The notes below the pieces were generated by a model that ran no database searches, had not been told where the DNA came from, and saw only the letters and a program-made list of their open reading frames with translations. A stretch of DNA of 64,000 nt, taken from Leptospirales bacterium. GTDB taxonomy: Bacteria > Spirochaetota > Leptospiria > Leptospirales > Leptonemataceae. Made by a program: the position numbers and the translations under genes. Below are positions 1 through 64,000 of this stretch, one piece after another (the stretch's first letter is position 1; every line of letters starts with the position of its first letter). The stretch is from NCBI GenBank assembly GCA_019694655.1, contig JAIBBN010000005.1, positions 62,001-126,000 on the forward strand, written 5' to 3'.

Positions 1-877
1 CCTCGTGACGACTGCAAAGCCCTTCGAGGTCCTCAATGGCCTGCGACATTCCTCCCGTCATTGCTTGAGCCCAGGCAAGCTCCATTCGCTTGCGCCATCC
101 GCCCGGATACCTTTCGATGTAGCGCTGCAACGAAGGTATTCGTTGCCCGGAACGCAAGCTGCTGCGCGGACCAAAATAGGAAAATTCAGTCTGGCCGCCG
201 CCATCGCTCAACTGCAGCAGGCGAATCGAGGATTGCGCTTCAAAGGAGATTTCGCGGACCTGCAACGTGCGGATTGTCTGCGAGACCGACTTGCTGCGTG
301 CGCGGCGCATAGCTACGGCAATGGCATCGAGTTCGGCGCCGTCCTTCAGCGCCACTTGCAGTTGACGCCGAGCAAATTGATTTCTTTTGCGCGCGTTTGC
401 TTCGCTGATATTGAGGCGCATTCCGATCTCGCGGTAGGACAGGCCGTCCAGTATGCGCAAACGAGTCGCATCGCGCATGCGCTCAGGCAGCTTTTCGATG
501 CTCTGGCGCAGCTTCTGCAATTCCTCATCTTGCAAAAGCTGATCCTCCTGGCCAGTGTCGGGGCACGGGGTCTCGCGTTCCTCGAGGCCGTATTGCAGCT
601 GGGCGCTGTTTCGGCGTCGAAGCATCTCGATGCATACATTGCGCGTGACGGCGCTAAGCCAGGGGCCCGGGGATCGAATCCCGGAGTGAAAGCGGGGAGC
701 GGCGCGCAGCATCGCATTGTGCAACGCGTCTTCGGCATCGTCGGCGCTGCGCAGCATTGCCACACAGAGTCTCTCCAATCGCCGTTGTTCGCGCGTCCAC
801 AGACTCCAGAATCCGTCGGCGACCGGCCCATCGCCAGGCCCTTCCTGCGCTTCTTGCTGCGAGATATCGCCGTCCAT
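1..877 (-). CDS. ECF-like RNA polymerase sigma factor with long C-terminal extension (partial)
   Basis: No stop is met before the left edge, so only the first 292 codons are visible. Residues about 22-92 look like sigma region 2 (acidic patch SADDAEDALHNAMLRA, then PWLSAVTRNVCIEMLRRR). Residues about 118-178 look like region 4, with the helix-turn-helix LSYREIGMRLNISEANARKR. At least 110 residues follow region 4; the end of this tail (WRKRMELAWAQAMTGG) resembles a helical repeat, so this may be an ECF sigma with a C-terminal regulatory domain. The ATG at 877 has an AGGGAG Shine-Dalgarno; an in-frame ATG at 907 has none as good. It would direct core polymerase to a dedicated promoter set. No anti-sigma gene is visible; a partner could lie off the left edge. 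Confidence 0.8.
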   Translation of the reverse strand, partial: MDGDISQQEAQEGPGDGPVADGFWSLWTREQRRLERLCVAMLRSADDAEDALHNAMLRAAPRFHSGIRSPGPWLSAVTRNVCIEMLRRRNSAQLQYGLEERETPCPDTGQEDQLLQDEELQKLRQSIEKLPERMRDATRLRILDGLSYREIGMRLNISEANARKRNQFARRQLQVALKDGAELDAIAVAMRRARSKSVSQTIRTLQVREISFEAQSSIRLLQLSDGGGQTEFSYFGPRSSLRSGQRIPSLQRYIERYPGGWRKRMELAWAQAMTGGMSQAIEDLEGLCSRHE

Positions 878-1391
878 GATTGCCGCTCCCTGTCCGAGGA
901 GCCGCATTGAGATTACCGTCTTCTCTACTTCCAGCAAAATTTACAGCAGTATGTTAAATTATTGACGCAACCAAATCGTTCTAATTTCACAAAACTAGAT
1001 CAGGTTAGGAAGGATGTATGATGTATATAAAATTGTGTGAATATCGAACGATACTGCAAATGGCGAGAGTTGTGTCGCATTGTCGGAGCAGGGGTCGTCG
1101 TAGTTGTAGCAGACGGCTTCCCATTCGCGTCCACGGCGTTGGGATGCAGGGCCGGGTCGACCACTGACAGGCTGTCAGCGGAAGCTTGGCGGTTTCATAA
1201 GCGCGCGTACTGGCGGGAGGCAAGGACCTCTGGCGCTCTAAACGTTTGGCAGGGAGGGCTCATTGCAGGCGCCGGCCGCTTGATGGCCGCAACCTGTTGC
1301 AACGGTCGTGGGCCGAGGGCGTGAAGGCAAGTTCTCGGTCATATCCGCCGGCCCAGAAGACAAAAAATGAAAATCCGAAGAGCTCTTGCCC
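878..1391. other. Intergenic region, no convincing gene
   Basis: About 510 bases lie between the sigma-factor start and the end of the lipoprotein gene. Short open frames on both strands have low-complexity, Arg/Cys-rich translations and no good ribosome site, and I do not believe them. A perfect 7-base inverted repeat (CTGACAG, one base, CTGTCAG) lies at 1164-1178. The AT-richer part at 930-1060 probably holds the sigma-factor promoter, but I cannot name a -35/-10 pair with confidence. Confidence 0.5.
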
Positions 1392-2477
1392 TTAGAGCGC
1401 CACTGCCGAAGTGATTACTTCGCCATTCAAACTTCGCAAAATCCAATCGCCAGGTCGACCGCTAAGCGAACTGGCAAAATAGCCATAGGTAAATGTGGCT
1501 GCATCGCCGCCCGAGGCAACAACCCAGGGACCTACGGAGGCAAGCGCGCCGTTGGCAAGGGTTACGGCGGCAGTATCGCAGCTGGCCGCCAGGGGTCCGC
1601 CGCCGTTCCAGTTTATACCATCCGCCGAATAGTCGGCAAAGCAGCGCTCCGTGGCGGTGATGCCGGCGCCGCCGACTGCAATCCATTGTCCTCCGTGATA
1701 GATGACTTTTGTAGGCAGGTCGCCGCCAGCGCCCGCGCCGGAAAAAATCCCCGAAGCGGAGTTCCAGGCAACTCCGTCGAAACTGTAGTAGGCGATTGCA
1801 GACGGCGGGTTCTGCCCGACCAGGACCACTCGGTCCGCAGAAGTTGCAAGCCAGATGCCCGTGCCCAACACGGCCGGAATATTGGAGAAATTCAATGTCG
1901 CCGGATCTGCGCTGGAATCCAAACCGCCGGTGCCTGCGCCAAAGTATCGGCCATTAAAGTAATCGACCCCGTTGTAAGTAACAGCAAGACCCGTAGCTGC
2001 GGAGGTCCAGTTCAGCCCGCCATCGCTGCTGATGCGCACAGTCCCGGCGCCAGAATTTCGACCCAGTGCAGTTAGCCGGCCGCCAACCAGCACCATACTC
2101 TGCAGGCCAGTGGTGGCAGCGGGTAAACAGTTGGTGGCGGACCAACTTACGCCATTTGGACTATGCCAGCTAAGACAGGAAGCAGCGCCATCGAGCCCTA
2201 CAGCCGCGAAGCCGTTGGAAACGCGAAGTATACGGGTGATAGCGGCGCAACCTGGGAATTGCGCAACCGAGCGGCCATTGCCCAGCAGGGCATTGGAACT
2301 CAAGTAAATCTGGCACGACGTTCCAGAAGTGGCGCCCAGCAGCATGGCAGGCGGCGTGTAGGCAAGGGCCGCGAGCGTCACGCAACCTGGATCGCTTGCC
2401 GTACAATGATCAGGAAACGAGCAAGCAGTGGAAAGGAGACCAACGAATCCCAGTAGCGCGAATAACCTGAGAGCCAT
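1392..2477 (-). CDS. Lipoprotein with BNR-like (sialidase-type) repeats
   Basis: This is a 361-residue protein with a type II signal peptide: a hydrophobic stretch at 3-15 and a lipobox LSTAC with the lipidated Cys at 19. The mature part has recurrent short motifs such as ISSDGGLNW and YSADGINWNGG spaced through the chain, like the Asp-box/BNR repeats of beta-propeller proteins. I infer a secreted, membrane-anchored beta-propeller, probably on the cell surface or in the periplasm. No catalytic residues can be assigned and the substrate is unknown. It stands alone, with roughly 350 bases of apparently empty DNA upstream. The start is the ATG that opens the signal peptide; no strong Shine-Dalgarno is visible. 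Confidence 0.75.
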   Translation of the reverse strand: MALRLFALLGFVGLLSTACSFPDHCTASDPGCVTLAALAYTPPAMLLGATSGTSCQIYLSSNALLGNGRSVAQFPGCAAITRILRVSNGFAAVGLDGAASCLSWHSPNGVSWSATNCLPAATTGLQSMVLVGGRLTALGRNSGAGTVRISSDGGLNWTSAATGLAVTYNGVDYFNGRYFGAGTGGLDSSADPATLNFSNIPAVLGTGIWLATSADRVVLVGQNPPSAIAYYSFDGVAWNSASGIFSGAGAGGDLPTKVIYHGGQWIAVGGAGITATERCFADYSADGINWNGGGPLAASCDTAAVTLANGALASVGPWVVASGGDAATFTYGYFASSLSGRPGDWILRSLNGEVITSAVAL

Positions 2478-2824
2478 TTTGCGGGGACGCTTTCTGAGAA
2501 CCTTTAGATGTCAATAAGATTCGCCAAATACAATGGATGTACATTGAAACGCGCAGGAAAGGCGCGGCAACAATGTGCACAGTGTAGTTCCGCTGTCAAG
2601 TCGCACAGTCCAATGAGCCCGGTATTCGCTGTGCTGCGGGCTGGCAGCGACGATTGCTTTTCAGTCTATGAGCTTTCATCGTTGCGCATCGCTGCCCTGG
2701 ATGCGAAGATACGAGGTCCAGACATCCAGTCCTGTTTGAATGCATATTGATCGGGAGGGATACTAGAGGAGATTGGGAAGAGCGACAGCGCAAGGCGCAT
2801 CCCCGAGGACCATCCTGAAGCGCG
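2478..2824. other. Intergenic region, no convincing gene
   Basis: About 350 bases separate the lipoprotein start from the end of the amidase gene; both are on the minus strand. An 80-codon frame on the plus strand (2508-2750) has a Cys/Ser-rich translation, no ribosome-binding site and no recognisable features, so I leave it out. The lipoprotein promoter should lie in the right-hand neighbour of 2477; TTGACA occurs around 2510 on the minus strand, but no matching -10 is clear. Confidence 0.4.
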
Positions 2825-3691
2825 TCAGAGATCTGTTGCCAATTGCATGAGCGGCGCATAGCTTTCCGCTCGGCGGTCGCGCAAGAATGGCCAATCCCGT
2901 CGCTGCAACTCGACGACGCCGGGCTGTAAGTCCGCATAGAGAATCTGCGCGTCGCGTTCGCCAGCCTCCGCCACCACGCGACCAAAAGGATCGGCGACAA
3001 AGCTGCCGCCCCAGAACTGCAGCCGGTCTTCCGTTCCGCAGCGATTCACAGCGCAGACATAGATCCCATTGGCGATAGCGTGCGCACGTTGCATGGTGCG
3101 CCAGGCATCGCGTTGTGTATCGCCCAGCGAGTCGCGCTCATGGGAATGCCAGCCAATGGCCGTGGGGTAGAATAAGATCTCCGCGCCGGCCAGAGCCGTA
3201 GCGCGGGCCGCCTCGGGGAACCATTGATCCCAGCAGATCAAGACTCCAAGTCGCCCTTTGCTTGTATTCCAGACTCGATAGCCAAGATCGCCAGGGGCAA
3301 AGTAGTATTTCTCATAGTATTCTGGATCATCAGGGATATGCATCTTGCGATAGACGCCCAGCAGCGATCCGTCGCTTTCGATGATCGCTGCCGTGTTGTG
3401 GTACAGGCCGGGCAGGCGGCGTTCAAAGAGCGATGCAACAATAACAATCTGCAGCTCCGCAGCCAGCTGCTGCAGCTTCTGGCAGCTTGGTCCCGGCACC
3501 GGCTCGGCCAGGTTGAAGTTGTCCGGATTTTCGCTCTGGCAGAAATAACGCGTGCCAAAGAGTTCCTGCGTGCAGACAATCTCAGCGCCACCAGCGGCTG
3601 CGGCGCGCATTGCATCAAGCGTGCGCGCCAGGTTGGCGGCGGGATCCTGAGCGACCTCGTTTTGCAGCAGAGCCACGCGAACAGCATTCAT
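2825..3691 (-). CDS. aguB: Carbon-nitrogen hydrolase, N-carbamoylputrescine amidase type
   Basis: This 288-residue nitrilase-superfamily enzyme has the full catalytic triad: Glu43 (CTQELF), Lys116 (YRKMHIP) and Cys153 (LICWDQWFPE). The C-terminal half includes WHSHERDSLGDTQRDAWRT and CGTEDRLQFWGGSFVADPFG, typical of N-carbamoylputrescine amidases. Those enzymes release ammonia and CO2 from N-carbamoylputrescine to give putrescine in the agmatine route of polyamine synthesis. The partner agmatine deiminase is not in the window, so the exact substrate is inferred from similarity alone. The ATG at 3691 places the family N-terminus correctly; an open frame continues to 3799 but would overlap the divergent kinase gene. 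It is cytoplasmic. Confidence 0.88.
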   Translation of the reverse strand: MNAVRVALLQNEVAQDPAANLARTLDAMRAAAAGGAEIVCTQELFGTRYFCQSENPDNFNLAEPVPGPSCQKLQQLAAELQIVIVASLFERRLPGLYHNTAAIIESDGSLLGVYRKMHIPDDPEYYEKYYFAPGDLGYRVWNTSKGRLGVLICWDQWFPEAARATALAGAEILFYPTAIGWHSHERDSLGDTQRDAWRTMQRAHAIANGIYVCAVNRCGTEDRLQFWGGSFVADPFGRVVAEAGERDAQILYADLQPGVVELQRRDWPFLRDRRAESYAPLMQLATDL

Positions 3692-3785
3692 TCTGTGCAG
3701 TCGCCGCGCATCGTCCGCCTGGCACAAGACAAATCGCGTGCGAAGCGACTGGACGGGCGCAGGCTGACGCCCGCTCTGTGCAGCC

Positions 3786-4832
3786 GTGACCAATCTCAAC
3801 GAGCAGTTCTTTGCGCTGAGCCCGGAGCGCGTCCTCGAAGCGGTGGAAAGCGCCGGCTACCAGCCCTCCGGGCACTGTCTGCAATTGAACAGTCTGGAAA
3901 ATCGAGTCTACGATTTGAGGTTGGAGGACGGGCGGCATGTGGTTGCCAAGTTTTATCGGCCGGCGCGCTGGCGGCGCGAGCAGATTCAGGAGGAACACGA
4001 TTTCCTGTTTGAACTACGCAATCATGAGATCCCGGTTTGCGCTCCAATGCCCTTCGTCGATGGGCAGACCATTCATGAAACAGCGGGCATCTTTTGCGCC
4101 GTCTGGCCGCGCACTGGCGGCCGCAGTCTCGATGAGTTCAACGATCAGCAACTGGGCATGCTTGGCCGACTGTGTGCGCGGATGCACAACATTGGCGCGG
4201 CGGGCCCCATCAGCGGTCGCCCCGATCTGGATGCAGATGCCTACGTCCGTCGACCGCTGCAATTCTTGCTGGGTTCCGGTCTCCTTCCCGATCGTTTTCA
4301 GGAGCGCTATACGGCGGCGGCGCTGGCCGCAGCGGATCGCTATGAATTGCTGGCCAAAGGCGTACCCTTGCATCGCATCCACGGCGACTGCCATCCGGGA
4401 AACATTCTCTACGGCGACGAAGGATTCTTTTTTCTGGATTTTGACGATTTTGTCCGAGGCCCGGCAGTGCAGGATCTGTGGATGATTGCATCGGCTCGCG
4501 ATACCGAGGGACTGCGGCAACGCGATCTCTTTCTCGATGGCTACCGACAGTTTCGCGACTTTGAGCATCGCTGGCTCGATCTGGTGGAGCCCTTGCGTTC
4601 GCTGCGCTACGTCCACTACTGCGCGTGGATTGCGCGGCGCTGGCAGGACCCGGCCTTTCCGCAGGCCTTTCCACAATTTGGCAGCGATGAATACTGGGAA
4701 ACGCAGTGTGCGGATCTCGAAGAACAGCAGTTGCAATCGCCGGCGGAGATTGATAGCGACGTCGCCAACGCTGAGCTGGCCCCGGAGTTGACCAACAAAG
4801 ACTTCTTCTGGGATTGGGAAGAGCGCCCGTGA
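3786..4832 (+). CDS. srkA: SrkA/RdoA (YihE) family serine/threonine protein kinase
   Basis: This 348-residue protein matches the E. coli stress-response kinase family along its length. The N-terminus carries LNSLENRVYDL, followed by the ATP-binding Lys55 in VVAKFYRPARW. The catalytic loop is HGDCHPGN at 199-206 with Asp201 as base, and the metal-binding motif is LDFDD at 217-221. In E. coli SrkA is a cytoplasmic kinase that protects cells in envelope and DNA-damage stress. The start is a GTG at 3786, chosen because the translation then begins like known members. Its stop overlaps the start of the next gene in the sequence GTGA, so the two are probably translationally coupled. Confidence 0.92.
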   Translation: MTNLNEQFFALSPERVLEAVESAGYQPSGHCLQLNSLENRVYDLRLEDGRHVVAKFYRPARWRREQIQEEHDFLFELRNHEIPVCAPMPFVDGQTIHETAGIFCAVWPRTGGRSLDEFNDQQLGMLGRLCARMHNIGAAGPISGRPDLDADAYVRRPLQFLLGSGLLPDRFQERYTAAALAAADRYELLAKGVPLHRIHGDCHPGNILYGDEGFFFLDFDDFVRGPAVQDLWMIASARDTEGLRQRDLFLDGYRQFRDFEHRWLDLVEPLRSLRYVHYCAWIARRWQDPAFPQAFPQFGSDEYWETQCADLEEQQLQSPAEIDSDVANAELAPELTNKDFFWDWEERP

Positions 4833-6337
4833 ACAGGACGATGGCGCCCGACCGCAAGTTCTGGCTACGCAAGGCCCCGGCGGTCATTGCTCTGGCGGTC
4901 GCGGCGCTTTGTGGATGGCAGCGCATGGCGGCGCTTGGCAGCTCGCCCTATCCGCCAGGCGCTGACGGCTACTACTACGCCGCCCAGGTCCGTCATATGC
5001 GCGAACGCGGCCAATTCTTTGGGGCCGAACATTCGCTGGCCTTGCCGCTGCTTTATCTGAGCAGCATCGCACAGGACGACCTGTTGCGATCCACGCAACG
5101 CGCGGCCGGTCTGTTTGCCGCACTGCTGATTCTGTCTTCGTATCTTGCAGCTCGATCTTTTTTCGGAAGAACTCTGGCGCCGAGCGATCTGGCGCAGCGC
5201 GATTGGCTGGCATTGCTGGCATCGCTTTGGACAGCTTTCGCCAGCGCCGGTCTTTTCCTCTCTTATGAATACTGGAAACAGTTGTTGGGAGCAGTCTTTC
5301 TGCTGCTCTATCTGGCTGCACTTTTCAGTTCCTTTTCCTTTCGCCTGCCGCTGGCCGTCCTGATGGCTGTACTTGCCTGGAGCAGTCATCGTTCGACAGC
5401 TCCTTTTTTGCTGGCGAGCTTCCTGCCGTCGCTGGCGACAGCGAACTGGGCTATGCTCCGCTATCGTTGGGCCGACCTTATACCCCGCGGGAAACAAGTC
5501 GTGCTGGTCTTAGTGGCGACTGGACTTGCCGGACTTCTGGTTCTTGGCGTTCTGGCAATCGCCCGGGAACAAACGCGAATCCTTCATGGCCTGGGGAGCG
5601 GCTGGCCGCCAGCGGCATTGCAGTACGTGCGCGTAACACGCGGCGGCCGGCTCATAAGCGTTGAGGCGCTGTTGACTTTGGCCGCCGCGCCGGCAGCCAT
5701 TGCCTGCTTTACAATTGAAGAGTTTCGGTCGCGCATTGCGCGCTACTGGCCCTCGGGCAGTCTGCTTTTTGCCCTGCTGCTGGCCCAGGCCCCCTTCTTG
5801 CGCTTCGAACAACTCGATCTCGGTTTTCGACTCTACCTGTTGGCTTTTCTATTTGCGGCGCCATTACTGGCGCTCTGTCTGGCCGGCTTCAAACTGCGCG
5901 CCGTGCTTGCTCTGGCGACGCTGACCGGTATTGCCGCTGTCTATCAGACGCGCGACTTTGTGCTGCCGACTAACTTGCGCCCTGAGAGCATGGAGGCCGC
6001 AATCGCTGCCATCGACTTGCCCGAGCAGACGCTACTGATTGCGCAGCAGCCGCTGGACAATATCTACTTCCTTCGCCAGGGCAAGGATTCCTACCGCTAC
6101 GAACCTGGCGCGCGCTTTGGCAATCGACCGCTGGTCCGCTTGCTGCATGGCATAGACGCCCCGCTTTATAGCGCTTGTTTGAAGCAGGTTCAGGCACAAC
6201 CCTTGCCTGCTCGCTACTGGCTGCTGCCAGAGCTCCAGTACCAACGCTTCTTTTCCTGCCTCCAGCCGGCATCGCGCACCGCTTTGCAACGCAATGCCCG
6301 AAATGTCAGCGCTTTGCCTCCAGACTTCTTACGCTAG
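4829..6337 (+). CDS. Polytopic inner-membrane protein, possibly glycosyltransferase-like
   Basis: About 502 residues with a first hydrophobic helix near the N-terminus, then many membrane segments rich in Leu/Ala up to about residue 380, and a soluble C-terminal tail. The N-terminal loop YPPGADGYYYAAQVRHMRERG, between the first two helices, resembles the acidic substrate loop of GT-C membrane glycosyltransferases (an Asp soon after helix 1). I infer a lipid-linked sugar transferase or relative; substrate unknown. The GTG at 4829 overlaps the srkA stop by four bases and follows GGGAAGAG; a TTG at 4814 and an ATG at 4841 are in frame alternatives. The coupling to srkA suggests co-expression. 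Confidence 0.7.
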   Translation: MNRTMAPDRKFWLRKAPAVIALAVAALCGWQRMAALGSSPYPPGADGYYYAAQVRHMRERGQFFGAEHSLALPLLYLSSIAQDDLLRSTQRAAGLFAALLILSSYLAARSFFGRTLAPSDLAQRDWLALLASLWTAFASAGLFLSYEYWKQLLGAVFLLLYLAALFSSFSFRLPLAVLMAVLAWSSHRSTAPFLLASFLPSLATANWAMLRYRWADLIPRGKQVVLVLVATGLAGLLVLGVLAIAREQTRILHGLGSGWPPAALQYVRVTRGGRLISVEALLTLAAAPAAIACFTIEEFRSRIARYWPSGSLLFALLLAQAPFLRFEQLDLGFRLYLLAFLFAAPLLALCLAGFKLRAVLALATLTGIAAVYQTRDFVLPTNLRPESMEAAIAAIDLPEQTLLIAQQPLDNIYFLRQGKDSYRYEPGARFGNRPLVRLLHGIDAPLYSACLKQVQAQPLPARYWLLPELQYQRFFSCLQPASRTALQRNARNVSALPPDFLR

Positions 6338-6474
6338 CCGCGTCGGCGCAGCGGCTGACGACCGAAAAAAAGCAAATGCTTTAGTTGACAGGAATCTCAG
6401 CCATCGTCCGTCTCATGCAAGATGGCGGGAGGTCCGGTCCGCCGAAAAGCGACGGCCGCGCCCACAACATTGCC

Positions 6475-7569
6475 ATGAATCTCGCTGAATTTACGCTCTA
6501 CGAACAAATGCGCATCAATGACGTTGAATTGCAGCGTCGCCGAGAGCAGCTCCAGCTGACCAGCGCAAGTCTGGCATTGTTACCGCGCTTCAAGAATCTG
6601 GTTGGAATTCATGCCCGGTCGCTCGTCGACGCCTTCTATTCGAGACAGCTGGCGATGGAAGAGGTGCAGCTGATCATTGGCGACGAGGAGACCTTGAAAC
6701 GATTGAAAATCGCACAGCATTCCTACATTCTAGAGTTATTTGGCGGCGACTACGGCGTGAAGTATGCCAATACCAGATTGCGGATTGGAATGGTGCACAA
6801 GCGCCTGGGAGTGGAGCCCAAGCTCTTTCTGGCCGCGATGCGCAATCTGCGGCAAGTATTCCTGGAATTCTTTGAGATTCAGATCAGCGATCCCGTCGAA
6901 CGCGATGCGCTGATGGAAGCGCTGGACAAGCTGTTCTTCTACGACATGTCGCTGGTATTTGATACCTACATACAGAGTTTGGTCGTCGAAGCCAGGCTGG
7001 CAAGCGACAAGTCGGAACGCTATGTTGCGGCGCTGGAAGAAAAGTACGCCTTGCGCACCCGGGAGCTGGAGGATCTGGTTCGGCGGGACTCGCTGACTGG
7101 ATTGTTCAATCAGGGAGTGCTGCGCGAGATACTTTCTCAAGAAATTGCCATGGCGCAGCGCACCCGACAGTCCCTTGGATTGGTCTATATGGATGCCGAC
7201 AATTTCAAGGAAATCAATGATCGCATTGGACACCTCAAGGGCGACGAAATTCTGGTAACGACGGCCAGGCTCATCAAGAAGCATGTCGGTCACGACAACT
7301 TTGCCTTCCGCTATGGCGGCGATGAGTTCTGTGCGCTTTTGATCGGCTATACCGAGGACATGTTGCATGATTGGTGCGGAGCCTGGGCCGCGGAACTTGA
7401 AGCTCTGTGCAGCGGGGTTCATTTCAGTATAGGCTATGTGCAAATCGGTCCGGAGAACTACCTTGGCGTAGAGGATTTTATCGACGCCGCCGACAAGCGG
7501 ATGTACGCCGAAAAAAATCGAAGCAAGAGCTGGCGCTTCGGTTCGCCGGACAGCGCCACAGCTTCCTGA
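6475..7569 (+). CDS. Globin-coupled sensor diguanylate cyclase
   Basis: About 364 residues. Residues 15-165 form a protoglobin-type sensor domain; His108 in IGMVHKRLG lies where the heme proximal histidine sits in HemAT and DosC. A short helical linker (about 170-195) leads to a GGDEF domain starting at DSLTGLFNQ, with RYGGDEF motif at 281-285, so active cyclic-di-GMP synthesis from GTP is expected. The inhibitory RxxD site is absent: the corresponding residues are VGHDN with no Arg in register. Oxygen or another gas ligand would control the output. The start is uncertain: ATG 6475 gives the normal globin N-terminus, while in-frame ATG 6415 and TTG 6385 exist and none has a clear ribosome site. 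It is convergent with asnB. Confidence 0.88.
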   Translation: MNLAEFTLYEQMRINDVELQRRREQLQLTSASLALLPRFKNLVGIHARSLVDAFYSRQLAMEEVQLIIGDEETLKRLKIAQHSYILELFGGDYGVKYANTRLRIGMVHKRLGVEPKLFLAAMRNLRQVFLEFFEIQISDPVERDALMEALDKLFFYDMSLVFDTYIQSLVVEARLASDKSERYVAALEEKYALRTRELEDLVRRDSLTGLFNQGVLREILSQEIAMAQRTRQSLGLVYMDADNFKEINDRIGHLKGDEILVTTARLIKKHVGHDNFAFRYGGDEFCALLIGYTEDMLHDWCGAWAAELEALCSGVHFSIGYVQIGPENYLGVEDFIDAADKRMYAEKNRSKSWRFGSPDSATAS

Positions 7570-7596
7570 TGCCTTGTAGCGCAACCCGGAGTCGGC

Positions 7597-9153
7597 CTAG
7601 CGCCTCAGCTTGTGAAACAGGGCGCCGCCAAAGTCGCGCAACTTTTCCAGCGCGCTGTAATCTCTGGCCTTTTGAGCCTCGGCCGCGGCCAGCCCCAGAT
7701 CGAAATGACAGCGTCGCAGGGTTGCGGAGAAATCGCGGCGCAATGCCTCGCCGCTGGAACGCTTGCGCCAGCGCGGAAAGAGCGGCCGCCAGAAGCGCAC
7801 GCTTTCGTGCAGACCGCTGGAATGGGATAAGGGATTCTTTTTCCGATTCAGGATATAGTCAGGCAGCAGCTCGGCAAAAGCCCGGCGCAGTATTTCCTTT
7901 TCGCGCCCAGTGCCATGTCGCAGCGGATAGGGCAGGGCCAGGGCAAGTTCGGCCACCTTAAGGTCGAGGAAAGGCGTGCGCACTTCTACTGTGGCTGCCA
8001 TTCCCATGCGATCGACGCGTTGCAACTCGGTGCGGTGCAGCTGAGCAAGCTTGTAAAGCCGCAGCGCCTGCTCTGCTGCCGGATCAGCGGCGCGGGCATA
8101 CATGTCGTAGCCGGCAAAGAGTTCGTCGCTGCCGTCGCCGCAAAGGGCTATGCGCAGGCCTTCGTTGTGAATGGCGTGGAATAGCGGGGCGCAGACGGCC
8201 GCGTTGATCAGATCGCCGTACTCGCCAAGCTCCGACTGCTCGACAGCGCGACGCACTGTCGCGCGCGTAATTGCGCGAGCCTGTATTCGCAAATGACGGA
8301 TGCCGCGCTCCTGGCAAAAGCGCGCAGCGCTCAGCATGTCCTCGCTATCCGGCGCGCCAATCGTCACGGCAATCGTGTCCGGTCTCTGCCGTCGGCAGAG
8401 TTCGAGTACGATGGAGCTATCCAGTCCGCCGCTGTAGATGACCGCTGCCGGCAGTTGCGGGTCGAGGCGTGCGCTGACCGCAGCCTCCAGGCGGCGTCGC
8501 AGTTCCGACGCCCACTGGTCGGCGCCCGTCAGATGCGATAAGGTCGTTGCCGAGCGCTTGCTGAAGTCGACCAGATCAAACCACTGGCCGCTATCTTCCA
8601 GGCCGCGCTCGCTGGCTCTCAGCCAGGCGCCCGGCGGCAGGGCGTGAATGTCGCGTTGCTGATCAAAGGCTCGGTACTCCGAAGCGACAACAAATTCGCC
8701 GTCGCCTGCCTGGAAGTAGAGCGGCTTGATGCCAAAGGCGTCGCGCGCAAGTAAGACTTCGCCGCGGGCAGTGTCCACCAGGGCGCAGGCAAATTGCCCC
8801 TGGATTGCAGAAAGAAAGGGAAGACCCTCGTGGATCAAGCCCAGCGCCAGGACCTCGGTATCGCCCTCGGTCACAAAATTCAGTCCGCGCTGGCGGCGCA
8901 ATCCATCCCGCAAGCTACGATAATTGTATACCTCTCCATTATATAAAAACACATACCGACCGTTTTCAAATTGCATCGGCTGTCGCGAAAGATGTAGGTC
9001 GACGATGGGCAGGCGGCGGACCGCGCCGGCAAACGCGACTTGCATGGCCAGCCCGTCCTCCATTCCGCGATGCAGTAGCGCCTGATGCATGGATTGGATC
9101 CGCAAGTTGCGGCGCGGGCCATCGGCGGAGAGGAGCAGACTGATGCCGCACAT
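7597..9153 (-). CDS. asnB: Asparagine synthetase (glutamine-hydrolysing), AsnB family
   Basis: This 518-residue two-domain enzyme begins MCGIS, so Cys2 is the N-terminal glutaminase nucleophile after Met removal; RLPIVDLHLSRQPM and YNGEVYNYRSLR are typical of the class II glutaminase domain. The synthetase half carries the PP-loop VIYSGGLDSSIVL and CGDGSDELFAGYDMY. It would make asparagine from aspartate, ATP and glutamine in the cytoplasm, or amidate a related carboxylate. It is slightly shorter than E. coli AsnB (554). The gene starts two bases after the stop of the unknown gene upstream, indicating an operon. Members of this family outside amino-acid metabolism modify cell-surface polymers, so the exact substrate is not certain. 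Confidence 0.9.
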   Translation of the reverse strand: MCGISLLLSADGPRRNLRIQSMHQALLHRGMEDGLAMQVAFAGAVRRLPIVDLHLSRQPMQFENGRYVFLYNGEVYNYRSLRDGLRRQRGLNFVTEGDTEVLALGLIHEGLPFLSAIQGQFACALVDTARGEVLLARDAFGIKPLYFQAGDGEFVVASEYRAFDQQRDIHALPPGAWLRASERGLEDSGQWFDLVDFSKRSATTLSHLTGADQWASELRRRLEAAVSARLDPQLPAAVIYSGGLDSSIVLELCRRQRPDTIAVTIGAPDSEDMLSAARFCQERGIRHLRIQARAITRATVRRAVEQSELGEYGDLINAAVCAPLFHAIHNEGLRIALCGDGSDELFAGYDMYARAADPAAEQALRLYKLAQLHRTELQRVDRMGMAATVEVRTPFLDLKVAELALALPYPLRHGTGREKEILRRAFAELLPDYILNRKKNPLSHSSGLHESVRFWRPLFPRWRKRSSGEALRRDFSATLRRCHFDLGLAAAEAQKARDYSALEKLRDFGGALFHKLRR

Positions 9154-9155
9154 TG

Positions 9156-10022
9156 CTACAGACCCAGCGAGTCCAGCGGAGCGCTTTCAGCAGCGGCCAT
9201 GGCTTGCGGTGAAAAACAGAGGTGCAGGCAGGGTCCTTCATTCATAGAATTTGCCAGGCCGCGGTGCAACAGCTCGCTGGCAATGTGCGCCAGAGCTGCG
9301 CGCTGGCTTTCGTCGCAGGCCAGCAGGTCCGCCGCCGCACCGGCGCAGTGGGCGCTTGGCGTCGGCGCCTGGTAGCCAAGCTCTGCCAGACGCGTCTGAT
9401 GCTTGATGCTGCGCAGAAAGCTGGAAGCAAAAAGCGGAGGGGACTGGGGCGAAAGGCGCGCCGCTGCGAGGGCAACCTGATTGGTCAGACGATAGCTCAG
9501 CTGACTGGCAAAGAGCGTTTGCATCCCGGCGCTGTGCGGTTGGCGCGGGCGCCGGCGCAGGCGTCGGCCGATGCGCTGCAGCAGGTTTCGCGGCGCCGCC
9601 TCGAAGCGAAAAGCTGGCGGCGCCTCCGGGGCCGGGTCTAGCAGGCTGAGCACTGTGCTCCCGCGCTCGATGGCTGGATCATCGTCGAACACTGGCCAGT
9701 CGGCATACCAGTAGGCTTCAATCAGATGCAGCGAGAGCGTTTGCAAACGACGCTGCTGTCGAAGCGGATCCTCATTTGTTGATTGCAGCAAGCGGCAATT
9801 CTGCCGGTAGGTTGCCAGTAGCATTTGCTGGCGGCTGGTATCGCCGCAAAGCAGGTGGAGCAAAGACTCGATCTGGGCCAATTGCGCTTCCTCGCGCTGC
9901 AAAGCATTGGGGCGCCGGGCGCTGCGCGACGCACCTTCCAGAACTCTGGTGCGATACTCCGTCCAGTTCGATTGCAAGAGCGCTGATCCCACGTTGCATT
10001 GGACGCGCCTGCAGGCGCGCAA
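9156..10022 (-). CDS. Unknown helical protein cotranscribed with asnB
   Basis: I do not recognise this protein of about 288 residues. It is Arg/Gln/Leu-rich and looks mostly alpha-helical, with no signal peptide or membrane segment; a basic cluster RIGRRLRRRPRQPH lies near residue 155. His and Cys residues occur in the C-terminal third (SAHCAGAAADLLACDESQR). The frame opens with a TTG at 10022; a GTG at 9992 is an equally reasonable start, and neither has a good Shine-Dalgarno. Its stop lies just before the asnB start, so the two are very likely translated from one message and may act together. Confidence 0.6.
   Translation of the reverse strand: MRACRRVQCNVGSALLQSNWTEYRTRVLEGASRSARRPNALQREEAQLAQIESLLHLLCGDTSRQQMLLATYRQNCRLLQSTNEDPLRQQRRLQTLSLHLIEAYWYADWPVFDDDPAIERGSTVLSLLDPAPEAPPAFRFEAAPRNLLQRIGRRLRRRPRQPHSAGMQTLFASQLSYRLTNQVALAAARLSPQSPPLFASSFLRSIKHQTRLAELGYQAPTPSAHCAGAAADLLACDESQRAALAHIASELLHRGLANSMNEGPCLHLCFSPQAMAAAESAPLDSLGL
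10004..10019. promoter_or_regulatory. 16-base perfect palindrome near divergent starts
   Basis: CGCGCCTGCAGGCGCG is a perfect palindrome between the start region of the asnB partner gene (minus) and the ABC-F gene (plus, from 10181). It could be an operator for one or both genes. It overlaps the longest frame of the minus-strand gene, so it may instead be chance in GC-rich DNA. Confidence 0.25.
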
Positions 10023-10180
10023 GATCCATTCAGAATGGTCCCGATTTTACTGCGACCGTGAAATATCTTCGACCGGCCATTGCTGCGCTGCTGATTGCGC
10101 CCGGGAATCGGTCGACGGCGCAGCGCTCTTTTGCAATTCTGGTCAAACCCGGCTCTTTCCCTCCGCCGGCCAGGACCCCC

Positions 10181-11788
10181 ATGCTCTCCACCAGCAAGAT
10201 CAGTCTGAAATACGGACAGCGTACGCTTTTTGACGATGTGAACCTGAAGTTCACTCCCGGCAACTGCTACGGTTTGATCGGGGCCAACGGCGCCGGCAAG
10301 TCGACCTTTCTGAAGATTCTGGCCGGAGAGGTGGAAGCAAGTTCCGGCGAGGTGATCATTCCCGGCGATCTGCGCCTGGCTATGCTGCGCCAGAATCACT
10401 ACGAATTCAATGAATTCACGGTTCTAAAGACAGTCGTCATGGGTCACAAGCGACTCTATCAAATCATGGAAGAGCGCGATGCGCTCTATGCCAAAGAAGA
10501 TTTTAGCGACAAGGACGGCGAACGCGCCTCGGAGCTGGAAGAAGAGTTCGGCGCCATTGGCGGTTGGGAGGCGGAAAGCGAAGCTGCGGCTTTGCTGGAA
10601 GGCCTGGGCATCAAGGAACCGCTGCACCAGAAGGCAATGGCCGAGTTGAACGATATGGAGAAGGTGCGCGTGCTGCTGGCGCAGGCGCTCTTTGGCAATC
10701 CTGATATCCTGCTCCTCGACGAACCTACCAACCACCTCGACGTAGCCTCAATCCTCTGGCTGGAAGAGTTCCTGGCCAATTTCGCCAACACCGTGATTGT
10801 GGTAAGCCACGACCGGCACTTCTTGAATCAAGTTTGTACGCACATCGTCGACATCGACTTCAGTAAGATAACGATGTACGTGGGCAACTACGAGTTCTGG
10901 TACCAGTCAAGCCAGCTGGTGCTGAAGCAGAAGAAGGACGAGAACAAGAAGAAGGAAGAGAAGATCAAAGAACTCAAGGAGTTTATTGCGCGCTTCTCTT
11001 CCAATGCTTCCAAAGCGCGTCAGGCTACCTCGCGCAAGAAATTGCTGGATAAGATCCAACTCGATGACATTCGACCCAGCACGCGCCGCTATCCGTACAT
11101 CAATTTCAAGCCGGAGCGCGAAGCGGGCGACAACGTTCTCTTTGTTGAGAATGTCAGCAAGTCGATCGATGGCGTGCAGTTGCTGCAAAATGTCAGCTTC
11201 AGTTGCAAGAAGAATGATAAGATCGCAATCATTGGCGGCGAGCAAAATGCGCGCACGGCATTGCTGGAGCTGCTGGGCGGCGAGATCGAGGCCGATGGCG
11301 GCGAGGTGCGCTGGGGCGTTACCACCACGCGCGCCGTGCTACCGCGCGAGTACGATCGTTTTTTCACCGGCGATCTGAACCTTGTCGACTGGCTGCGCCA
11401 GTATTCCAAAGATCAAGAAGAGGGCTATATCCGCGGCTTTCTGGGGCGCATGCTTTTTGGCGGCGATGAGGCCCTGAAGAAAAGCAATGTTCTCTCCGGC
11501 GGGGAGAAGGTGCGTTGTATGCTATCGCGTATGATGCTCTCCGGGGCCAATGTTCTTATCTTTGATGAGCCTACCAACCACCTTGACCTGGAGTCGATTA
11601 CCTCCTTGAACAATGGTCTTGCTGAATTTCCAGGCATGATCGTTTTTTCATCGTACGACCACGAGCTGGTGCGCACGGTTGCCAATCGCATTCTGGAAAT
11701 CACCCCCGAAGGCGTAATCGATCGACTGATGACCTACGATGAATATCTGGAAAGCAAGCGCCAGGAGCGCGTGGCCGCCGCCAGGTAG
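10181..11788 (+). CDS. ABC-F family ATPase, YbiT-like, with one degenerate ATP site
   Basis: This 535-residue soluble protein has two ABC nucleotide-binding domains joined by a charged linker (KKKEEKIKELKEF, about 255-300) and no membrane domain, as in ribosome-associated ABC-F proteins. Domain 1 has a normal Walker A (GANGAGKST, Lys40) and Walker B (LLLDEPTNHLD), but its signature is LNDMEK at 156-161 in place of LSGGQ. Domain 2 has an intact signature LSGGEK at 438-443 and Walker B, but its Walker A reads GGEQNARTA at 352-360, with Arg358 where Lys is expected. One composite ATP site is therefore canonical and the other doubly degenerate. The expected role is tuning translation at the ribosomal E site. 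ATG 10181 is chosen; the long upstream extension is non-coding. Confidence 0.92.
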   Translation: MLSTSKISLKYGQRTLFDDVNLKFTPGNCYGLIGANGAGKSTFLKILAGEVEASSGEVIIPGDLRLAMLRQNHYEFNEFTVLKTVVMGHKRLYQIMEERDALYAKEDFSDKDGERASELEEEFGAIGGWEAESEAAALLEGLGIKEPLHQKAMAELNDMEKVRVLLAQALFGNPDILLLDEPTNHLDVASILWLEEFLANFANTVIVVSHDRHFLNQVCTHIVDIDFSKITMYVGNYEFWYQSSQLVLKQKKDENKKKEEKIKELKEFIARFSSNASKARQATSRKKLLDKIQLDDIRPSTRRYPYINFKPEREAGDNVLFVENVSKSIDGVQLLQNVSFSCKKNDKIAIIGGEQNARTALLELLGGEIEADGGEVRWGVTTTRAVLPREYDRFFTGDLNLVDWLRQYSKDQEEGYIRGFLGRMLFGGDEALKKSNVLSGGEKVRCMLSRMMLSGANVLIFDEPTNHLDLESITSLNNGLAEFPGMIVFSSYDHELVRTVANRILEITPEGVIDRLMTYDEYLESKRQERVAAAR

Positions 11789-11968
11789 ATCGAAGTCGGC
11801 GTAAAGTCCCTGTCGTCCATGCGTCATGAAAGGCTTCGGAACCTGGAGCACTAAGCTCGATGTCGCGCTAATTACCGGCCTGTATTTTGGGCAGGCGCTT
11901 TCCGCCTCTCACACGGTCCGCTGTACGCTTCTCGCGCGGGCGGATGGTCTGCATGCGTCCGAGAGCTA

Positions 11969-13177
11969 TCAGCTACTGAAGCGCGAATCTGGATCCGTCC
12001 CCTGAGCGGGGACAAACTCACAGAATTCGCAATCGAGGGCGCCATTCTTGAGTCGCAGCGACTGGCCGCGCTCCAGGGCGATGCTGCCAAGGCCATCGCG
12101 GTTGGCCGAAAAGATCCAGGCGCGGTAGCCCCCAAAGTTCTGACGAAGGGCGTTGCCAAAGTCGGTATAGAGCGCCGCCAGGTCTGCTGGCTTCAACCGT
12201 TCGCCATAAGGCGGGTTGGTCAACACGATGCCGGGGGGCGGAGGCGGTCGCAATTTGCGAGCGTCACAAAGTTGAAAGTCGATGGCGTGGGCCACATGGG
12301 CTCGTGCTGCATTGGAGCGGGCCAGCCGCAGGCTTTCAGCATCGTTGTCAGCGGCAATGATCGGTCGCGTTGGCTGCCTACGTTCGGCGGCGGCGGCCTG
12401 ATCTTGTGCCGCGGCGCGTAGTTCCTGCATTATGCGCGCATCAAAATCCGGCCAGCGCTCAAAGGCAAAGCTGCGTTTATGGCCCGGCGCAATCCCCAGG
12501 CTTTTCATTGCCGCTTCGATGGCTAGCGTGCCGGCCCCGCACATCGGATCGACAAAGGCATCCTCCGAGCGCCAACCGCTGAGCGCCACCAGGCCCGCAG
12601 CAAGGCATTCATTGAGCGAGGCCTGGCCATGGTCCAATCGATACAGGCGGTGGTGCAGGGGCTCGCCACTGGCATCCAGCGAGAGGTCCACCTGATCCTC
12701 GTCAATGTGCAGGTGCAGCCGAATATCCGGTTTCTTCAAATGTATCGAAGAACGCTGGCCGTGGTCCTGACGCTGGCGGTCGACAATCGCATCCTTGGCC
12801 TTCAGGGCCGCAAAACCGCTGTGGCGAAAGATGCGCGAATGAACGCTGTTCTCTATCAGAAAGGTGCGTTTGGGCGGCAGCCATTCGCTCAAGTCGGCCT
12901 CGAAAATGCCCCGGTAGAGGCCCGTATCGCTGCGGGCCTGAAAACTGGCTACGGGTTTGAGGATACGAACGGCGGTACGCAGCTGCAGGTGGGCTTGGTA
13001 GAGCAGGCGTCGGTCGGCGCGGAAGCGCACCGCCCGGCGGCCGCTGCGGACCGAGCGTGCGCCCAGTTTGCTCAACTCGGCGCTCAAAATGCCCTCCAGG
13101 CCGCCGGGGACAAGGGCTGTATATTCGTCTCCTGATAGAATGGGCCTGGGCCGTTTTGGGGGGGGCATGTGTGCCAA
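11969..13177 (-). CDS. THUMP-domain rRNA (guanine-N2) methyltransferase, RlmL/YpsC type
   Basis: This 402-residue protein has an N-terminal ferredoxin-like/THUMP part (about 15-165, including LVPGGLEGILSAELSKLG) and a Rossmann methyltransferase domain with the SAM motif VDPMCGAGTLAIEAA and the catalytic NPPYGERL motif. The family methylates N2 of a guanine in 23S rRNA (G2445 in E. coli by RlmL). It lacks the second methyltransferase domain (RlmK) that is fused in gamma-proteobacterial RlmL, which is usual outside that group. A second in-frame ATG lies at 13168. It is monocistronic as far as can be seen, divergent from the HATPase gene. Confidence 0.88.
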   Translation of the reverse strand: MAHMPPPKRPRPILSGDEYTALVPGGLEGILSAELSKLGARSVRSGRRAVRFRADRRLLYQAHLQLRTAVRILKPVASFQARSDTGLYRGIFEADLSEWLPPKRTFLIENSVHSRIFRHSGFAALKAKDAIVDRQRQDHGQRSSIHLKKPDIRLHLHIDEDQVDLSLDASGEPLHHRLYRLDHGQASLNECLAAGLVALSGWRSEDAFVDPMCGAGTLAIEAAMKSLGIAPGHKRSFAFERWPDFDARIMQELRAAAQDQAAAAERRQPTRPIIAADNDAESLRLARSNAARAHVAHAIDFQLCDARKLRPPPPPGIVLTNPPYGERLKPADLAALYTDFGNALRQNFGGYRAWIFSANRDGLGSIALERGQSLRLKNGALDCEFCEFVPAQGTDPDSRFSS

Positions 13178-13267
13178 AAAGGAAATGCGCGCGCGGGCCC
13201 TGTGTCGATGATAATATCGGGCGAGCGACGTTTTCAGAACGATTCGATGTAGCGCAGGCGCTGATTG

Positions 13268-14032
13268 ATGCGTAAGAGCAAGGAAGAGCTAATCGCCCTG
13301 ATCGACGACGCCGTGGACCGCGGACAGGCGGTCAGCGTACTGACCTATTACCTGACCGACTATGGCGAACAGGTCTTGAATCTGGCGGCGGAGCGCATCC
13401 TCAGCCGCTACAATCGCACCGAATTGACTGATCTGGTTTACACCGCCTTGAAAGAGCTGGTGATGAATGCCACCAAGGCCAACTTGAAGCGAATCATACT
13501 GACCGAGGAGGGGCTCAATCCCGACTTGCCCGCTGACTACGAACGCGGCATGAAGCTGTTCAAGGAAAGCCTGCCCGAAAAGAGAATCCAGCAATACCGC
13601 CGCAAATTCCGCGACTATGATCTGCCGGTCAAGATCCGCTTCGACTACCGTCCTTTTCAGGCAATGCGCGTCCGAATTACCAATCGTTTTCCGCTGCTGG
13701 CACGTGAGGAAGAGCGGGTGCGAGAGAAGTTCAAACACGCCGGAAACTACACCGACCTGGTGCAGTTTTACATGGATCATGGCGACGAGAGCGAGGGCGC
13801 TGGCATGGGCCTGACCCTGGTGGTTATTCTGATGAGTCAGCTGGGCATCGATCGTCGACTGTTCAATGTCTATTCCCACGACCACCCGGAGGAGACCGTG
13901 GCCAGTCTGGAAATTCCGCTGGCGCCGGACTATGAGTCGGAGCGACAGCGCTTCGAGCGCGAGCGTCAGCAGTCCGGTTTGAGCCACGACGACTTTCGCA
14001 GAAAGTTTCGGAAACGCGAGGGCGCGCTGTGA
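13268..14032 (+). CDS. Stand-alone histidine-kinase-like ATPase (HATPase_c), paralogue A
   Basis: This 254-residue protein has a GHKL ATPase fold without a histidine-phosphotransfer or sensor domain. The N box is ELVMNATKAN and the G box EGAGMGLTLV; a basic, charged tail follows the fold. The insert between the N and G boxes contains TEEGLNPDLPADYERGMKLF and FYMDHGDESEGAG, segments also present in the gene at 30376-31101, so the two are paralogues. Without a phospho-acceptor histidine it may act on a protein Ser/Thr in the RsbW/SpoIIAB manner, or be a regulatory ATPase. ATG 13268 overlaps a TTG at 13265. Its stop overlaps the next start in GTGA, so translation is coupled. Confidence 0.8.
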   Translation: MRKSKEELIALIDDAVDRGQAVSVLTYYLTDYGEQVLNLAAERILSRYNRTELTDLVYTALKELVMNATKANLKRIILTEEGLNPDLPADYERGMKLFKESLPEKRIQQYRRKFRDYDLPVKIRFDYRPFQAMRVRITNRFPLLAREEERVREKFKHAGNYTDLVQFYMDHGDESEGAGMGLTLVVILMSQLGIDRRLFNVYSHDHPEETVASLEIPLAPDYESERQRFERERQQSGLSHDDFRRKFRKREGAL

Positions 14033-14559
14033 GCGAAGGGCGCGACCCATTTCTGGCAGTGATTGAGTACATTCTTTCCAGCGCCAGCGATGATGAGTTG
14101 CTGACTGTCGAAGAAGCCATTCGTCGGCGAAGACAGAAAGGGCCGCTGGACCGTATGAACTTTCGCGACATGGCGCGCGAGACAGCGTCGCGAGTGGAAA
14201 CGCAGATGCCAGACATCCATGCCATGACGCGCCGCCTGGTGGGCGGAATCATCATGGAGCAACAACCGGGAATTCCCCAGGCGCACCTCGATGCCCTGCT
14301 CGACCACTTTGCTCCGGACAGCGCCGCCTTGAGCGCCCGCGCTCGAGCTCGCGAGGGACAGCTTCCTCCAGAAATTCTTTCCAGCATGATGCGACAGTTT
14401 GTGGCTTTCAGCCTGGGTCGAATGCCGGCGGCTGAAGAACGTGATCTTCGGCAAAGCATGCCCGATTGGCCGGAGCGCTACTGGGAGGCCTTCTCCGAAG
14501 AGACGCGAATCGTGCTGCGCGACATGATCCGCGAGGCCGGCGGCGCCGTCGGCCGCTGA
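14029..14559 (+). CDS. Unknown protein coupled to HATPase
   Basis: This 176-residue soluble protein has no domain I recognise. It is rich in Arg, Glu and Met and looks helical throughout, with conserved-looking stretches such as MNFRDMARETASRVETQMPD and LPPEILSSMMRQFVAFSLG. The GTG start overlaps the stop of the HATPase gene by four bases, the tightest kind of coupling, so it is probably a partner or substrate of that ATPase. No Cys is present, and there is no membrane segment or signal peptide. Its own stop is followed by exonuclease III after 37 bases. Confidence 0.7.
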   Translation: MSEGRDPFLAVIEYILSSASDDELLTVEEAIRRRRQKGPLDRMNFRDMARETASRVETQMPDIHAMTRRLVGGIIMEQQPGIPQAHLDALLDHFAPDSAALSARARAREGQLPPEILSSMMRQFVAFSLGRMPAAEERDLRQSMPDWPERYWEAFSEETRIVLRDMIREAGGAVGR

Positions 14560-14596
14560 GTTGACGGCTTCATCGGCCTGCGTTCAGCTGCCAGCG

Positions 14597-15355
14597 ATGC
14601 GACTGATTTCCTGGAATGTGAACGGGATTCGATCCTGTCTGGGCAAAGGCTTCCTGGAATTTGTGACGCGCGAAGCGCCGGACGTTCTCTGCTTGCAGGA
14701 AACGCGCGGCTATCCCCCTCAGATCGATCAACTCTTGCCGGGCTACCAGAAACTCTGGAGCCACGCCGAGAAGAAGGGCTACAGCGGCACGGCGATTTTC
14801 GTTAAGGAATCCCTGGCGGCGACGCCGCTGAAACCGGGCATTGGCAAGACCGAACACGACCGCGAAGGACGCGTGCTTGGCGTCGACCTGGGCGATTTCA
14901 TCCTGGTCAATGTCTACACGCCGAATTCCGGCGAGGATTTGAAGCGCCTGGAGTACCGGCAAATCTGGGATCGAGAGTTTGCCAGCTACATCAAGAAGCT
15001 GCAAAAGAAAAAACCGGTGGCTTTGTGTGGCGACCTCAATGTGGCCCATAAGGAAATTGACCTCGCGCGACCGCAGGCCAATCGCAAGAACGCAGGCTTT
15101 ACGGATGAAGAGCGGGCCGGTCTGGACCGGCTGCTGGCTGTCGGTCTGCTGGATACGTTTCGCAGCCTGTACCCTGAACGCCGCGAGGCTTACAGCTGGT
15201 GGAGTTTTCGAGCCGGCAGCCGCGCTCGAAATATTGGATGGCGCATTGACTACTTTCTGATTTCCGAGGCCTTGCGTCCGCGATTGCAGGAGGCGTGGAT
15301 CTCGCCAGAAACGCCTGGCTCGGATCACTGTCCGGTAGGCTTGCAGCTGCGCTGA
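14597..15355 (+). CDS. xth: Exodeoxyribonuclease III
   Basis: This 252-residue enzyme of the EEP nuclease superfamily begins MRLISWNVNGIRSC and has the metal ligand Glu in CLQETRG, the Asp/Asn pair in CGDLNVAHKEID and the general base His in GSDHCPV. The WWSFRAGSRARNIGWRIDYF block is typical of ExoA/XthA AP endonucleases. It would cut DNA at abasic sites and remove 3'-blocking groups in base excision repair. The ATG at 14597 gives the normal family N-terminus; the upstream in-frame TTG at 14561 adds twelve residues without similarity. A strong hairpin follows the stop. Confidence 0.95.
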   Translation: MRLISWNVNGIRSCLGKGFLEFVTREAPDVLCLQETRGYPPQIDQLLPGYQKLWSHAEKKGYSGTAIFVKESLAATPLKPGIGKTEHDREGRVLGVDLGDFILVNVYTPNSGEDLKRLEYRQIWDREFASYIKKLQKKKPVALCGDLNVAHKEIDLARPQANRKNAGFTDEERAGLDRLLAVGLLDTFRSLYPERREAYSWWSFRAGSRARNIGWRIDYFLISEALRPRLQEAWISPETPGSDHCPVGLQLR

Positions 15356-15370
15356 TTCAAGTTTGCATTT

Positions 15371-15416
15371 AGAGCGCGTCCCAAAACCCCATCCGTTGAG
15401 TTTTGGGACCGGCTCT
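15371..15416. terminator. Bidirectional hairpin between convergent xth and plsC
   Basis: GTCCCAAAAC (15378-15387) pairs perfectly with GTTTTGGGAC (15400-15409) across a 12-base loop, and an outer AGAGC/GCTCT pair (15371-15375 with 15412-15416) extends it past a 2x2 mismatch. It lies exactly between two convergent genes. There is no long T run on either side, so it may be a processing or weak bidirectional terminator hairpin. Confidence 0.65.
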
Positions 15417-16165
15417 TACTGTGGCGCGCTCATTTCTACAATCATTTGCTGAACGGCAGCCTGCATCCGCTGACGCAGCTGACGCACGGCTTCTTTCCCT
15501 TCGCCTGCTGGATAGCTCTGTGGCGGCAGGACTTCGCCAATGCGGACAACAATCGTTTGGTCCGGCGGCCCGCCGCCAGACCATCGATTTAGATCGCTGA
15601 ATCCGTGGGCGCCGGTGATAGCAACCGGCAGGACCGGGGCGCGGCTGCGCAGCGCGATACGCGCCGCGTAGCTGCGAAAATTCTGCAGCTGGCCATCGGG
15701 GCTGCGCGAGCCTTCGGGAAAAACGACCAGCGCCTGGCCCTCCGCCAGCCGTTTACTGATACGCGCCAGCAGGTCTTCGTAGTAGGCGACGCTGGCGCTG
15801 GAGTCTTTGCCCCGGTAACCCCGAATGATCGGCAGCAGATGCGCCTCCGTAAAGAACTGATAGGCGGAGTCAGCGGCTTCGCGCGCAAATTCGATCGCCG
15901 CCCGCGGAACGCCGGCGCGCGCGGCTTCCTCCTCTACCTTCTCCAGTCTGGTGCGAATGTCTGGACGCAGCAAATCCGCTTTGGCCAGGAAGAGCAGCGG
16001 TCGGCCAAGATAGAGTTCCAGCAAGGCGGCATCAATCAAATCGCTGTGGTTGCAGATGACCAGCAAGGGGCCGGCAAGCGGAACACGCTCGCTTCCTTCC
16101 ACGCGAAAGCGCGCCACGGCATTGAGCAGGCTATGCAAGAATTCGCGGCTGCGGGCAGCGTCCAC
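15416..16165 (-). CDS. 1-acyl-sn-glycerol-3-phosphate acyltransferase (PlsC family)
   Basis: This 249-residue acyltransferase has the catalytic H(x4)D motif in NHSDLID (39-45) and the glycerophosphate-binding motif FPEGSRS (149-155). The family makes phosphatidate from lysophosphatidate and acyl-ACP or acyl-CoA at the inner membrane. The distance between the two motifs (about 105 residues) is longer than the usual 65-75 because of a charged helical insert around 65-120. No transmembrane helix is clear, so it may be peripheral. The GTG at 16165 lies nine bases after the stop of the APP1-like gene, indicating one operon. Substrate could be lysophosphatidate or another acyl acceptor. Confidence 0.85.
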   Translation of the reverse strand: MDAARSREFLHSLLNAVARFRVEGSERVPLAGPLLVICNHSDLIDAALLELYLGRPLLFLAKADLLRPDIRTRLEKVEEEAARAGVPRAAIEFAREAADSAYQFFTEAHLLPIIRGYRGKDSSASVAYYEDLLARISKRLAEGQALVVFPEGSRSPDGQLQNFRSYAARIALRSRAPVLPVAITGAHGFSDLNRWSGGGPPDQTIVVRIGEVLPPQSYPAGEGKEAVRQLRQRMQAAVQQMIVEMSAPQ

Positions 16166-16174
16166 CGCGGCAGC

Positions 16175-17755
16175 TCAGCGCGCGGCCAGTTGCCGCAGAA
16201 ATTCGTTGCGCTCGTCTGGCGATCGACGCTGAAAACGGAAGTCGCCAGCAATCGCCTGAAGACGATGCGCATTGAGTTCTTCGCCGCCATAGGATTTGCC
16301 GACCATTGCCTGCATGGCGCCCAATGCTTGCTGCGCTTCAATCCAGCCGCTATCGTAAGCAGCCAGGGAAAAACCCGGTCCGCCGCGACAGGCTCGCGGC
16401 AGTGTCAATTCGCCGTTCTGCAGCAACGGTCGCAGCGATTCGGGCAGGGCCTCGCTAACGGCGTTGACCATGGCGTCTTCGTCCGGAGCGTCCGTGGATA
16501 GATTGATCCATACAGCATCCACCGGATTGACCTTGCCGTGAATGCGCAGACAGTCCTCGGATAGCCGGCGGATCATGCGCGCCGCGTCGCGCGTCAGCGC
16601 TTCGCGACCCTGGAAGTTCAATTTATACAAGTATTTTTCCAGGTCGTCGCCGGCCAGATCGCCGCGCAACAGCAACTGGTAGAGCAGGAAGATCAAGTAA
16701 TCGCCTTCGGTATTATCGCCCATCAGTATCTCGCGGGCGCCGCTGGGCTGCATCTGGCGATTTTCCAGCAGCGTGGCCAGCTTGTAACTGATCTGGTCGA
16801 AGAGGCTCTGCAGGCTGGAGCCCAGGAATTTTAGCGAACGCTCCCAGCTGGCCTGCCAGCCCTGCGTCAGCATCTCATTGAGATTGCCGATCGTTTCCAT
16901 GACCTTCTTGACCATGTTGTCGAAGGCCCCTTGCAGGTGCTTCAGATGCAATCCGCTGTAATCGATGCTGTGCACTTCGAAAACCGCGGAAAGCGTGCGA
17001 CGGAAGAAATGAGGCGAAGCAGAAATGAAAAGCAAGGGGCGGGCGCCCTCGGCGCTGCCCTGCAAGGTTCGGTAGACCTCCGGCAGTCCGGCAATCGGCG
17101 ATTTCAGATCTGGCGATTGGAAGAGCGTCTCAATCAGGCCCTGGCGCGAATGAATCGGCGTATCCAGGAAGGTCTGATCGATATCCGAGGTGATAATCGG
17201 TCCGCGGTATTCGGAGGGCATGACCCAGAGCTTGCCATAGCCGATGGCAATATTCTTTTTCAAAATCAAACTATCGCCGTTGCCAATGAAGGCAAGATCC
17301 GCAACGCTCTGACGCAGGCTATCGATTCCGCGCAGCATAATGCGCATTGTATAGCGGCCTGGCGCCAGCTGCTCGGTCATTGCGTAATCGAAAAAGCTGT
17401 CGTCGCCGGCGTTGAACTCCTCCGAGGAAAAGACCACGGGATAGGATGATGATTCTGCGGGCCGAAAAACCGCGGGATCGATGGAGATAATTTCTATTTG
17501 CAAACGCGGCCGGCGTACGGCCATCATGCTGAAGTCCTGCATGGGCCGGATGGAAGCTACCAGCGAGCGCGGCAAATTGTGAAAGGGATCCCATTCTTCG
17601 CTGCGCTGACTGAGCGTGACTGGAACGTCGACCACCTGCCCGCGGATGCGAATGCGTCCAGATTGTCCGCAGGCGCCATTCAACAGCGCTATGCGCTTGC
17701 GATCAAAGGGCGGCGGTACGTTCGATTCTCGCTCTTGCTGTTCTTCTGCTTGCAT
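16175..17755 (-). CDS. APP1-type phosphatidate phosphatase domain protein
   Basis: About 526 residues. Residues 185-300 carry the HAD-like DxDxT phosphatase motif of the APP1 family (Asp191-Ile-Asp193-Gln-Thr195 in SDIDQTFLDT) and a following FISASPHFF. In yeast APP1 dephosphorylates phosphatidate to diacylglycerol; bacterial members are common but little studied. The N-terminal part (about 15-180) looks beta-rich and the C-terminal 200 residues helical. An ATG at 17755 is preferred over the in-frame codon at 17893, which would run into the divergent HDAC gene. It is the first gene of an operon with the PlsC-like acyltransferase, which makes a phosphatidate substrate plausible. Confidence 0.78.
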   Translation of the reverse strand: MQAEEQQERESNVPPPFDRKRIALLNGACGQSGRIRIRGQVVDVPVTLSQRSEEWDPFHNLPRSLVASIRPMQDFSMMAVRRPRLQIEIISIDPAVFRPAESSSYPVVFSSEEFNAGDDSFFDYAMTEQLAPGRYTMRIMLRGIDSLRQSVADLAFIGNGDSLILKKNIAIGYGKLWVMPSEYRGPIITSDIDQTFLDTPIHSRQGLIETLFQSPDLKSPIAGLPEVYRTLQGSAEGARPLLFISASPHFFRRTLSAVFEVHSIDYSGLHLKHLQGAFDNMVKKVMETIGNLNEMLTQGWQASWERSLKFLGSSLQSLFDQISYKLATLLENRQMQPSGAREILMGDNTEGDYLIFLLYQLLLRGDLAGDDLEKYLYKLNFQGREALTRDAARMIRRLSEDCLRIHGKVNPVDAVWINLSTDAPDEDAMVNAVSEALPESLRPLLQNGELTLPRACRGGPGFSLAAYDSGWIEAQQALGAMQAMVGKSYGGEELNAHRLQAIAGDFRFQRRSPDERNEFLRQLAAR

Positions 17756-17880
17756 GCTGGGGATGGGATCAGAGCCTTCGGGCGCCAGTGCGCGCCCGCT
17801 CTGCCTCCGGCAGGGGGCCGCGCCTTGGCCCGGTCTGTCATGCAAAAAACGCCGCGCCGCCGCTCGAGGCCCCGATTCCG

Positions 17881-18783
17881 ATGAATCAAGCAAATCCCCT
17901 GCCGGTCATTATCTATTCCGAGCGCTACAACATGGATCTCGGCCTCCATGTCTTTCCCGCTGTCAAGTTTGGCCATATCGCCCGGCGCTTGCGAGGCGAT
18001 GCTCGGTTCAAGAAACACCGCATAGTCGAGCCGCAGCCCCTCAGCCGGGAGCAGGCGCGGCTGGCCCATAGCCGCTCCTACCTGGATGATTTGCTTCGCC
18101 TGCAGGTTACCCGTCGGACGCACCGCAGCGAGCTGCCTCTCAATCAGGAAATTGTCGACGCCTTCATGCTATCCTGCGGCGGCACGCTGGACGCCGCCCG
18201 GGCGGCCCTTGAGGGGCGCAGCGCGATCAATCTGGGCGGCGGATTTCATCATGCCTTCCGCGACCACGCCGAGGGCTTCTGCTATCTGAACGATGTCGCA
18301 ATCGCCGTACGCACGCTGCAAAAGGAGCAACGGATCAAGCGCGCTCTGATCATCGACCTGGACGTTCACCAGGGCAACGGAACGGCGCGCATCTTTCGCT
18401 ACAGCCGCCACGTTTTTACTTTTTCGATGCACGAAGAGAACAACTATCCAGTCAAAGAAAAGGGGTCGCTGGACGTTGGCCTGCGCAGCGGCTGTGGCGA
18501 TGAGGAATACCTCGAAACGCTGGGCGCTTCGCTGGAAAGCATTCGCCAGCAATTTGAACCGGATCTGGTAGTTTACGTGGCAGGCGTCGATGTTTATATG
18601 CGCGATCGATTGGGCGGGCTGGCGGTATCGCGCGAGGGCCTGGCCCGGCGCGATCAAATGGTACGCGATGCGTGGCCCGATGTGCCGCTGGCCGCCGTGC
18701 TGGCCGGCGGCTACGCCATCAATGACGAGGAGACAGTAGACCTGCATTTCCAGACCTGCGAAGTGCTGGCCGGATTCAAGTAA
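17881..18783 (+). CDS. Histone deacetylase family (acetylpolyamine/acetoin type) deacetylase
   Basis: This 300-residue member of the arginase/deacetylase superfamily has GGGFHHAFRDHAEGFCYLND with the two active-site His residues, and the zinc-binding DLDVHQGNGT. The third zinc ligand lies in YVAGVDVY, where most members have AGxDP, and the GGY near the end supplies the catalytic Tyr. It most resembles the HDAC11-like/AcuC branch, which removes acyl groups from lysines or polyamines in the cytoplasm. The ATG at 17881 is used; frames further upstream overlap the divergent phosphatase promoter region. The next gene starts only three bases after the stop, so they form an operon. Confidence 0.88.
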   Translation: MNQANPLPVIIYSERYNMDLGLHVFPAVKFGHIARRLRGDARFKKHRIVEPQPLSREQARLAHSRSYLDDLLRLQVTRRTHRSELPLNQEIVDAFMLSCGGTLDAARAALEGRSAINLGGGFHHAFRDHAEGFCYLNDVAIAVRTLQKEQRIKRALIIDLDVHQGNGTARIFRYSRHVFTFSMHEENNYPVKEKGSLDVGLRSGCGDEEYLETLGASLESIRQQFEPDLVVYVAGVDVYMRDRLGGLAVSREGLARRDQMVRDAWPDVPLAAVLAGGYAINDEETVDLHFQTCEVLAGFK

Positions 18784-18786
18784 GGC

Positions 18787-19689
18787 ATGCGCTTCTTTCG
18801 CGATTCAGACAAGCTTAAAGCGCGCCGCCAGAAGCAGGAGTCGGCCGCCAGCGACAAAAGCAAGCCGATGGATTTCGAGCTGGCCGGGCTCGAAGAATCG
18901 GATATTGAAGGCGATCTGCGCGGCGGACGGCTCAACCTGCCGCCGGTCGATGGCAAAGTTCGAATCTTTGGCATCTATAGCGAAGACCAGATCCATGACA
19001 TGCTCAATGATGCCGGCGTCTTTGCCGGCATTGCCGACAAGGGCTACGCCGATTCGCGCCTGGAACTGCATTACCTCTCCGAGCTAGATCAGCGCATCTT
19101 CATCAAGAGCGGCGATGAGATTCTGGTGCACATACGCCTGAAAGTTTCCATGTTTCGATTTCGGCTGCATCCAGGCCAGCCGCAGATGAAGCTGATGTAC
19201 ATTGACTGGCTGCTGACCAGACATCCGCGCTCTCGACACATTCGACCACAGCGTCTCTTTCCGGGACAGGAGGCCCCGGGCCTTGGCTGCTTCAATCAGA
19301 TCGCTGACTTCATCACCAGTCTGGCGCTGGGCGTTGGCGCTCGCGGCGCCTTCAATATCCCCGAGTACTTTCACGATGCGGTGCTGTTTCATCGACGCTT
19401 CAACTTCTACGATCCGGTGCGCGAGGCCTTTTTTCGCGGCATCATTCGCGATTTGCGTCGCCACGGAGCGCGCGAGATTTCGCAGGCCTTCTCCGACGGT
19501 CGCATCTTAAATCAGGACAACGAGCCCGTGGAGTGGCGGCCAGGAGAAATGATATCGGTTTTGAACGAGGAACTCGATATCATGACCTGGAGTCAGGACT
19601 ACTACACGCGAGTCGTTCGCGAACTGAAACGAATCCGATTCCGCCTGGCGCCTGCCGACCACCGCAAGTCTGCTGAGGAAGGAAGGTAA
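18787..19689 (+). CDS. Unknown protein in operon with HDAC-family enzyme
   Basis: This 300-residue protein is not one I recognise. It has a charged N-terminal 25 residues (KLKARRQKQESAASDKSKP), then a mixed alpha/beta protein with conserved-looking blocks FGIYSEDQIHDMLNDAGVFA, FRLHPGQPQMKLMYIDWLL, LGCFNQIADFITSLALG and MITWSQ-like MTWSQDYYTRVV. There is no signal peptide or membrane helix. It begins three bases after the deacetylase stop, so the two proteins are probably functionally linked; whether it is a substrate, a regulator or an acyltransferase cannot be told from the sequence. Confidence 0.75.
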   Translation: MRFFRDSDKLKARRQKQESAASDKSKPMDFELAGLEESDIEGDLRGGRLNLPPVDGKVRIFGIYSEDQIHDMLNDAGVFAGIADKGYADSRLELHYLSELDQRIFIKSGDEILVHIRLKVSMFRFRLHPGQPQMKLMYIDWLLTRHPRSRHIRPQRLFPGQEAPGLGCFNQIADFITSLALGVGARGAFNIPEYFHDAVLFHRRFNFYDPVREAFFRGIIRDLRRHGAREISQAFSDGRILNQDNEPVEWRPGEMISVLNEELDIMTWSQDYYTRVVRELKRIRFRLAPADHRKSAEEGR

Positions 19690-19699
19690 TGAGGCGCGT

Positions 19700-21517
19700 C
19701 TACGTTGCAACATCCGTTTCTGACAGGACGCGATTGCGTCCGCCATCTTTGGCGGCATAGAGTAAGCGGTCCAGGCGCGCATAAAATTCGTTCAAGGACT
19801 CGTGTGGACGAAACTCGGCGCAGCCCAGCGATGCGGTAATTCGAATCGGCTGACCGGCCCACTGAAACTGAATCGCCTCGATGCCACTGCGCACTTTTTC
19901 CGCCGCCTCGCGGGCGCCTTCGATGTCGGTCTCCGACAGCAGCGCCATAAATTCCTCGCCGCCGGTGCGAGCCAGAAGGTCAGCTCGCCGTAAAGCCGCG
20001 CGCATCGCCGCCGTCGCCCGAACCAGCGCCTCATCGCCAGCCTGGTGGCCATAGCGATCGTTGATCGCCTTAAACAAATCGAGATCCAGCATCAAACAGC
20101 TGAAGGGCGTTTGGTAGCGGCGCATTCGCTCGATTTCTTGATCCAGAAAGCGAAAGAATTCGCGGCGATTCAAGAGACCGGTAAGCGCGTCGGTAGAGGC
20201 CAGCTCGCTCAGCCGCTCTTCGTAGACCGCCTTGTAGACTGCCGCCGACAGAATCGGCGTAAGCTGCTCCAGCATGGCGCGGTCTTCGGCGCTGAAGGCT
20301 TCCGGTTCCGTGCGAAACAAATAGATTACACTCAATAATCTGTTTTCCGAATAGACTGGCGTCGCCAGAAAGCTCTGCGCTCCGGCTTTCAGAAATTCGG
20401 GCTGTGCCAGTGGATGTGTCGCATAGTCATTGAGCAATGTAATCGAGCGATTCTGGAAGATGTAGGCGTAGGGGGTATTGGCGGCGGCGGTGTGGAACTC
20501 GGCCTGGCTCTTGAGCTGCGCGCCATAGAATCGCGCAAAGCGGAAGGTCTCGCCATTTTCAATCAATTCGCCAATGGCCGCAAAGTCAGCCTGCAGCAAA
20601 TCAGCGGCGCCTTTCAAGGCTCGGTCGATGGTCTGCTCCGCGCCGCGTTCCGTCAAAAGACCGGTCAACAATCGATTGATCTCGTTGTTCAAGCGCACGG
20701 CGCTGCGCAGCCGCTGCTGGGTGCGCTGCTGGCGATCCACATCCAGCAGGGTGCAGATCACGACGCCCCTTTCCACGCCGGGGGCCAGAGGCGTCAGGAC
20801 GGCGGAGGCGGTGACATAGCGGTTGCTTCCTTCCAGCAGTACGAGGTGATCTTCGATGGGCGCCGCGCCGCGGGCGACGCGGTAGTAGGGGGCCTCGCGA
20901 AAGGATTCCGGTTCGCCGCTGAGCGTGCGGGCGCGCCACGCCTCTGGCGGCATCATTGCGCCGCGAAGATCGCTGCGATCCAGCAACAGCAATTCCCGGG
21001 CTGCTTCGTTGATGCGCAAGATGCGACCGCTGGCGTCCAGCAGCAGCACGCCTGCCGGAAGGATATCCAGCAGACGTTGCAGCAGCGGATCCTGTCGCGG
21101 AAGTTCAGCGCCAAGCAGCGCCTGCGGCGTGATGTCGCGCAGCGTAATGACCACGCCCCAGAGATCGGGGCCCGTCTTCAAGGGCGTCGCCGTAGCCAGG
21201 GCCTGCACACTTTCTCCCTCGCTGCGCTTGAATTCGAGATCGTGAGCGGAGGCGATTTCTCCCTGCAGTACGGCTTCGCACAGCTCGCGTACACGCGGGC
21301 CGATCCATTGCTCGGCGCCGCCGCCGAGCAGCTCGCCGTGAGGCCGACCGAGCAGGGCGCCCGCCGCCGGATTGGCGTAACGTACAAGCAGTTCGCGATC
21401 GATGCACAGCACAGGGTCATTTAAGGCATTGAGCATCAAATACAGCGATTCCAGGCCGCGCTCTCCCAGAAAATCGGGGAGTCGCTGAATCGGCGGCTTC
21501 GGTTGGGACGATTCCAT
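19700..21517 (-). CDS. PAS-PAS-GAF-GGDEF diguanylate cyclase
   Basis: About 605 residues. Two PAS-like domains (about 25-140, including LNDPVLCIDRELLVRYANPA, and 145-260, including PAGVLLLDASGRILRINEAA) are followed by a GAF domain (about 285-435) and a GGDEF domain (about 445-600). The active-site motif is RTGGEEF (Gly-Gly-Glu-Glu-Phe at 519-523). An RxxD inhibitory site (RRAD) sits in canonical register before it, so product feedback by cyclic-di-GMP is expected. It has no membrane segment, so it is a cytoplasmic sensor. The ATG at 21517 is chosen; the frame stays open to 22006 only as a shadow of the divergent phosphorylase gene. It is convergent with the HDAC operon, 10 bases away. Confidence 0.9.
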   Translation of the reverse strand: MESSQPKPPIQRLPDFLGERGLESLYLMLNALNDPVLCIDRELLVRYANPAAGALLGRPHGELLGGGAEQWIGPRVRELCEAVLQGEIASAHDLEFKRSEGESVQALATATPLKTGPDLWGVVITLRDITPQALLGAELPRQDPLLQRLLDILPAGVLLLDASGRILRINEAARELLLLDRSDLRGAMMPPEAWRARTLSGEPESFREAPYYRVARGAAPIEDHLVLLEGSNRYVTASAVLTPLAPGVERGVVICTLLDVDRQQRTQQRLRSAVRLNNEINRLLTGLLTERGAEQTIDRALKGAADLLQADFAAIGELIENGETFRFARFYGAQLKSQAEFHTAAANTPYAYIFQNRSITLLNDYATHPLAQPEFLKAGAQSFLATPVYSENRLLSVIYLFRTEPEAFSAEDRAMLEQLTPILSAAVYKAVYEERLSELASTDALTGLLNRREFFRFLDQEIERMRRYQTPFSCLMLDLDLFKAINDRYGHQAGDEALVRATAAMRAALRRADLLARTGGEEFMALLSETDIEGAREAAEKVRSGIEAIQFQWAGQPIRITASLGCAEFRPHESLNEFYARLDRLLYAAKDGGRNRVLSETDVAT

Positions 21518-21625
21518 AAAAGCAAAGCTGGACCCGGCAGGGGCCCAAGCGTCTTGCATGCCCCGGCCCGCTGGAAGCGCAAAAAGAAAATGACGGGTCA
21601 TGGAGCGTCTGAAGGCTGTTCGGCC

Positions 21626-22486
21626 ATGGCGCAAGCAAGCATTGGCGTAATTGGCGGATCCGGTATCTACGATCTGGAAGGATTGAAAAAGGAAGGCGAG
21701 CTTCGTCCGGAAACTCCCTGGGGGCTTCCCTCCGATGCCATCACGCTTGGCGAATTTGCCGGCCAGAAATTGGCCTTTTTGCCGCGCCATGGACGCGGCC
21801 ATTTTCTGGCGCCACATCAAGTTCCCTTTCGCGCCAACGTTGCCGCCCTGAAGATGCTGGGAGTGGAGCAGATTGTGGCTTTTTCCGCCGTTGGATCGCT
21901 GCGCGAAGAGATTCCGCCGCGCGACTTTGTCCTTCCCTCGCAGATCATCGACCGCACCAAGGGCCTGCGGCCGGCCACTTACTTCGAAGACGGCATTGTG
22001 GCGCACGCCGCATTTGGCGATCCCTTCTCAAAGTCAATGGCCGACGCCATTGAAAGTCAAAAGGACGTTCTTCAGAAGGTCCAATTGCATCGCGATCGAA
22101 CGCTGGTGTGTATGGAGGGACCGGCCTTTTCCACGCGTGCGGAATCGATGATGTATCGACAGTGGGGCGGCGACATCATCAACATGAGCGTATTGCCCGA
22201 GGCCAAACTGGCGCGCGAGCTGGAAATCGACTATCAGATGATCTGTATGTCTACCGACTACGACGCCTGGCGTCCTCATGAGGATTCAGTCACTGTGGAA
22301 GAGATCATTCATATACTGCACGATAACGCCGACAATGCCCGGCGATTGCTCGCTGCCGTTCTGCCCAGGCTCAGCGCCCAAAGCTCCCTCAAGGGCTCCA
22401 TGAAATTTGCAATCATCACTGCGCCGGAACTGCGCAAGGGCGCCCAGGCTCAAAAACTCAAACGGGTGTTGCCGGAGTATTTTTGA
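21626..22486 (+). CDS. mtnP: S-methyl-5'-thioadenosine/purine nucleoside phosphorylase
   Basis: This 286-residue enzyme of the PNP/MTAP class has the phosphate-binding start IGVIGGSGIYDL, PRHGRGHFLAPHQVPFRANV, and the substrate-specificity block CMEGPAFSTRAES followed by DIINMSVLPEAKLARE. It cleaves methylthioadenosine (or a purine nucleoside) with phosphate to give the free base and sugar-1-phosphate, salvaging the by-product of polyamine synthesis. That fits an organism with an AguB-type amidase. ATG 21626 has GAAGG ten bases upstream; the frame's earlier codons back to 21503 overlap the divergent cyclase. The last gene base is four bases before the next start. Confidence 0.92.
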   Translation: MAQASIGVIGGSGIYDLEGLKKEGELRPETPWGLPSDAITLGEFAGQKLAFLPRHGRGHFLAPHQVPFRANVAALKMLGVEQIVAFSAVGSLREEIPPRDFVLPSQIIDRTKGLRPATYFEDGIVAHAAFGDPFSKSMADAIESQKDVLQKVQLHRDRTLVCMEGPAFSTRAESMMYRQWGGDIINMSVLPEAKLARELEIDYQMICMSTDYDAWRPHEDSVTVEEIIHILHDNADNARRLLAAVLPRLSAQSSLKGSMKFAIITAPELRKGAQAQKLKRVLPEYF

Positions 22487-22489
22487 GGG

Positions 22490-23308
22490 ATGCATCGCTC
22501 CCGGAGTTACAACCGTCGTCGCGGCGAAGCTTGCCGACGCCTGGCGGCCTTGCTCCTGGCGTTGTTGCTGGCGCCGCTGCAAGAAGCGGCGCTCAGCGCA
22601 CAAACAGTTGCCGCGCCCGCTGCCGGACAGGAGCGTTTCCCTACCACGCGTGATCCATCCTACCAGCCGCCGATCAGCGGGCGTCGAACCGGCAATGTAT
22701 CGCCAGAGGCCGCGGCCGCTGTATCCGCCTTGAGCGGAGAAAGTTCATCGCTGGAACAATTCTATCGGGCGCGGCGCCGGCAGCTACAGGAGCGCCGCCG
22801 CCGCAGCGGCGCCTATCGCGAGCGCGAAATCCAGAGCCTGCTCGATCAAGGTCGGGAACAAACGGCGCTGGAGCGGATGATGTTGCGGCAATTTGGACAG
22901 AACAGTTTTGGGCCAGGCTTCGGGCGCCTGCCTGAAGAAGAGGAAAGTGACGGCCAGCGTTATGCTCGCGTCAGCATTCTGGCCTTGCCGCTGACCTGTG
23001 CGATTAGTTTTGGACTCTTGCAAGCCGGACGATTGGCCGGCGGCGAAAGCGCTCCGCCGCCAAACGGTCAATCCTGGGCCGCCTTCGGCCTGGGCTTGAT
23101 TGGCGCGTTGCTGGTCGGTTGGAAAGACTACAGCGATCTGCAGGCGCTGCGCGCCGCAGAAAGCCAAAGCTGGCGGCAGCGGCGTTATCTAGAGGACCTT
23201 GGAATCCAGGCGCCGCCTGCGACGGGCGGAGGCGATCGCTCGTACTGGGCCGCTTGGCCGGCGACGCCCAAAGATTCCGCGCTTTTTGCCGCACGGTTTG
23301 ATTTCTGA
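22490..23308 (+). CDS. Unknown secreted or membrane-anchored protein
   Basis: This 272-residue protein has a long basic N-terminus (16 residues, many Arg), then a hydrophobic stretch LAALLLALLLAPLQEAALSA ending in an Ala-x-Ala-like signal-peptide site, so it is probably exported. A central helical part is Arg/Gln/Glu-rich (RARRRQLQERRRRSGAYRER), and two hydrophobic segments (about 160-182 and 195-212) may be membrane helices. I recognise no family. It starts four bases after the phosphorylase stop, so the two are probably cotranscribed, although a functional link is not evident. Confidence 0.65.
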   Translation: MHRSRSYNRRRGEACRRLAALLLALLLAPLQEAALSAQTVAAPAAGQERFPTTRDPSYQPPISGRRTGNVSPEAAAAVSALSGESSSLEQFYRARRRQLQERRRRSGAYREREIQSLLDQGREQTALERMMLRQFGQNSFGPGFGRLPEEEESDGQRYARVSILALPLTCAISFGLLQAGRLAGGESAPPPNGQSWAAFGLGLIGALLVGWKDYSDLQALRAAESQSWRQRRYLEDLGIQAPPATGGGDRSYWAAWPATPKDSALFAARFDF

Positions 23309-23374
23309 ATCGCCGCTCGGACTCCTCTTTGAATAAACCTTGACGGCACGGGCAAAACGATAGGCCATCGTGGC

Positions 23375-23698
23375 ATGGCCAGGGCGCGCAGCAAAGAATC
23401 GCGCGAAAGCGGACGGGACCTGCTCGATGATATCGAACTCTTGAATGTCCATCGCTATCCTGAATCGATGCCGCCGGCGATTGTCGCCCATGTGCGCAAT
23501 TCGCGCGCCTGTCAGCGTCGGCTTGAGGAACTGCTGAAGGGGCTGCCAGGCCGGCGGCGCGAGGCAGCCAACTGGAATCCGCTGGAGCGTCAGCAGACGC
23601 CAGTCGTTGAGCAGTCGTCGGACGCCAACAGCGCTGCCCCTGCTTCGCCGCCGGAGGGCGGCGGAGTCGGTCAGATGTTGCGTAAGTTGTTCTCGTGA
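23375..23698 (+). CDS. Small basic protein, possibly anti-sigma-like
   Basis: This 107-residue protein has an Arg/Glu-rich N-terminus and a segment VHRYPESMPPAIVAHVRN followed by SRACQRRLEELLKG. The spacing of two His and one Cys recalls the zinc-finger start of anti-sigma factors, but the second Cys is missing, so this is only a weak resemblance. The C-terminal 40 residues are low-complexity and Pro/Ser-rich and end in a short helix MLRKLFS. Its stop overlaps the GTG start of homoserine dehydrogenase in GTGA, so expression is coupled to threonine/methionine synthesis. Confidence 0.6.
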   Translation: MARARSKESRESGRDLLDDIELLNVHRYPESMPPAIVAHVRNSRACQRRLEELLKGLPGRRREAANWNPLERQQTPVVEQSSDANSAAPASPPEGGGVGQMLRKLFS

Positions 23699-24969
23699 AG
23701 CCAGTCCAGATTGGTTTGTGCGGTCTCGGCGTCGTTGGCCGCGGCGTGCTGGAAATTCTGCGCAGCGAGCAGGAATTCCTGCGTCCGCGCGCCGGCCTTG
23801 ATTTACGCGTGCGTCGCGTCTTCGATCGCAGCTGGCGTCGCAAGGCCCCCGCGCTGGGCGAAATAGAAGCGACCGATAATCCAGACGATGTGCTCAATGA
23901 TCCCGAAATCGACATCGTAGTTGAATTGATGGGCGGCATCGATCCGGCGCGAAAAATAGTAAAGCGCGCCATCGAAAATGGGAAGTCAGTGGTCACCGCC
24001 AACAAGGCCCTGCTGGCGCGGCACGGAAACGAGATCTTTGGTCTGGCGCGCGAGCGCAAGGTCGGCTTTGGTTTTGAAGCGGCGGTGGCCGGCGGATTGC
24101 CGGTCATTCAGAATATGCGCCGCGGACTGATTGCCAACGAGGTTCGCGGAATTTGCGGCATCCTCAACGGCACCTGCAATTTTATTCTGACGCGCATGCA
24201 GGACGATGGCATGGACTACGACGCGGCATTGCAGCAGGCGCAGCAGCTTGGCTTTGCCGAACGTGATCCCTCCTTTGATGTCGATGGACGCGACGCTGCA
24301 CAGAAATTGGCGATCCTTTCGGCCCTTGCCTTTGACACTGCGATTCGCGAGGACGCGGTGATTATCGAGGGCATCCGACAATTGCGCAGCATTGACCTGG
24401 AGTTTGCCCGGAGCTTCGGTCGGGTGGTGCGCTTGCTGGCGGTGGCCCGTCAAACGGAAGACGAGAAGCTAATCATGCGCGTGCATCCGGCCATGATTCC
24501 CATCAATCATCCGCTGGCGGCAGTGCGCGATGAGAAAAACGCCGTCTTCTTCGACGCATCCAATAGCGGACCGACTCTGATTACAGGAAGCGGAGCGGGC
24601 GCCAGGCCGACGGCGGCGGCGGTGATCAGCGACCTGGTCTTCCTCTCTCGCAGCCGACCGGACAGCTCCGAAATCTGGTTATCCGGGTTGGATCTTCCGG
24701 AGATGCACAGCGACTTCTGGTATCGCACTTATCTGCGCTTCCAGACGCGCGATCAACCTGGCGTACTGGCCGAGATCACGCGGGTGCTGGCGGCAGGCGA
24801 AATCTCTATTGCTTCGGTGCGTCAGCCGGAGACGGAGGAGCCCGTGCAAGTCGTAGTTACGACCCACGAGGCCCAGGAGACTCGCTTGCAGGAGGCTCTG
24901 GCCCATTTGAATCAAGCCGACTTCATGCTGGCGCCGGCGGTCATGGTGCGCCTGGAAGACGGTTGGTGA
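23695..24969 (+). CDS. hom: Homoserine dehydrogenase with ACT domain
   Basis: This 424-residue enzyme has an N-terminal NAD(P)-binding fold (VQIGLCGLGVVGRGVLEIL), the ELMGGIDPA and TANKALLARHG blocks, and the catalytic region GILNGTCNFILTRM with a Lys in AQKLAILSALAF. A C-terminal ACT domain (about 345-420, LRFQTRDQPGVLAEITRVLA) is the usual site of feedback by threonine. It reduces aspartate semialdehyde to homoserine in the threonine and methionine pathway. The GTG at 23695 overlaps the preceding stop by four bases, and its own stop overlaps the next GTG, giving a three-gene coupled run. Confidence 0.95.
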   Translation: MKPVQIGLCGLGVVGRGVLEILRSEQEFLRPRAGLDLRVRRVFDRSWRRKAPALGEIEATDNPDDVLNDPEIDIVVELMGGIDPARKIVKRAIENGKSVVTANKALLARHGNEIFGLARERKVGFGFEAAVAGGLPVIQNMRRGLIANEVRGICGILNGTCNFILTRMQDDGMDYDAALQQAQQLGFAERDPSFDVDGRDAAQKLAILSALAFDTAIREDAVIIEGIRQLRSIDLEFARSFGRVVRLLAVARQTEDEKLIMRVHPAMIPINHPLAAVRDEKNAVFFDASNSGPTLITGSGAGARPTAAAVISDLVFLSRSRPDSSEIWLSGLDLPEMHSDFWYRTYLRFQTRDQPGVLAEITRVLAAGEISIASVRQPETEEPVQVVVTTHEAQETRLQEALAHLNQADFMLAPAVMVRLEDGW

Positions 24970-25337
24970 GCGCAGTCGCTGAAGACTGGCCATGTCGTCT
25001 GCTTCTGCATTGCAATTTACCGGGCGAGCCCAATCATGTTGACTGCTTCATTCTCGATGGCGGGGAGGAGCTTGCAACGCTGCGCCTTCCTGAGGGATTT
25101 GCTCAACGCTTGCAGTCGCTTTCGCCAGCGCAGCGTAACCGATTGGTCTTGCGAGTACGAGAGCCTGGCCAGGGCGGTCCGCTCGACCTCTGGCCGGCCG
25201 CCGAACAACCCAGGCATCGTCGTCACTACTGGACCTACTCCGGTCAGCTTTCCGCCGGGCGCGGTTCGATTGCCGAAATTGGGCGCGGAAGGCTGCTTGG
25301 CTGGAGGGGCGGCGCGGCCTGGCTGGAACTACGATAG
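24966..25337 (+). CDS. Small LigD phosphoesterase-like domain protein (tentative)
   Basis: This 123-residue protein begins with a GTG that overlaps the hom stop in GTGA. The layout CRLLLHCNLPGEPNHVDCFI then DGGEELATLRLPEG, and RHRRHYWTYSGQLSAGRGSI followed by a run of Gly/Arg strands, resembles stand-alone versions of the LigD 3'-phosphoesterase domain (LLH..HxDLxLE..LxxWxL, Y..GxxSxGRG). The usual HWDL is HVDC here, so the metal site may be altered. I put this forward as a remote similarity only. A terminator follows. Confidence 0.55.
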   Translation: MSAVAEDWPCRLLLHCNLPGEPNHVDCFILDGGEELATLRLPEGFAQRLQSLSPAQRNRLVLRVREPGQGGPLDLWPAAEQPRHRRHYWTYSGQLSAGRGSIAEIGRGRLLGWRGGAAWLELR

Positions 25338-25350
25338 CGTCCGAACATAA

Positions 25351-25372
25351 CTGACGACGCGTCAGGCTTTTT
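25351..25372 (+). terminator. Rho-independent terminator after the hom operon
   Basis: CTGACG, three bases, CGTCAG forms a 6-base stem immediately followed by GCTTTTT. It lies 14 bases after the stop of the last gene in the hom run. Confidence 0.7.
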
Positions 25373-25465
25373 CCGATTGCCGCCGATTGCTTTTCGCGTT
25401 CTTCTGTCGCATAAGCGCTGGATCCTTCGTCCGATAGTGCAAGGGAATGGACCGCCAGACCCGGG

Positions 25466-25876
25466 ATGAAGTCGATGCGCACAGCCTTTCTTTCGGTTGG
25501 ACCGGTGAGTGATCTGGAATTTGCGGACTTGAGTCTGCGTATTGATGGCGAACGCCTCGAAGGCAAGCCGCTGGAAATCTGGCGCTTTCGCGGCAAGATT
25601 TCCAATAATAATTCTTTCGAACTGAATCGCAAGATGCATTCCCTGCTGGGCGGCGATTGCGTGCACGTCATCATGGACCTTTCCGAGCTGGAATACATGA
25701 ATTCAACCGGCGTCGCAATTCTGTTCTCCGTTTTCTTTCGCCTGAAAGAAATGGGCGGCAAGATGGTCATCGGCGGCACTCATCCCTTCCTGCGCCGCGT
25801 CTTCGGCCTGATGGACCTGCCGCCTGGTATGGTAATGCTTGACAGCGTCGAGGCTGCCAAACGCGTTCTCTTCTAG
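25466..25876 (+). CDS. STAS-domain anti-sigma factor antagonist
   Basis: This 136-residue protein is a single STAS domain after a short N-terminal tail. The core motif VIMDLSELEYMNSTGVAIL has a Ser-Thr pair at the position phosphorylated in SpoIIAA/RsbV proteins. In partner switching, an RsbW/SpoIIAB-like kinase phosphorylates this serine and thereby controls sigma-factor release. Two stand-alone HATPases in this window are possible kinases, but no neighbouring kinase gene directly supports a pairing. The ATG at 25466 is the start used; an in-frame ATG lies three codons later. Confidence 0.82.
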   Translation: MKSMRTAFLSVGPVSDLEFADLSLRIDGERLEGKPLEIWRFRGKISNNNSFELNRKMHSLLGGDCVHVIMDLSELEYMNSTGVAILFSVFFRLKEMGGKMVIGGTHPFLRRVFGLMDLPPGMVMLDSVEAAKRVLF

Positions 25877-25912
25877 AGCGGCGCGCGATGCGACGTTCCA
25901 GAACGTACGCAG

Positions 25913-27022
25913 ATGCCCGTACCCTTCATTGATCTCAAACGCTTCGAATCTGGATTTTTAGAACGCTGGTCGCAAAAGGTCGCCGATTTGAGCGGCGCGG
26001 CCAGCTTCATCGGCGGCGCCGAGGTTGCGGCGCTTGAGTCTCGATTGGCGCAGGAATGCGGCGTCGCCCATGCGCTTGCCTGCGGCAATGGCACCGATGC
26101 TCTCCAGTTGGCCTTGCGCGCCGGCGGCGTTGGACCCGGCGACGTAGTGTTGCTACCCGATTTTACCTTCTGGGCTACCTTCGAGGCTGTGGTCAACGTC
26201 GGCGCCTCGCCGGTAACCGTGGACGTGCACCCGGAAGAGCGTCACATGGACCTGGAATTGTTTCGCCGCGCGCTCGATCAATACCGCCCCAAAGCCGTCT
26301 TGTTGGTACATCTATATGGTTGGGGAAGCCCACATATTTCTGAGTTTCGCGCGCATTGCCACGAACGCGGGACGCTTCTGATCGAGGACGGGGCTCAAGC
26401 GTATGGCGTACGCTTCCGCGGGGAGAGCATCTACCGCGGCGCAACTATCAGCACCATCAGCTTTTATCCGGCCAAGGTGCTGGGCGCGGCCGGCGAAGCC
26501 GGCGCCGTACTCTGCAACGATGAACAACTTGCTGCTCGCCTCAGGTCGATGGGCAACCATGGACGAAGCACGCACTATTCCTACGATCATGTTGGCTGGA
26601 ATTCGCGCATGGATGCGCTGCAGGCTGCATTCCTGAACCTCTCTCACGAATACCTTGCGGCCCGATTGGAAAGCAGGCGCGTCGCCCAGCGCTTTTACCG
26701 CGAGGCCTTTGCCGACAGCGGGCTGCATTGTGTTTCGCCGCCGGCCGATTTTCTGGAAAACGGCTATCTGAATTTGATGGTCTACTCCCCCGCCGACCGG
26801 GCGCGCATGGAAGCGCTTCTGAAAGAGAAGGGCATTGGTTATGGCATCGTTTACCCTGAGCCCATGTCGCGACAGCGCGGGGCCCAGGCGTGGTTGAAAG
26901 CTCATGTGGGCGGAGAGCAAGCCTTGCTGCAGGGCCAGAGCGTCCTATCATTGCCGCTTTTCCCCTACATTCGCGGCGAGGAATTGGAAGAGGTTCGCGA
27001 CGTTGTGCTGGCCGCTCGCTAG
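25913..27022 (+). CDS. DegT/DnrJ/EryC1 family sugar aminotransferase
   Basis: This 369-residue PLP enzyme has the family N-terminus MPVPFIDLKR, GNGTDALQLALRA (cofactor phosphate), HLYGWGSP, IEDGAQAYG and the Schiff-base lysine in STISFYPAKVLGAAGEAG. The family transfers an amino group onto keto sugar nucleotides for lipopolysaccharide, capsule or glycan precursors. No other sugar-nucleotide genes lie next to it, so the sugar is unknown. It ends four bases into the convergent alpha/beta hydrolase gene. Confidence 0.9.
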   Translation: MPVPFIDLKRFESGFLERWSQKVADLSGAASFIGGAEVAALESRLAQECGVAHALACGNGTDALQLALRAGGVGPGDVVLLPDFTFWATFEAVVNVGASPVTVDVHPEERHMDLELFRRALDQYRPKAVLLVHLYGWGSPHISEFRAHCHERGTLLIEDGAQAYGVRFRGESIYRGATISTISFYPAKVLGAAGEAGAVLCNDEQLAARLRSMGNHGRSTHYSYDHVGWNSRMDALQAAFLNLSHEYLAARLESRRVAQRFYREAFADSGLHCVSPPADFLENGYLNLMVYSPADRARMEALLKEKGIGYGIVYPEPMSRQRGAQAWLKAHVGGEQALLQGQSVLSLPLFPYIRGEELEEVRDVVLAAR

Positions 27023-27969
27023 GGCGCAGCGTTCGGTCGGACTGAATCCTCGGAAAAGAAAGCCAGCAGGATCCGCCCGATCTGTGCCGGATCCTCGTAT
27101 TGGGGCGCGTGTCCGCGATGCGGCAAGATCAGCAAGGTGGAATTCGTGATGCCCGCCCTCCAGATTGGCGCCCTGGCTGCTACGACAGTGTGATCCTGAG
27201 CGCCCCAGATGATGAGAGTACGGGCCTTGATCTGCGGCAAGAGTCCGTTCAACGAGTAGTAGGGCCCGGCGCGAATCTGGCGACGAATGCTGTTTTGCCA
27301 TTGGAATAGCCGCTGACTGTCGGCGATCATCTTGCGACGCAACGGCTCCGGGACCCAGGGCCGTTCGGCAAAGCTTTGATCCAGCGAAGCATCGAGCTCA
27401 GCGTCGTTAGTTAGCGGTCGCAATTCATCCTGGTAGGCGATAACTCCCGCTACGCTGACGCCCGCCGGCGAGATCAAGACCAGGCGATCGACACGCTCCG
27501 GCTGCTGCAGAGCAAAGGCCGCGGCGATGTGCCCGCCCATGGAGTTTCCCGCCAGGTGCACCCGCTGCAGACCGAGACGATCGAGCAGTGCCAGCAGGCG
27601 CTGGCATTGTGCGCCAATATCGTAACGCAGACGGTTATCCTGGGCGCTGTCGCCAAAACCAGGCCATTCCGGCAGAATCACATCGAAATGGGGCTGCAGG
27701 TAGGCGGCGCTCTGCAGAAAGGACAGGCGCGAATCGCCAAAGCCATGCAGTAAAACCAGCGGCCGGCCGGCGCCGCCGCGGTAGAGATCCATTTCGACAT
27801 CGCCGGCCGCTACCCGCTGCCGTTCTACCCCGCTGCGCGTCTCGTAGATGCGCTGCAGTCCCTGCAACGCTGCGGCGGGCGCAAAGCGATACAGGATCAG
27901 AAGCGCGAGCAGTAGTGTGAGCAGAATCCCAATGGAGGTGCTCAAACGGCGATAGGTTCGGACATTCAT
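27019..27969 (-). CDS. Membrane-anchored alpha/beta hydrolase
   Basis: About 316 residues with an N-terminal hydrophobic segment (ILLTLLLALLILYRF, 15-30) acting as signal anchor, then an alpha/beta-hydrolase fold. The oxyanion HGFGDSRLSF follows strand 3, the nucleophile elbow is GNSMGGH, the acid region WGAQDHTV and the base His in HRGHAPQYEDP. Substrate is unknown; related proteins are esterases, lipases or C-C hydrolases. The start ATG 27969 has two alternative in-frame codons upstream (GTG at 27996). Its 3' end overlaps the 3' end of the DegT gene. Confidence 0.85.
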   Translation of the reverse strand: MNVRTYRRLSTSIGILLTLLLALLILYRFAPAAALQGLQRIYETRSGVERQRVAAGDVEMDLYRGGAGRPLVLLHGFGDSRLSFLQSAAYLQPHFDVILPEWPGFGDSAQDNRLRYDIGAQCQRLLALLDRLGLQRVHLAGNSMGGHIAAAFALQQPERVDRLVLISPAGVSVAGVIAYQDELRPLTNDAELDASLDQSFAERPWVPEPLRRKMIADSQRLFQWQNSIRRQIRAGPYYSLNGLLPQIKARTLIIWGAQDHTVVAARAPIWRAGITNSTLLILPHRGHAPQYEDPAQIGRILLAFFSEDSVRPNAAP

Positions 27970-28083
27970 TGGTTTTCGATTCTCCGCTGCGGACACGGAC
28001 CGCGGTGGACGGAAGTCTATCCCTGCCGGCGGCGCGGTGCGAACAATTTTTTAACCGCAGCGTCTACTTTTCTGACAGGAAGC

Positions 28084-28971
28084 ATGAAGGCCGCGAACCC
28101 ATACTATACGCCATTGCTCGATGCGCGCTATTTCCAAATTGTTGCGCTCGCTGGAATTTTAGTCTACAGCCAGTGTTGTTTATCGTTTGGCCCGAACTGG
28201 ACTGCGGTTGCGCTGGCAATACTCGCAGCCCTGGCCGTTCAGTGGATTGCCAGCAAGATGGTTGGCCTGGCGCACTTTGAATACCGCAGTGCGCTGATCA
28301 GCGGCCTTGGACTCTGCAATCTCCTGCGCAGTGATTCCGCCTGGATCTACGCTCTAGCGGCCGGCATTGCCATCGCCGGGAAGTTTGTATTCCGCGTGCG
28401 CGGGAAGCACGTCTTCAACCCGACAAACCTCGCCATTGTTCTCTTGTTGCTTGCCGACTCCGCCTGGACTTCCGCCGGGCAATGGGGCGCCTCGGCGATA
28501 TTCGTCTTTGCACTGGTCTGCGGCGGCGGACTGGTCACGCTGCGCGCTATGCGCGCCGATCTAACCTTGAGCTTCTTGCTTGCCTTCGCAGCCATTGCAT
28601 TCGGCCGATCGTTCTATCTCGGCGATCCCCTGGCCGTTCCGCTGCACCGCCTGCAGAACGGATCGCTTTTGATTTTCGCCTTTTTCATGATCTCTGATCC
28701 GCGCAGCACGCCGGATCGCCGCGCGGCCAGAATCTTTTTTGCCGCCCTGGTCGCGTTCGTGGCCGCCTGGATTGAATTTGGTCTCTATCGAAACAATGGC
28801 GTCTTCTGGGCCCTGGCTCTGTGCTCGCCGCTTAGCCCCTTGCTGGATCGCCTCGCGCCCGCGTCGCGTCACGAGTGGGACGGAGAATCCATGGGCGGAC
28901 ATCTGCGACGCGTTCTGCGTCTGCCTGGCGGCGAAGAGAAATCCGCCAGGGACGTCTTGAATCCTATGTAG
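28084..28971 (+). CDS. RnfD/NqrB-like membrane protein
   Basis: This 295-residue protein has about eight to ten transmembrane helices and the NQR2/RnfD fold, recognisable from RVRGKHVFNPTNLAIVLLLL and FFMISDPRSTPDRRAARIFF. In full Rnf/Nqr complexes this subunit holds flavin and helps pump ions. No other Rnf or Nqr subunit gene is nearby, so it is a lone RnfD-like protein of unknown role. The FMN-attachment Thr of the RnfD/NqrB SGAT motif is not evident. ATG 28084 has AGGAAGC just upstream. The next gene, a DUF2330 protein, starts 19 bases after its stop. Confidence 0.8.
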   Translation: MKAANPYYTPLLDARYFQIVALAGILVYSQCCLSFGPNWTAVALAILAALAVQWIASKMVGLAHFEYRSALISGLGLCNLLRSDSAWIYALAAGIAIAGKFVFRVRGKHVFNPTNLAIVLLLLADSAWTSAGQWGASAIFVFALVCGGGLVTLRAMRADLTLSFLLAFAAIAFGRSFYLGDPLAVPLHRLQNGSLLIFAFFMISDPRSTPDRRAARIFFAALVAFVAAWIEFGLYRNNGVFWALALCSPLSPLLDRLAPASRHEWDGESMGGHLRRVLRLPGGEEKSARDVLNPM

Positions 28972-28990
28972 TATAAATTGAGGGAATCGT

Positions 28991-30310
28991 ATGAAATGGA
29001 AACGAAGTCTGATGGCAGCTGCAGTCGCGCTGGCTTTGGCCGGCCTGATCTACAGCCCGGAGATCGCGGCATTTTGCGGCTTTTACGTGGGTCGCGCCGA
29101 CGCGCGCCTGTTCAATCGAGCCAGTCGCGTCGTTCTGGCGCGCAGCGGCGATCGCACCGTATTGACCATGGCCAGCGACTTTGAGGGTCCGCTTACGGAA
29201 TTTGCGCTGGTAACGCCCGTTCCCGTGGTTCTGCGGCGCGACCAGATTCACGTGGGCGAAAGCGCGGCCCTGGATCGCATTGATGCCTTTACAGCGCCGC
29301 GGCTGGTGGAATACTTCGACGGCAATCCCTGCGAGACGATTAGCTACCACGATGTGGTCCGGTCCCAGAATGCGGAGGGCGTTGGCGGAGGCAATCGGGT
29401 GCAACCGACAGCCGGGCAGGGCGTGCGCATTGAAGCGCGCTACACAGTTGGCGAATACGATATACTGATACTATCAGCGGAAGATAGCGGCGGTCTGTTG
29501 AGCTGGCTGTCGCAGAACGGCTATCGCTTGCCCCCTGGCGCCGAACCTGTGCTGCAATCCTATATTCGGCAGAATCTGCGCTTTTTTGTGGCGCGCGTTA
29601 ACCTGGAGGAACAATCGCGCACGGGCTATCGATACCTGCGTCCAATCCAGATTGCATTTGAATCGCCGCGTTTCATGCTCCCCGTGCGACTGGGTACGGT
29701 CAATGCGAACGGAGCTCAAGAACTCTTTGTCTACGCGCTCTCCCCCAGGGGCCGCATCGAATCGGTCAACTATCGAACGGCGCGCATTCCCAGCGATGCG
29801 CAGGTTCCAGAGTACATCAAGGACGAGTTCGCCAACTTTTATCGCGATATGTTCACTCGTTCCGCTGAGCGCGAGGGTTTGAGCGCCATCTTCCTGGAGT
29901 ACGCATGGGATATGGGTTGGTGCGATCCTTGCGCAGCTGATCCGCTTTCGGCGTCGGAATTGCTGCAGCTGGGCGCCTTCTGGGCGGGAACCCCCGGCGC
30001 CGCTTCGACCTTTGTTACACGCATGCACATACGCTATACTGGCGAAAGCTTTCCATCGGACATCGTCTTTCAAGAAACGAGCGATCGAGGAAATTTTCAG
30101 GGCCGCTACATCATGCGTCACGCTTACAATGGTCCGGCCGAATGCGCCGCCGGCAAGGAATACCGACGCAGTTTGCCGGCGCGCCATGAGCAGGAGGCGC
30201 AATCGCTGGCGGCGCTCACTGGCTGGTCCATTGATAGCATTAGGGCGCGCATGGGTCAGAATGGCCCGCCGCCAGAGCGCGCCTGGTGGCAGCGCGTATT
30301 TCAGGATTGA
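28991..30310 (+). CDS. DUF2330 family exported protein
   Basis: This 439-residue protein has a signal peptide (MKWKRSLMAAAVALALAGLI) and then CGFYVGRADARLFNRASRV followed by LTMASDFEGPLTEFALVTPV, the usual start of DUF2330 proteins, which often sit in the cell envelope next to membrane electron-transfer or transport genes. Cys occurs in CGFY, NPCET and CDPCAADP, so disulfides are possible in an oxidising compartment. A GAGGG ribosome site precedes the ATG. The function of this family is unknown. Its gene is probably cotranscribed with the RnfD-like gene, and a GC hairpin follows its stop. Confidence 0.85.
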   Translation: MKWKRSLMAAAVALALAGLIYSPEIAAFCGFYVGRADARLFNRASRVVLARSGDRTVLTMASDFEGPLTEFALVTPVPVVLRRDQIHVGESAALDRIDAFTAPRLVEYFDGNPCETISYHDVVRSQNAEGVGGGNRVQPTAGQGVRIEARYTVGEYDILILSAEDSGGLLSWLSQNGYRLPPGAEPVLQSYIRQNLRFFVARVNLEEQSRTGYRYLRPIQIAFESPRFMLPVRLGTVNANGAQELFVYALSPRGRIESVNYRTARIPSDAQVPEYIKDEFANFYRDMFTRSAEREGLSAIFLEYAWDMGWCDPCAADPLSASELLQLGAFWAGTPGAASTFVTRMHIRYTGESFPSDIVFQETSDRGNFQGRYIMRHAYNGPAECAAGKEYRRSLPARHEQEAQSLAALTGWSIDSIRARMGQNGPPPERAWWQRVFQD

Positions 30311-30328
30311 ACAAGATCGGGACTCTTA

Positions 30329-30347
30329 CGGCGCCGCGATGGCGCCG
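30329..30347. terminator. GC hairpin between convergent genes
   Basis: CGGCGCC, five bases, GGCGCCG forms a perfect 7-base stem between the DUF2330 stop (30310) and the HATPase stop (30376). No T tract follows, so this is only a possible terminator. Confidence 0.45.
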
Positions 30348-30375
30348 GCAGTTTCTATGCAGCTGGCATTGAATT

Positions 30376-31101
30376 TCAGGAAGGCGAATCTTCCGCTTTG
30401 CGTCGCAATTGCTCTGGATGATTTGCCTTTTCCGGCCGGCGACTGCGGTATTCGGCAGTAAAGGGGACCTCGATGCGCGCTACAGTCCCCTGTTCTTCGC
30501 CGCCAATCCGAAAGAGGTTGGCGTTCAGATTTTCGCCTTTGAGCAAGAGCAGGTTCAATGCAAAACCGAGACCTTCGCCCTCCATCGCGTCGGCGTGGTC
30601 CATGTAGTATTCTGGGAGCGAATCGTAGCGCATGGCCTCGTTGAACTTGCGTCGAATGCGGGCTTCGTCCTGGGGTAGCAGCGGCATATTGTTGAGAATC
30701 TCAATGCACAACCCGTCCGGGGTATGGGTGAAGACCATCCGCACCATCAAACCCTTCTCACGGGCCTTTTGACCGTATGCATCCAGCCAATCGCGCGAGT
30801 GTATTTTCTCTCGAAAAGTGCTCATACCTGCCGCATATTGCTGGGAATCCTCAATGTTCAGACCCTCCTCCATGAAGTGCAGATGCTTCATGTTAGCCTT
30901 GGTGGCATTGGTGGCCAACTCGATGATGCAAGAAAATAGCGAGGCCTTCAGCACGTCGCGATTGTAACGCGCCAGGATGCCGCTGAGAACCGCATCCAGC
31001 TCCTTCTCGATATCGGAATCGACCTTAAAGGATACAATATGGATGGCGCGCCCATCGCTCAGCGCTATCTCCAGATTTTTTTCGATGTCGAAGTAACTCA
31101 A
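30376..31101 (-). CDS. Stand-alone histidine-kinase-like ATPase (HATPase_c), paralogue B
   Basis: This 241-residue GHKL ATPase has no sensor or phospho-acceptor domain. The N box is IIELATNATKAN and the G box EGEGLGFALN. It shares ILARYNR, EEGLNIEDSQQYAAGMSTFR, NNMPLLPQDEARIRRKF and YYMDHADAMEGEG with the gene at 13268-14032, so the two are clear paralogues of an uncommon lineage. In each, the insert between the N and G boxes is unusually long. Possible jobs are a protein serine kinase of RsbW type or a regulatory ATPase. It stands alone on the minus strand. Confidence 0.8.
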   Translation of the reverse strand: MSYFDIEKNLEIALSDGRAIHIVSFKVDSDIEKELDAVLSGILARYNRDVLKASLFSCIIELATNATKANMKHLHFMEEGLNIEDSQQYAAGMSTFREKIHSRDWLDAYGQKAREKGLMVRMVFTHTPDGLCIEILNNMPLLPQDEARIRRKFNEAMRYDSLPEYYMDHADAMEGEGLGFALNLLLLKGENLNANLFRIGGEEQGTVARIEVPFTAEYRSRRPEKANHPEQLRRKAEDSPS

Positions 31102-31201
31102 GCGAGACCGCCTGCGCGCTGGCAGCAGTCTGCATGCTAGGCGATCTCCGGAGACTGTAAACTACAAAACAATTCAAGTCAGCGACGAAGAAGAACGCCG
31201 C

Positions 31202-32386
31202 TCAGGCTCTGGCGCCTCTGGATCGTCGGGCGGAGCGAATCTTGCGCCGCTCCGGAAATCGGGGCGCGCTTTGTTTCGCCTCTGACGCTGCCGGAACAGC
31301 TGCATAGAACGGGGAGCGAGTGTACCAGGATAGCAGATCGGCGCCCAGTATCTTCAGCGCCCCGGTAACTGGCAGTGCAAATAGTACGCCCGGCAAGCCG
31401 CCGAGGCTCCCTCCGGCCAGTAGCGCGATGATCACTGTGGCCTGGCTGAGGCCTAGCTTTTCGCCAACGATCCGCGGCGTGAGCACATAGCCTTCTGTAA
31501 CCTGCACAATCGCAAATACTATTGCAATGCCTACTAAGGCCCCAGGTCCATGCCAGTCCAGCAGCGCAAAGAGCACGGACAGTACGCTGCCGGTAATGGC
31601 GCCGACGTAAGGTGCGACGCTCAAGCAGCCCGTCAAAATTCCTACAGCTATGCCTGTATTCGCCTGCAACCCGGCCAGGTGAAAAACCAGCCCGAAGCCA
31701 GCGCTGTAAAGGACAGCCAGGATGCCGGCAACCTGCAACTGTCCGCGAAACCATTGGCCCACAACTTCATCCATCGCCCGCAGTCTGCTGAGTACGAGCT
31801 CGCGGTAGGCGGGTGGAATGAGCGGCGTCAGCGCGCTGCGCATGCGATCGAAGTCGCGAAGAAAGTAGAAGAGAAAGAGCGGAATCAAGACAATGTTCAG
31901 CAGACTGGAGATGACGGCGCCGGTCGTGGTCACGGCGCTCAACAGCCAGGCGCCAGCTCGATTGAGAATCGCCGGCAAGGCTTCCTTGAGGTTTTCGCCG
32001 TAACGGGCGACGGCGCTGGAAACGTCCTCGGGTAAGACAAAGCCAAAGGTATCGCGAAGCCAGGGCAGCCCTTGATTCTGCAGACGATCGCTCAGCTGCG
32101 GCATCGTATCGGCCAGCCTCTGCACCTGGTATCGAATGCTGGGATAAAGAAAGACGGCAAATGCGGAAACAAAGGCGGCGAAGGCCAGGAGAATGATGAG
32201 AATTCCAATCGAGCGCGGTATTCCTCGACGCTGCAGCCAGCTGATCGCTGGATTGAGCAGGTAGGCGACAATCAAGCTGAAAAAAACGGGGAATAATACA
32301 TCGGCCAGCGCGAAGAGCAGCCAGCCAAGCAGGAGCAGCGCTGCCAGCAGTCCAAGCAACCAGTAGACTCGGGTCGAAGTGTTCAT
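31202..32386 (-). CDS. AI-2E family permease (UPF0118)
   Basis: This 394-residue protein has about eight transmembrane helices and the family blocks LNPAISWLQRRGIPRSIG near residue 50 and YVLTPRIVGEKLGLSQATVI near residue 320. The family includes TqsA exporters and Na+/H+ antiporters, so the cargo cannot be assigned. The C-terminal tail is basic (RRKIRSARRSRGARA). ATG 32386 has AGGAATCC upstream and yields the hydrophobic first helix; the longer frame is the non-coding continuation into the SH3 gene. It lies 14 bases after that gene, in one operon. Confidence 0.88.
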   Translation of the reverse strand: MNTSTRVYWLLGLLAALLLLGWLLFALADVLFPVFFSLIVAYLLNPAISWLQRRGIPRSIGILIILLAFAAFVSAFAVFLYPSIRYQVQRLADTMPQLSDRLQNQGLPWLRDTFGFVLPEDVSSAVARYGENLKEALPAILNRAGAWLLSAVTTTGAVISSLLNIVLIPLFLFYFLRDFDRMRSALTPLIPPAYRELVLSRLRAMDEVVGQWFRGQLQVAGILAVLYSAGFGLVFHLAGLQANTGIAVGILTGCLSVAPYVGAITGSVLSVLFALLDWHGPGALVGIAIVFAIVQVTEGYVLTPRIVGEKLGLSQATVIIALLAGGSLGGLPGVLFALPVTGALKILGADLLSWYTRSPFYAAVPAASEAKQSAPRFPERRKIRSARRSRGARA

Positions 32387-32399
32387 AGGGATTCCTGCC

Positions 32400-33344
32400 T
32401 CAGTCCGGCGAGTACTCATAGTCCGGCAGTCCGCGCAGTAGTTGCAGAAGCTCTCGTTTTTCGGGACTCTGCAGCGGCGCAAGGATTGCCTCAATCTGTG
32501 CAATGGGGTGCGGAAGGTCTTCGCGGCTGGCGCGGTAGTCGCGAGCCGCGGCGGAGTTGCCTGGCATTGTTTCGCGCAACGTACGCAAGGCTTCGCCAAC
32601 GCGGCTCGAACGCGGATAGCGCTTCAGGAACTCGCCATAAGTATTGATCCAGGCGGATAGGTCGCAGTCCAGAAATCCCTCGCACTCTCCGCCCAGCAAA
32701 ACGCCGGCGGCAGTCCAGGCAAAATCTTCAGCAATCGGTTTTCTTCCCAGAGCGCGGGCGCGATCCCAGAGCAGCTCGCTCTTCAGAACATAGATGCCCG
32801 CCAGTTCGTGTTCTCTAAGCAATGCGCCATTGGCCTGCAGCCACTCCCGCTGGGTACTGTCAGCGTCGCTGGCGACCAGTGCGGACGTGCGTCCTACACA
32901 TTGATAGAAAGCCAACTCCCAGGGTAGCGCCCCATCGCCGCGCCGCACTGCGCGCTGGGCGGAAAGGAAATCACACACCGCCTTCGCTTCGCTAAAGGTC
33001 AAAGCCTCATCGCCCAATCGCTTGGCCGCCAGTTGCAACAGTTGCGCGCTACGATCGCCGCGAGGCAGGGAATGCAAATAGGCGTCAAAGGCCCAGCCCG
33101 CGCCGGATCCGCCGCGCACCTGTCGCCAGCGACCGCTCCGCCCGCTCAGAGTCGCAGCCGGGCCGGGGGCTCCCTGCAACTGAACGATTTCGCCAAAATG
33201 GAGGCGGCCGACAACTGCGGCGTTTTGATCTGGCAAGCGGCGCAGTCGAAGTTCGCTGGCGGTAACGACCATTTCTTCGGCCAGCAGGGCGCTTGCAGTC
33301 GCAAGCAAAAGCAGGAGTGCGCAGCTTGTTCTGATGTGGTCCAT
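32400..33344 (-). CDS. Exported SH3-domain protein
   Basis: About 314 residues. Residues 1-22 form a signal peptide (CALLLLLATASALLAEE), and residues 25-85 look like a bacterial SH3 domain (VTASELRLRRLPDQNAAVVG, then a Gly/Trp-rich end GGSGAGWAFDAYL). The remaining 200 residues are helical and rich in Glu/Arg/Leu with four Cys. Bacterial SH3 domains bind peptidoglycan or other envelope proteins, so a periplasmic wall-binding role is likely. No enzyme motif is visible. It is the first gene before the AI-2E-type permease and is divergent from the CNNM gene. Confidence 0.75.
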   Translation of the reverse strand: MDHIRTSCALLLLLATASALLAEEMVVTASELRLRRLPDQNAAVVGRLHFGEIVQLQGAPGPAATLSGRSGRWRQVRGGSGAGWAFDAYLHSLPRGDRSAQLLQLAAKRLGDEALTFSEAKAVCDFLSAQRAVRRGDGALPWELAFYQCVGRTSALVASDADSTQREWLQANGALLREHELAGIYVLKSELLWDRARALGRKPIAEDFAWTAAGVLLGGECEGFLDCDLSAWINTYGEFLKRYPRSSRVGEALRTLRETMPGNSAAARDYRASREDLPHPIAQIEAILAPLQSPEKRELLQLLRGLPDYEYSPD

Positions 33345-33526
33345 GGCGCTCCTGGCGGCGTGCTCTGGAAATCCGGGAGCGAGCCTTACACCTTTTGCCG
33401 CTCTGCTCCGTCCCTGTCCAGCAAGTGCGCGGTCTGGAATGGTCGTGAAAGTATTGCGCGATGGGCGAGGGGAGGTAGAGTGACCTCCGCTTCTGCCTGG
33501 CGGCGACGCAGCGGGATGCGGCAACC

Positions 33527-34573
33527 ATGACGGACTTAATTCTGGCCACGATGCTGGTGCTGGTCGCTTCTGCGGCCTGTTCCATGACTGAGGCTGCTCT
33601 GTTTTCGGCGTCCATCCACCGCGTGCGTCAGCGTGCCGAAGCCGGGAGCTCCACGGCGCGCGTGTTGCTTGCCATTCGCGAAAGAATGGACGGGCCGATC
33701 ACCACACTGGTCATTCTCAACAACATTGCTAACATCCTGGGCAGCCTCTATGTGGGCGCGCTGGCAGCAGAGAAACTGGGCGAAGCCTGGCTTGGCGCCT
33801 TTTCCGGCGGACTCACATTTCTGGTGGTCCTGTTTGCCGAGATTGTTCCCAAGCAGCTTGGCGAGCGCTATGCCATGCCCATTGGCATGCTGACGGCGCG
33901 CCCGGTACAGTTGCTGACCGTGCTGTTTGTTCCAGCCGTGTGGCTGGTGCGTTTGTTGACCTCGCCGCTGAGGCGCGGCGCTCCCGCGCCAACCACCGAT
34001 GAAGCCGAAATTCGCATGCTGGCGCACATCGGCCACAACGAAGGTCAGATCGAGCAGGACGAGTCGGAGATGATCCAGCGCGTCTTTCGTTTGAATGACA
34101 CAACGGCCAAGGCCCTGATGACCCCGCGCGTCAGTCTGACGCGACTGGATGGCCGCGAAACATTGCGTAAAGCCCGCGAGTCGATCCTGCGTTCTCAACA
34201 CACGCGCATCGTTGTCTGCGGGGAATCAGTGGACGATGTGATTGGCATTGTTCGCAAGGACGACCTTCTGGCGGCGCTGGCCGCCGATCGTTTTGAAGAG
34301 ACGGTCGCCAGCTTTGCGCGCGATCCAATCTTCGTTCCAGGCAGCGCGCGCGCCGATGACCTGCTGGCTACCTTTCGGCGTACGCGGCAGCATCTGGCGG
34401 TGGTAGTCGACGAATATGGCGGACTTTCCGGCGTGGTGACGCTGGAGGACGTGCTGGAAGTGCTGACCGGCGAGATCGTCGACGAAACAGATCGTGTCGT
34501 CGACTTACAAGAAGAAGCGCGCCAACGGGGCCGCCGCAATCCGGGAAATCAACAGCGGCCGGAGCCGGCCTGA
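33527..34573 (+). CDS. CNNM/CorC-type transporter (DUF21 with CBS pair)
   Basis: This 348-residue protein has a DUF21 membrane domain (about 1-150, four helices, AACSMTEAALFS and EIVPKQLGERYA) and a CBS pair (about 180-325, LMTPRVSLTRLDG and VVDEYGGLSGVVTLEDVLEV with GEIVDETD). The family exports Mg2+ or related divalent cations, gated by nucleotide binding to the CBS module. The C-terminal CorC/HlyC domain is absent; the chain ends in a short charged tail. A divergent pair with the SH3 gene; the next gene is convergent, four bases away. Confidence 0.9.
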   Translation: MTDLILATMLVLVASAACSMTEAALFSASIHRVRQRAEAGSSTARVLLAIRERMDGPITTLVILNNIANILGSLYVGALAAEKLGEAWLGAFSGGLTFLVVLFAEIVPKQLGERYAMPIGMLTARPVQLLTVLFVPAVWLVRLLTSPLRRGAPAPTTDEAEIRMLAHIGHNEGQIEQDESEMIQRVFRLNDTTAKALMTPRVSLTRLDGRETLRKARESILRSQHTRIVVCGESVDDVIGIVRKDDLLAALAADRFEETVASFARDPIFVPGSARADDLLATFRRTRQHLAVVVDEYGGLSGVVTLEDVLEVLTGEIVDETDRVVDLQEEARQRGRRNPGNQQRPEPA

Positions 34574-34577
34574 GACA

Positions 34578-35540
34578 TTATCCAGCGCTCTTTTGCGCCG
34601 ACCGGTAGTGGTCGTAGGACTCCGGCGAAAGCGACTTCAGTCGATCCTCAAAGTCTTCCGCCGCATCGCGATCCAGTTCTTGTAAACGATAGTACTGAAT
34701 CAGGACCAGGTAGAGATAGCAAAGCCTGGCCCGGACGCGATCGCGGTAACGCTCAATCACCACGCGCAAATCGCTTTCCAGCCGCTCCACTTCGGCGTGG
34801 ACCGAACGCAGTTCGCGTTCGCTCAGCGCGCGCAGACCGGCGGCAAAGGCGTGCGACATCAGACGCGCCGGCAGCCACTCCACGGCGATATCCCAATCTT
34901 CATTCTTTTCGCGCAGCGCGGACTGCAAGGATTCCAGCGCCGGCGAAGCGGCAATGATGCTCACATCAATCGCCCGATGGTCCAGATAGAAGGCGTCGCG
35001 ATAGTAGCTCAAGCCGCGGACGCGACTGCCGGCGTCGCCCTTGCTGAGCAACGCCTCGCCCAGCAGAAAGTAGAGTCGTGCATCGGGTCCTTTCCGGCGC
35101 AAAGCAAACAACAGGATGTCACAGGCGTCGTCGTAGTCCTCCAGTCGAATCAGACAGACGGCCAGCACGCGCAGCATTTCAACGTCGACGGCGCCGCCGG
35201 ATTCCTCCTGGAAGGCTGTGCGAAAGTTCTCAGCAGCGGCGCGCAAGGCGGCCTGCATTGCCGCCTGGTACGCAGGAAAAGACTGGTATTCACGCTGACG
35301 CGCAGCCTCGTCAAATTCATCCCATTGACGCATCAACCAGTCGGCCAGCGTGCGTCCGACTTTGATGCTGGCCCGCTCCTCCTGGCGATTGTTCCACCAG
35401 CCGCTGGCATAAAACCCAGCGGCATACTCGCTGTGTTCCGGCGATTCCTCCACCAGATGGCCGAAGAGCTCTTGCGATCGCACAAAGTCGCCAGAGGCCA
35501 GCGTTTGAAGGGCGCGGGTGTAAGCGGCCGAATTTGCCAT
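34578..35540 (-). CDS. TPR-like helical protein
   Basis: About 320 residues, all helical by appearance, with at least two tetratricopeptide-like units: YTRALQTLASGDFVRSQELF near the N-terminus and ARLYFLLGEALLSKGDAGS near residue 165. The C-terminal 90 residues are Arg/Glu-rich and coiled-coil-like. No signal peptide is present, so it is cytoplasmic, probably a scaffold. The ATG at 35540 is preferred; a TTG at 35552 overlaps the YajQ stop. It lies directly after yajQ in the alaS-yajQ run. Confidence 0.7.
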   Translation of the reverse strand: MANSAAYTRALQTLASGDFVRSQELFGHLVEESPEHSEYAAGFYASGWWNNRQEERASIKVGRTLADWLMRQWDEFDEAARQREYQSFPAYQAAMQAALRAAAENFRTAFQEESGGAVDVEMLRVLAVCLIRLEDYDDACDILLFALRRKGPDARLYFLLGEALLSKGDAGSRVRGLSYYRDAFYLDHRAIDVSIIAASPALESLQSALREKNEDWDIAVEWLPARLMSHAFAAGLRALSERELRSVHAEVERLESDLRVVIERYRDRVRARLCYLYLVLIQYYRLQELDRDAAEDFEDRLKSLSPESYDHYRSAQKSAG

Positions 35541-35548
35541 GAGAGCGC

Positions 35549-36037
35549 TCAACGATAATTGTCGAAGACGCAGGCAAATTCAAGATCCGCATCGCGAATC
35601 GCCTTCTGGATTTGCTGCAGGTCGTCTTTGTTCTTGCCGGTAACGCGCACGGCATCGCCCTGGATGCGCGATTGCACTTTCAGTTTTGAATCTTTGATGA
35701 TGCGATTGATGACCTTGGTCTGATCCTGCGTCAGCCCATTCTGAATATCGACCTTGCACTTTGCAATGCCGCTGACATTCGATTGGAATTCCCCGAATTT
35801 GAAGGCCTTGAGGTTGAGATCGCGTTTGGCCAGCTTGGACTGCACCACATCGATCAACTGTCGCATCTTAACTTCGTCCTGCGCTTCCAGTTGAATGGCG
35901 TCTTTCTGCAAATCAATCCTGGCCAGAGCGCCTTTGAAATCAAAGCGAGTGGCAATCTCCTTGTTGGCCATGTCCAGGGCGTTGGAAAGTTCCTGTCGGT
36001 CTACCTTACAGGCCACATCAAAGGAATGTTCGGACAT
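35549..36037 (-). CDS. yajQ: YajQ family nucleotide-binding protein
   Basis: This 162-residue protein fits the YajQ family along its whole length: SFDVACKVDRQELSNALDMA at the start, TRFDFKG, and RDADLEFACVFDNYR near the end. Members have two ferredoxin-like domains and bind cyclic-di-GMP (in Xanthomonas, as a regulator) or RNA. Two cyclic-di-GMP synthases are in this window, so a link to that signal is plausible but not shown. The start shares one base with the alaS stop (TGATG), so the two are translationally coupled. Confidence 0.93.
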   Translation of the reverse strand: MSEHSFDVACKVDRQELSNALDMANKEIATRFDFKGALARIDLQKDAIQLEAQDEVKMRQLIDVVQSKLAKRDLNLKAFKFGEFQSNVSGIAKCKVDIQNGLTQDQTKVINRIIKDSKLKVQSRIQGDAVRVTGKNKDDLQQIQKAIRDADLEFACVFDNYR

Positions 36038-39000
36038 CAGGCGCTCCTTGTGGCCGAGCCCAGCTGCTTTGCAACGAGAGCGACTGCTGCCTGCAGCGCA
36101 GCGGGCAAGGCCTCAGCGTTCTTTCCGCCGGCCTGGGCCATTTCTGGTTTCCCGCCGCCGCCGCCGCCGATGTGCGCCGCTGCCTGGCGCACGGCAAGAC
36201 TCATATCAGCGCCTGCTTCCACTGCGGCGCGGTCGGCCATAAAAAGCAAGAGCGGACCCTTTTCCGTGCGGGCGCCAAGCAGAACTATGATTCCACGAGC
36301 TTTTTCTTTGGCGCGATCGCCAAATTTGCGCAGCGTTTCGGCGTCCGTCTCGCCGGCAAAGTGGCTCAGGATTCGGCACGCTCCGGCGGGCATGGAATGC
36401 TCCAGCGCAGAGTCGACCTGCTCCAGAAGCTGTCCGGATTGGGCCTGCTTTCGCTCGCGCAGTATTTTGTTCAGTCGTCGGTCGGCCTCGGCCAATTGAG
36501 CGCGAGTTTCCTCGATTCGTCGCGCCAGGGGCGCAACGTCCGCCGCCGACTTGAGCGCCGCGCTGGCCGTGGCTGGCAGCCGCGCCGTTACGACCAGGCT
36601 CTGCCACTCGGAGCTGCCGGCATCGATTCCTAATTCGCTGGCATGCAATTGCAGACGCGCGTTATGCGCCTGCGTCTGGGCGTTGCATTCGATGATTTCA
36701 TCCTGGAAAAATTGTAGCGCCTTTTCGCCAGCCAGGGCCTCGATCCGTCGGTTGCCTGCGCCGGGGCTGGCCTCGCGCAGGATGTGAAAGAATCCAATGT
36801 CGCCAGTATTTCGCACATGGCATCCGCCGCAAAATTCCAGCGACAGATCGCCGCGCGCACCCATGCTGACGATGCGCACCTGAGAACCGTATTTTTCGCC
36901 GAAGGTCGCCACCGCGCCTTTCTTGCGCGCCTCTTCGATGGGCAGCACCTCCGCCTGCACTGCTGCGGCGCCGGCGATCGCTTCATTGACAGCCGCTTCA
37001 ATTTCCTGCAGCCGAGCCGGTTCAATACGCTCGGAATGAGAAAAATCGAATCGCAGATAGTCCGGCGATACCAGCGAGCCAGTTTGTACGATATGATCGC
37101 CCAGTTTCTGACGCAAAACCTGATTGAGCAGGTGCGTGGCGCTGTGATGACGCATCAAGGCATCGCGCCGTTCGCGTTCGATGGCCGCTTCAACTACGAA
37201 GCCTGGCTGCAGTGTCCCGGCCTTCATTTCGCCAATGTGCAAATAAAATCCGCCGACCTTTTGCGTATCGCTGACCTCAAATAGCGCGCCATCCGTTCCG
37301 CTGAGTTGACCGCGGTCGCCGAGTTGACCGCCGCCTTCCGCATAGAAGGGAGTTCGATCCAGTATTACGATCCCGTTTTGACCTTCTTGCAAGCTGGCGA
37401 CAGTCGTCTCGCCTTGCAGAACTGCCAGCACCGTAGATTGCGCCGCGTCTAGATCGTAGCCGACAAAGGTTGTGGCCTGCTCGGCGCGAACTGGCAGATC
37501 AGAGGGCAGGGTGAAATCCTTGAAGCGCGCCGCCTGCGAGGCTCGCAGCCGTTGCTCCTCCATGCGCATTTCAAAGCGCTCTAGGTCTACCGTCAGGCCA
37601 GCCCGCGCTGCCAGTTCAATGGTCATCTCCAGCGGGAAACCAAACGTGTCATAGAGCGTGAAGGCGCGGTCGCCGCTGAAAAGAGGAGAATTGCTGGCGC
37701 GGCGTTCTTTGAGATACTCATCCCATTTGCCAAGTCCATGCTCCAGCGTGCGTAAGAAGCGCTCCTCTTCGGACCGCAGTCGGCGCTCAATCTCCGCGGC
37801 GCGTTCTTTAAGCTCGGGATAGAATGCGCCGTAGATTTGCGCCAGCTCGCCGCTGAGGCGGTGCAGAATCGGCGCAAATATGCCCAACTCACGGGCGAAG
37901 AGCAGGGCGCGGCGGATGATGCGGCGAATGACATAGCCGCGGCCGGTGTTGCCGGGATAAATGCCGTCGGCGATGCAGAAAGAAGCGGCGCGGGCGTGGT
38001 CGGCGAGCACTCGAAATGGTTCGCGCGTCTTTGCTGAATAGGCGATGCGCTGGCCATCGGCGCGAAGTTCAGCGCTCAGCTCTTCGATGCGCTTCATGAC
38101 CAGCGCCATTTCGTCCGTGTCAAAAACAGAATCCAGATCATTGAGCAGCGCGGCCATGCGCTCCAGGCCAGCTCCCGTATCGATGCCGGTCATGGGCAGC
38201 GGATGAAGCTTCCCTGCCGCGTCCTGGTGGAACTGATTGAAGACCAGGTTCCAGTATTCCATGTAGCGATCGCCTTCGCCGCCTGGAGCGCACTTGCTCT
38301 TGTCGCTGCAAGTGCAGTGCTCGCAGATTTGGGCGCCGCGATCCAGGTAGAGTTCCGAACACGGTCCGCAGGCGCCGGAATCGCCGGCCGGGCCCCACCA
38401 GTTGTCGCTCTTGCCGAGGCGGGTGATACGCTCAGCGGGCAGGCCGGCTTCTTCTCGCCAGATCTGCACCGCTTCGTCGTCGCTTTCGAAGACCGTTACA
38501 TGAATGCGTTCTGCGTCCAGCTTCAGCCAGTTGAGCGAAAAATCCCAGGCCATGCGAATTGCTTCGCGCTTGAAGTAGTCGCCAAAGCTGAAGTTGCCAA
38601 GCATTTCAAAAAAGGTCAGATGACGGGCAGTTTTGCCGACGTTTTCGAGGTCGGTTGTTCGCAGACATTTTTGAATGGTGATCGCGCGGCGCGAGGGCGG
38701 CGTCTCGGCGCCGGCAAAGTAGGGCTTGAACTGCACCATGCCGGCCGTCGTAAATAGCAGCGTTGGGTCGCCGGCCGGTATTAACCCGGCGGAAGGCAAA
38801 TGCAGATGCTTCTGCCCTTCGAAGTATTCGATCCACGCGCGCCGAATGTCAGCCAGACGCCAGCTCCTGGCCGTCGCCGTCGTGTCGGGGGATGTTGGCC
38901 TGGCGCCGGTCGAGGTCTTGCTTGCCGACGCTTTACGAACAACGCCGCTTGTCTGGACCTTGCTCTTCTTTTTTGCCGTGCTCTTTTTCTTTGCGCCCAT
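36037..39000 (-). CDS. alaS: Alanyl-tRNA synthetase with basic N-terminal extension
   Basis: This is a 987-residue class II synthetase, against about 875 for E. coli. Residues 1-45 are a Lys/Thr/Ser-rich tail (AKKKSTAKKKSKVQTSGVV) that precedes the normal start at RRAWIEYFEGQKHLHLPSAG. The catalytic core includes LLFTTAGMVQFKPYF and the editing domain has HHSATHLLN and CGGCHVRNTGDIGFF, whose His/Cys residues bind zinc and remove mischarged Ser/Gly. The C-terminal end carries GGGGGGKPEMAQAGG, typical of the C-Ala domain. It charges tRNA-Ala in the cytoplasm. A potential role of the tail in tRNA or membrane binding is inference. Confidence 0.97.
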   Translation of the reverse strand: MGAKKKSTAKKKSKVQTSGVVRKASASKTSTGARPTSPDTTATARSWRLADIRRAWIEYFEGQKHLHLPSAGLIPAGDPTLLFTTAGMVQFKPYFAGAETPPSRRAITIQKCLRTTDLENVGKTARHLTFFEMLGNFSFGDYFKREAIRMAWDFSLNWLKLDAERIHVTVFESDDEAVQIWREEAGLPAERITRLGKSDNWWGPAGDSGACGPCSELYLDRGAQICEHCTCSDKSKCAPGGEGDRYMEYWNLVFNQFHQDAAGKLHPLPMTGIDTGAGLERMAALLNDLDSVFDTDEMALVMKRIEELSAELRADGQRIAYSAKTREPFRVLADHARAASFCIADGIYPGNTGRGYVIRRIIRRALLFARELGIFAPILHRLSGELAQIYGAFYPELKERAAEIERRLRSEEERFLRTLEHGLGKWDEYLKERRASNSPLFSGDRAFTLYDTFGFPLEMTIELAARAGLTVDLERFEMRMEEQRLRASQAARFKDFTLPSDLPVRAEQATTFVGYDLDAAQSTVLAVLQGETTVASLQEGQNGIVILDRTPFYAEGGGQLGDRGQLSGTDGALFEVSDTQKVGGFYLHIGEMKAGTLQPGFVVEAAIERERRDALMRHHSATHLLNQVLRQKLGDHIVQTGSLVSPDYLRFDFSHSERIEPARLQEIEAAVNEAIAGAAAVQAEVLPIEEARKKGAVATFGEKYGSQVRIVSMGARGDLSLEFCGGCHVRNTGDIGFFHILREASPGAGNRRIEALAGEKALQFFQDEIIECNAQTQAHNARLQLHASELGIDAGSSEWQSLVVTARLPATASAALKSAADVAPLARRIEETRAQLAEADRRLNKILRERKQAQSGQLLEQVDSALEHSMPAGACRILSHFAGETDAETLRKFGDRAKEKARGIIVLLGARTEKGPLLLFMADRAAVEAGADMSLAVRQAAAHIGGGGGGKPEMAQAGGKNAEALPAALQAAVALVAKQLGSATRSA

Positions 39001-39234
39001 TGATCTATTTCAACTGACGGACTTCGCAATCAGGAGCGGAATCATCCGCACTGCGGCGGCCGCCCTCCGTGTTCGAGTCCAGGATACCTGCTTTGATGGT
39101 CCGCAGCAATGCCCTGTCGGGCGTCGCGCCAGCGTCGGACGCGACCGTTTGCTTGCGTCAGGGGCAGCGCGCCCGAAGCAGCCTCTGACGAAAAGCCGTT
39201 TACATCGCAGCCAGGGCGGCAAGCCTGCCCTGCG

Positions 39235-39609
39235 ATGCGCCGACTTGCATGGCTTGCCGCTGTTTTGTTGCTCTGCGTTTCAGCCGCTTGCGGTCAGATG
39301 GGGGGCGATGAAGTCGGATTCTTCACCGGCATCGATACCTTGAATCGCCGGGAGGCCAAGGCTCAATTGCGTCTTGGCGTGGCGATCAATGCGCAGCTTT
39401 GCCCTCAGAACCAGGCGGCCGCCTATTACGCCTACTACTATACGGTGCCTGCCTTTTTGAACGACACCCACTACCGCGCTGATCGCATCGAAACCTGCAT
39501 GTGGCTGCTGGCATCGACGCCCTGCATTCCCAACCAGCCCCAGACCTTTGTCGTCGGCCTCTATGGCTCGGTGCTGTCGGCCTGTAATCCCAAGAAGTCG
39601 GGGTTCTGA
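39235..39609 (+). CDS. Small lipoprotein
   Basis: This 124-residue protein has a signal peptide of lipoprotein type: MRRLAWLAAVLLLCVSAAC, with the lipidated Cys at 19. The mature part has Cys at LCPQNQ, ETCMW, STPCI and SACNP, consistent with two disulfides, and a Tyr-rich strand YYAYYYTVPAF. I know of no matching family. The ATG at 39235 is chosen because it opens the signal peptide; the frame continues upstream to 39109 without a plausible start signal. It is divergent from alaS and about 235 bases away. Confidence 0.75.
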   Translation: MRRLAWLAAVLLLCVSAACGQMGGDEVGFFTGIDTLNRREAKAQLRLGVAINAQLCPQNQAAAYYAYYYTVPAFLNDTHYRADRIETCMWLLASTPCIPNQPQTFVVGLYGSVLSACNPKKSGF

Positions 39610-39660
39610 AATCGCGCTTGCGCGCGGCCTGATTTTGCGTGACTTTCTGGCGAGGAGCGC

Positions 39661-39689
39661 TTGAATTTTTTTCAGTCGCGCCCTAAATT
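39661..39689 (+). promoter_or_regulatory. Candidate sigma-70 promoter
   Basis: TTGAAT (39661-39666), a 17-base spacer and TAAATT (39684-39689) lie 40 bases upstream of the ATG at 39729, followed by a GGAG ribosome site. Four of six bases match consensus in each box. Confidence 0.45.
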
Positions 39690-39728
39690 GCCTTATCCGC
39701 CTCTCCGAAAGAGTCCAACAGGAGATAT

Positions 39729-40544
39729 ATGGCCATGCAAGCACCCTGGAATCTTCGCCGGATGACTACACTGATGGCGCTGGTCATATCGACCCTCAGC
39801 GGACTCTGGGCCCAGGCGCAGCCCACATCGCCGCCGCCCACCAACATCAATCCTCAGACGCAAAATCCGTCGCCGGTGCAGCTGGCCGGAAGCTCCCAGA
39901 ATCAGAACGTCGCTCCGGCGCAGGTGCAGGACGAACTGCGCGCCTGCCGTAACCGCAGCAGCCAGCCAGTCAATCCAACTGATCGTCCAATGTTCTATTC
40001 TACGTCCTGGGGGAACAACCCGCAGGAAGGGCAGTATCGCAATGAAATGGAGCGACTGCTGACCAGCGAAATCAACAACGTCAAGCGCGCCATTGAGGAT
40101 GTGGCCAGAAAGCACGTTGAACTGATTCGACTCTATCCACAGTTTGAAGCCTACCAGGAGATCGTTCTGGAGGACAACCCAGGCAGCTGGCGCGACGGCA
40201 CTTTCGTCAACTCCAAGAAGTTGATCATCTTCCACTACACGCAGGACAAGAAGCTCGACTGCGTTGTGCTTGATTCTCTCACGCGAAGCGTATACAATCC
40301 CAACCTCTGGACGCGCAAGCTGATGCGTCTCTACTACCCCAATGTGCAATCCGTGGAGCTGGAAACGCTACGGCACAATTACCGCGAACCGGGTACCCTG
40401 GACCGGACCTCCCCGGAGATCCAACTCAAGGCCCTGCGTTTCATTTTCCTGAACCTGCGCACGGCGCTCTACTCGATGGATATGATGATTGCCGCATACT
40501 ATGATCGTCGCAATCAGTTCAATGAGTGGCAGATCGGCCTTTGA
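39729..40544 (+). CDS. Exported protein of unknown function
   Basis: This 271-residue protein has a signal peptide (MTTLMALVISTLSGLWAQAQ), a Pro/Asn/Gln-rich linker (about 30-65) and then an alpha/beta domain with two recognisable blocks, KKLIIFHYTQDKKLDCVVLD and LKALRFIFLNLRTALYSMDM. The ribosome site GGAG and the candidate promoter upstream support the ATG at 39729. It appears to be a periplasmic or outer-membrane-associated protein of a lineage-restricted family. No enzyme signature is seen. Confidence 0.75.
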   Translation: MAMQAPWNLRRMTTLMALVISTLSGLWAQAQPTSPPPTNINPQTQNPSPVQLAGSSQNQNVAPAQVQDELRACRNRSSQPVNPTDRPMFYSTSWGNNPQEGQYRNEMERLLTSEINNVKRAIEDVARKHVELIRLYPQFEAYQEIVLEDNPGSWRDGTFVNSKKLIIFHYTQDKKLDCVVLDSLTRSVYNPNLWTRKLMRLYYPNVQSVELETLRHNYREPGTLDRTSPEIQLKALRFIFLNLRTALYSMDMMIAAYYDRRNQFNEWQIGL

Positions 40545-40632
40545 TTGGTCGCCGACCACGGCCGGGCGCGCCTGGAGCGCACTTTTTTGACTTGTTGGCG
40601 CAGCCGCTCGCGAAAAGATCGCCGTTCTGACC

Positions 40633-40797
40633 ATGTCCGAAGAGCAAGCCGAAAAGAAGAACAAGAAAGTCAACAAGATGAGTCTGCCTGAGGTGCAGGC
40701 GGCCATCAAGAAGACCGAAGAAAACATGAAGGGGCTGACCAGCAAATACGCTCTGGCCCTGCTGAGCCGCAAGGCGGAGCTGGAAGCCGGCCGCTGA
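40633..40797 (+). CDS. Small Lys/Glu-rich protein of 54 residues
   Basis: A short open frame begins MSEEQAEKKNKKVNKMSLPE and ends LLSRKAELEAGR, so it is an amphipathic, helix-forming protein with a strongly charged N-terminus. It has the codon use of its neighbours and fills an otherwise empty gap between the exported protein and the methyltransferase, with an ATG start. I do not recognise the family. It might bind nucleic acid or a protein partner. Confidence 0.65.
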   Translation: MSEEQAEKKNKKVNKMSLPEVQAAIKKTEENMKGLTSKYALALLSRKAELEAGR

Positions 40798-40873
40798 GCG
40801 GCGTTTGACGCAGCTCCCCTCTCGCACTGCCCGGCATCCGGGACGCCCATCCTTGAGTCGAAATCAAATTCAG

Positions 40874-41518
40874 ATGTCTGATGCGCTGGAGCAGTACGTG
40901 TCCAGCGTAAGCGGTCCTGAGCACCCTCTGCTGGCGGCGCTCCGCGAAGAAACGGCTGCTATGCCCGAGGCCGGGATGCAGATCTCCTCCGCCCAGGCCC
41001 ACTTTTTCCAGTGGTTGCTGCCGCTGATAGGCGCCCGTCGCTGTCTGGAGATTGGCGTCTTCACTGGCGCCAGCTCTCTGGCCTGCGCCCTTGCTCTTCC
41101 TGCCGACGGGTACCTGCTGGCCCTGGACCAGAGCAAGGCATGGACCGATATTGCACGGCGCTACTGGCGCAAGGCCGGCGTCGACGGCAAGGTAGAGCTG
41201 CGCCTGGGGCCCGCGCTGGCAACGCTGGAGAAGCTGCTCGATCTTCCCGATGCCTTTGAGTCCTTTGACTTCGTTTTTATCGATGCAGATAAGTCGAGCT
41301 ATCAGCACTACTACGAGTGCAGCCTGCAGCTGGTACGGAGGGGCGGCGTAATTGCAATTGATAATACGCTTTGGGGCGGCCGGGTGCTGGTCGCGGATAG
41401 CACGGACATTGATACACAATCGATTCGGCAATTGAATGCATCCCTGAGCCAGGATCGCCGCGTACAAATTGCAATGCTGCCCCTTGGCGACGGACTGACC
41501 TTGCTGCGCAAGCTCTGA
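40874..41518 (+). CDS. O-methyltransferase family 3 (SAM dependent)
   Basis: This 214-residue methyltransferase has the SAM motif CLEIGVFTGASSLACALALP and the metal-binding DFVFIDADKSSYQHYYECS, followed by GGVIAIDNTLWGGRV, the pattern of caffeoyl-CoA/catechol-type cation-dependent O-methyltransferases. The substrate is likely a small catechol-like molecule but is unknown. The start used is ATG 40874; TTG 40853 is also in frame. A strong terminator follows at 41545. Confidence 0.88.
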   Translation: MSDALEQYVSSVSGPEHPLLAALREETAAMPEAGMQISSAQAHFFQWLLPLIGARRCLEIGVFTGASSLACALALPADGYLLALDQSKAWTDIARRYWRKAGVDGKVELRLGPALATLEKLLDLPDAFESFDFVFIDADKSSYQHYYECSLQLVRRGGVIAIDNTLWGGRVLVADSTDIDTQSIRQLNASLSQDRRVQIAMLPLGDGLTLLRKL

Positions 41519-41544
41519 GTCGAGACTAACTCGCAAGATCGCTT

Positions 41545-41577
41545 CCTTGTAGAAGAGCTTACAAGGTTTTAATATTT
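41545..41577 (+). terminator. Rho-independent terminator after the methyltransferase gene
   Basis: CCTTGTA (41545-41551) and TACAAGG (41560-41566) make a 7-base stem, directly followed by TTTTAATATTT. It lies about 25 bases after the methyltransferase stop. Confidence 0.65.
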
Positions 41578-41621
41578 CTCAGCGTTCTTACAGCGTCCTA
41601 TCAACCATAGGGGGCTCAGTT

Positions 41622-42002
41622 GTGAAAATCGGAATCTTTCGCCTTGCTCTACTTTCGGCAATCACGCTGGTTGCGTTCATTACTCCTTTGACTGCCGGCG
41701 CACTCCATGCGGCGCCGACCTGTTTCCAGCCGATGGAAGCCAGCGAGCAGGTTTGCATCGACTTCACGCGCACCTGGTACATGACTACTGTGGACAGCGT
41801 TTACGTCGAGCTGCGCGTGCGGGACCTCAACGCCAGCGCTGAGTCGCATGTCTGGAACCGGGGACAGTACCAGCTTTCGCATCTGGAGTTCGAAAAATTG
41901 AAGGCGGCGCTGGCCGGTCAAGGTCTCAGTGCGTCCTGTCCGCATAGCGCATTTCGCCGAAGCGTAAACGCCGCCTTGGCCCGCGAAGAATATTGCCGTT
42001 GA
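41622..42002 (+). CDS. Small exported protein
   Basis: This 126-residue protein starts at a GTG preceded by AGGGGG and opens with a signal peptide (FRLALLSAITLVAFITPLTA). The mature protein has four Cys (TCFQ, QVCID, SCPH, EYCR), suggesting two disulfide bonds, and a Tyr/Val-rich strand VDSVYVELRVRDL. It looks like a small periplasmic protein. No family is recognised. The terminator upstream and the Nudix gene downstream on the other strand make it a single-gene unit. Confidence 0.72.
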   Translation: MKIGIFRLALLSAITLVAFITPLTAGALHAAPTCFQPMEASEQVCIDFTRTWYMTTVDSVYVELRVRDLNASAESHVWNRGQYQLSHLEFEKLKAALAGQGLSASCPHSAFRRSVNAALAREEYCR

Positions 42003-42038
42003 GTTTCTGGCAAGCGGCAAGCGGCCTTTTGCGGTTTG

Positions 42039-42596
42039 CTACTGACGATCTTCGGAAGCTTCCGTGTGGATGTAGGCGCCCAGGTTTGTGCTATCCGAAC
42101 TTTTGTTGGCGCCCAGGAAGTAGCGTTCCAGAGCAAAGCGAACAGAATTGAATGCAAGTTGCGACCAGGGGATTTCCGCTTCCGTAAAGAGACGCACCTC
42201 CAGCGATTCGCGACCCGGATAGAAATCCAGGTTGAGAAGTTCCGCCAGGAAAAGCAGGTACACCTGGCCGATGTGCGGCACGCTGAACACCGTATGCAGT
42301 CCAGCAAGACGGACGCTGGCATTTGCCTCTTCAATTGTTTCGCGCACGGCGCCGTCTTCGGCCCGTTCGCCATTTTCCAGAAAGCCAGCGGGCAGCGTCC
42401 ATTTGCCAGATTGTGGCTCATTGGCCCGTTTGCAGAGCAGTACCCGATTTTCCTGCCAGACCGGCAGGCAGCCAACAATCATGCGCGGATTCTGGTAGTG
42501 AACGGTCTGGCAGCTGCCGCAGATGTAGCGGTGGAGGGTGTCGCCTTCCGGAATGCGCCACTCCAGGCGGGCGCCGCAGGCTGAGCAAAACTTCAT
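42039..42596 (-). CDS. Nudix hydrolase with N-terminal zinc ribbon
   Basis: This 185-residue protein starts with a zinc ribbon ([13 protein letters not shown], then [13 protein letters not shown]) followed by a Nudix fold with the box [20 protein letters not shown]. Such ribbons occur in NADH pyrophosphatases (NudC) and similar NADH/ADP-ribose cleaving enzymes. In the canonical box GX5EX7REUXEEXGU, the Gly near the end is Asn here (EEAN). Two ATGs lie two codons apart; ATG 42596 has better spacing from GAAGAA. The substrate is likely a nucleoside diphosphate derivative. Confidence 0.85.
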
Positions 42597-42753
42597 TGTC
42601 ATTTCTTCAGTCTGGCGCGGACCGGCTTTGCGGAGGCGCGCGGCGCCCTGAGCAAAGCCTACCATCCGGCGAGGGGGCCGCTGGCTTCAACCGGAAACGT
42701 CGGGGACAGCGAAAATCGGCGCGGCATCGGCCTCTGATCGGTCCGGCGGAGCT

Positions 42754-42780
42754 TGAAAAAGTCCCCGCAAGGGCTTTTTC
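42754..42780 (+). terminator. Terminator-like hairpin upstream of OTC-like gene
   Basis: GAAAAAG(T)CCC, five loop bases, GGGCTTTTTC makes a stem of ten pairs with one bulged base, ending in a run of T. It lies 50 bases before the OTC-like start, after any promoter it may have, so it could be a leader attenuator; no leader peptide was found. Confidence 0.5.
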
Positions 42781-42829
42781 AGCAACCCGTCAGGCGCCGT
42801 TAATAGAAGAGAGTACGGACTTGTAGCGA

Positions 42830-43756
42830 ATGACTGCAGCAGCAACGCGCCACCTGATTAGCTGGAAGGACTGGCCGGACGAAGAGATCCGGGAAGTTCT
42901 GCATCTGGCGCTGCGAGTCAAGGGCGCGCGCCACAACTATTCGGGCGCCCTTGCCGGACGCACGCTGGTCATGCTCTTTCAAAAGACCTCCACCAGAACG
43001 CGCGTCTCTTTCGAAGCCGCTATGACCGAACTGGGCGGGCATGCCATCTTTCTGGACTGGAATGCCACCAACTTCAAACTCACCCGGATTCGCTATGAGA
43101 CAGCATATCTTTCGCGCAATGCGGCGCTGATCATGGCGCGCATGAAGCAGCACAGCGATCTGCTGGAGTTGCGCGCCGGGGCCACGGCGCCGTTGATCAA
43201 CGGCTGCTGCAACCTCTACCATCCCTGCCAGGCCATGGCGGACATGCTGACGATCTACGAACATCGCGGCAGCCTGCAGGGCGCACGACTGACCTACATA
43301 GGCGTCCACAACAATGTGGCCAATTCGCTGCTGGCAATCTGCGCCGCCTTTGGCGTGCAGTTGACGCTGGTTACGCCCATTGCACCGGCGGAAAGCGTCG
43401 ACCAGCAGCTCAAGCAGCGACTGGAAAAACTCGGGCTGCTGCGTGAAACGCTCGATGCACGGCAGGCTGTGGCCGATGCCGAATACGTATATACGGATAC
43501 CTGGGTAGACATGGAGTTCTTCGATGATCCAGGCTACCAGGGCCTGAAAGAAGAGCGCATCAAGACCATGCTCCCTTACCAGCTAAACGAGCAATTGCTT
43601 GAAGATTCCAGGGCCATGGTGCTGCACGACATGCCCATTCATCCCGGCTACGAGATTTCCGCTGAACTGGTGGAAAGCCCGCGCTCCTTGATTTTTCAGC
43701 AGGCCGAGAATCGCTTGGAGGCGCAGAAGGCAATTATCCTTACGCTCTTGCGCTGA
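42830..43756 (+). CDS. Ornithine carbamoyltransferase-like protein of unusual signature
   Basis: This 308-residue member of the aspartate/ornithine carbamoyltransferase superfamily keeps the carbamoyl-phosphate site (FQKTSTRTRVSFEAAM, STRTR at 54-58) and HPCQ at 131-134. The ornithine-binding signatures differ: DVWVSMG is DTWVDME at 223-229, and HCLP is HDMP at 266-269, so the Cys that contacts ornithine in typical enzymes is missing. It may use ornithine in a modified site or a related amine such as an acylated ornithine or a diamine. The start ATG follows a hairpin. No other arginine gene lies in the window; argF is therefore not used as a symbol. Confidence 0.85.
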   Translation: MTAAATRHLISWKDWPDEEIREVLHLALRVKGARHNYSGALAGRTLVMLFQKTSTRTRVSFEAAMTELGGHAIFLDWNATNFKLTRIRYETAYLSRNAALIMARMKQHSDLLELRAGATAPLINGCCNLYHPCQAMADMLTIYEHRGSLQGARLTYIGVHNNVANSLLAICAAFGVQLTLVTPIAPAESVDQQLKQRLEKLGLLRETLDARQAVADAEYVYTDTWVDMEFFDDPGYQGLKEERIKTMLPYQLNEQLLEDSRAMVLHDMPIHPGYEISAELVESPRSLIFQQAENRLEAQKAIILTLLR

Positions 43757-43757
43757 T

Positions 43758-44534
43758 TCAAGCAGCGCCGCGAGACCGTCCTTTGCCTCGCGACGATTTT
43801 GCTGCGGCTTTGGCTCCAGCGCGGCTCTTTGGCTGCGCCGGCGTCGCCTGCTGGCCTCTTGTTCTTTTTTTAGTCTTCGGCAAAGTGCGCGCTGCAACGC
43901 CCGTCTCGGCCGCCGGCCAGATCACCGCCGACTCCTCTACGCTGAGACTGATGTCCGGGTGACGATGGAATACAAAGCGGTCCTCCCACTGTGTCAAACT
44001 CAGACCCAGTCGGGCTGCGGCGCTGCGGCGGAAGCGGTTGACCAGAGCGATCGTCAACGGATAGCCGAGGGCTGCACAAGGCGCCCCGATGGCAAAACCG
44101 CCGGCCAGCATCGGCCAGCCAAGCTCGGTCGCCATGTACTTCAGCCAGAACAGCAGGCCATCGGCAACGCCCATCTGTAGCGATTGTTGCAGTACTTCGC
44201 GAAAGGCGTCAAAGCCGACGGCCTGCATCTCAGCGCCGGCGGCCCGAAAAATCCAGTAACCGGTAATATAGAAGCCGTAATAGAAGGGCGGCATGGTAAT
44301 CGGGTTGGTGAGCCAAACCCAGGCCATGGCAATCGCAGGCTGGAAGCGGAATCCAAGCGGACGCAGCAGAGCCCAGGCGGCGCCAACCAGCAGCATTTGA
44401 ATTCCGATCAAAGGCGTGAGCGCCCAGAAGATGCCAACGGCGCTGGCCAGCGCCAACTCCTGAACCGGGCTGCGCGATTCGCGAAAGTGACGTAGAATTC
44501 GTTGATCCAGTACATTCTGCAACCAGGCAAACAT
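43758..44534 (-). CDS. DUF2062 membrane protein with basic C-terminal tail
   Basis: This 258-residue protein has the DUF2062 pattern: short N-terminal RILRHFRESRSPVQELALA, then two to three membrane segments and WVWLTNPITMPPFYYGFY. The final 45 residues are Lys/Arg/Ala-rich (PKSRAGAKAAAKSSRGKGR), like a histone H1-type tail, and are unusual for this family. Function unknown; members often sit next to glycan or polyprenol genes. The ATG at 44534 has GGGATACA upstream and gives the family N-terminus; the longer frame is not coding. It is convergent with the OTC-like gene (1 base apart) and divergent from sixA. Confidence 0.8.
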   Translation of the reverse strand: MFAWLQNVLDQRILRHFRESRSPVQELALASAVGIFWALTPLIGIQMLLVGAAWALLRPLGFRFQPAIAMAWVWLTNPITMPPFYYGFYITGYWIFRAAGAEMQAVGFDAFREVLQQSLQMGVADGLLFWLKYMATELGWPMLAGGFAIGAPCAALGYPLTIALVNRFRRSAAARLGLSLTQWEDRFVFHRHPDISLSVEESAVIWPAAETGVAARTLPKTKKRTRGQQATPAQPKSRAGAKAAAKSSRGKGRSRGAA

Positions 44535-44650
44535 TGTATCCCGCCGCCCGCCAGACTGAATACGCAGCCTGCAGGCCGGCGATAGTTTTTCATTGCCAGC
44601 GATAGAAAATGGCCCAGCCTGGAAGAGAAGCGAAGTCTGGCGCGGCCTCA

Positions 44651-45154
44651 ATGCGACTGTATTTGATTCGACACGGAATTGCTGCGGAATCGGCAAGGTT
44701 CGAGGGCGAGGATTTGGAGCGTCCGCTGACGGCGCGCGGCCGGAAGCGTTGTGCACAGGCGGCGCGCGGACTCCGCGCGCTGGGCGTCGCGCCGCAGTGG
44801 ATCTATTGCTCTCAGGCGCGACGCTCGCTGGAGACGGCGCAAATTCTGAGGCGCCGGCTGGGCGGCGAATTGCGCAGCGATGCGCGCATTAATCCGGGCG
44901 CCGATTTTGCCTCGCTTGCGCAGCTTCTGCAGGAGTTGCCCGCTGATCTGACCAGCATCGCTCTGGTTGGCCACGAGCCTGATTTGAGCGACATGGCCAG
45001 CGGGCTCCTGCACAGCGACGCTGCCGCCAGATCCTTCTTGCACATCGACTTTCGAAAATCCTCCTGTATGGAGTTGCAGTTGTTCTCAGCTGAATCCGGC
45101 GAACTGCGCAGCTTTCTTCCGGCGCGTTTGTTGCGTAAACTGGCAAGAACCTGA
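44651..45154 (+). CDS. sixA: Phosphohistidine phosphatase SixA
   Basis: This 167-residue histidine phosphatase begins MRLYLIRHGIA with catalytic His8 and contains the second conserved block LVGHEPDLSDMASGLL. SixA removes phosphate from histidine in PTS and phosphorelay proteins in the cytoplasm. A PTS enzyme I gene is present at 56 kb, so a role in controlling that pathway is plausible. ATG 44651 is chosen because it opens the RHG fold; the frame starts earlier at 44609. A ferredoxin gene follows after 13 bases. Confidence 0.9.
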   Translation: MRLYLIRHGIAAESARFEGEDLERPLTARGRKRCAQAARGLRALGVAPQWIYCSQARRSLETAQILRRRLGGELRSDARINPGADFASLAQLLQELPADLTSIALVGHEPDLSDMASGLLHSDAAARSFLHIDFRKSSCMELQLFSAESGELRSFLPARLLRKLART

Positions 45155-45167
45155 AGCTGGCCAAACC

Positions 45168-45533
45168 ATGTACTACGATGCGCATATCTTTTTTTGCGAA
45201 AATGTCCGTGAGGAAGGGGCCCGGGTTAGCTGTGGGCGCCAGCGATCGGCGGAGCTGCGCAATCTGCTGAAGCGCAGGGTAAAAGAGAACGGTCTGAAAA
45301 TGCGCATCCGTATCAACTCGTCCGGTTGCCTGGATCGCTGCGAGGAAGGTCCGGTGCAGGTTGCCTATCCCGAGGGACGGTGGTTTCGATTGCGCAGCGC
45401 CGAGGACGTAGAGCGATTTCTACAAGACTATCTGCAGCGCGGCGATTTACAGGCGCTCAACGATCTGCGACTGCCGGATCATCCGCCGGAAGACGGCGCC
45501 AGCTCAGTCGCCGTCGCCCAGAGCGAAAAGTAA
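45168..45533 (+). CDS. Thioredoxin-like [2Fe-2S] ferredoxin
   Basis: This 121-residue protein has the Cys pattern of the thioredoxin-like 2Fe-2S family: FFCENVREEG with SCGRQRS, then GCLDRCEEGP. The four cluster ligands are therefore all present. It would carry single electrons in the cytoplasm, and homologues often lie next to metabolic or cobalamin genes. Its 3' end overlaps the 3' end of egtD by 30 bases on the other strand. A functional link to SixA or to ergothioneine synthesis is not demonstrated. Confidence 0.85.
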   Translation: MYYDAHIFFCENVREEGARVSCGRQRSAELRNLLKRRVKENGLKMRIRINSSGCLDRCEEGPVQVAYPEGRWFRLRSAEDVERFLQDYLQRGDLQALNDLRLPDHPPEDGASSVAVAQSEK

Positions 45534-46454
45534 GTTTGCAAAGCGCGCCTTGCTATCGGTCCAGCTCTGTCGAAGATTCCATCCGGCCCGCGCCGCCAGT
45601 TCTGAGAAGGACGCGGTCGTGTACTTGTAGGAGTATTCGCTGATCAGGCTCTCCCCTGCCTGGAAATCAAAGCGCTCATCTTCCAGTTCAATCGTCGTTT
45701 TGCGATTGGCTACCAGATGCATTTCAATGCGGGACTGTGCCGGATGGAAGAAGGCATAGTGGTCGAAGCAGCTGCATTGCAGCGTCGCGCCGTAGTCGCG
45801 CACCAGTCGGTCCAGTACATTCTTGTGAAAGCGCGCCGTAGCGCCGGCGCGATCATTGTAGGCGGCATGCAACAGCGCCGGATCTTTGAGCAAGTCGACG
45901 CCAATCAGCAGCAAGTCTCCGCTGTCTGCGCAAGACGCCAGGTTGCCCAGGAAATCCACTGCTTCTTCCGGATGGAAGTTGCCAATGGAAGAACCCGCAT
46001 AATAGAACAGGCGCCGCTCGGCGGCAATCGGTGGAAGTTCAATATTAAATGATTCGCTAAAATCGTAGCTCAGGTCGTGGACTGGCAGTCCCGGGAAGCG
46101 TTCGCGCAATCCCTGACAGGCCTCGGCCAGCATACTGGCTGACACATCAATGCCAATGTAACCAGCGGCATCGTGCAACGATTCCAGCAGGATCGCCGAC
46201 TTGGTCGCCGCGCCGCAACCCGGCTCGATCAGCAGGGCGCCTTTGCCGACCAGCTGAGCGATGCTTTCGCCGTGAATATCCAGAATCTCGAGTTCGCTGC
46301 GCGTCGGATAGTACTCTGGCGTCGCGCAGATCTCTTCGTAGAGGTTAGAGCCCTGTCGGTCGTAGAGCAGGGCCGGAAACAGTTCGCGCGGACTGCCGCG
46401 CAGCCCGCGCAATATACGCCCCAGTTCGTCTCGTTCCAGGCCAGCCGTTTTCAT
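45504..46454 (-). CDS. egtD: L-histidine N(alpha)-methyltransferase EgtD
   Basis: This 316-residue SAM-dependent enzyme has the EgtD pattern: LYDRQGSNLYEEICATPEYY, the SAM motif LIEPGCGAATKSAILLE and GSSIGNFHPEEAVDFL. It converts histidine to hercynine (trimethylhistidine), the first step of ergothioneine synthesis. It overlaps the stop of egtB by four bases (ATGA), so egtB and egtD are coupled. Unlike mycobacteria, no egtA, egtC or egtE is next to it, so the C-S lyase is either elsewhere or unneeded. Confidence 0.93.
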   Translation of the reverse strand: MKTAGLERDELGRILRGLRGSPRELFPALLYDRQGSNLYEEICATPEYYPTRSELEILDIHGESIAQLVGKGALLIEPGCGAATKSAILLESLHDAAGYIGIDVSASMLAEACQGLRERFPGLPVHDLSYDFSESFNIELPPIAAERRLFYYAGSSIGNFHPEEAVDFLGNLASCADSGDLLLIGVDLLKDPALLHAAYNDRAGATARFHKNVLDRLVRDYGATLQCSCFDHYAFFHPAQSRIEMHLVANRKTTIELEDERFDFQAGESLISEYSYKYTTASFSELAARAGWNLRQSWTDSKARFANLLFALGDGD

Positions 46455-47701
46455 TGTACATCCCGCGCCAGGCGCAGCCCGCTGAACTGCCAGCGCTGTC
46501 CGGCATAGAAGAAGTCTCGATAGGTAGCGCGCACATGGCGCTCCGGCGTAGCACAGCTTGCGCCGCGCAGCACATACTGTCCGTTCATGAATTTGCCGTT
46601 GTATTCGCCGACGGCGCCAGACGGTCGTCGGTATCCGGGATAGGCGGCGTATGCACTGGCTGTCCATTCCCAGACATCGCCTAGCCAGGCTGCTCCGCCG
46701 CCGGGATGAAAAAGTTCGCCGTCTTGAAAGCGGCCAGAGAGCGCATCGTCGCTCGCTTCCAGCAGCGACTGGCAAGCAAGTTCCCATTCCTCTTCTCGCG
46801 GCAGCCGGGCGCCGTAGAATGCGGCGCAGGCATCCGCCTCGTAAAGCGACAGGTGCGTTGCCGGCGCGTTGCGATCCAGAGGCTGCTCGCCATGGAGCGT
46901 AAATTCGAGCCACTCACCGTCGACCTGGCGCCAGTAGAGCGGCGAGCGCCAGCCCTCGCGCTGCGCTATGGCAAAGCCGTCGGAGAGCCAGAACTCGGGG
47001 CGTGCGTAGCCTCCGGCCTCCACAAAATCTAATACCTCGCCGTTGCTCAGGGCGCGACTGGCTATCTGGAAATCCGAAACAAATACAGGATGACGCGGCC
47101 GCTCATTGTCGAAGGCAAATCCGTCCTCGCCCGCGCCAATCTGGCCTGGACCGGCGGCAAAGGAATGCCAGGCCAGAGGCGCCGCCGTAGCCGCCGGGGG
47201 CAATGCAATTGGACGCATTGCCGGTCGCTGCGAATTCCGCGAGAAGGCATGTTTTAGATCGGTAAGGAAAAGTTCCTGATGTTGCTCTTCATGGTGGATG
47301 CCCAGTTCAAGGAGCGACTGCAGCCTCGCGTCCTCGCCATCCAGCAGGGGTCGCAACGCCTCTTCAACGCGGCGGCGGTAGTCCAGCACCTCCTCCAGCC
47401 CTGGACGCGAGAGCAGTCCGCGTTCAGGCCGCGGATGCCGATCACCCACGGCGTCGTAGTAGGAGTTGAACAGGTTGCGATACTCCGGATGCTTTGGCCG
47501 ATACGACGGGGCAAAATCGGCCAGCACGAAGGTCTCGAAAAACCACGTGGTGTGCGCCAGGTGCCACTTGCCGGGACTGGCGTCTGGCATGGATTGCAGC
47601 TGTAGATCTTCAGCCGTAAGTCCTGCAGCCAGCCGCAGCGAGCGCTCGCGTACATCGCGGAAGCGTTCCCCAGTTGTGATTTCTTTTACCCTCAGCAGCA
47701 T
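46451..47701 (-). CDS. egtB: Ergothioneine sulfoxide synthase EgtB (DinB plus SUMF1 domains)
   Basis: This 416-residue enzyme has an N-terminal DinB-like iron site: His50 in GKWHLAHTTWFFE and the HxxxH pair His137/His141 (HHEEQHQE), which together supply the ferrous ligands. The C-terminal FGE-sulfatase domain ends VLRGASCATPERHVRATYRD. It joins hercynine to a thiol (cysteine or gamma-glutamylcysteine) with oxygen. The product is the antioxidant ergothioneine sulfoxide. It is the first gene of the operon with egtD and shares its upstream region with the divergent feo genes. Confidence 0.93.
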   Translation of the reverse strand: MLLRVKEITTGERFRDVRERSLRLAAGLTAEDLQLQSMPDASPGKWHLAHTTWFFETFVLADFAPSYRPKHPEYRNLFNSYYDAVGDRHPRPERGLLSRPGLEEVLDYRRRVEEALRPLLDGEDARLQSLLELGIHHEEQHQELFLTDLKHAFSRNSQRPAMRPIALPPAATAAPLAWHSFAAGPGQIGAGEDGFAFDNERPRHPVFVSDFQIASRALSNGEVLDFVEAGGYARPEFWLSDGFAIAQREGWRSPLYWRQVDGEWLEFTLHGEQPLDRNAPATHLSLYEADACAAFYGARLPREEEWELACQSLLEASDDALSGRFQDGELFHPGGGAAWLGDVWEWTASAYAAYPGYRRPSGAVGEYNGKFMNGQYVLRGASCATPERHVRATYRDFFYAGQRWQFSGLRLARDVQ

Positions 47702-47765
47702 CTTCGCGGCTAGTGTTTGGAGTTTTTGTAATGCCCGTGGTTACCAATGTCGACGCCAGAAGCAA

Positions 47766-47790
47766 GAATCTGAGAATGAATCTCAGATTC
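47766..47790. promoter_or_regulatory. Fur-like palindrome between egtBD and feo
   Basis: GAATCTGAGA, five bases, TCTCAGATTC is a perfect 10-base inverted repeat. The inner TGAGAATGAATCTCA matches the 7-1-7 consensus TGATAATNATTATCA at 11 of 14 arm positions. It sits in the 143-base divergent region between egtB and the feo operon, where a Fur or PerR repressor could control both sides. Confidence 0.55.
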
Positions 47791-47844
47791 ACTTGACGCC
47801 AAACGCGTAAGAGCCCAGTATGCTGGAAAGCGGGAGAAGCGTCC

Positions 47845-47982
47845 ATGGGATTTCTGGATTTGATGCTGGCAATGCTCCTTGTGGCTCTGGCTGTGGCGTA
47901 CCTGCTACTGCGCCTGTTCCGCTTTCGTACTCGCCGCCAGACGGCGGTTTGCAGCCATTGTGCTAAAGAAGGCCTGCATTGA
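47845..47982 (+). CDS. Small FeoB-associated Cys-rich membrane protein
   Basis: This 45-residue peptide has one hydrophobic helix (LDLMLAMLLVALAVAYLLLR) followed by basic residues and a CSHC motif (VCSHCAKEGLH). It resembles the small membrane partner often found with FeoB, usually after it. Here it precedes feoA, and its stop overlaps the feoA TTG start (TTGA). GGGAGAAG lies just before the ATG. The motif could bind iron. Confidence 0.7.
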   Translation: MGFLDLMLAMLLVALAVAYLLLRLFRFRTRRQTAVCSHCAKEGLH

Positions 47983-48242
47983 GTCCTGAGCTGCACTCCC
48001 TGTCCGAATTGGCGCCCGGCGAAAGCGCCGAGGTTTGTGCGCTGGCGGACCAGTCGCCAGGGACGATGCGATTGCTGGAGATGGGTCTGAGCCCGGGCGC
48101 CCGGGTGCGGATTGTCAAACGCGCCCCATTTGGCGACCCGCTGGAAGTGCGCGTTGTTGACTATGACCTCTGCCTGCGCAGAGCAGAGGCGCAATCGATT
48201 CTGGTGCGCAAGAGCGCGGATGCGGATAGCAACGCCGTATGA
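47979..48242 (+). CDS. feoA: Ferrous iron transport protein FeoA
   Basis: This 87-residue protein has the SH3-like FeoA fold pattern: SLSELAPGESAEVCALADQS, then LLEMGLSPGARVRIVKRAPF. FeoA is a small cytoplasmic protein required for FeoB activity. The TTG at 47979 overlaps the previous stop by four bases, and its own stop overlaps the feoB ATG (ATGA). It is the middle gene of the feo operon. Confidence 0.9.
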   Translation: MSPELHSLSELAPGESAEVCALADQSPGTMRLLEMGLSPGARVRIVKRAPFGDPLEVRVVDYDLCLRRAEAQSILVRKSADADSNAV

Positions 48243-50434
48243 GCGGCAGAGCGACGCAACCAACAGAAAATCGTCTGTTGACGATTGCCCTGGCCGGCAA
48301 CCCGAATACCGGCAAGACATCGCTATTCAATGCGCTTTGCGGCGCCCGACAGCGCGTTGGCAACTATCCTGGAGTGACTGTTGAGCGGAAGACCGGTCAT
48401 CTGGCGCTGCCAGGCGTCGGCCGCGTCGAACTGATCGACTTGCCGGGACTCTACAGCCTGAAGGCCATCGCACCCGATGAACATACCGCTGCTGATGTAC
48501 TGGCTGGACGGATGGACCAGACCAGGCGTCCGGACCTGATTGTATTTGTACTCGATTCCAGCAACCTGCGTCGAAACCTGTTTTTGTATTCGCAGATTGC
48601 CGAGCTTGGCGTTCCGGTGCTGGTCGCGGCCACCATGGCCGACACTCTGCAAAAGAGCGGCATCGAAATCGATTTTGAAACGCTCAGCAATCGCCTGGAT
48701 GCGCCGGTTGTTCCGATCCGCGGGCGCGAGAACGAATCAATTCAGAAACTGCTTGTTGCGATGGATCAAGCCTTACTGGAAAGGCGACAGCAACAACTGT
48801 CATTGCGATTCGAAGCTGATCTGGAACAGGCTGCGCGGCGCCTTGCCGATCACGCCGCCGCAAGCGGACTGACCTTGTTTGAAGCGCGGGAGCTGGCAGC
48901 GGACCCATCGCTCATTCCCTCGCAGCGCTTGCGTGAACGACTCAATGGCGAACTAGAGAAAGTGCGCAGTGTGCGATCCAGGTCGCTGCCCAATCCGGCA
49001 GCCATTGCCGTGGAACGATATCGTTGGGCTGAGGAAGCAGTCAGAGCCGTAGAGCGGCGTCAGAAATTGCAGGCGCCAGGCTTCAGCCAGCGCCTCGACC
49101 GGCTGCTCACCCATCGCTTCTTTGGACTGAGTATTTTTGCCGGAATCATGTTTCTGGTTTTCCAATCAATCTATAGCGGCGCTGCGCCGCTGATGGATGC
49201 AATTGATTCTGGCTTCGACTGGCTTGGACAACAGCTTAGCCTGCAACTGGCTGGCGCGCCTGTGCTGCAATCGCTGGCGGTGGACGGCGTACTTTCGGGC
49301 GTTGGATCGGTGCTGGTCTTTTTGCCGCAAATTGTAATCCTATTCTTGCTTGTGGCCTTCCTTGAGGACAGCGGCTACATGGCCCGCGCCGCCTTTTTGA
49401 TGGACCGACTGCTGGGCTGGGCCGGCCTGAATGGGCGCGCCTTTATTCCGATGCTGAGCAGTTTTGCCTGCGCTATTCCAGGCGTCATGGCGGCGCGAGT
49501 CATTCCCGACCAGAGGGCCAGGATGACTACCATCCTGATCTCGCCGCTGATGAGTTGTTCAGCACGCTTGCCGGTCTACCTGCTATTGATCAGCGCCTTC
49601 ATCGAGCCGCGCTATGGCGCCGGCTGGGCGGCCCTTGCGCTGTTTGCGATCCACGCCCTCGGACTGCTGCTGGCGCTGCCCATTGCCTGGCTGCTCAATC
49701 ACGGCTTGCTGAAGACGCCGGCTACGCCCTTCACACTGGAAATGCCGCCCTATCGATTGCCGCATCTCTTCGATGTGAGTTACCGCGCCTACCAATCGGC
49801 CTGGAAGTTTCTGGCGCGCGCTGGAACGGTAATCTTTGCGCTATCTATAGTAATCTGGGCCTTGAGCTACTTCCCGCGATCCGAGGAAATAGGCGAAGGC
49901 ATTCGCGCCGAGTACGGCGCCTACCACGCTTCCCTGTTGCAACGAGAACCTGAGGACCCTGCACGTCAGGCCTTTGAGCAGGAGCTGAGTAATCGCATCG
50001 CCGCGGCCAATCTGGAGCAGAGCTACCTTGGCCGTCTGGGCCGCAGCGTGGCGCCGCTCTTTGCTCCTCTGGGTTTTGACTGGAAAATCTCGGTGGGCAT
50101 TCTCAGCGCCTTTCCGGCGCGCGAAGTCATCATCAGCACGCTGGGCATTGTTTACAACCTGGGCGCCGGCGAAAGCGAGGACTCGCCGGACTTACGGCGG
50201 CGGTTGGCAGAAGCCAGAACGGAGGAGGGCAAGGCAGTGTTCACGCCTTTGACCGCCATATCGTTGATGGTTTTTTTCGCTCTCTGCAGTCAGTGTATGA
50301 GCACGCTGGCCACTGTGGTGCGCGAATTGAACAGTCTGCGCTGGGGCTTATTCCTGTTCACGTATATGACGGTTCTGGCCTATCTCTGTTCGCTGGCGAT
50401 CTATCAGGGCGGCCTGGCGCTGGGCTTCGGCTAA
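48239..50434 (+). CDS. feoB: Ferrous iron transporter FeoB
   Basis: This 731-residue protein has a cytoplasmic G domain (G1 GNPNTGKTS at 20-28; DLPGLYSL G3) and a membrane part with the two gate motifs, RAAFLMDRLLGWAGLNGRAF and FPAREVIISTLGIVYNLGAG. It is the inner-membrane Fe2+ permease, driven by or controlled through GTP hydrolysis. A central helical insert (about 150-290) links the G domain to the gate. The C-terminus lies in the sequence LCSLAIYQGGLALGFG. The gene is translationally coupled to feoA. Confidence 0.96.
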   Translation: MSGRATQPTENRLLTIALAGNPNTGKTSLFNALCGARQRVGNYPGVTVERKTGHLALPGVGRVELIDLPGLYSLKAIAPDEHTAADVLAGRMDQTRRPDLIVFVLDSSNLRRNLFLYSQIAELGVPVLVAATMADTLQKSGIEIDFETLSNRLDAPVVPIRGRENESIQKLLVAMDQALLERRQQQLSLRFEADLEQAARRLADHAAASGLTLFEARELAADPSLIPSQRLRERLNGELEKVRSVRSRSLPNPAAIAVERYRWAEEAVRAVERRQKLQAPGFSQRLDRLLTHRFFGLSIFAGIMFLVFQSIYSGAAPLMDAIDSGFDWLGQQLSLQLAGAPVLQSLAVDGVLSGVGSVLVFLPQIVILFLLVAFLEDSGYMARAAFLMDRLLGWAGLNGRAFIPMLSSFACAIPGVMAARVIPDQRARMTTILISPLMSCSARLPVYLLLISAFIEPRYGAGWAALALFAIHALGLLLALPIAWLLNHGLLKTPATPFTLEMPPYRLPHLFDVSYRAYQSAWKFLARAGTVIFALSIVIWALSYFPRSEEIGEGIRAEYGAYHASLLQREPEDPARQAFEQELSNRIAAANLEQSYLGRLGRSVAPLFAPLGFDWKISVGILSAFPAREVIISTLGIVYNLGAGESEDSPDLRRRLAEARTEEGKAVFTPLTAISLMVFFALCSQCMSTLATVVRELNSLRWGLFLFTYMTVLAYLCSLAIYQGGLALGFG

Positions 50435-50481
50435 CAGCCGTGCAACTTGCGTTATCTGCCGACCGCTTCCGCATTGGACGC

Positions 50482-51741
50482 CTAGCCGAGTACGGCGCGT
50501 AGTTTACGGGCCAGGATCATCTGCAAGGGATCTTCGCGATCAGGGAATTCCAGCGGCGCATGCTGTGGCAAGGGGGCTGGCGACTCTTCATCTACTTTTG
50601 GAGGCGCCTCATAGAGCGGCTGATTGTCCGGACCCAGCACAACGCCTGCCGTAATTGTCAGTACCGCGCCGCCATCGATTTGTTCTTCGTACGATAGAAA
50701 GGCTTCGCCGCGGGCATTGTGGCCAAGGATTTCGACGTTTGGCGCCGGGGCCAGCGCCGCAGCCATTACTTCAGCATATGGCGACGATTCATCGCCAAGC
50801 AGCACATAGAGCGGACCGCTGTAAATACGATCCACATCCGACACGTATTCGGCCTCTTCCTGGGAGCGGTAGCGCAGGGCGCCAAGAGGGCCAGAATTCG
50901 CAAATAGATTGGCTATGGCAAAGACGCGATCGTAGTCTCCGTTGAACATGCGTCGCAGGTCGAGGATGATTGCCTCGCGCTGGCCAATACGCGCAAAAAG
51001 GCTGCGCAATTGCTCGGGCGCGTCGCCGCTGGCGGCGCGCAACATGACGTACTCGGCCGCTCCGCCGCTGGCCAGTTTCCAGCTGCTGTTCAGTATGTTT
51101 CGAAAATGGACCTCGCCTCGCTCGAGGTTATAGCTCTTGCCGCTGCTCAGGTCGATGCGGACACGTTCTCCGGGTTCGCCGCGGATACGACCGGCGGCAT
51201 CGCTGACGCTCAGACCCTCAATGCTTTGCCCTTCAATGGATTGCAAGTAAGCGCCAACCTCGACCGATTCGCGATAGGCCGGCGATCCCTCAAGGACGTC
51301 CACAATGCGAATCTTGCCTGGAGCGTTCATGTGCAGCACCAGTCCAACCCCGGCGCGGCGCGCCGGATCCGTTTCCAGGGCTCGGTTTTCCGGTCGAGTG
51401 CAGAGATTGTATCCCTTGGGCAGCGCAGCCATCATTGCTTCCAGCGCATGCAACGTAGCCTCGCGCTGGCGATCGGCAGGCAGGGACTGCAAGAGGTGCA
51501 GCAATGCTTCGCGATCAGCGATGCTTTCGCCGCGCGTTCCGTCCACGGCGCGAGCCGCTGCAGTATAGAGGCTGGCAAAGGTCCAGCCCTGTCCTTCCGG
51601 GAAAAAGTAGTGCTGCCGTATCGCTTCTTCGGTCTGAGCAAGAGCGCGGGCTGCATCAAGCGGCGCTGGTCCAGACTGCTTACAGAGGACAAAGAGCGTC
51701 AGCGTAAGGATGGCAATTGCTCTTAGAGTACGCAGCATCAT
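50482..51741 (-). CDS. S41-type peptidase-like protein with degenerate active site
   Basis: About 419 residues. After a hydrophobic N-terminus (AIAILTLTLFVLC), residues 25-130 are helical, 130-210 look like a PDZ domain (AGVGLVLHMNAPGKIRIVDV), and the rest fits the C-terminal processing protease fold (QREAIILDLRRMFNGDYDRV). The catalytic motifs are poor: the serine loop is GDESSPYAEVMAAAL where SASASE is expected, and the Lys of GKG is Glu in GHNARGEAFLSYEEQ. It is therefore probably a pseudo-protease or a binding protein. It follows the Cys-rich peptide gene. Confidence 0.72.
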   Translation of the reverse strand: MMLRTLRAIAILTLTLFVLCKQSGPAPLDAARALAQTEEAIRQHYFFPEGQGWTFASLYTAAARAVDGTRGESIADREALLHLLQSLPADRQREATLHALEAMMAALPKGYNLCTRPENRALETDPARRAGVGLVLHMNAPGKIRIVDVLEGSPAYRESVEVGAYLQSIEGQSIEGLSVSDAAGRIRGEPGERVRIDLSSGKSYNLERGEVHFRNILNSSWKLASGGAAEYVMLRAASGDAPEQLRSLFARIGQREAIILDLRRMFNGDYDRVFAIANLFANSGPLGALRYRSQEEAEYVSDVDRIYSGPLYVLLGDESSPYAEVMAAALAPAPNVEILGHNARGEAFLSYEEQIDGGAVLTITAGVVLGPDNQPLYEAPPKVDEESPAPLPQHAPLEFPDREDPLQMILARKLRAVLG

Positions 51742-51773
51742 ACACCCGCCTGCATCGCCGCTTGCGGCAAAGA

Positions 51774-52028
51774 TTACAGACGCGTTGTCGCCTGGTCGCA
51801 GGTATCCGTGCAAACATAAAACGCTGATCGACAGGAAAGGTAACCCAGCGCCAGGCTATCGGCATTCTGTCCGCCCGGCGTCTTGCTGTAGAGGCCCAGC
51901 GCCAGATAGCAGTTTGTCTCGTCATCGGAGCAGCCGGCCCGACAACTGGCGCTGGCGGACGGATTGCACTCCGCGCTGCCCAGCAGCCCAAGAAGTACAA
52001 TGATCCGGATGGTTTGGCTTCGGTTCAT
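51774..52028 (-). CDS. Small Cys-rich exported peptide
   Basis: This 84-residue protein has a hydrophobic signal (IIVLLGLLGSAEC) and seven Cys, including CRAGCSDDETNC and CRSAFYVCTDTC. The Cys after AEC could be a lipidation site, though the -1 residue is Glu. The ATG shares one base with the aroC stop (TGATG), so it is coupled. It has the look of a periplasmic disulfide-rich domain. Function unknown. Confidence 0.68.
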   Translation of the reverse strand: MNRSQTIRIIVLLGLLGSAECNPSASASCRAGCSDDETNCYLALGLYSKTPGGQNADSLALGYLSCRSAFYVCTDTCDQATTRL

Positions 52029-53239
52029 CAGTCGCCTCCGTGGGGCGGGGAATTCGCCGGAAAAAGGGCCGGATCGCCGGCGGCGGCGCGCGAAAAGCGC
52101 ACTCGCCAGCTCGGATTGCGCGCCGCTTGCCGCAAATACATATCCATCAGCGTAAGACTGACGGCGGCTTCGACGATCGGGACTGCACGTGGAAGCACAC
52201 AGGGATCGTGCCGACCGCCTGCGCGCAGCTCCGCTGCAGCGCCGCTTTCGCTGACTGTTTCTTGAGGCTTCTTGATTGTGGCTACGGGCTTGAAGGCCAG
52301 TCGCATCGTAATGGGCATGCCGTTGGAAATTCCGCCCTGAATGCCGCCCGAGCGATTGCTGCGCGTGGCCAGTCGTGGGATCGAGTCGTAGGCCGGCGGA
52401 GCCTGGCCGGGACTCGGCGGCGCTGCTTCAAGATTAAAAAAGGCATCGTTGTGTTCGGAGCCGCGCATTCTGGTTCCGGCAAAGCCGCTGCCGGATTCAA
52501 AACCTTTGCAGGCCGGTATGCTCAGGCAGGCGCGGGCCAGCTCCGCTTCCAGCTTGTCAAAAACCGGCTCTCCCAATCCGGGAGGGGCGTTGTAGACCAC
52601 AACACCCAGCGTACCGCCCGCCGAATCGCCCTCTTTCTTCATCGCCTCGATCAGGGCGATCATCTGCTCGCTGCGCTCGGCGTGCGGACAGCGCACCAGC
52701 GACCGGTCCACCTCGGCGCGCGAGGCTGGCGGCTTATCCATCAGGCCGGCCTCAATGCTGGCCACGGAATCGACCCAGGCAACGGTCGTAAGGCCCAGCT
52801 CGGTTTCCAGGATTTGTTCGGCGATGGCGCCGGCGGCGACTCGCCCGATTGTCTCGCGAACAGAAGCCCGCCCGCCGCCATGAGGAGTGCGGTAGCCGTA
52901 CTTTATGTGGTAGGTATAGTCGGCGTGCGAAGGCCGATAGAGATCAGCCCAGCGGTCATAGTCGACGGACTTGTTGTCCGTGTTACGAACCATCATTGCG
53001 ATCGGGGTGCCCAGGGTTCTTCCCTGATAAAGACCGCTGAGTATTTCGATCTGGTCCAGTTCCTTGCGCGGCGTTACCAGCAGATTCTGGCCGGGGCGTC
53101 GCCGCTCCAGCTGATGCTGGATGCGATCCAGATCAAGAAGAATGCCTGCCGGGCAGCCGTCCAGCACTACGCCCACGCCGGGACCATGCGATTCGCCAAA
53201 GGTGCTGATCCGAAAGAGAACGCCGCTCTGCGAGGACAC
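52028..53239 (-). CDS. aroC: Chorismate synthase
   Basis: This 403-residue enzyme has the family start GVLFRISTFGESHGPGVGVV, the FMN region GRASVRETIGRVAAGAIAEQ and RSGGIQGGISNGMPITM. It converts EPSP to chorismate, the branch point of aromatic amino-acid and folate synthesis. The GTG at 53239 is preferred because it gives the usual short N-terminus; the frame opens at a TTG, 53275. It follows the flagellar gene flbB after about 65 bases. Confidence 0.95.
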   Translation of the reverse strand: MSSQSGVLFRISTFGESHGPGVGVVLDGCPAGILLDLDRIQHQLERRRPGQNLLVTPRKELDQIEILSGLYQGRTLGTPIAMMVRNTDNKSVDYDRWADLYRPSHADYTYHIKYGYRTPHGGGRASVRETIGRVAAGAIAEQILETELGLTTVAWVDSVASIEAGLMDKPPASRAEVDRSLVRCPHAERSEQMIALIEAMKKEGDSAGGTLGVVVYNAPPGLGEPVFDKLEAELARACLSIPACKGFESGSGFAGTRMRGSEHNDAFFNLEAAPPSPGQAPPAYDSIPRLATRSNRSGGIQGGISNGMPITMRLAFKPVATIKKPQETVSESGAAAELRAGGRHDPCVLPRAVPIVEAAVSLTLMDMYLRQAARNPSWRVRFSRAAAGDPALFPANSPPHGGD

Positions 53240-53304
53240 CCTGAACCGATTCGCCCCCGCGGAATGGCGGGTCAATGAATTTGGCGCCGGCGTCCGCCCG
53301 GGAA

Positions 53305-53919
53305 TTACTCGGGCAAACTCCGGGCGCGCTCATCCATCATCAAGGTCGTGATCATCGCCGCGCGTTCTTTGGGCAAGAGCGTGAGCAGGTAGGGAACAAG
53401 CGAGGTGCGGCCGGCATCGGCGGCGCTGCGCTCCATTTCCAGGAAAACATCCACCAGATCCGTATTGCTCCAACCGGCGACAATTGCAACGGCCTGCGGC
53501 GGCGGCATATTGCCCATGCGATCGGCCATCTGTGCGATCATTCGCTTGCGGTCCTGTTGCGCGACAGCATCCTCTTGAAGCGCCTTCTGCTGCGCTTCCA
53601 CGCCGCGCACGCGCTCCTGCAGCTCTTGCTGCTTGCGGTCCAGTTCGGCCTGCTTCTCCTGGAGGGCCAGACGCTCTTCCTCCAGTTTAATACGCTCCTC
53701 TTCGATGCGCGCCCGTTCCTTATCCAGCTGCTGGCGATCGAGCTCAGATACGCTATCCTCTTCGAAGGAAACTTGATCCGCCGTTTCGCTCATCCCGGGC
53801 AGGTATTCCTCCAGGTTGATGATTCCCCAGGTATCCAGCAGATAAGCGAAGACGCCCATCGAGAAGAGGATCACCGCCGTCAGGTATACGATCTTAACTT
53901 TGTCGGACAGTCCGCCCAT
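53305..53919 (-). CDS. flbB: Periplasmic flagellar collar protein FlbB
   Basis: This 204-residue protein has one N-terminal membrane helix (VKIVYLTAVILFSMGVFAYL), a long charged coiled coil (about 60-125, EERIKLEEERLALQEKQAEL) and a small C-terminal domain of MgtE-N type (MPPPQAVAIVAGWSNTDLVD). FlbB is a spirochaete-specific part of the collar around the periplasmic flagellar motor, needed for stator assembly. It is the last of the fliI-fliJ-unknown-flbB run. No stator gene (motA/motB) is in the window. Confidence 0.92.
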   Translation of the reverse strand: MGGLSDKVKIVYLTAVILFSMGVFAYLLDTWGIINLEEYLPGMSETADQVSFEEDSVSELDRQQLDKERARIEEERIKLEEERLALQEKQAELDRKQQELQERVRGVEAQQKALQEDAVAQQDRKRMIAQMADRMGNMPPPQAVAIVAGWSNTDLVDVFLEMERSAADAGRTSLVPYLLTLLPKERAAMITTLMMDERARSLPE

Positions 53920-53948
53920 CGTTGTACTCCTGATTCCAGCTCAGGCGC

Positions 53949-54305
53949 TCAGGCCCGCCGATCAAACTCCGTCGAACGCTCGCGCCACTTTTCGGCGATC
54001 TTTTCCAGCGAGCTGATGCGCTGATTCAAATCGTCGATCACATCGCCCATTTCCTTAAGGTCATTACGCGCTCTCCCGAGCGCATCGATGCCGGCCGCGC
54101 CGCGCCGCAGAGCGCCGGGTTCGGCGCTGAAGGCTGGCTGATCATGCGCCGGGGCGGTCGAGGCCTCGCTGGCGAAGATACTCTTGAACGTAGTCTCGGG
54201 GCGGCTGGGGTTGTTCTGGTTCGACGAGGTCTTTGGGATCAATCCCTTCGCCCAGCGGCTCAGGCGCTGCCGCAGGTTTTGGTTTTCTCCTGATTCTACT
54301 TTCAT
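53949..54305 (-). CDS. Flagellar-operon protein of unknown function, overlapping fliJ
   Basis: This 118-residue protein starts at an ATG with GGAGGACGGAA just upstream. Its N-terminal 54 codons overlap the 3' end of fliJ in another frame by 164 bases. The C-terminal half is a coiled coil (GDVIDDLNQRISSLEKIAEK). It lies between fliJ and flbB, so a flagellar role is likely but not shown. The strong ribosome site argues that the overlap is real rather than a wrong start, but a start inside the non-overlapping part cannot be excluded. Confidence 0.62.
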   Translation of the reverse strand: MKVESGENQNLRQRLSRWAKGLIPKTSSNQNNPSRPETTFKSIFASEASTAPAHDQPAFSAEPGALRRGAAGIDALGRARNDLKEMGDVIDDLNQRISSLEKIAEKWRERSTEFDRRA

Positions 54306-54762
54306 TTCCGTCCTCCGCAATCAGCGGGCTTCTGTTGCGCAATCGATTCGCTTCATCCAGTTCCCGTTTTTCCATCCGGCGCAAGTCCTGCTTGTACTGG
54401 GCATACTGTCGTTCTTTGAGCAGCTCGACAATGCGACGCTGCTTGCGCGCCTCCATGACCTTCTGCATTTCGGCCTCCAATTCCGGCCGAATTTCATCCA
54501 GTTTTCGCACAGCGACGCGCTCTTCGTTTTCCAGACGTTCAATGTAACGGTCATAGATCTTGAACAAATCAATATCAAAGCGTTCCTGGTATTCGCCTTC
54601 GAAGCGGTCCATTTCTTCGCGGACCAGGCGAGCGGCCTGGTCGCGCGCCGATTGCTGTACGTTGACGCGCAGCATGACCCGCGCCAGTTGACCGAGCGCT
54701 TCCTCTTCCTTGCGGCGGCGCACTCGGAGCAGACCCTCCAGCGGAAATCGAAAACGCTTAAT
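54142..54762 (-). CDS. fliJ: Flagellar export protein FliJ with ATT start
   Basis: This 206-residue protein has the FliJ pattern: KRFRFPLEGLLRVRRRKEEE at the very start and the conserved ELLKERQYAQY and RRMEKRELDEANRL near residue 130-150. Most FliJ proteins have about 150 residues; here the last 55 (Pro/Arg-rich, ending LRQRGLDRPGA) overlap the next gene. The frame contains no ATG, GTG or TTG near this N-terminus. The codon at the right place is ATT at 54762-54760, exactly eight bases after AGGAGGAGGA. FliJ is the central stalk of the flagellar export ATPase with FliI. Confidence 0.85.
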   Translation of the reverse strand: MKRFRFPLEGLLRVRRRKEEEALGQLARVMLRVNVQQSARDQAARLVREEMDRFEGEYQERFDIDLFKIYDRYIERLENEERVAVRKLDEIRPELEAEMQKVMEARKQRRIVELLKERQYAQYKQDLRRMEKRELDEANRLRNRSPLIAEDGNESRIRRKPKPAAAPEPLGEGIDPKDLVEPEQPQPPRDYVQEYLRQRGLDRPGA

Positions 54763-56113
54763 AGAAGTTGTCCTCCTCCTGCGCCGTGACCAGGTCGCGC
54801 AAGCGGGCCACGGTCTGATCCATATGCGAGGATTCCTGAATTGCCTGACGTAAGAAGGCCTGAATGCGCGGCATCTTCTCGATGGCCGCATCGACATCGG
54901 CATTGGAGCCGCGGGCGTAGGCCCCAAGGTTGATCAGTTCTTCATTTTCTTTGTGGGCAGCCAGCAAAGTGCGCAAGCGCGTAGCCCAGCCCAGATGATC
55001 GGGCGCGATTACTTTATCCATGACCCGCGAGATTGATTCGGTAATTTCGATCGAGGGATAGTGACCGCGCTGTGCAAGGCGACGGGTCAGGGCAATGTGT
55101 CCATCCAGAATACCGCGCGCATTGTCGGCGACCGGTTCGGTCATGTCGTCGGCTTCGACCAGCACTGTATAGAATCCGGTAATGCTCCCTTTCTCGCTGG
55201 CCCCGGCGCGCTCCACCAGGCGGCTCAGTCGGTACCAAACGCCGGGCGGATAGCCGCCCGGACCCAGCTGATCGCCGGCGGCAATACCGACCTCGCGCAA
55301 GGCCATACAGTAGCGCGTCAGACTGTCCATGTACAGATTAACCTGCAGGCCCTGGTCGCGGAAGAATTCGGCGGTTGAAGCGGCAAAGCCGGCGGCATAG
55401 ACCTTTTCCATGGCGGCGCGATCGCTGGTGGCGACAAATACGACCGATCGCTTCAGGCCGTCATCGCCCAGGTCGTTCTCCAGGAATTCCTTCACCTCGC
55501 GACCGCGTTCTCCCACCAGACAGATCACATTGATATCAGCGCGAGTGTAGCGAGCAATCATGCCCAGCAGCGTCGACTTGCCCACGCCGGTGCCGGCAAA
55601 AATGCCAATGCGCTGTCCGGCGCCGATGGTCAGCATTCCATCAATGGCGCGGATGCCGGTCTCCACCGGGCGGCGAATCATCTCCCGTGAAATCGGCGGC
55701 GGCGGATCTTGATCGGCATCGCGCTCTTCTTTGGAAAGCAGCGGCGAGCGCGTATCGAGCGGGCGACCGAGGCCGTCAAAGACCCGTCCCAGCATTCTGT
55801 CCGATACCTGAACCATCAAGCGTCGGCCGGTGGCCAGGACGTGGGCGCGCGGCGCAATGCCCGCAGGCGATCCAAGGGGCATCAGCACCAGCTGGTGGTT
55901 GCGAAAGCCAACTACCTCGCAACTCAAGTAGCGGCCCTTTTCAGCGGTTTCCACGCGGCAGATGTCGCCAATGCTGACCTCTGGCGGGCCATCGGAGATA
56001 ATAGACAGGCCGGTCACCTGCGCGACGCGCCCCATGGGGCGCAGGGGGTCCATGCCCTCCAGCAGGTTCTGGTACTTATCCAGCAAATCGAGGGGTTTGT
56101 CCAGACTGGCCAT
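54758..56113 (-). CDS. fliI: Flagellum-specific ATP synthase FliI
   Basis: This 451-residue F1-like ATPase has Walker A (FAGTGVGKSTLLGMIARYT), the Walker B region and the family block LVGERGREVKEFLENDL. It energises flagellar type III export together with FliH and FliJ on the cytoplasmic face of the motor. In many spirochaetes fliI follows fliG and fliH; here it is the first gene of its run, and a PTS enzyme I gene diverges from it, so those partners lie elsewhere. ATG 56113 opens the protein as in relatives. Confidence 0.97.
   Translation of the reverse strand: MASLDKPLDLLDKYQNLLEGMDPLRPMGRVAQVTGLSIISDGPPEVSIGDICRVETAEKGRYLSCEVVGFRNHQLVLMPLGSPAGIAPRAHVLATGRRLMVQVSDRMLGRVFDGLGRPLDTRSPLLSKEERDADQDPPPPISREMIRRPVETGIRAIDGMLTIGAGQRIGIFAGTGVGKSTLLGMIARYTRADINVICLVGERGREVKEFLENDLGDDGLKRSVVFVATSDRAAMEKVYAAGFAASTAEFFRDQGLQVNLYMDSLTRYCMALREVGIAAGDQLGPGGYPPGVWYRLSRLVERAGASEKGSITGFYTVLVEADDMTEPVADNARGILDGHIALTRRLAQRGHYPSIEITESISRVMDKVIAPDHLGWATRLRTLLAAHKENEELINLGAYARGSNADVDAAIEKMPRIQAFLRQAIQESSHMDQTVARLRDLVTAQEEDNFY
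54771..54780 (-). promoter_or_regulatory. Strong Shine-Dalgarno before the ATT start of fliJ
   Basis: AGGAGGAGGA inside the end of fliI lies eight bases before the ATT codon of fliJ. The T of the ATT overlaps the first base of the fliI stop (TAA), a coupling typical of flagellar operons. It is an ideal match to the 16S anti-Shine-Dalgarno. Confidence 0.7.
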
Positions 56114-56208
56114 TATGTCGCCTGTCAGTTAAGCTCATTTTGGCCCATCGTACAAGCCTTTTTCGAAACTCAGTTGCCTGCCCTGGCGCACTGCGGCGAC
56201 CCTTCGCC

Positions 56209-57906
56209 ATGCCCGGAGCGGTCGAAATTGTCCTGCGCGGCGCCCAGGCCTCGGGCGGCATCGCTCGCGGAGCGCTCTACCCGCTGCACGACCCCTTGCT
56301 GAGCCTGCCGCACCAGAGCATTGATCGCGATGCGGTGGAAGCGGAAATTGAACGGCTGCATCTGGCCATGCGCCAGAGCCGCAGCCAGCTGGAAGCGATC
56401 CTGGCGCACACCCGCATCAGCCCCGAACTCCAGGCCATCTTCGAAGCACAGGCCCTGATGTTTGAAGATCCAATGTTGATCAGCGCCACCGAGGACCGCA
56501 TCCGCAGCCGGGCGATCAACGCCGAGTGGGCGCTGGCCGTTGAAATTGAAAACATCAAGGGCTTCCTCGAGAAAAGTAACAACGAAATCATTCGCGAGCG
56601 CTCCGCGGACGTCAACGACGCCGGGCTGCGACTGCTGGGCAATTTGATGGGCGTCCCGGGGGGCGACTTGCGTCTGGCGGCCTTGCAGCAGATGCCGGCC
56701 GGCGCCGTAGTTGCGGCTCACGAAGTCAGCCCGGCAATGATGCTGGAGCTGCGCAATTGTGCAGCGATTGTGACCGAGGGCGGCGGCGTTGCAGGGCACA
56801 TGGCCATTCTGGCGCGCAGCCGCGGTCTACCAGCGCTGGTCAATGTCGAGGGTTTGATGGACCAGTGCAGCGCCGGTTGGGACGCCCTGGTCGATGGCGA
56901 GCGCGGCGAGCTGGTCATCCATCCCGGCGAACAACGCCTGACGGAGTGGCGAGCCTTCCAGGCGCGGCAGGTCCGTCGAGCGCAAGAGCATGTCCAGTCG
57001 CCGGTGCAAACGCAGGATGGCGAGTCGATTCGATTATTCTTGAATTTGAGCGATGATCAGGAGACGGATGCCAGCCTTGGCGGCGCCAGCGGCGTTGGTT
57101 TGTTTCGCACCGAATTCCTTTACCTGGGCGACTCTTCCTTGCTGCACGAAGACGAACGTCAAACGGAACGCTACCGGGACCTGCTACAGCGACTGAGCGG
57201 CGGACCGGTTACGCTGCGCTTGATGGATGTCAGCGAAGATAAGCGCTTCCCGCTCTATACCGATGAACGCGATTTGCGCGGCGTTCGTTTCTTACTGGCC
57301 AATCGCGAACTGCTCCTGCGGCAATTGCGTTCCATACTGGAAGCGGCGGCGGTCGTGGGCCGCGCCGATGGCAGCGTGCGCATCATGGCGCCGCTGGTAG
57401 CGCGCGTTGACGAAATGCAGGCGGTGCGCGAGGCGCTGCAGGAAGCGCAGCAAAGTTTGCAAAAGCGGGGCATTGAAGCGCCGCGCATCGAACTGGGCAT
57501 GATGCTGGAAACGCCGGCGGCGGCCTTGATGGCCGATGTCTTTTCAGAGGTGAGCGATTTTTTCAGCATTGGCTCCAATGATCTGGGCCGCTACACCATG
57601 GCCCTGGCTCGCGAGCAGGCTACAGACCTTGAGCTCTTCTATCAGCCGGCGGTATTCCGAATGATTCACGAGGCGCTGCGCCGCGCAACAAAACCGGTCT
57701 CGCTTTGCGGCGAACTGGCTGCGCGCCGCGGCGCGCGCGAGATCCTGCTGGGTCTTGGACTGCGCGATCTGAGCGTGGCGCCTGCCTCGCTGCGCGATCT
57801 TTGCGCCGGCGTACGCGACGTCTCGCTACGCTACTGCAAGAGCCTGGCCGAGCAGGCGCTGGCGGCGCGCGACGCTGCCGAACTCTGCGAGCACCTCGGT
57901 CTGTGA
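56209..57906 (+). CDS. ptsI: Phosphoenolpyruvate-protein phosphotransferase (PTS enzyme I)
   Basis: This 565-residue protein has an N-terminal swivelling domain with His197 in TEGGGVAGHMAILARSRG, the equivalent of E. coli His189, and a PEP-binding barrel with Cys500 in PVSLCGELA. The middle motif differs: DIGGDK is DVSEDK and the following NPFLGWRAIR is RDLRGVRFLL. It may act in a regulatory PTS, since no HPr or sugar permease lies nearby. The ATG at 56209 gives the family start; the earlier TTG at 56140 is upstream of it. The stop overlaps the next gene (GTGA). Confidence 0.9.
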   Translation: MPGAVEIVLRGAQASGGIARGALYPLHDPLLSLPHQSIDRDAVEAEIERLHLAMRQSRSQLEAILAHTRISPELQAIFEAQALMFEDPMLISATEDRIRSRAINAEWALAVEIENIKGFLEKSNNEIIRERSADVNDAGLRLLGNLMGVPGGDLRLAALQQMPAGAVVAAHEVSPAMMLELRNCAAIVTEGGGVAGHMAILARSRGLPALVNVEGLMDQCSAGWDALVDGERGELVIHPGEQRLTEWRAFQARQVRRAQEHVQSPVQTQDGESIRLFLNLSDDQETDASLGGASGVGLFRTEFLYLGDSSLLHEDERQTERYRDLLQRLSGGPVTLRLMDVSEDKRFPLYTDERDLRGVRFLLANRELLLRQLRSILEAAAVVGRADGSVRIMAPLVARVDEMQAVREALQEAQQSLQKRGIEAPRIELGMMLETPAAALMADVFSEVSDFFSIGSNDLGRYTMALAREQATDLELFYQPAVFRMIHEALRRATKPVSLCGELAARRGAREILLGLGLRDLSVAPASLRDLCAGVRDVSLRYCKSLAEQALAARDAAELCEHLGL

Positions 57907-58712
57907 GAGAGAGCCGCGGACAATCGACGAAGGCCTTGCCGGCGCTCTACCGCCATCTGGCTCAAGACTACTTTCAACTTGAGCGTCGCGCAGCGCAGCT
58001 GGAGCGCGATCTGCAATGTCTACAGGCTCAGCTTCCGGCGCCCGGGGCTGGAACCATACTCGAGCTTGGCTGTGGACCGGGAGTACACGCCGCAACGCTG
58101 AGCGCTCAGGGCTGGAAAGTGCTGGCCGTCGATCTCAGTGCGGAAATGCTACAGATTGCCAGGCAGGATCATCCCGGGCCGAGCTATCTGCAGGGCGATC
58201 TGGCGGCGCCGGAGGCCTGGAGCACAATGCGTGCGATGGCTGCGCCGTTTTCCGGCGCCTTTTCGCTTTTTGGCGTCTGGAATTATCTGGCCGAGGAGCA
58301 GGCCTGGCAATTGGCCCTGCGCGAACTGGCCTTCAGCCTGCCGGCCGGCGCGCCGGCCATTCTGGAAATCTGGTTGGCGGGGCCCTATCGTCGTCTGGGG
58401 CGCACAAGCACCGAATGGACTTCTATTGTACGCGACAACCAGGCGCAACAGCGGCGCCGCGAGCTGATCTACCATGAACGAGACGGCCGGCCTTATCTCG
58501 AACTCATTCATAGCTATCGCAGCACAGGGGGAGCGCTGCTGGAGCAAGACCGACACTGGATGCGATTGTTTGAACCGCAGGCCTTTGCCGAGGCTGCGCG
58601 TGGCGCCGGCTTTGTCATCGAGCAGATTTTTCAAGACAGCACGAATGCGCCCCTGAGCCCCGCTTCGGGCGGCGCCTGGCTCTGTCTGCGTCGCGCCGCC
58701 AGCGAGTGCTAG
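57903..58712 (+). CDS. SAM-dependent methyltransferase
   Basis: This 269-residue class I methyltransferase has ILELGCGPGVHAATLSAQGW and LAVDLSAEMLQIARQD, the SAM-binding and acidic loops. The remaining chain ends in CLRRAASEC. Its substrate is unknown; the fold resembles small-molecule or lipid methyltransferases. The GTG start overlaps the ptsI stop by four bases, and its 3' end overlaps that of the convergent RluA gene. Confidence 0.85.
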   Translation: MRESRGQSTKALPALYRHLAQDYFQLERRAAQLERDLQCLQAQLPAPGAGTILELGCGPGVHAATLSAQGWKVLAVDLSAEMLQIARQDHPGPSYLQGDLAAPEAWSTMRAMAAPFSGAFSLFGVWNYLAEEQAWQLALRELAFSLPAGAPAILEIWLAGPYRRLGRTSTEWTSIVRDNQAQQRRRELIYHERDGRPYLELIHSYRSTGGALLEQDRHWMRLFEPQAFAEAARGAGFVIEQIFQDSTNAPLSPASGGAWLCLRRAASEC

Positions 58713-59788
58713 AGCGCATCGGGCTGCCAATCGGGGAAAAGCGCCGCCAGATCCGCCGGCAGCGGCGCTTGAAATTGCAGCGGTTCTCCGCTCGATGGAT
58801 GCTGGAAGCTCAGGCGCCAGGCGTGCAGGGCGCTGCGCTCCAGCAGCAGCAGCTGGCGGTCGCGCTCGGTGATGCGATCCTCAATACGTCGCAAGTAAAT
58901 TCCGGGATCAGGTCCGTAGAGGCTATCGCCAACCATCGGGAAGTCCAGCGATTGCAGCGTGGCTCGAATTTGATGCATACGACCGGTGAACAATTGCGCC
59001 GCAAGCAGACTCATTCCCGCATGTTTTGCCAGGCGACGAAAATGAGTGCGCACGCGTTGCACCGCTCGCCATTGCTCCCGTTCGATCGTGGCCGCCTGCA
59101 GCGCCGCTTCGGCCAGACGTCGCTGATGGCTGAAGGCGCGCTTCTTTTGTACCGGGCCGGCCGGATCGGGATGCAGCCAGCCGCTGGCGTCAAGTTCATC
59201 GGGAAAATCTCCAAAGACTATGGCCAGATACTCCTTGCGCATCCCATCGCCCTGCAGTTGCAACTGCAAGCGCCGCGCCGCCTCCGGGCGCTTGGCCAGC
59301 AGCACCAGCCCGCTGGTTTCTCGATCGATACGTTGTACAAAGTGTCCGTGGAACTCCTCTCCGATTTGGTCCTTCAGCAGGCTGTAGAGCGTGTTCTGGC
59401 GGTAGATCCCGGAGGGATGCACGGGGAGGTTGGCTGGCTTGTCGACCAGCATCAAATCGCCATCCTCGTAGAGGATGCTGAAATCGGTGCGCACCTGCGG
59501 TTCGGCTTTAGCCCGAAAGCTGTAACGGACCACATCGCCCGGCTGCAAGCGCTGGGCGACGCGCGTCTGGCGTCCGTTGTAGAGCACTGCGCCCTGCCGA
59601 ATGCGTTCCTGCCACTGGTTGCGCGTCAGGCGCGGCAGGCGCACGGCCAGCCATTGATCCAGGCGAGCGCCGCGATCTTCATCCTGTGCGAGAAGCTCAC
59701 GCTCTTCCTGCTGACCGGCGGGCGCTCCGCCTTCGCTCTCCACCGGTCCAGATTGCGCCGCCGGCCGCGCCGGTAAAGCGCGGAACAA
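58709..59788 (-). CDS. RluA-family pseudouridine synthase
   Basis: This 359-residue enzyme has an S4 RNA-binding domain (about 35-95, RLDQWLAVRLPRLTRNQWQE) and the RluA catalytic domain with the active Asp in QRIDRETSGLVLLAK, followed by TGRMHQIRATL. It would isomerise a uridine in rRNA or tRNA; the exact site cannot be told. The first 30 residues are variable and Ala/Gly-rich. A TTG start with GGAGGG just upstream is used; spacing is tight, and GTG 59743 is an alternative. Confidence 0.87.
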   Translation of the reverse strand: MFRALPARPAAQSGPVESEGGAPAGQQEERELLAQDEDRGARLDQWLAVRLPRLTRNQWQERIRQGAVLYNGRQTRVAQRLQPGDVVRYSFRAKAEPQVRTDFSILYEDGDLMLVDKPANLPVHPSGIYRQNTLYSLLKDQIGEEFHGHFVQRIDRETSGLVLLAKRPEAARRLQLQLQGDGMRKEYLAIVFGDFPDELDASGWLHPDPAGPVQKKRAFSHQRRLAEAALQAATIEREQWRAVQRVRTHFRRLAKHAGMSLLAAQLFTGRMHQIRATLQSLDFPMVGDSLYGPDPGIYLRRIEDRITERDRQLLLLERSALHAWRLSFQHPSSGEPLQFQAPLPADLAALFPDWQPDAL

Positions 59789-59827
59789 GTCCCTCCGGCC
59801 CTACGCCAGCGTTCGGGAGGATGACTG

Positions 59828-60289
59828 ATGGCCACGACGAAAGAAGGGAATGGGCGCAAATGGCTGGAGCTTGGACAGGGCGCGGCGGAATTTCAAAAAA
59901 TACTGCAACTGCTGGTGGAGTACGACGAGCGCACTGGTAGAAGCAAGCGCTGCGCAGAGCCGCACCTGCATCTGATGCGCAAGGCAATTGCACTGGCGCC
60001 GACGGAGGAAGTGCGCATCTATGCTTGCGCTCTGGGCGGTTTTGTCTATTCGCTGGCGGCGGAACTGCAGAGCGCTTGCGGACGCCTGGCTACGGCCTGG
60101 ATACATGAAGATGGCATACGATTGGAACGCGAACAATTCAGCGATCCATCGCATCCGGTGCACAGCATTGTCTGCTTAACCGATTTGCTGGCGGATGCCC
60201 GGCCGGCATGCTTCGAAGGCGCTCGCGCCGCCGGCGAACAAGTGCAATTGCTGATGCTCGACGATACGCTCTACAGCGCCAGCGCCTGA
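59828..60289 (+). CDS. Unknown cytoplasmic protein
   Basis: This 153-residue protein has no family I recognise. It looks alpha-helical with a conserved-looking patch EPHLHLMRKAIALAPTEEVR and a Cys/His set (CAEPHLH, YACALGG, SACGR) that could bind metal. GGGAGG lies eight bases before the ATG. It stands alone between the divergent RluA gene and two convergent small genes. Confidence 0.65.
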   Translation: MATTKEGNGRKWLELGQGAAEFQKILQLLVEYDERTGRSKRCAEPHLHLMRKAIALAPTEEVRIYACALGGFVYSLAAELQSACGRLATAWIHEDGIRLEREQFSDPSHPVHSIVCLTDLLADARPACFEGARAAGEQVQLLMLDDTLYSASA

Positions 60290-60304
60290 TGGCGCCAGCG
60301 GCGT

Positions 60305-60577
60305 TCAGACGTCGGGCATGTCGATGGCGCGCAAGAAGGCGCTGCGGTCTTCAAGCAAGGCGGCAGGTACAGGCTTCATTTGAATGGTCCCAACCAGCGG
60401 ACAGGAACTTGTAGCAATCGAACTATGCGCCTGGCGGTTTGGGGTCGTGATAGCGCGCAGGGCGCCAAGCAAAATAGGCTGAGCTTCGCCCTGTCCCTGG
60501 AGTGCGAAGATTTTCAGCTGTTTGCTGCGCAGAGCATTGATTCGAACCAGACCGTTGGCCGGATAGGCGTGGCTCAT
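60305..60577 (-). CDS. Small unknown protein
   Basis: This 90-residue protein begins MSHAYPANGLVRINALRSKQ; its ATG overlaps the stop of the upstream gene in ATGA. It has a short basic region and a C-terminal amphipathic helix LLEDRSAFLRAIDM. No family is recognised. It is coupled to the exported protein gene upstream and may form part of one complex with it. Confidence 0.6.
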   Translation of the reverse strand: MSHAYPANGLVRINALRSKQLKIFALQGQGEAQPILLGALRAITTPNRQAHSSIATSSCPLVGTIQMKPVPAALLEDRSAFLRAIDMPDV

Positions 60578-60921
60578 ACCTCGATGCTTTCGCCGGTAGC
60601 AAAGGCGTTGGCCGGAATTTCCAGCTGCAATTCGGCAAGAGTAAGCCGCTGCGCCGGACCGCTGACAATTTGCGCGCTCATGACTGGCAGCGCCTCCGCT
60701 AGCTTTTGCAATGCGGCCTCGGTATTGCGAAGGTCCGCTGCAGCGCTGGACGGCGTAGAGCCGTCGCCTTCCACCTGCCACAGGCTTTCCTGACGCCGCA
60801 AGATCTCGCGTCGTTCCTCGGGCGAAAGCCCCGGCGCCAGCGGATTTTCCTGGGATAGGAGCGGAGCGCTCAGGGCAAGGAGCAAGATGATCGGGACCTG
60901 AAATGGACGGCGGGCAGTCAT
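60574..60921 (-). CDS. Small exported protein
   Basis: This 115-residue protein has a signal peptide (FQVPIILLLALSAPLLSQEN), then a short, mostly helical domain with Leu/Glu repeats. The stop lies within the start of the next small gene. No enzyme or binding motif can be named. It lies 48 bases after the large membrane protein gene, so it may be part of the same operon. Confidence 0.65.
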   Translation of the reverse strand: MTARRPFQVPIILLLALSAPLLSQENPLAPGLSPEERREILRRQESLWQVEGDGSTPSSAAADLRNTEAALQKLAEALPVMSAQIVSGPAQRLTLAELQLEIPANAFATGESIEV

Positions 60922-60969
60922 GTTCTGAACTTCGGAATCAGCTGTTCAAACCTTAGCGGACGCTGAAGC

Positions 60970-63093
60970 TTATGGCCAGGCCATATGAAAATGCTCTTCG
61001 AAATCAATGAGGCCGGCATCGGGCGGCAATCGCACAGCGACAAAGAGATAGTTGGCGCGCAATGCCTGGACCTCACGGCCATCGACTTTGACCGATAGGC
61101 CGCGACTCCATGATCGTGACAGATACAGAAAATCAAAGCGCTGGCGTGCAGCGCGCAAAGTTTGCATTGCTTCAGGGATTTGAATACGAATCCGATTTGG
61201 TCCCAGAAATTCGGGCGGCGCGAGGCGCCAGCAGCCCTCCATCGCGGCGCTATCACGGTGGACGTCCGGAGCTTCCACGACCAGCGCACAGTCATTGTCA
61301 GCCAGGCGCAGTAGTGGCAGAACATGCTCCGGGCTTTGCACGCGCTGGGCGCGGCCGGTTACAAAGGCCAGCGGCGCGCCATCGAAGGCCGCCGCCCGCC
61401 GCAGCTGCCGCGTGTGCAGACCGCTGTAGAGCGCCTGTTTGAAATGCAACTGCCGTTCCGACTCCAGCGGCATGGACCCGCTGGATTGTAAAGTATCGCC
61501 AAGTAAAGCAAAGTTATCAGCGCCGGCCGCTTCCAGATTGGCGCTGGCACAGCGACTGCCGGGCGGCGTGTTTGCACAGCGTCGCGATGCCGCCTCCAGC
61601 GCAGCCTCGGCCTGCGCCAACGGCGTTGTGACTTTATTGAAGTAAGCTGGCGCAGCCAACGCCAGAGTCAGCGCAGCAAGCGCAGTTCGCCAATTCGGTC
61701 GCCCCCATTTTCGATGCAACATGATGCCCGTGGAGCAGGCAAGGACCAAGAGCTCGGGGCTCAGGCGCAGCCAGGAGTGGAGAGCCCAGGCCATTCGATC
61801 TAGATTCTTGTAAAATGGTAGTGTAACGTATATTAATAAAACCAGGAAGGCCAGAAGTATCAGCAAGAGCCAGGGCGGACGGCGCCGCATACTGCCAGCC
61901 GCCGTGCGCTCCGGCAGGCGATCCCAGGCGGCCGCGGAAAGTACGCAAAGCGCAAGCAGAAGCCAGTACAGATAGCGACCGGGTGCGCGAAAGATGCCAA
62001 AGCCGGGCAACCAATGAAATGCGAAACGGTAGACCGGATTTTCCGCCTGCGCAAATAGCAGAGCAAGCGCCGCAATGGATAGCCAGAAGAACCGTTCTCG
62101 GCTGATTGACTTGCAAAAAATGGCATAAAGCGCAAGAAGCGCAGGCAGCAGGCCACAATAGACATTGAACTCCCAGTGGCCAGGGTCGGGCCAGTAGTCA
62201 AACCAGGCGCCGTAGAATAGATGCAAGAAGGAGCGCCACTTGCTGTGAAATCCAAAGCGCAGGCTGTTTTCCCACTGGGATCGCGCCGCTTCAGCGGCCT
62301 GCGGCGAGCTGATTAAAAAAAGCAGCAGCGACGGGGCCACAAAGACAAACAATACGATCGCCAGCGCAACCGCGCTTCTCCGCGGCTCAAGCCAGCGCTT
62401 GATTCGTCGGCGGCTAAAGCTGAGAAAAGCAAAGTATGCGCTGGCAGCAAGCAAGGCCATGAAGGCGACCGGCGGCGAGCCTGCGGTCCAGGCCATCGTT
62501 GCCGAAAAGGAGAAGAGCAGGGCGTTTGCCGGGCGCTGGCGGAGCGCCAGCCGGCGGGCGCCAAGGAGCAGCGCGCCGCTCCAGGCCAGGGATCGCGAAT
62601 AGGAGTTGTGTCCGGAATGCACAAGCACAAGCGCGCTGCCCGCAAAGCAGGCCGCACCCAGTAGCGCCGCGGAAAGACTGCGACCGCTGCCGCGCAGAAA
62701 TCGAAACATCAAGTAGCTGCCCAGGCACATGTGCAGCAGCGTATCCCACTGCCAGTAGCGCAGCCCGCCTGCGGCGGCCAGCAGCGAAAGAAGATAGTTT
62801 GGAGGATAAAGCGCCGTGGAGAAAAATTCGGGCAGAAAGGGATGGCCAAAATTCAATTGCGGGGCATAAAGCGGAAAGCTGCCCTCCAGCAGCATCTTGC
62901 CTAAGTAGACGCGAAACGGAAACTCCTGATTGGTTGAATCTCCGGCAAATGTGCCGAGCCCCAGAGCGACATCCCAGTAGATGAACAGGGGAAAGCTCGC
63001 TGCCAGGATGCTGGCCAGAAAGGCAGGGCGCTTCAAACGTCCTCCGGCGCAGAGCGCAAGGCGTTTGAAGGTTGAAGCGGCCAAACTGCTCAT
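60970..63093 (-). CDS. Large polytopic membrane protein, YfhO-like
   Basis: About 707 residues with roughly a dozen transmembrane helices and a large soluble C-terminal part (residues about 530-707). The N-terminal loop FAGDSTNQEFPFRVYLGKML after helix 1 and the LNFGHPFLPEFFSTALYPPN loop resemble the acidic loops of GT-C/YfhO-type membrane glycosyltransferases. The C-terminal domain has the strand pattern of a jelly-roll, with LSRSWSRGLSVKVDGREVQA. The start ATG 63093 overlaps the stop of the gene upstream in ATGA. It probably transfers a lipid-linked sugar to an envelope polymer. Confidence 0.75.
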   Translation of the reverse strand: MSSLAASTFKRLALCAGGRLKRPAFLASILAASFPLFIYWDVALGLGTFAGDSTNQEFPFRVYLGKMLLEGSFPLYAPQLNFGHPFLPEFFSTALYPPNYLLSLLAAAGGLRYWQWDTLLHMCLGSYLMFRFLRGSGRSLSAALLGAACFAGSALVLVHSGHNSYSRSLAWSGALLLGARRLALRQRPANALLFSFSATMAWTAGSPPVAFMALLAASAYFAFLSFSRRRIKRWLEPRRSAVALAIVLFVFVAPSLLLFLISSPQAAEAARSQWENSLRFGFHSKWRSFLHLFYGAWFDYWPDPGHWEFNVYCGLLPALLALYAIFCKSISRERFFWLSIAALALLFAQAENPVYRFAFHWLPGFGIFRAPGRYLYWLLLALCVLSAAAWDRLPERTAAGSMRRRPPWLLLILLAFLVLLIYVTLPFYKNLDRMAWALHSWLRLSPELLVLACSTGIMLHRKWGRPNWRTALAALTLALAAPAYFNKVTTPLAQAEAALEAASRRCANTPPGSRCASANLEAAGADNFALLGDTLQSSGSMPLESERQLHFKQALYSGLHTRQLRRAAAFDGAPLAFVTGRAQRVQSPEHVLPLLRLADNDCALVVEAPDVHRDSAAMEGCWRLAPPEFLGPNRIRIQIPEAMQTLRAARQRFDFLYLSRSWSRGLSVKVDGREVQALRANYLFVAVRLPPDAGLIDFEEHFHMAWP

Positions 63094-64000
63094 TGCGCTC
63101 CTGTCGAACTTTCTTCCAGGCGCCAGCGGTCCAGCAACCAGAGACCACAAGCGCGGGTCGTAAGTGCGGCAAAAGCCAGCGGTCGTCGCGCGTCCAGATT
63201 CATCGTCTGCCATTGGTAGCGGTCGCTGTCGGCGACGAGATTTTTTGTCTGCCTGGAGCCATCTGCATATAGTGCTATGAGTTGAGGTTGGACGGCTGGA
63301 GGACAACGCTCGGAAGATTGACGGCGAACCAGAACTGAAATTGTTTTCAGATTCAATCCCTGCAGGTTGTTCAAGCCGGAAACCATTTCGCGGCGCGCTG
63401 GCGGAAAACCAGGACCGTGGCCGCCGCCAACGATGCGCGCCATCCGTCCCTGATCGCGAATCTCGACTGGATCGATTTGATTTTCAGCAATGGTGTAGCG
63501 CGCATTGATTTCAATGGCGCCTGCTTGATACAGCGGCAGATGCCCGGGCGCTGCACGCCGATCCAGGTCAATCAGGGCCAGCGCGCCGCTTCGCGCTACC
63601 TGCCTGGAATCTATATTCCTTTCAAGTAGCCAGAGCCGGTAGGCGTGCAGGGTAGCGCCCTCCGGCAGGAGGTCCGGTCGCGACAGATCGGCGGGAATCA
63701 CGGCCAGTCCGGAGGCCGGCTGGTCCAGACGCAGGGTCGCGCTCTGCAGCAAATCGCCAGTGTAGGGCAGAATCGCCCATGGCGCATAAAGCGGCCGAGG
63801 ATCATTTGCGGCAATGTGGCGCAGCTTCTCGATATCCTGGCGCAACGTGGTTGCCCCATCGGGCGCAGTAAGTACGCGCCATAAGGGTCCGCCCCACAGG
63901 TAGAATAGCAAGAGTGCGCCAGGCGCCAACCAGGCCAAAGGCCCGGCGTTCGATGCCCGATGCTGTAAATCGCCAAGCGCCTGCAACGCCGCCAGAAGCA
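63090..64000 (-). CDS. Membrane protein with C-terminal soluble domain (partial)
   Basis: The frame stays open to the right edge, so the true start lies outside the window; about 303 codons are visible. A membrane segment (LAWLAPGALLLFYLWGGPLW) is followed by a large soluble domain with strands such as LHAYRLWLLERNIDSRQV and a jelly-roll-like end resembling that of the next gene. It is translationally coupled to the YfhO-like gene downstream, so both probably make one envelope system. Confidence 0.7.
   Translation of the reverse strand, partial: LLAALQALGDLQHRASNAGPLAWLAPGALLLFYLWGGPLWRVLTAPDGATTLRQDIEKLRHIAANDPRPLYAPWAILPYTGDLLQSATLRLDQPASGLAVIPADLSRPDLLPEGATLHAYRLWLLERNIDSRQVARSGALALIDLDRRAAPGHLPLYQAGAIEINARYTIAENQIDPVEIRDQGRMARIVGGGHGPGFPPARREMVSGLNNLQGLNLKTISVLVRRQSSERCPPAVQPQLIALYADGSRQTKNLVADSDRYQWQTMNLDARRPLAFAALTTRACGLWLLDRWRLEESSTGAQ

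Follow-up and report, generated by a model that had tools for sequence, protein, structure and literature searches.

At which codon does translation of fliJ begin when its reading frame has no ATG, GTG or TTG near the conserved N-terminus? The question arises in the window, a 64,000-nt stretch from the draft genome of a Leptospirales bacterium (G000; 3.9 Mb in 33 contigs), where direct reading of the sequence places both fliI and fliJ on the minus strand, a detail absent from the first-pass annotation, with the junction sequence GCGCAGGAGGAGGACAACTTCTATTAAGCGTTTTCGATTTCC. A first-pass annotation had proposed that fliJ starts at an in-frame ATT eight bases after AGGAGGAGGA and overlapping the fliI stop codon, an arrangement that the window sequence bears out. 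The junction and its surroundings comprise the following features.

54758 to 56113, minus strand: fliI, flagellar export ATPase, 451 amino acids, C-terminus EEDNFY.
54771 to 54780, minus strand: putative Shine-Dalgarno sequence AGGAGGAGGA in the fliI tail, with an 8-nt spacer to ATT.
54760 to 54762, minus strand (read 54762 to 54760): putative fliJ start codon ATT, seen in the sequence and kept in 13 genomes of 8 genera.
54758 to 54762, minus strand: ATTAA, the 5-nt overlap of the fliJ start and the fliI stop (TAA at 54760-54758).
54142 to 54762, minus strand: fliJ, 206 codons from ATT, stop included; PF02050.
54721 to 54723, minus strand: GTG, fliJ codon 14, preceded at about 10 nt by GGAGGG; the first canonical in-frame codon downstream.
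53305 to 53919, minus strand: flbB, periplasmic flagellar collar protein, downstream on the same strand (NF047368, 154 bits, cut-off 110).

The fliJ frame directly follows fliI in the operon and lies in the +1 frame relative to it: fliI ends GAG GAG GAC AAC TTC TAT TAA, and fliJ begins ATT AAG CGT TTT CGA TTT CCG CTG GAG, for a translation of I-KRFRFPLEGLLRVRRR (206 amino acids). Its product matches the FliJ profile PF02050 at 33.1 bits, above the cut-off of 28.4, and scores 43.4 against TIGR02473, below the cut-off of 50.45 (E 4e-11); the identification as FliJ rests on the PF02050 match, the position after fliI and the relatives. The duplex of AGGAGGAGGA with the anti-Shine-Dalgarno sequence was computed at -12.1 kcal/mol, a value that assumes the standard anti-Shine-Dalgarno because no 16S gene was found in the draft genome. 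The fliJ frame is open for 57 codons upstream within fliI, where the nearest ATG is codon -43, and between this codon and codon 14 there is no ATG, GTG or TTG, as the first-pass annotation had said of the region around the N-terminus. At the other end of fliI, the start lies about 27 nt from a divergent, PtsI-like long frame on the plus strand (56140-57906; intervening region 56113-56140), so the promoter of fliI-fliJ-flbB must lie in or beyond the start of that gene. Between fliJ and flbB, a frame at 53949-54320 overlaps the 3' end of fliJ by up to about 180 nt when taken from its first listed start, and a family search with this frame gave no match.

We compared the upstream regions of fliJ, as the first-pass annotation had recommended, across 22 genomes from 13 genera of the window's family, most of them uncultured. 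We located fliJ in 21 of the 22. An ATT overlapping the fliI stop was present in 13 genomes representing 8 of the 13 genera (g1, g2, g4, g5, g6, g9, g11 and g13), with the overlap reading ATTAA in 12 genomes and ATTAG in one (L011). Among these genera, FliI is 65-74% identical to that of the window where fliI is complete and FliJ roughly 36-52%, indicating that the ATT junction survived much divergence. The remaining genera have other starts: one (L003) has TTG in a -4 overlap, TATTGA; two (L008, L015) have ATG in a -1 overlap, TACTGATG; and g3 and g10 (L031) have ATG after a gap. Stop and start thus stay in contact in three of the five non-ATT genera (L003, L008, L015), so the contact outlives the codon. 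Among the genomes sampled outside the family, fliJ starts are mostly ATG, with some TTG or GTG. The FliI tree requires five changes to account for ATT, and both a single gain with several losses and several gains fit; in this tree L003, with its TTG and a weaker AGAGGAA, adjoins L002. On this comparative evidence, the -5 overlap of fliI and fliJ is a conserved pair and not an annotation slip.

The same comparison bears on whether ATT is the start at all. The window alone is one draft assembly of 33 contigs, as would suit an error of sequencing or assembly at 54760-54762; the recurrence of ATT in 13 genomes that were assembled separately and come from diverged species rules this out, and we regard the chance of such an error as negligible. 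A FliJ that begins at an ordinary codon, upstream within fliI or downstream, has candidates: the ATG at -43 and the GTG at codon 14 behind GGAGGG in the window, an ATG at -8 in L009, L010 and L014, and a GTG at -7 in L002. These positions vary by genome, however, and the ATG at -8, carried by sister species of the genus, is missing from L012 of that same genus, where ATC alone stands between the upstream stop and ATT. Four genera have an in-frame stop close upstream of ATT, at 7 codons in L004, 4 in L011, 8 in L013 and 1 in L021, where TGA is the second codon before ATT. No ATG, GTG or TTG falls in between, which leaves ATT as the one plausible start from which the conserved N-terminus would be retained. 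Where the stop is 8-9 codons away (L005, L006, L012), only ATC, CTG or ATA intervene. Downstream canonical codons are scattered over positions 8 to 28, and using them deletes K-x-F-x-F-x-L-E; the GTG at codon 14, which is not kept in relatives, would delete the block KRFRFPLE. The K-x-F-x-F-x-L-E block in codons 2-15 is near-constant in its residues and varies in its third bases (F as TTT or TTC, K as AAG or AAA, R15 as CGC, CGT, CGA or AGA), which argues that it is translated; it is under protein-level constraint and is kept in ATG-start relatives. In L011, with its TAG stop, two codons are inserted after ATT, yet ATT is unchanged, as is the distance that separates it from GGAGGA. The first-pass annotation had held that any other start would remove the FRFPLE block, which is right for downstream starts and wrong for codon -43, which would lengthen the protein. 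The mark of a non-canonical start is that a gene and its orthologues have no usable ATG, GTG or TTG, and this is what we found; an ordinary start is very unlikely. More improbable still is +1 frameshifting at TAT-TAA to give a FliI-FliJ fusion. A Shine-Dalgarno-like sequence lies just before the stop, where it could act as a stimulator as in prfB, and fliJ is in the +1 frame. Against this, tRNA-Tyr (anticodon GTA) re-pairs poorly with AUU after slipping, the distance from the Shine-Dalgarno-like sequence to the slip site varies, and in L003, L008 and L015 fliJ is in another frame with a TTG or ATG start, so that a fused product is not conserved. Collectively, these comparisons strongly support ATT as a genuine, conserved fliJ start.

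The bases around ATT bear signs of selection. The motif GGAGGA precedes the start in all eight ATT genera (in every ATT genome) and in none of the five non-ATT genera (Fisher p = 0.0008), and genus means of Shine-Dalgarno energy run from -9.5 to -12.1 kcal/mol in the former versus -0.5 to -6.1 kcal/mol in the latter (p = 0.0016), both p-values being optimistic because genera share ancestry and are not independent. GGAGGA is built from GAG, even though fliI and fliJ prefer GAA for Glu. In all ATT genomes the terminal Tyr of FliI is encoded by TAT and never by TAC, a codon with which the start would read ACT in place of ATT. The share of TAT among the Tyr codons of fliI and fliJ is 26-68%, and the chance product over the eight ATT genera is 0.0035. 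By comparison, TAC is the terminal Tyr codon in both genera that have ATG in a -1 overlap. The conserved acidic tail and terminal Tyr of FliI (EE..FY/LY; window 54758-54790) occur in much of the family (L001-L015), whatever the fliJ start. This EE-Y tail is found also in the ATG-start relatives L008, L015, L025 and L097, the last two outside the family, so part of TATTAA is inherited.

What the first-pass annotation missed is the main point of the junction: a 5-nt overlap permits no canonical start codon. The start must end on the base with which the stop begins, a T, and only ATT is therefore allowed. A survey of overlapping genes found -5 overlaps seemingly ruled out and outnumbered more than 1,000-fold by -4 overlaps, and noted that ATT could serve -5 overlaps with all three stops, at an efficiency of about 0.3% of ATG (Huber et al. 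2023, PMC10666635, citing Hecht 2017 for the efficiency). In another survey (Sabath et al. 2008, PMC2542354), short phase-1 overlaps numbered 18 out of 71,210 overlapping pairs. A referee of that paper raised the question of their function, conservation or regulatory role, and the authors granted the possibility of errors in annotation or sequencing. The surveyed pairs (PMC10666635, PMC2542354) share the register ATTAA/ATTAG, with ATT named as a possible solution, but for them annotation error was suspected, whereas the fliI-fliJ junction is kept in eight genera and is accompanied by Shine-Dalgarno compensation. The coupled -4 (NTGA) and -1 (TGATG) overlaps, found in three of the non-ATT genera, likewise bring stop and start into contact and fit termination-reinitiation, but they use ATG, GTG or TTG where the fliI-fliJ -5 overlap uses ATT.

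This geometry suggests how ATT could persist. Codon 1 is locked, as it shares its T with the stop and cannot become ATG, GTG or TTG; codon -1 always ends in T, and codon 2 begins with the last two bases of the stop. With these bases shared, any substitution in codon -1, 1 or 2 that gave NTG would cost fliI its stop or its terminal Tyr. Escape from ATT would require an insertion or deletion, and selection would have strengthened the Shine-Dalgarno sequence instead. TATTGA with its TTG and TGATG with its ATG have the look of junctions that escaped in this way. Judged from the geometry of the sequence, lock-in with Shine-Dalgarno compensation probably explains the persistence of ATT, and we favor this trap with compensation over an adaptive ATT.

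We also asked how specific the arrangement is within the genome. A search of the whole 3.9 Mb gave only two occurrences of GGAGG-N4..10-ATTAA, the second at no recognizable gene junction. A survey of the -5 register, which sampled about a third of the genome by regions (1.26 Mb, 991 predicted genes), returned nine pairs with ATT; in the eight others a canonical start lies no more than 7 codons away, and fliJ is the only such junction in the sample without one nearby. Genome-wide use of ATT starts was not seen in the 1.26 Mb sampled. An unusual initiator tRNA was ruled out among the tRNA loci examined, all of which are ordinary (three Met-type with CAT and one Ile with GAT are among them, some lower-scoring hits having been left out). 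A scan of viral contigs gave no match, and a text search found no published account of a fliJ with an ATT start. Elsewhere in the genome, at C2:277118 (plus strand; within L177), a 186-codon frame starts with CTG 7 nt after GGAGGAGG, and the scan chose no ATG, GTG or TTG start there. This frame has a signal-peptide-like N-terminus, LRRLASATLFLLLLGAGLG, and 9 codons upstream of it lies an in-frame stop; its CTG overlaps the stop of an upstream 457-codon frame as CTGA (-4). It is possibly another non-canonical coupled start.

How might an AUU be used at this junction? The fliI-fliJ pair has the stop/start overlap by which translationally coupled pairs are recognized. A ribosome at the end of fliI would terminate at TAA, which ATT overlaps. 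The strong GGAGGA anchor, itself part of the fliI tail, would keep the small subunit in place, AUU being at or close to the P site, and the initiator tRNA would pair with it there. Initiation would be mainly by termination-reinitiation at AUU, with some direct initiation, and FliJ would begin Met-KRFRFPLEGLLR. Re-initiation at fliJ is inferred from the junction sequence and is consistent with work in which a Shine-Dalgarno sequence raised re-initiation (PMC2268962). We consider it likely that fliJ is initiated at ATT by re-initiation coupled to fliI, with lock-in by the overlap keeping ATT in place. The poor start codon would hold FliJ below FliI, as would suit a ring of six FliI and one FliJ. 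The FliI6-FliJ1 complex has one FliJ, which forms the central stalk of its ring (PMC9114704), so a lower output from fliJ than from fliI would be harmless and might help. Lower FliJ output in the coupled operon is plausible and fits this stoichiometry. That ATTAA is a ratio-setting re-initiation site, its poor codon selected to bring FliJ toward 1:6 and to make export responsive to the balance of initiation factors, is an idea that we put forward tentatively.

The first-pass annotation had suggested that FliJ levels might depend on IF3. More broadly, ATT may have been selected as a regulatory start, IF3-responsive in the manner of infC or sigR, or setting the FliI:FliJ ratio. AUU is the start codon of infC in E. 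coli, where it forms a feedback loop with the gene's own product, IF3, and also of pcnB. Both infC and fliJ would use AUU, but infC is self-regulating and fliJ has no known link to IF3. Moreover, infC starts with ATG or TTG, never with the ATT or ATC of E. coli and Streptomyces, in every one of the 20 family genomes that yielded the gene (loci L044-L063), which argues that AUU autoregulation of IF3 of the E. coli type is absent from the family; as read from these starts, the IF3 interpretation loses its main analogy, the infC feedback. Among conserved odd starts that go with a strong ribosome-binding site in a coupled pair, the closest proven case is sigR of Streptomyces. It combines an extended conserved ribosome-binding site, AGGAGGTG, with GTC in 32 of 34 species, is repressed by IF3, and belongs to a coupled pair whose products must keep a ratio (PMC5472188). 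The resemblance has limits: in the Streptomyces pair it is the upstream gene, sigR, that has the odd start, no overlap dictates it, and IF3 control is proven (PMC5472188), whereas here the odd start belongs to the downstream gene, fliJ, and shares bases with the stop, and IF3 control is hypothetical. Overproduction of IF3 does lower re-initiation in a reporter, and it was suggested that IF3 inhibits re-initiation mainly where a Shine-Dalgarno sequence is missing (PMC2268962). The retention of ATT with a strong Shine-Dalgarno sequence across eight genera would suit a regulatory start, but five genera of the family manage without ATT, and overlap geometry accounts for its persistence without any regulatory benefit. 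We therefore regard selection of ATT for regulation as unlikely and retain coupled re-initiation with overlap lock-in as the preferred reading.

Overlap geometry is the new part of this finding. Two surveys had judged the -5 overlap incompatible with canonical starts, and the few cases were laid to annotation error or rare ATT; for one such case, fliI-fliJ answers "conserved" to a referee's question left unanswered in 2008. Gene callers limited to ATG, GTG and TTG would misplace the fliJ start in these genomes. Within the family, the occurrence of ATT, TTG and ATG at one junction, with matching Shine-Dalgarno strengths, provides natural variants with which its function and regulation may be tested.
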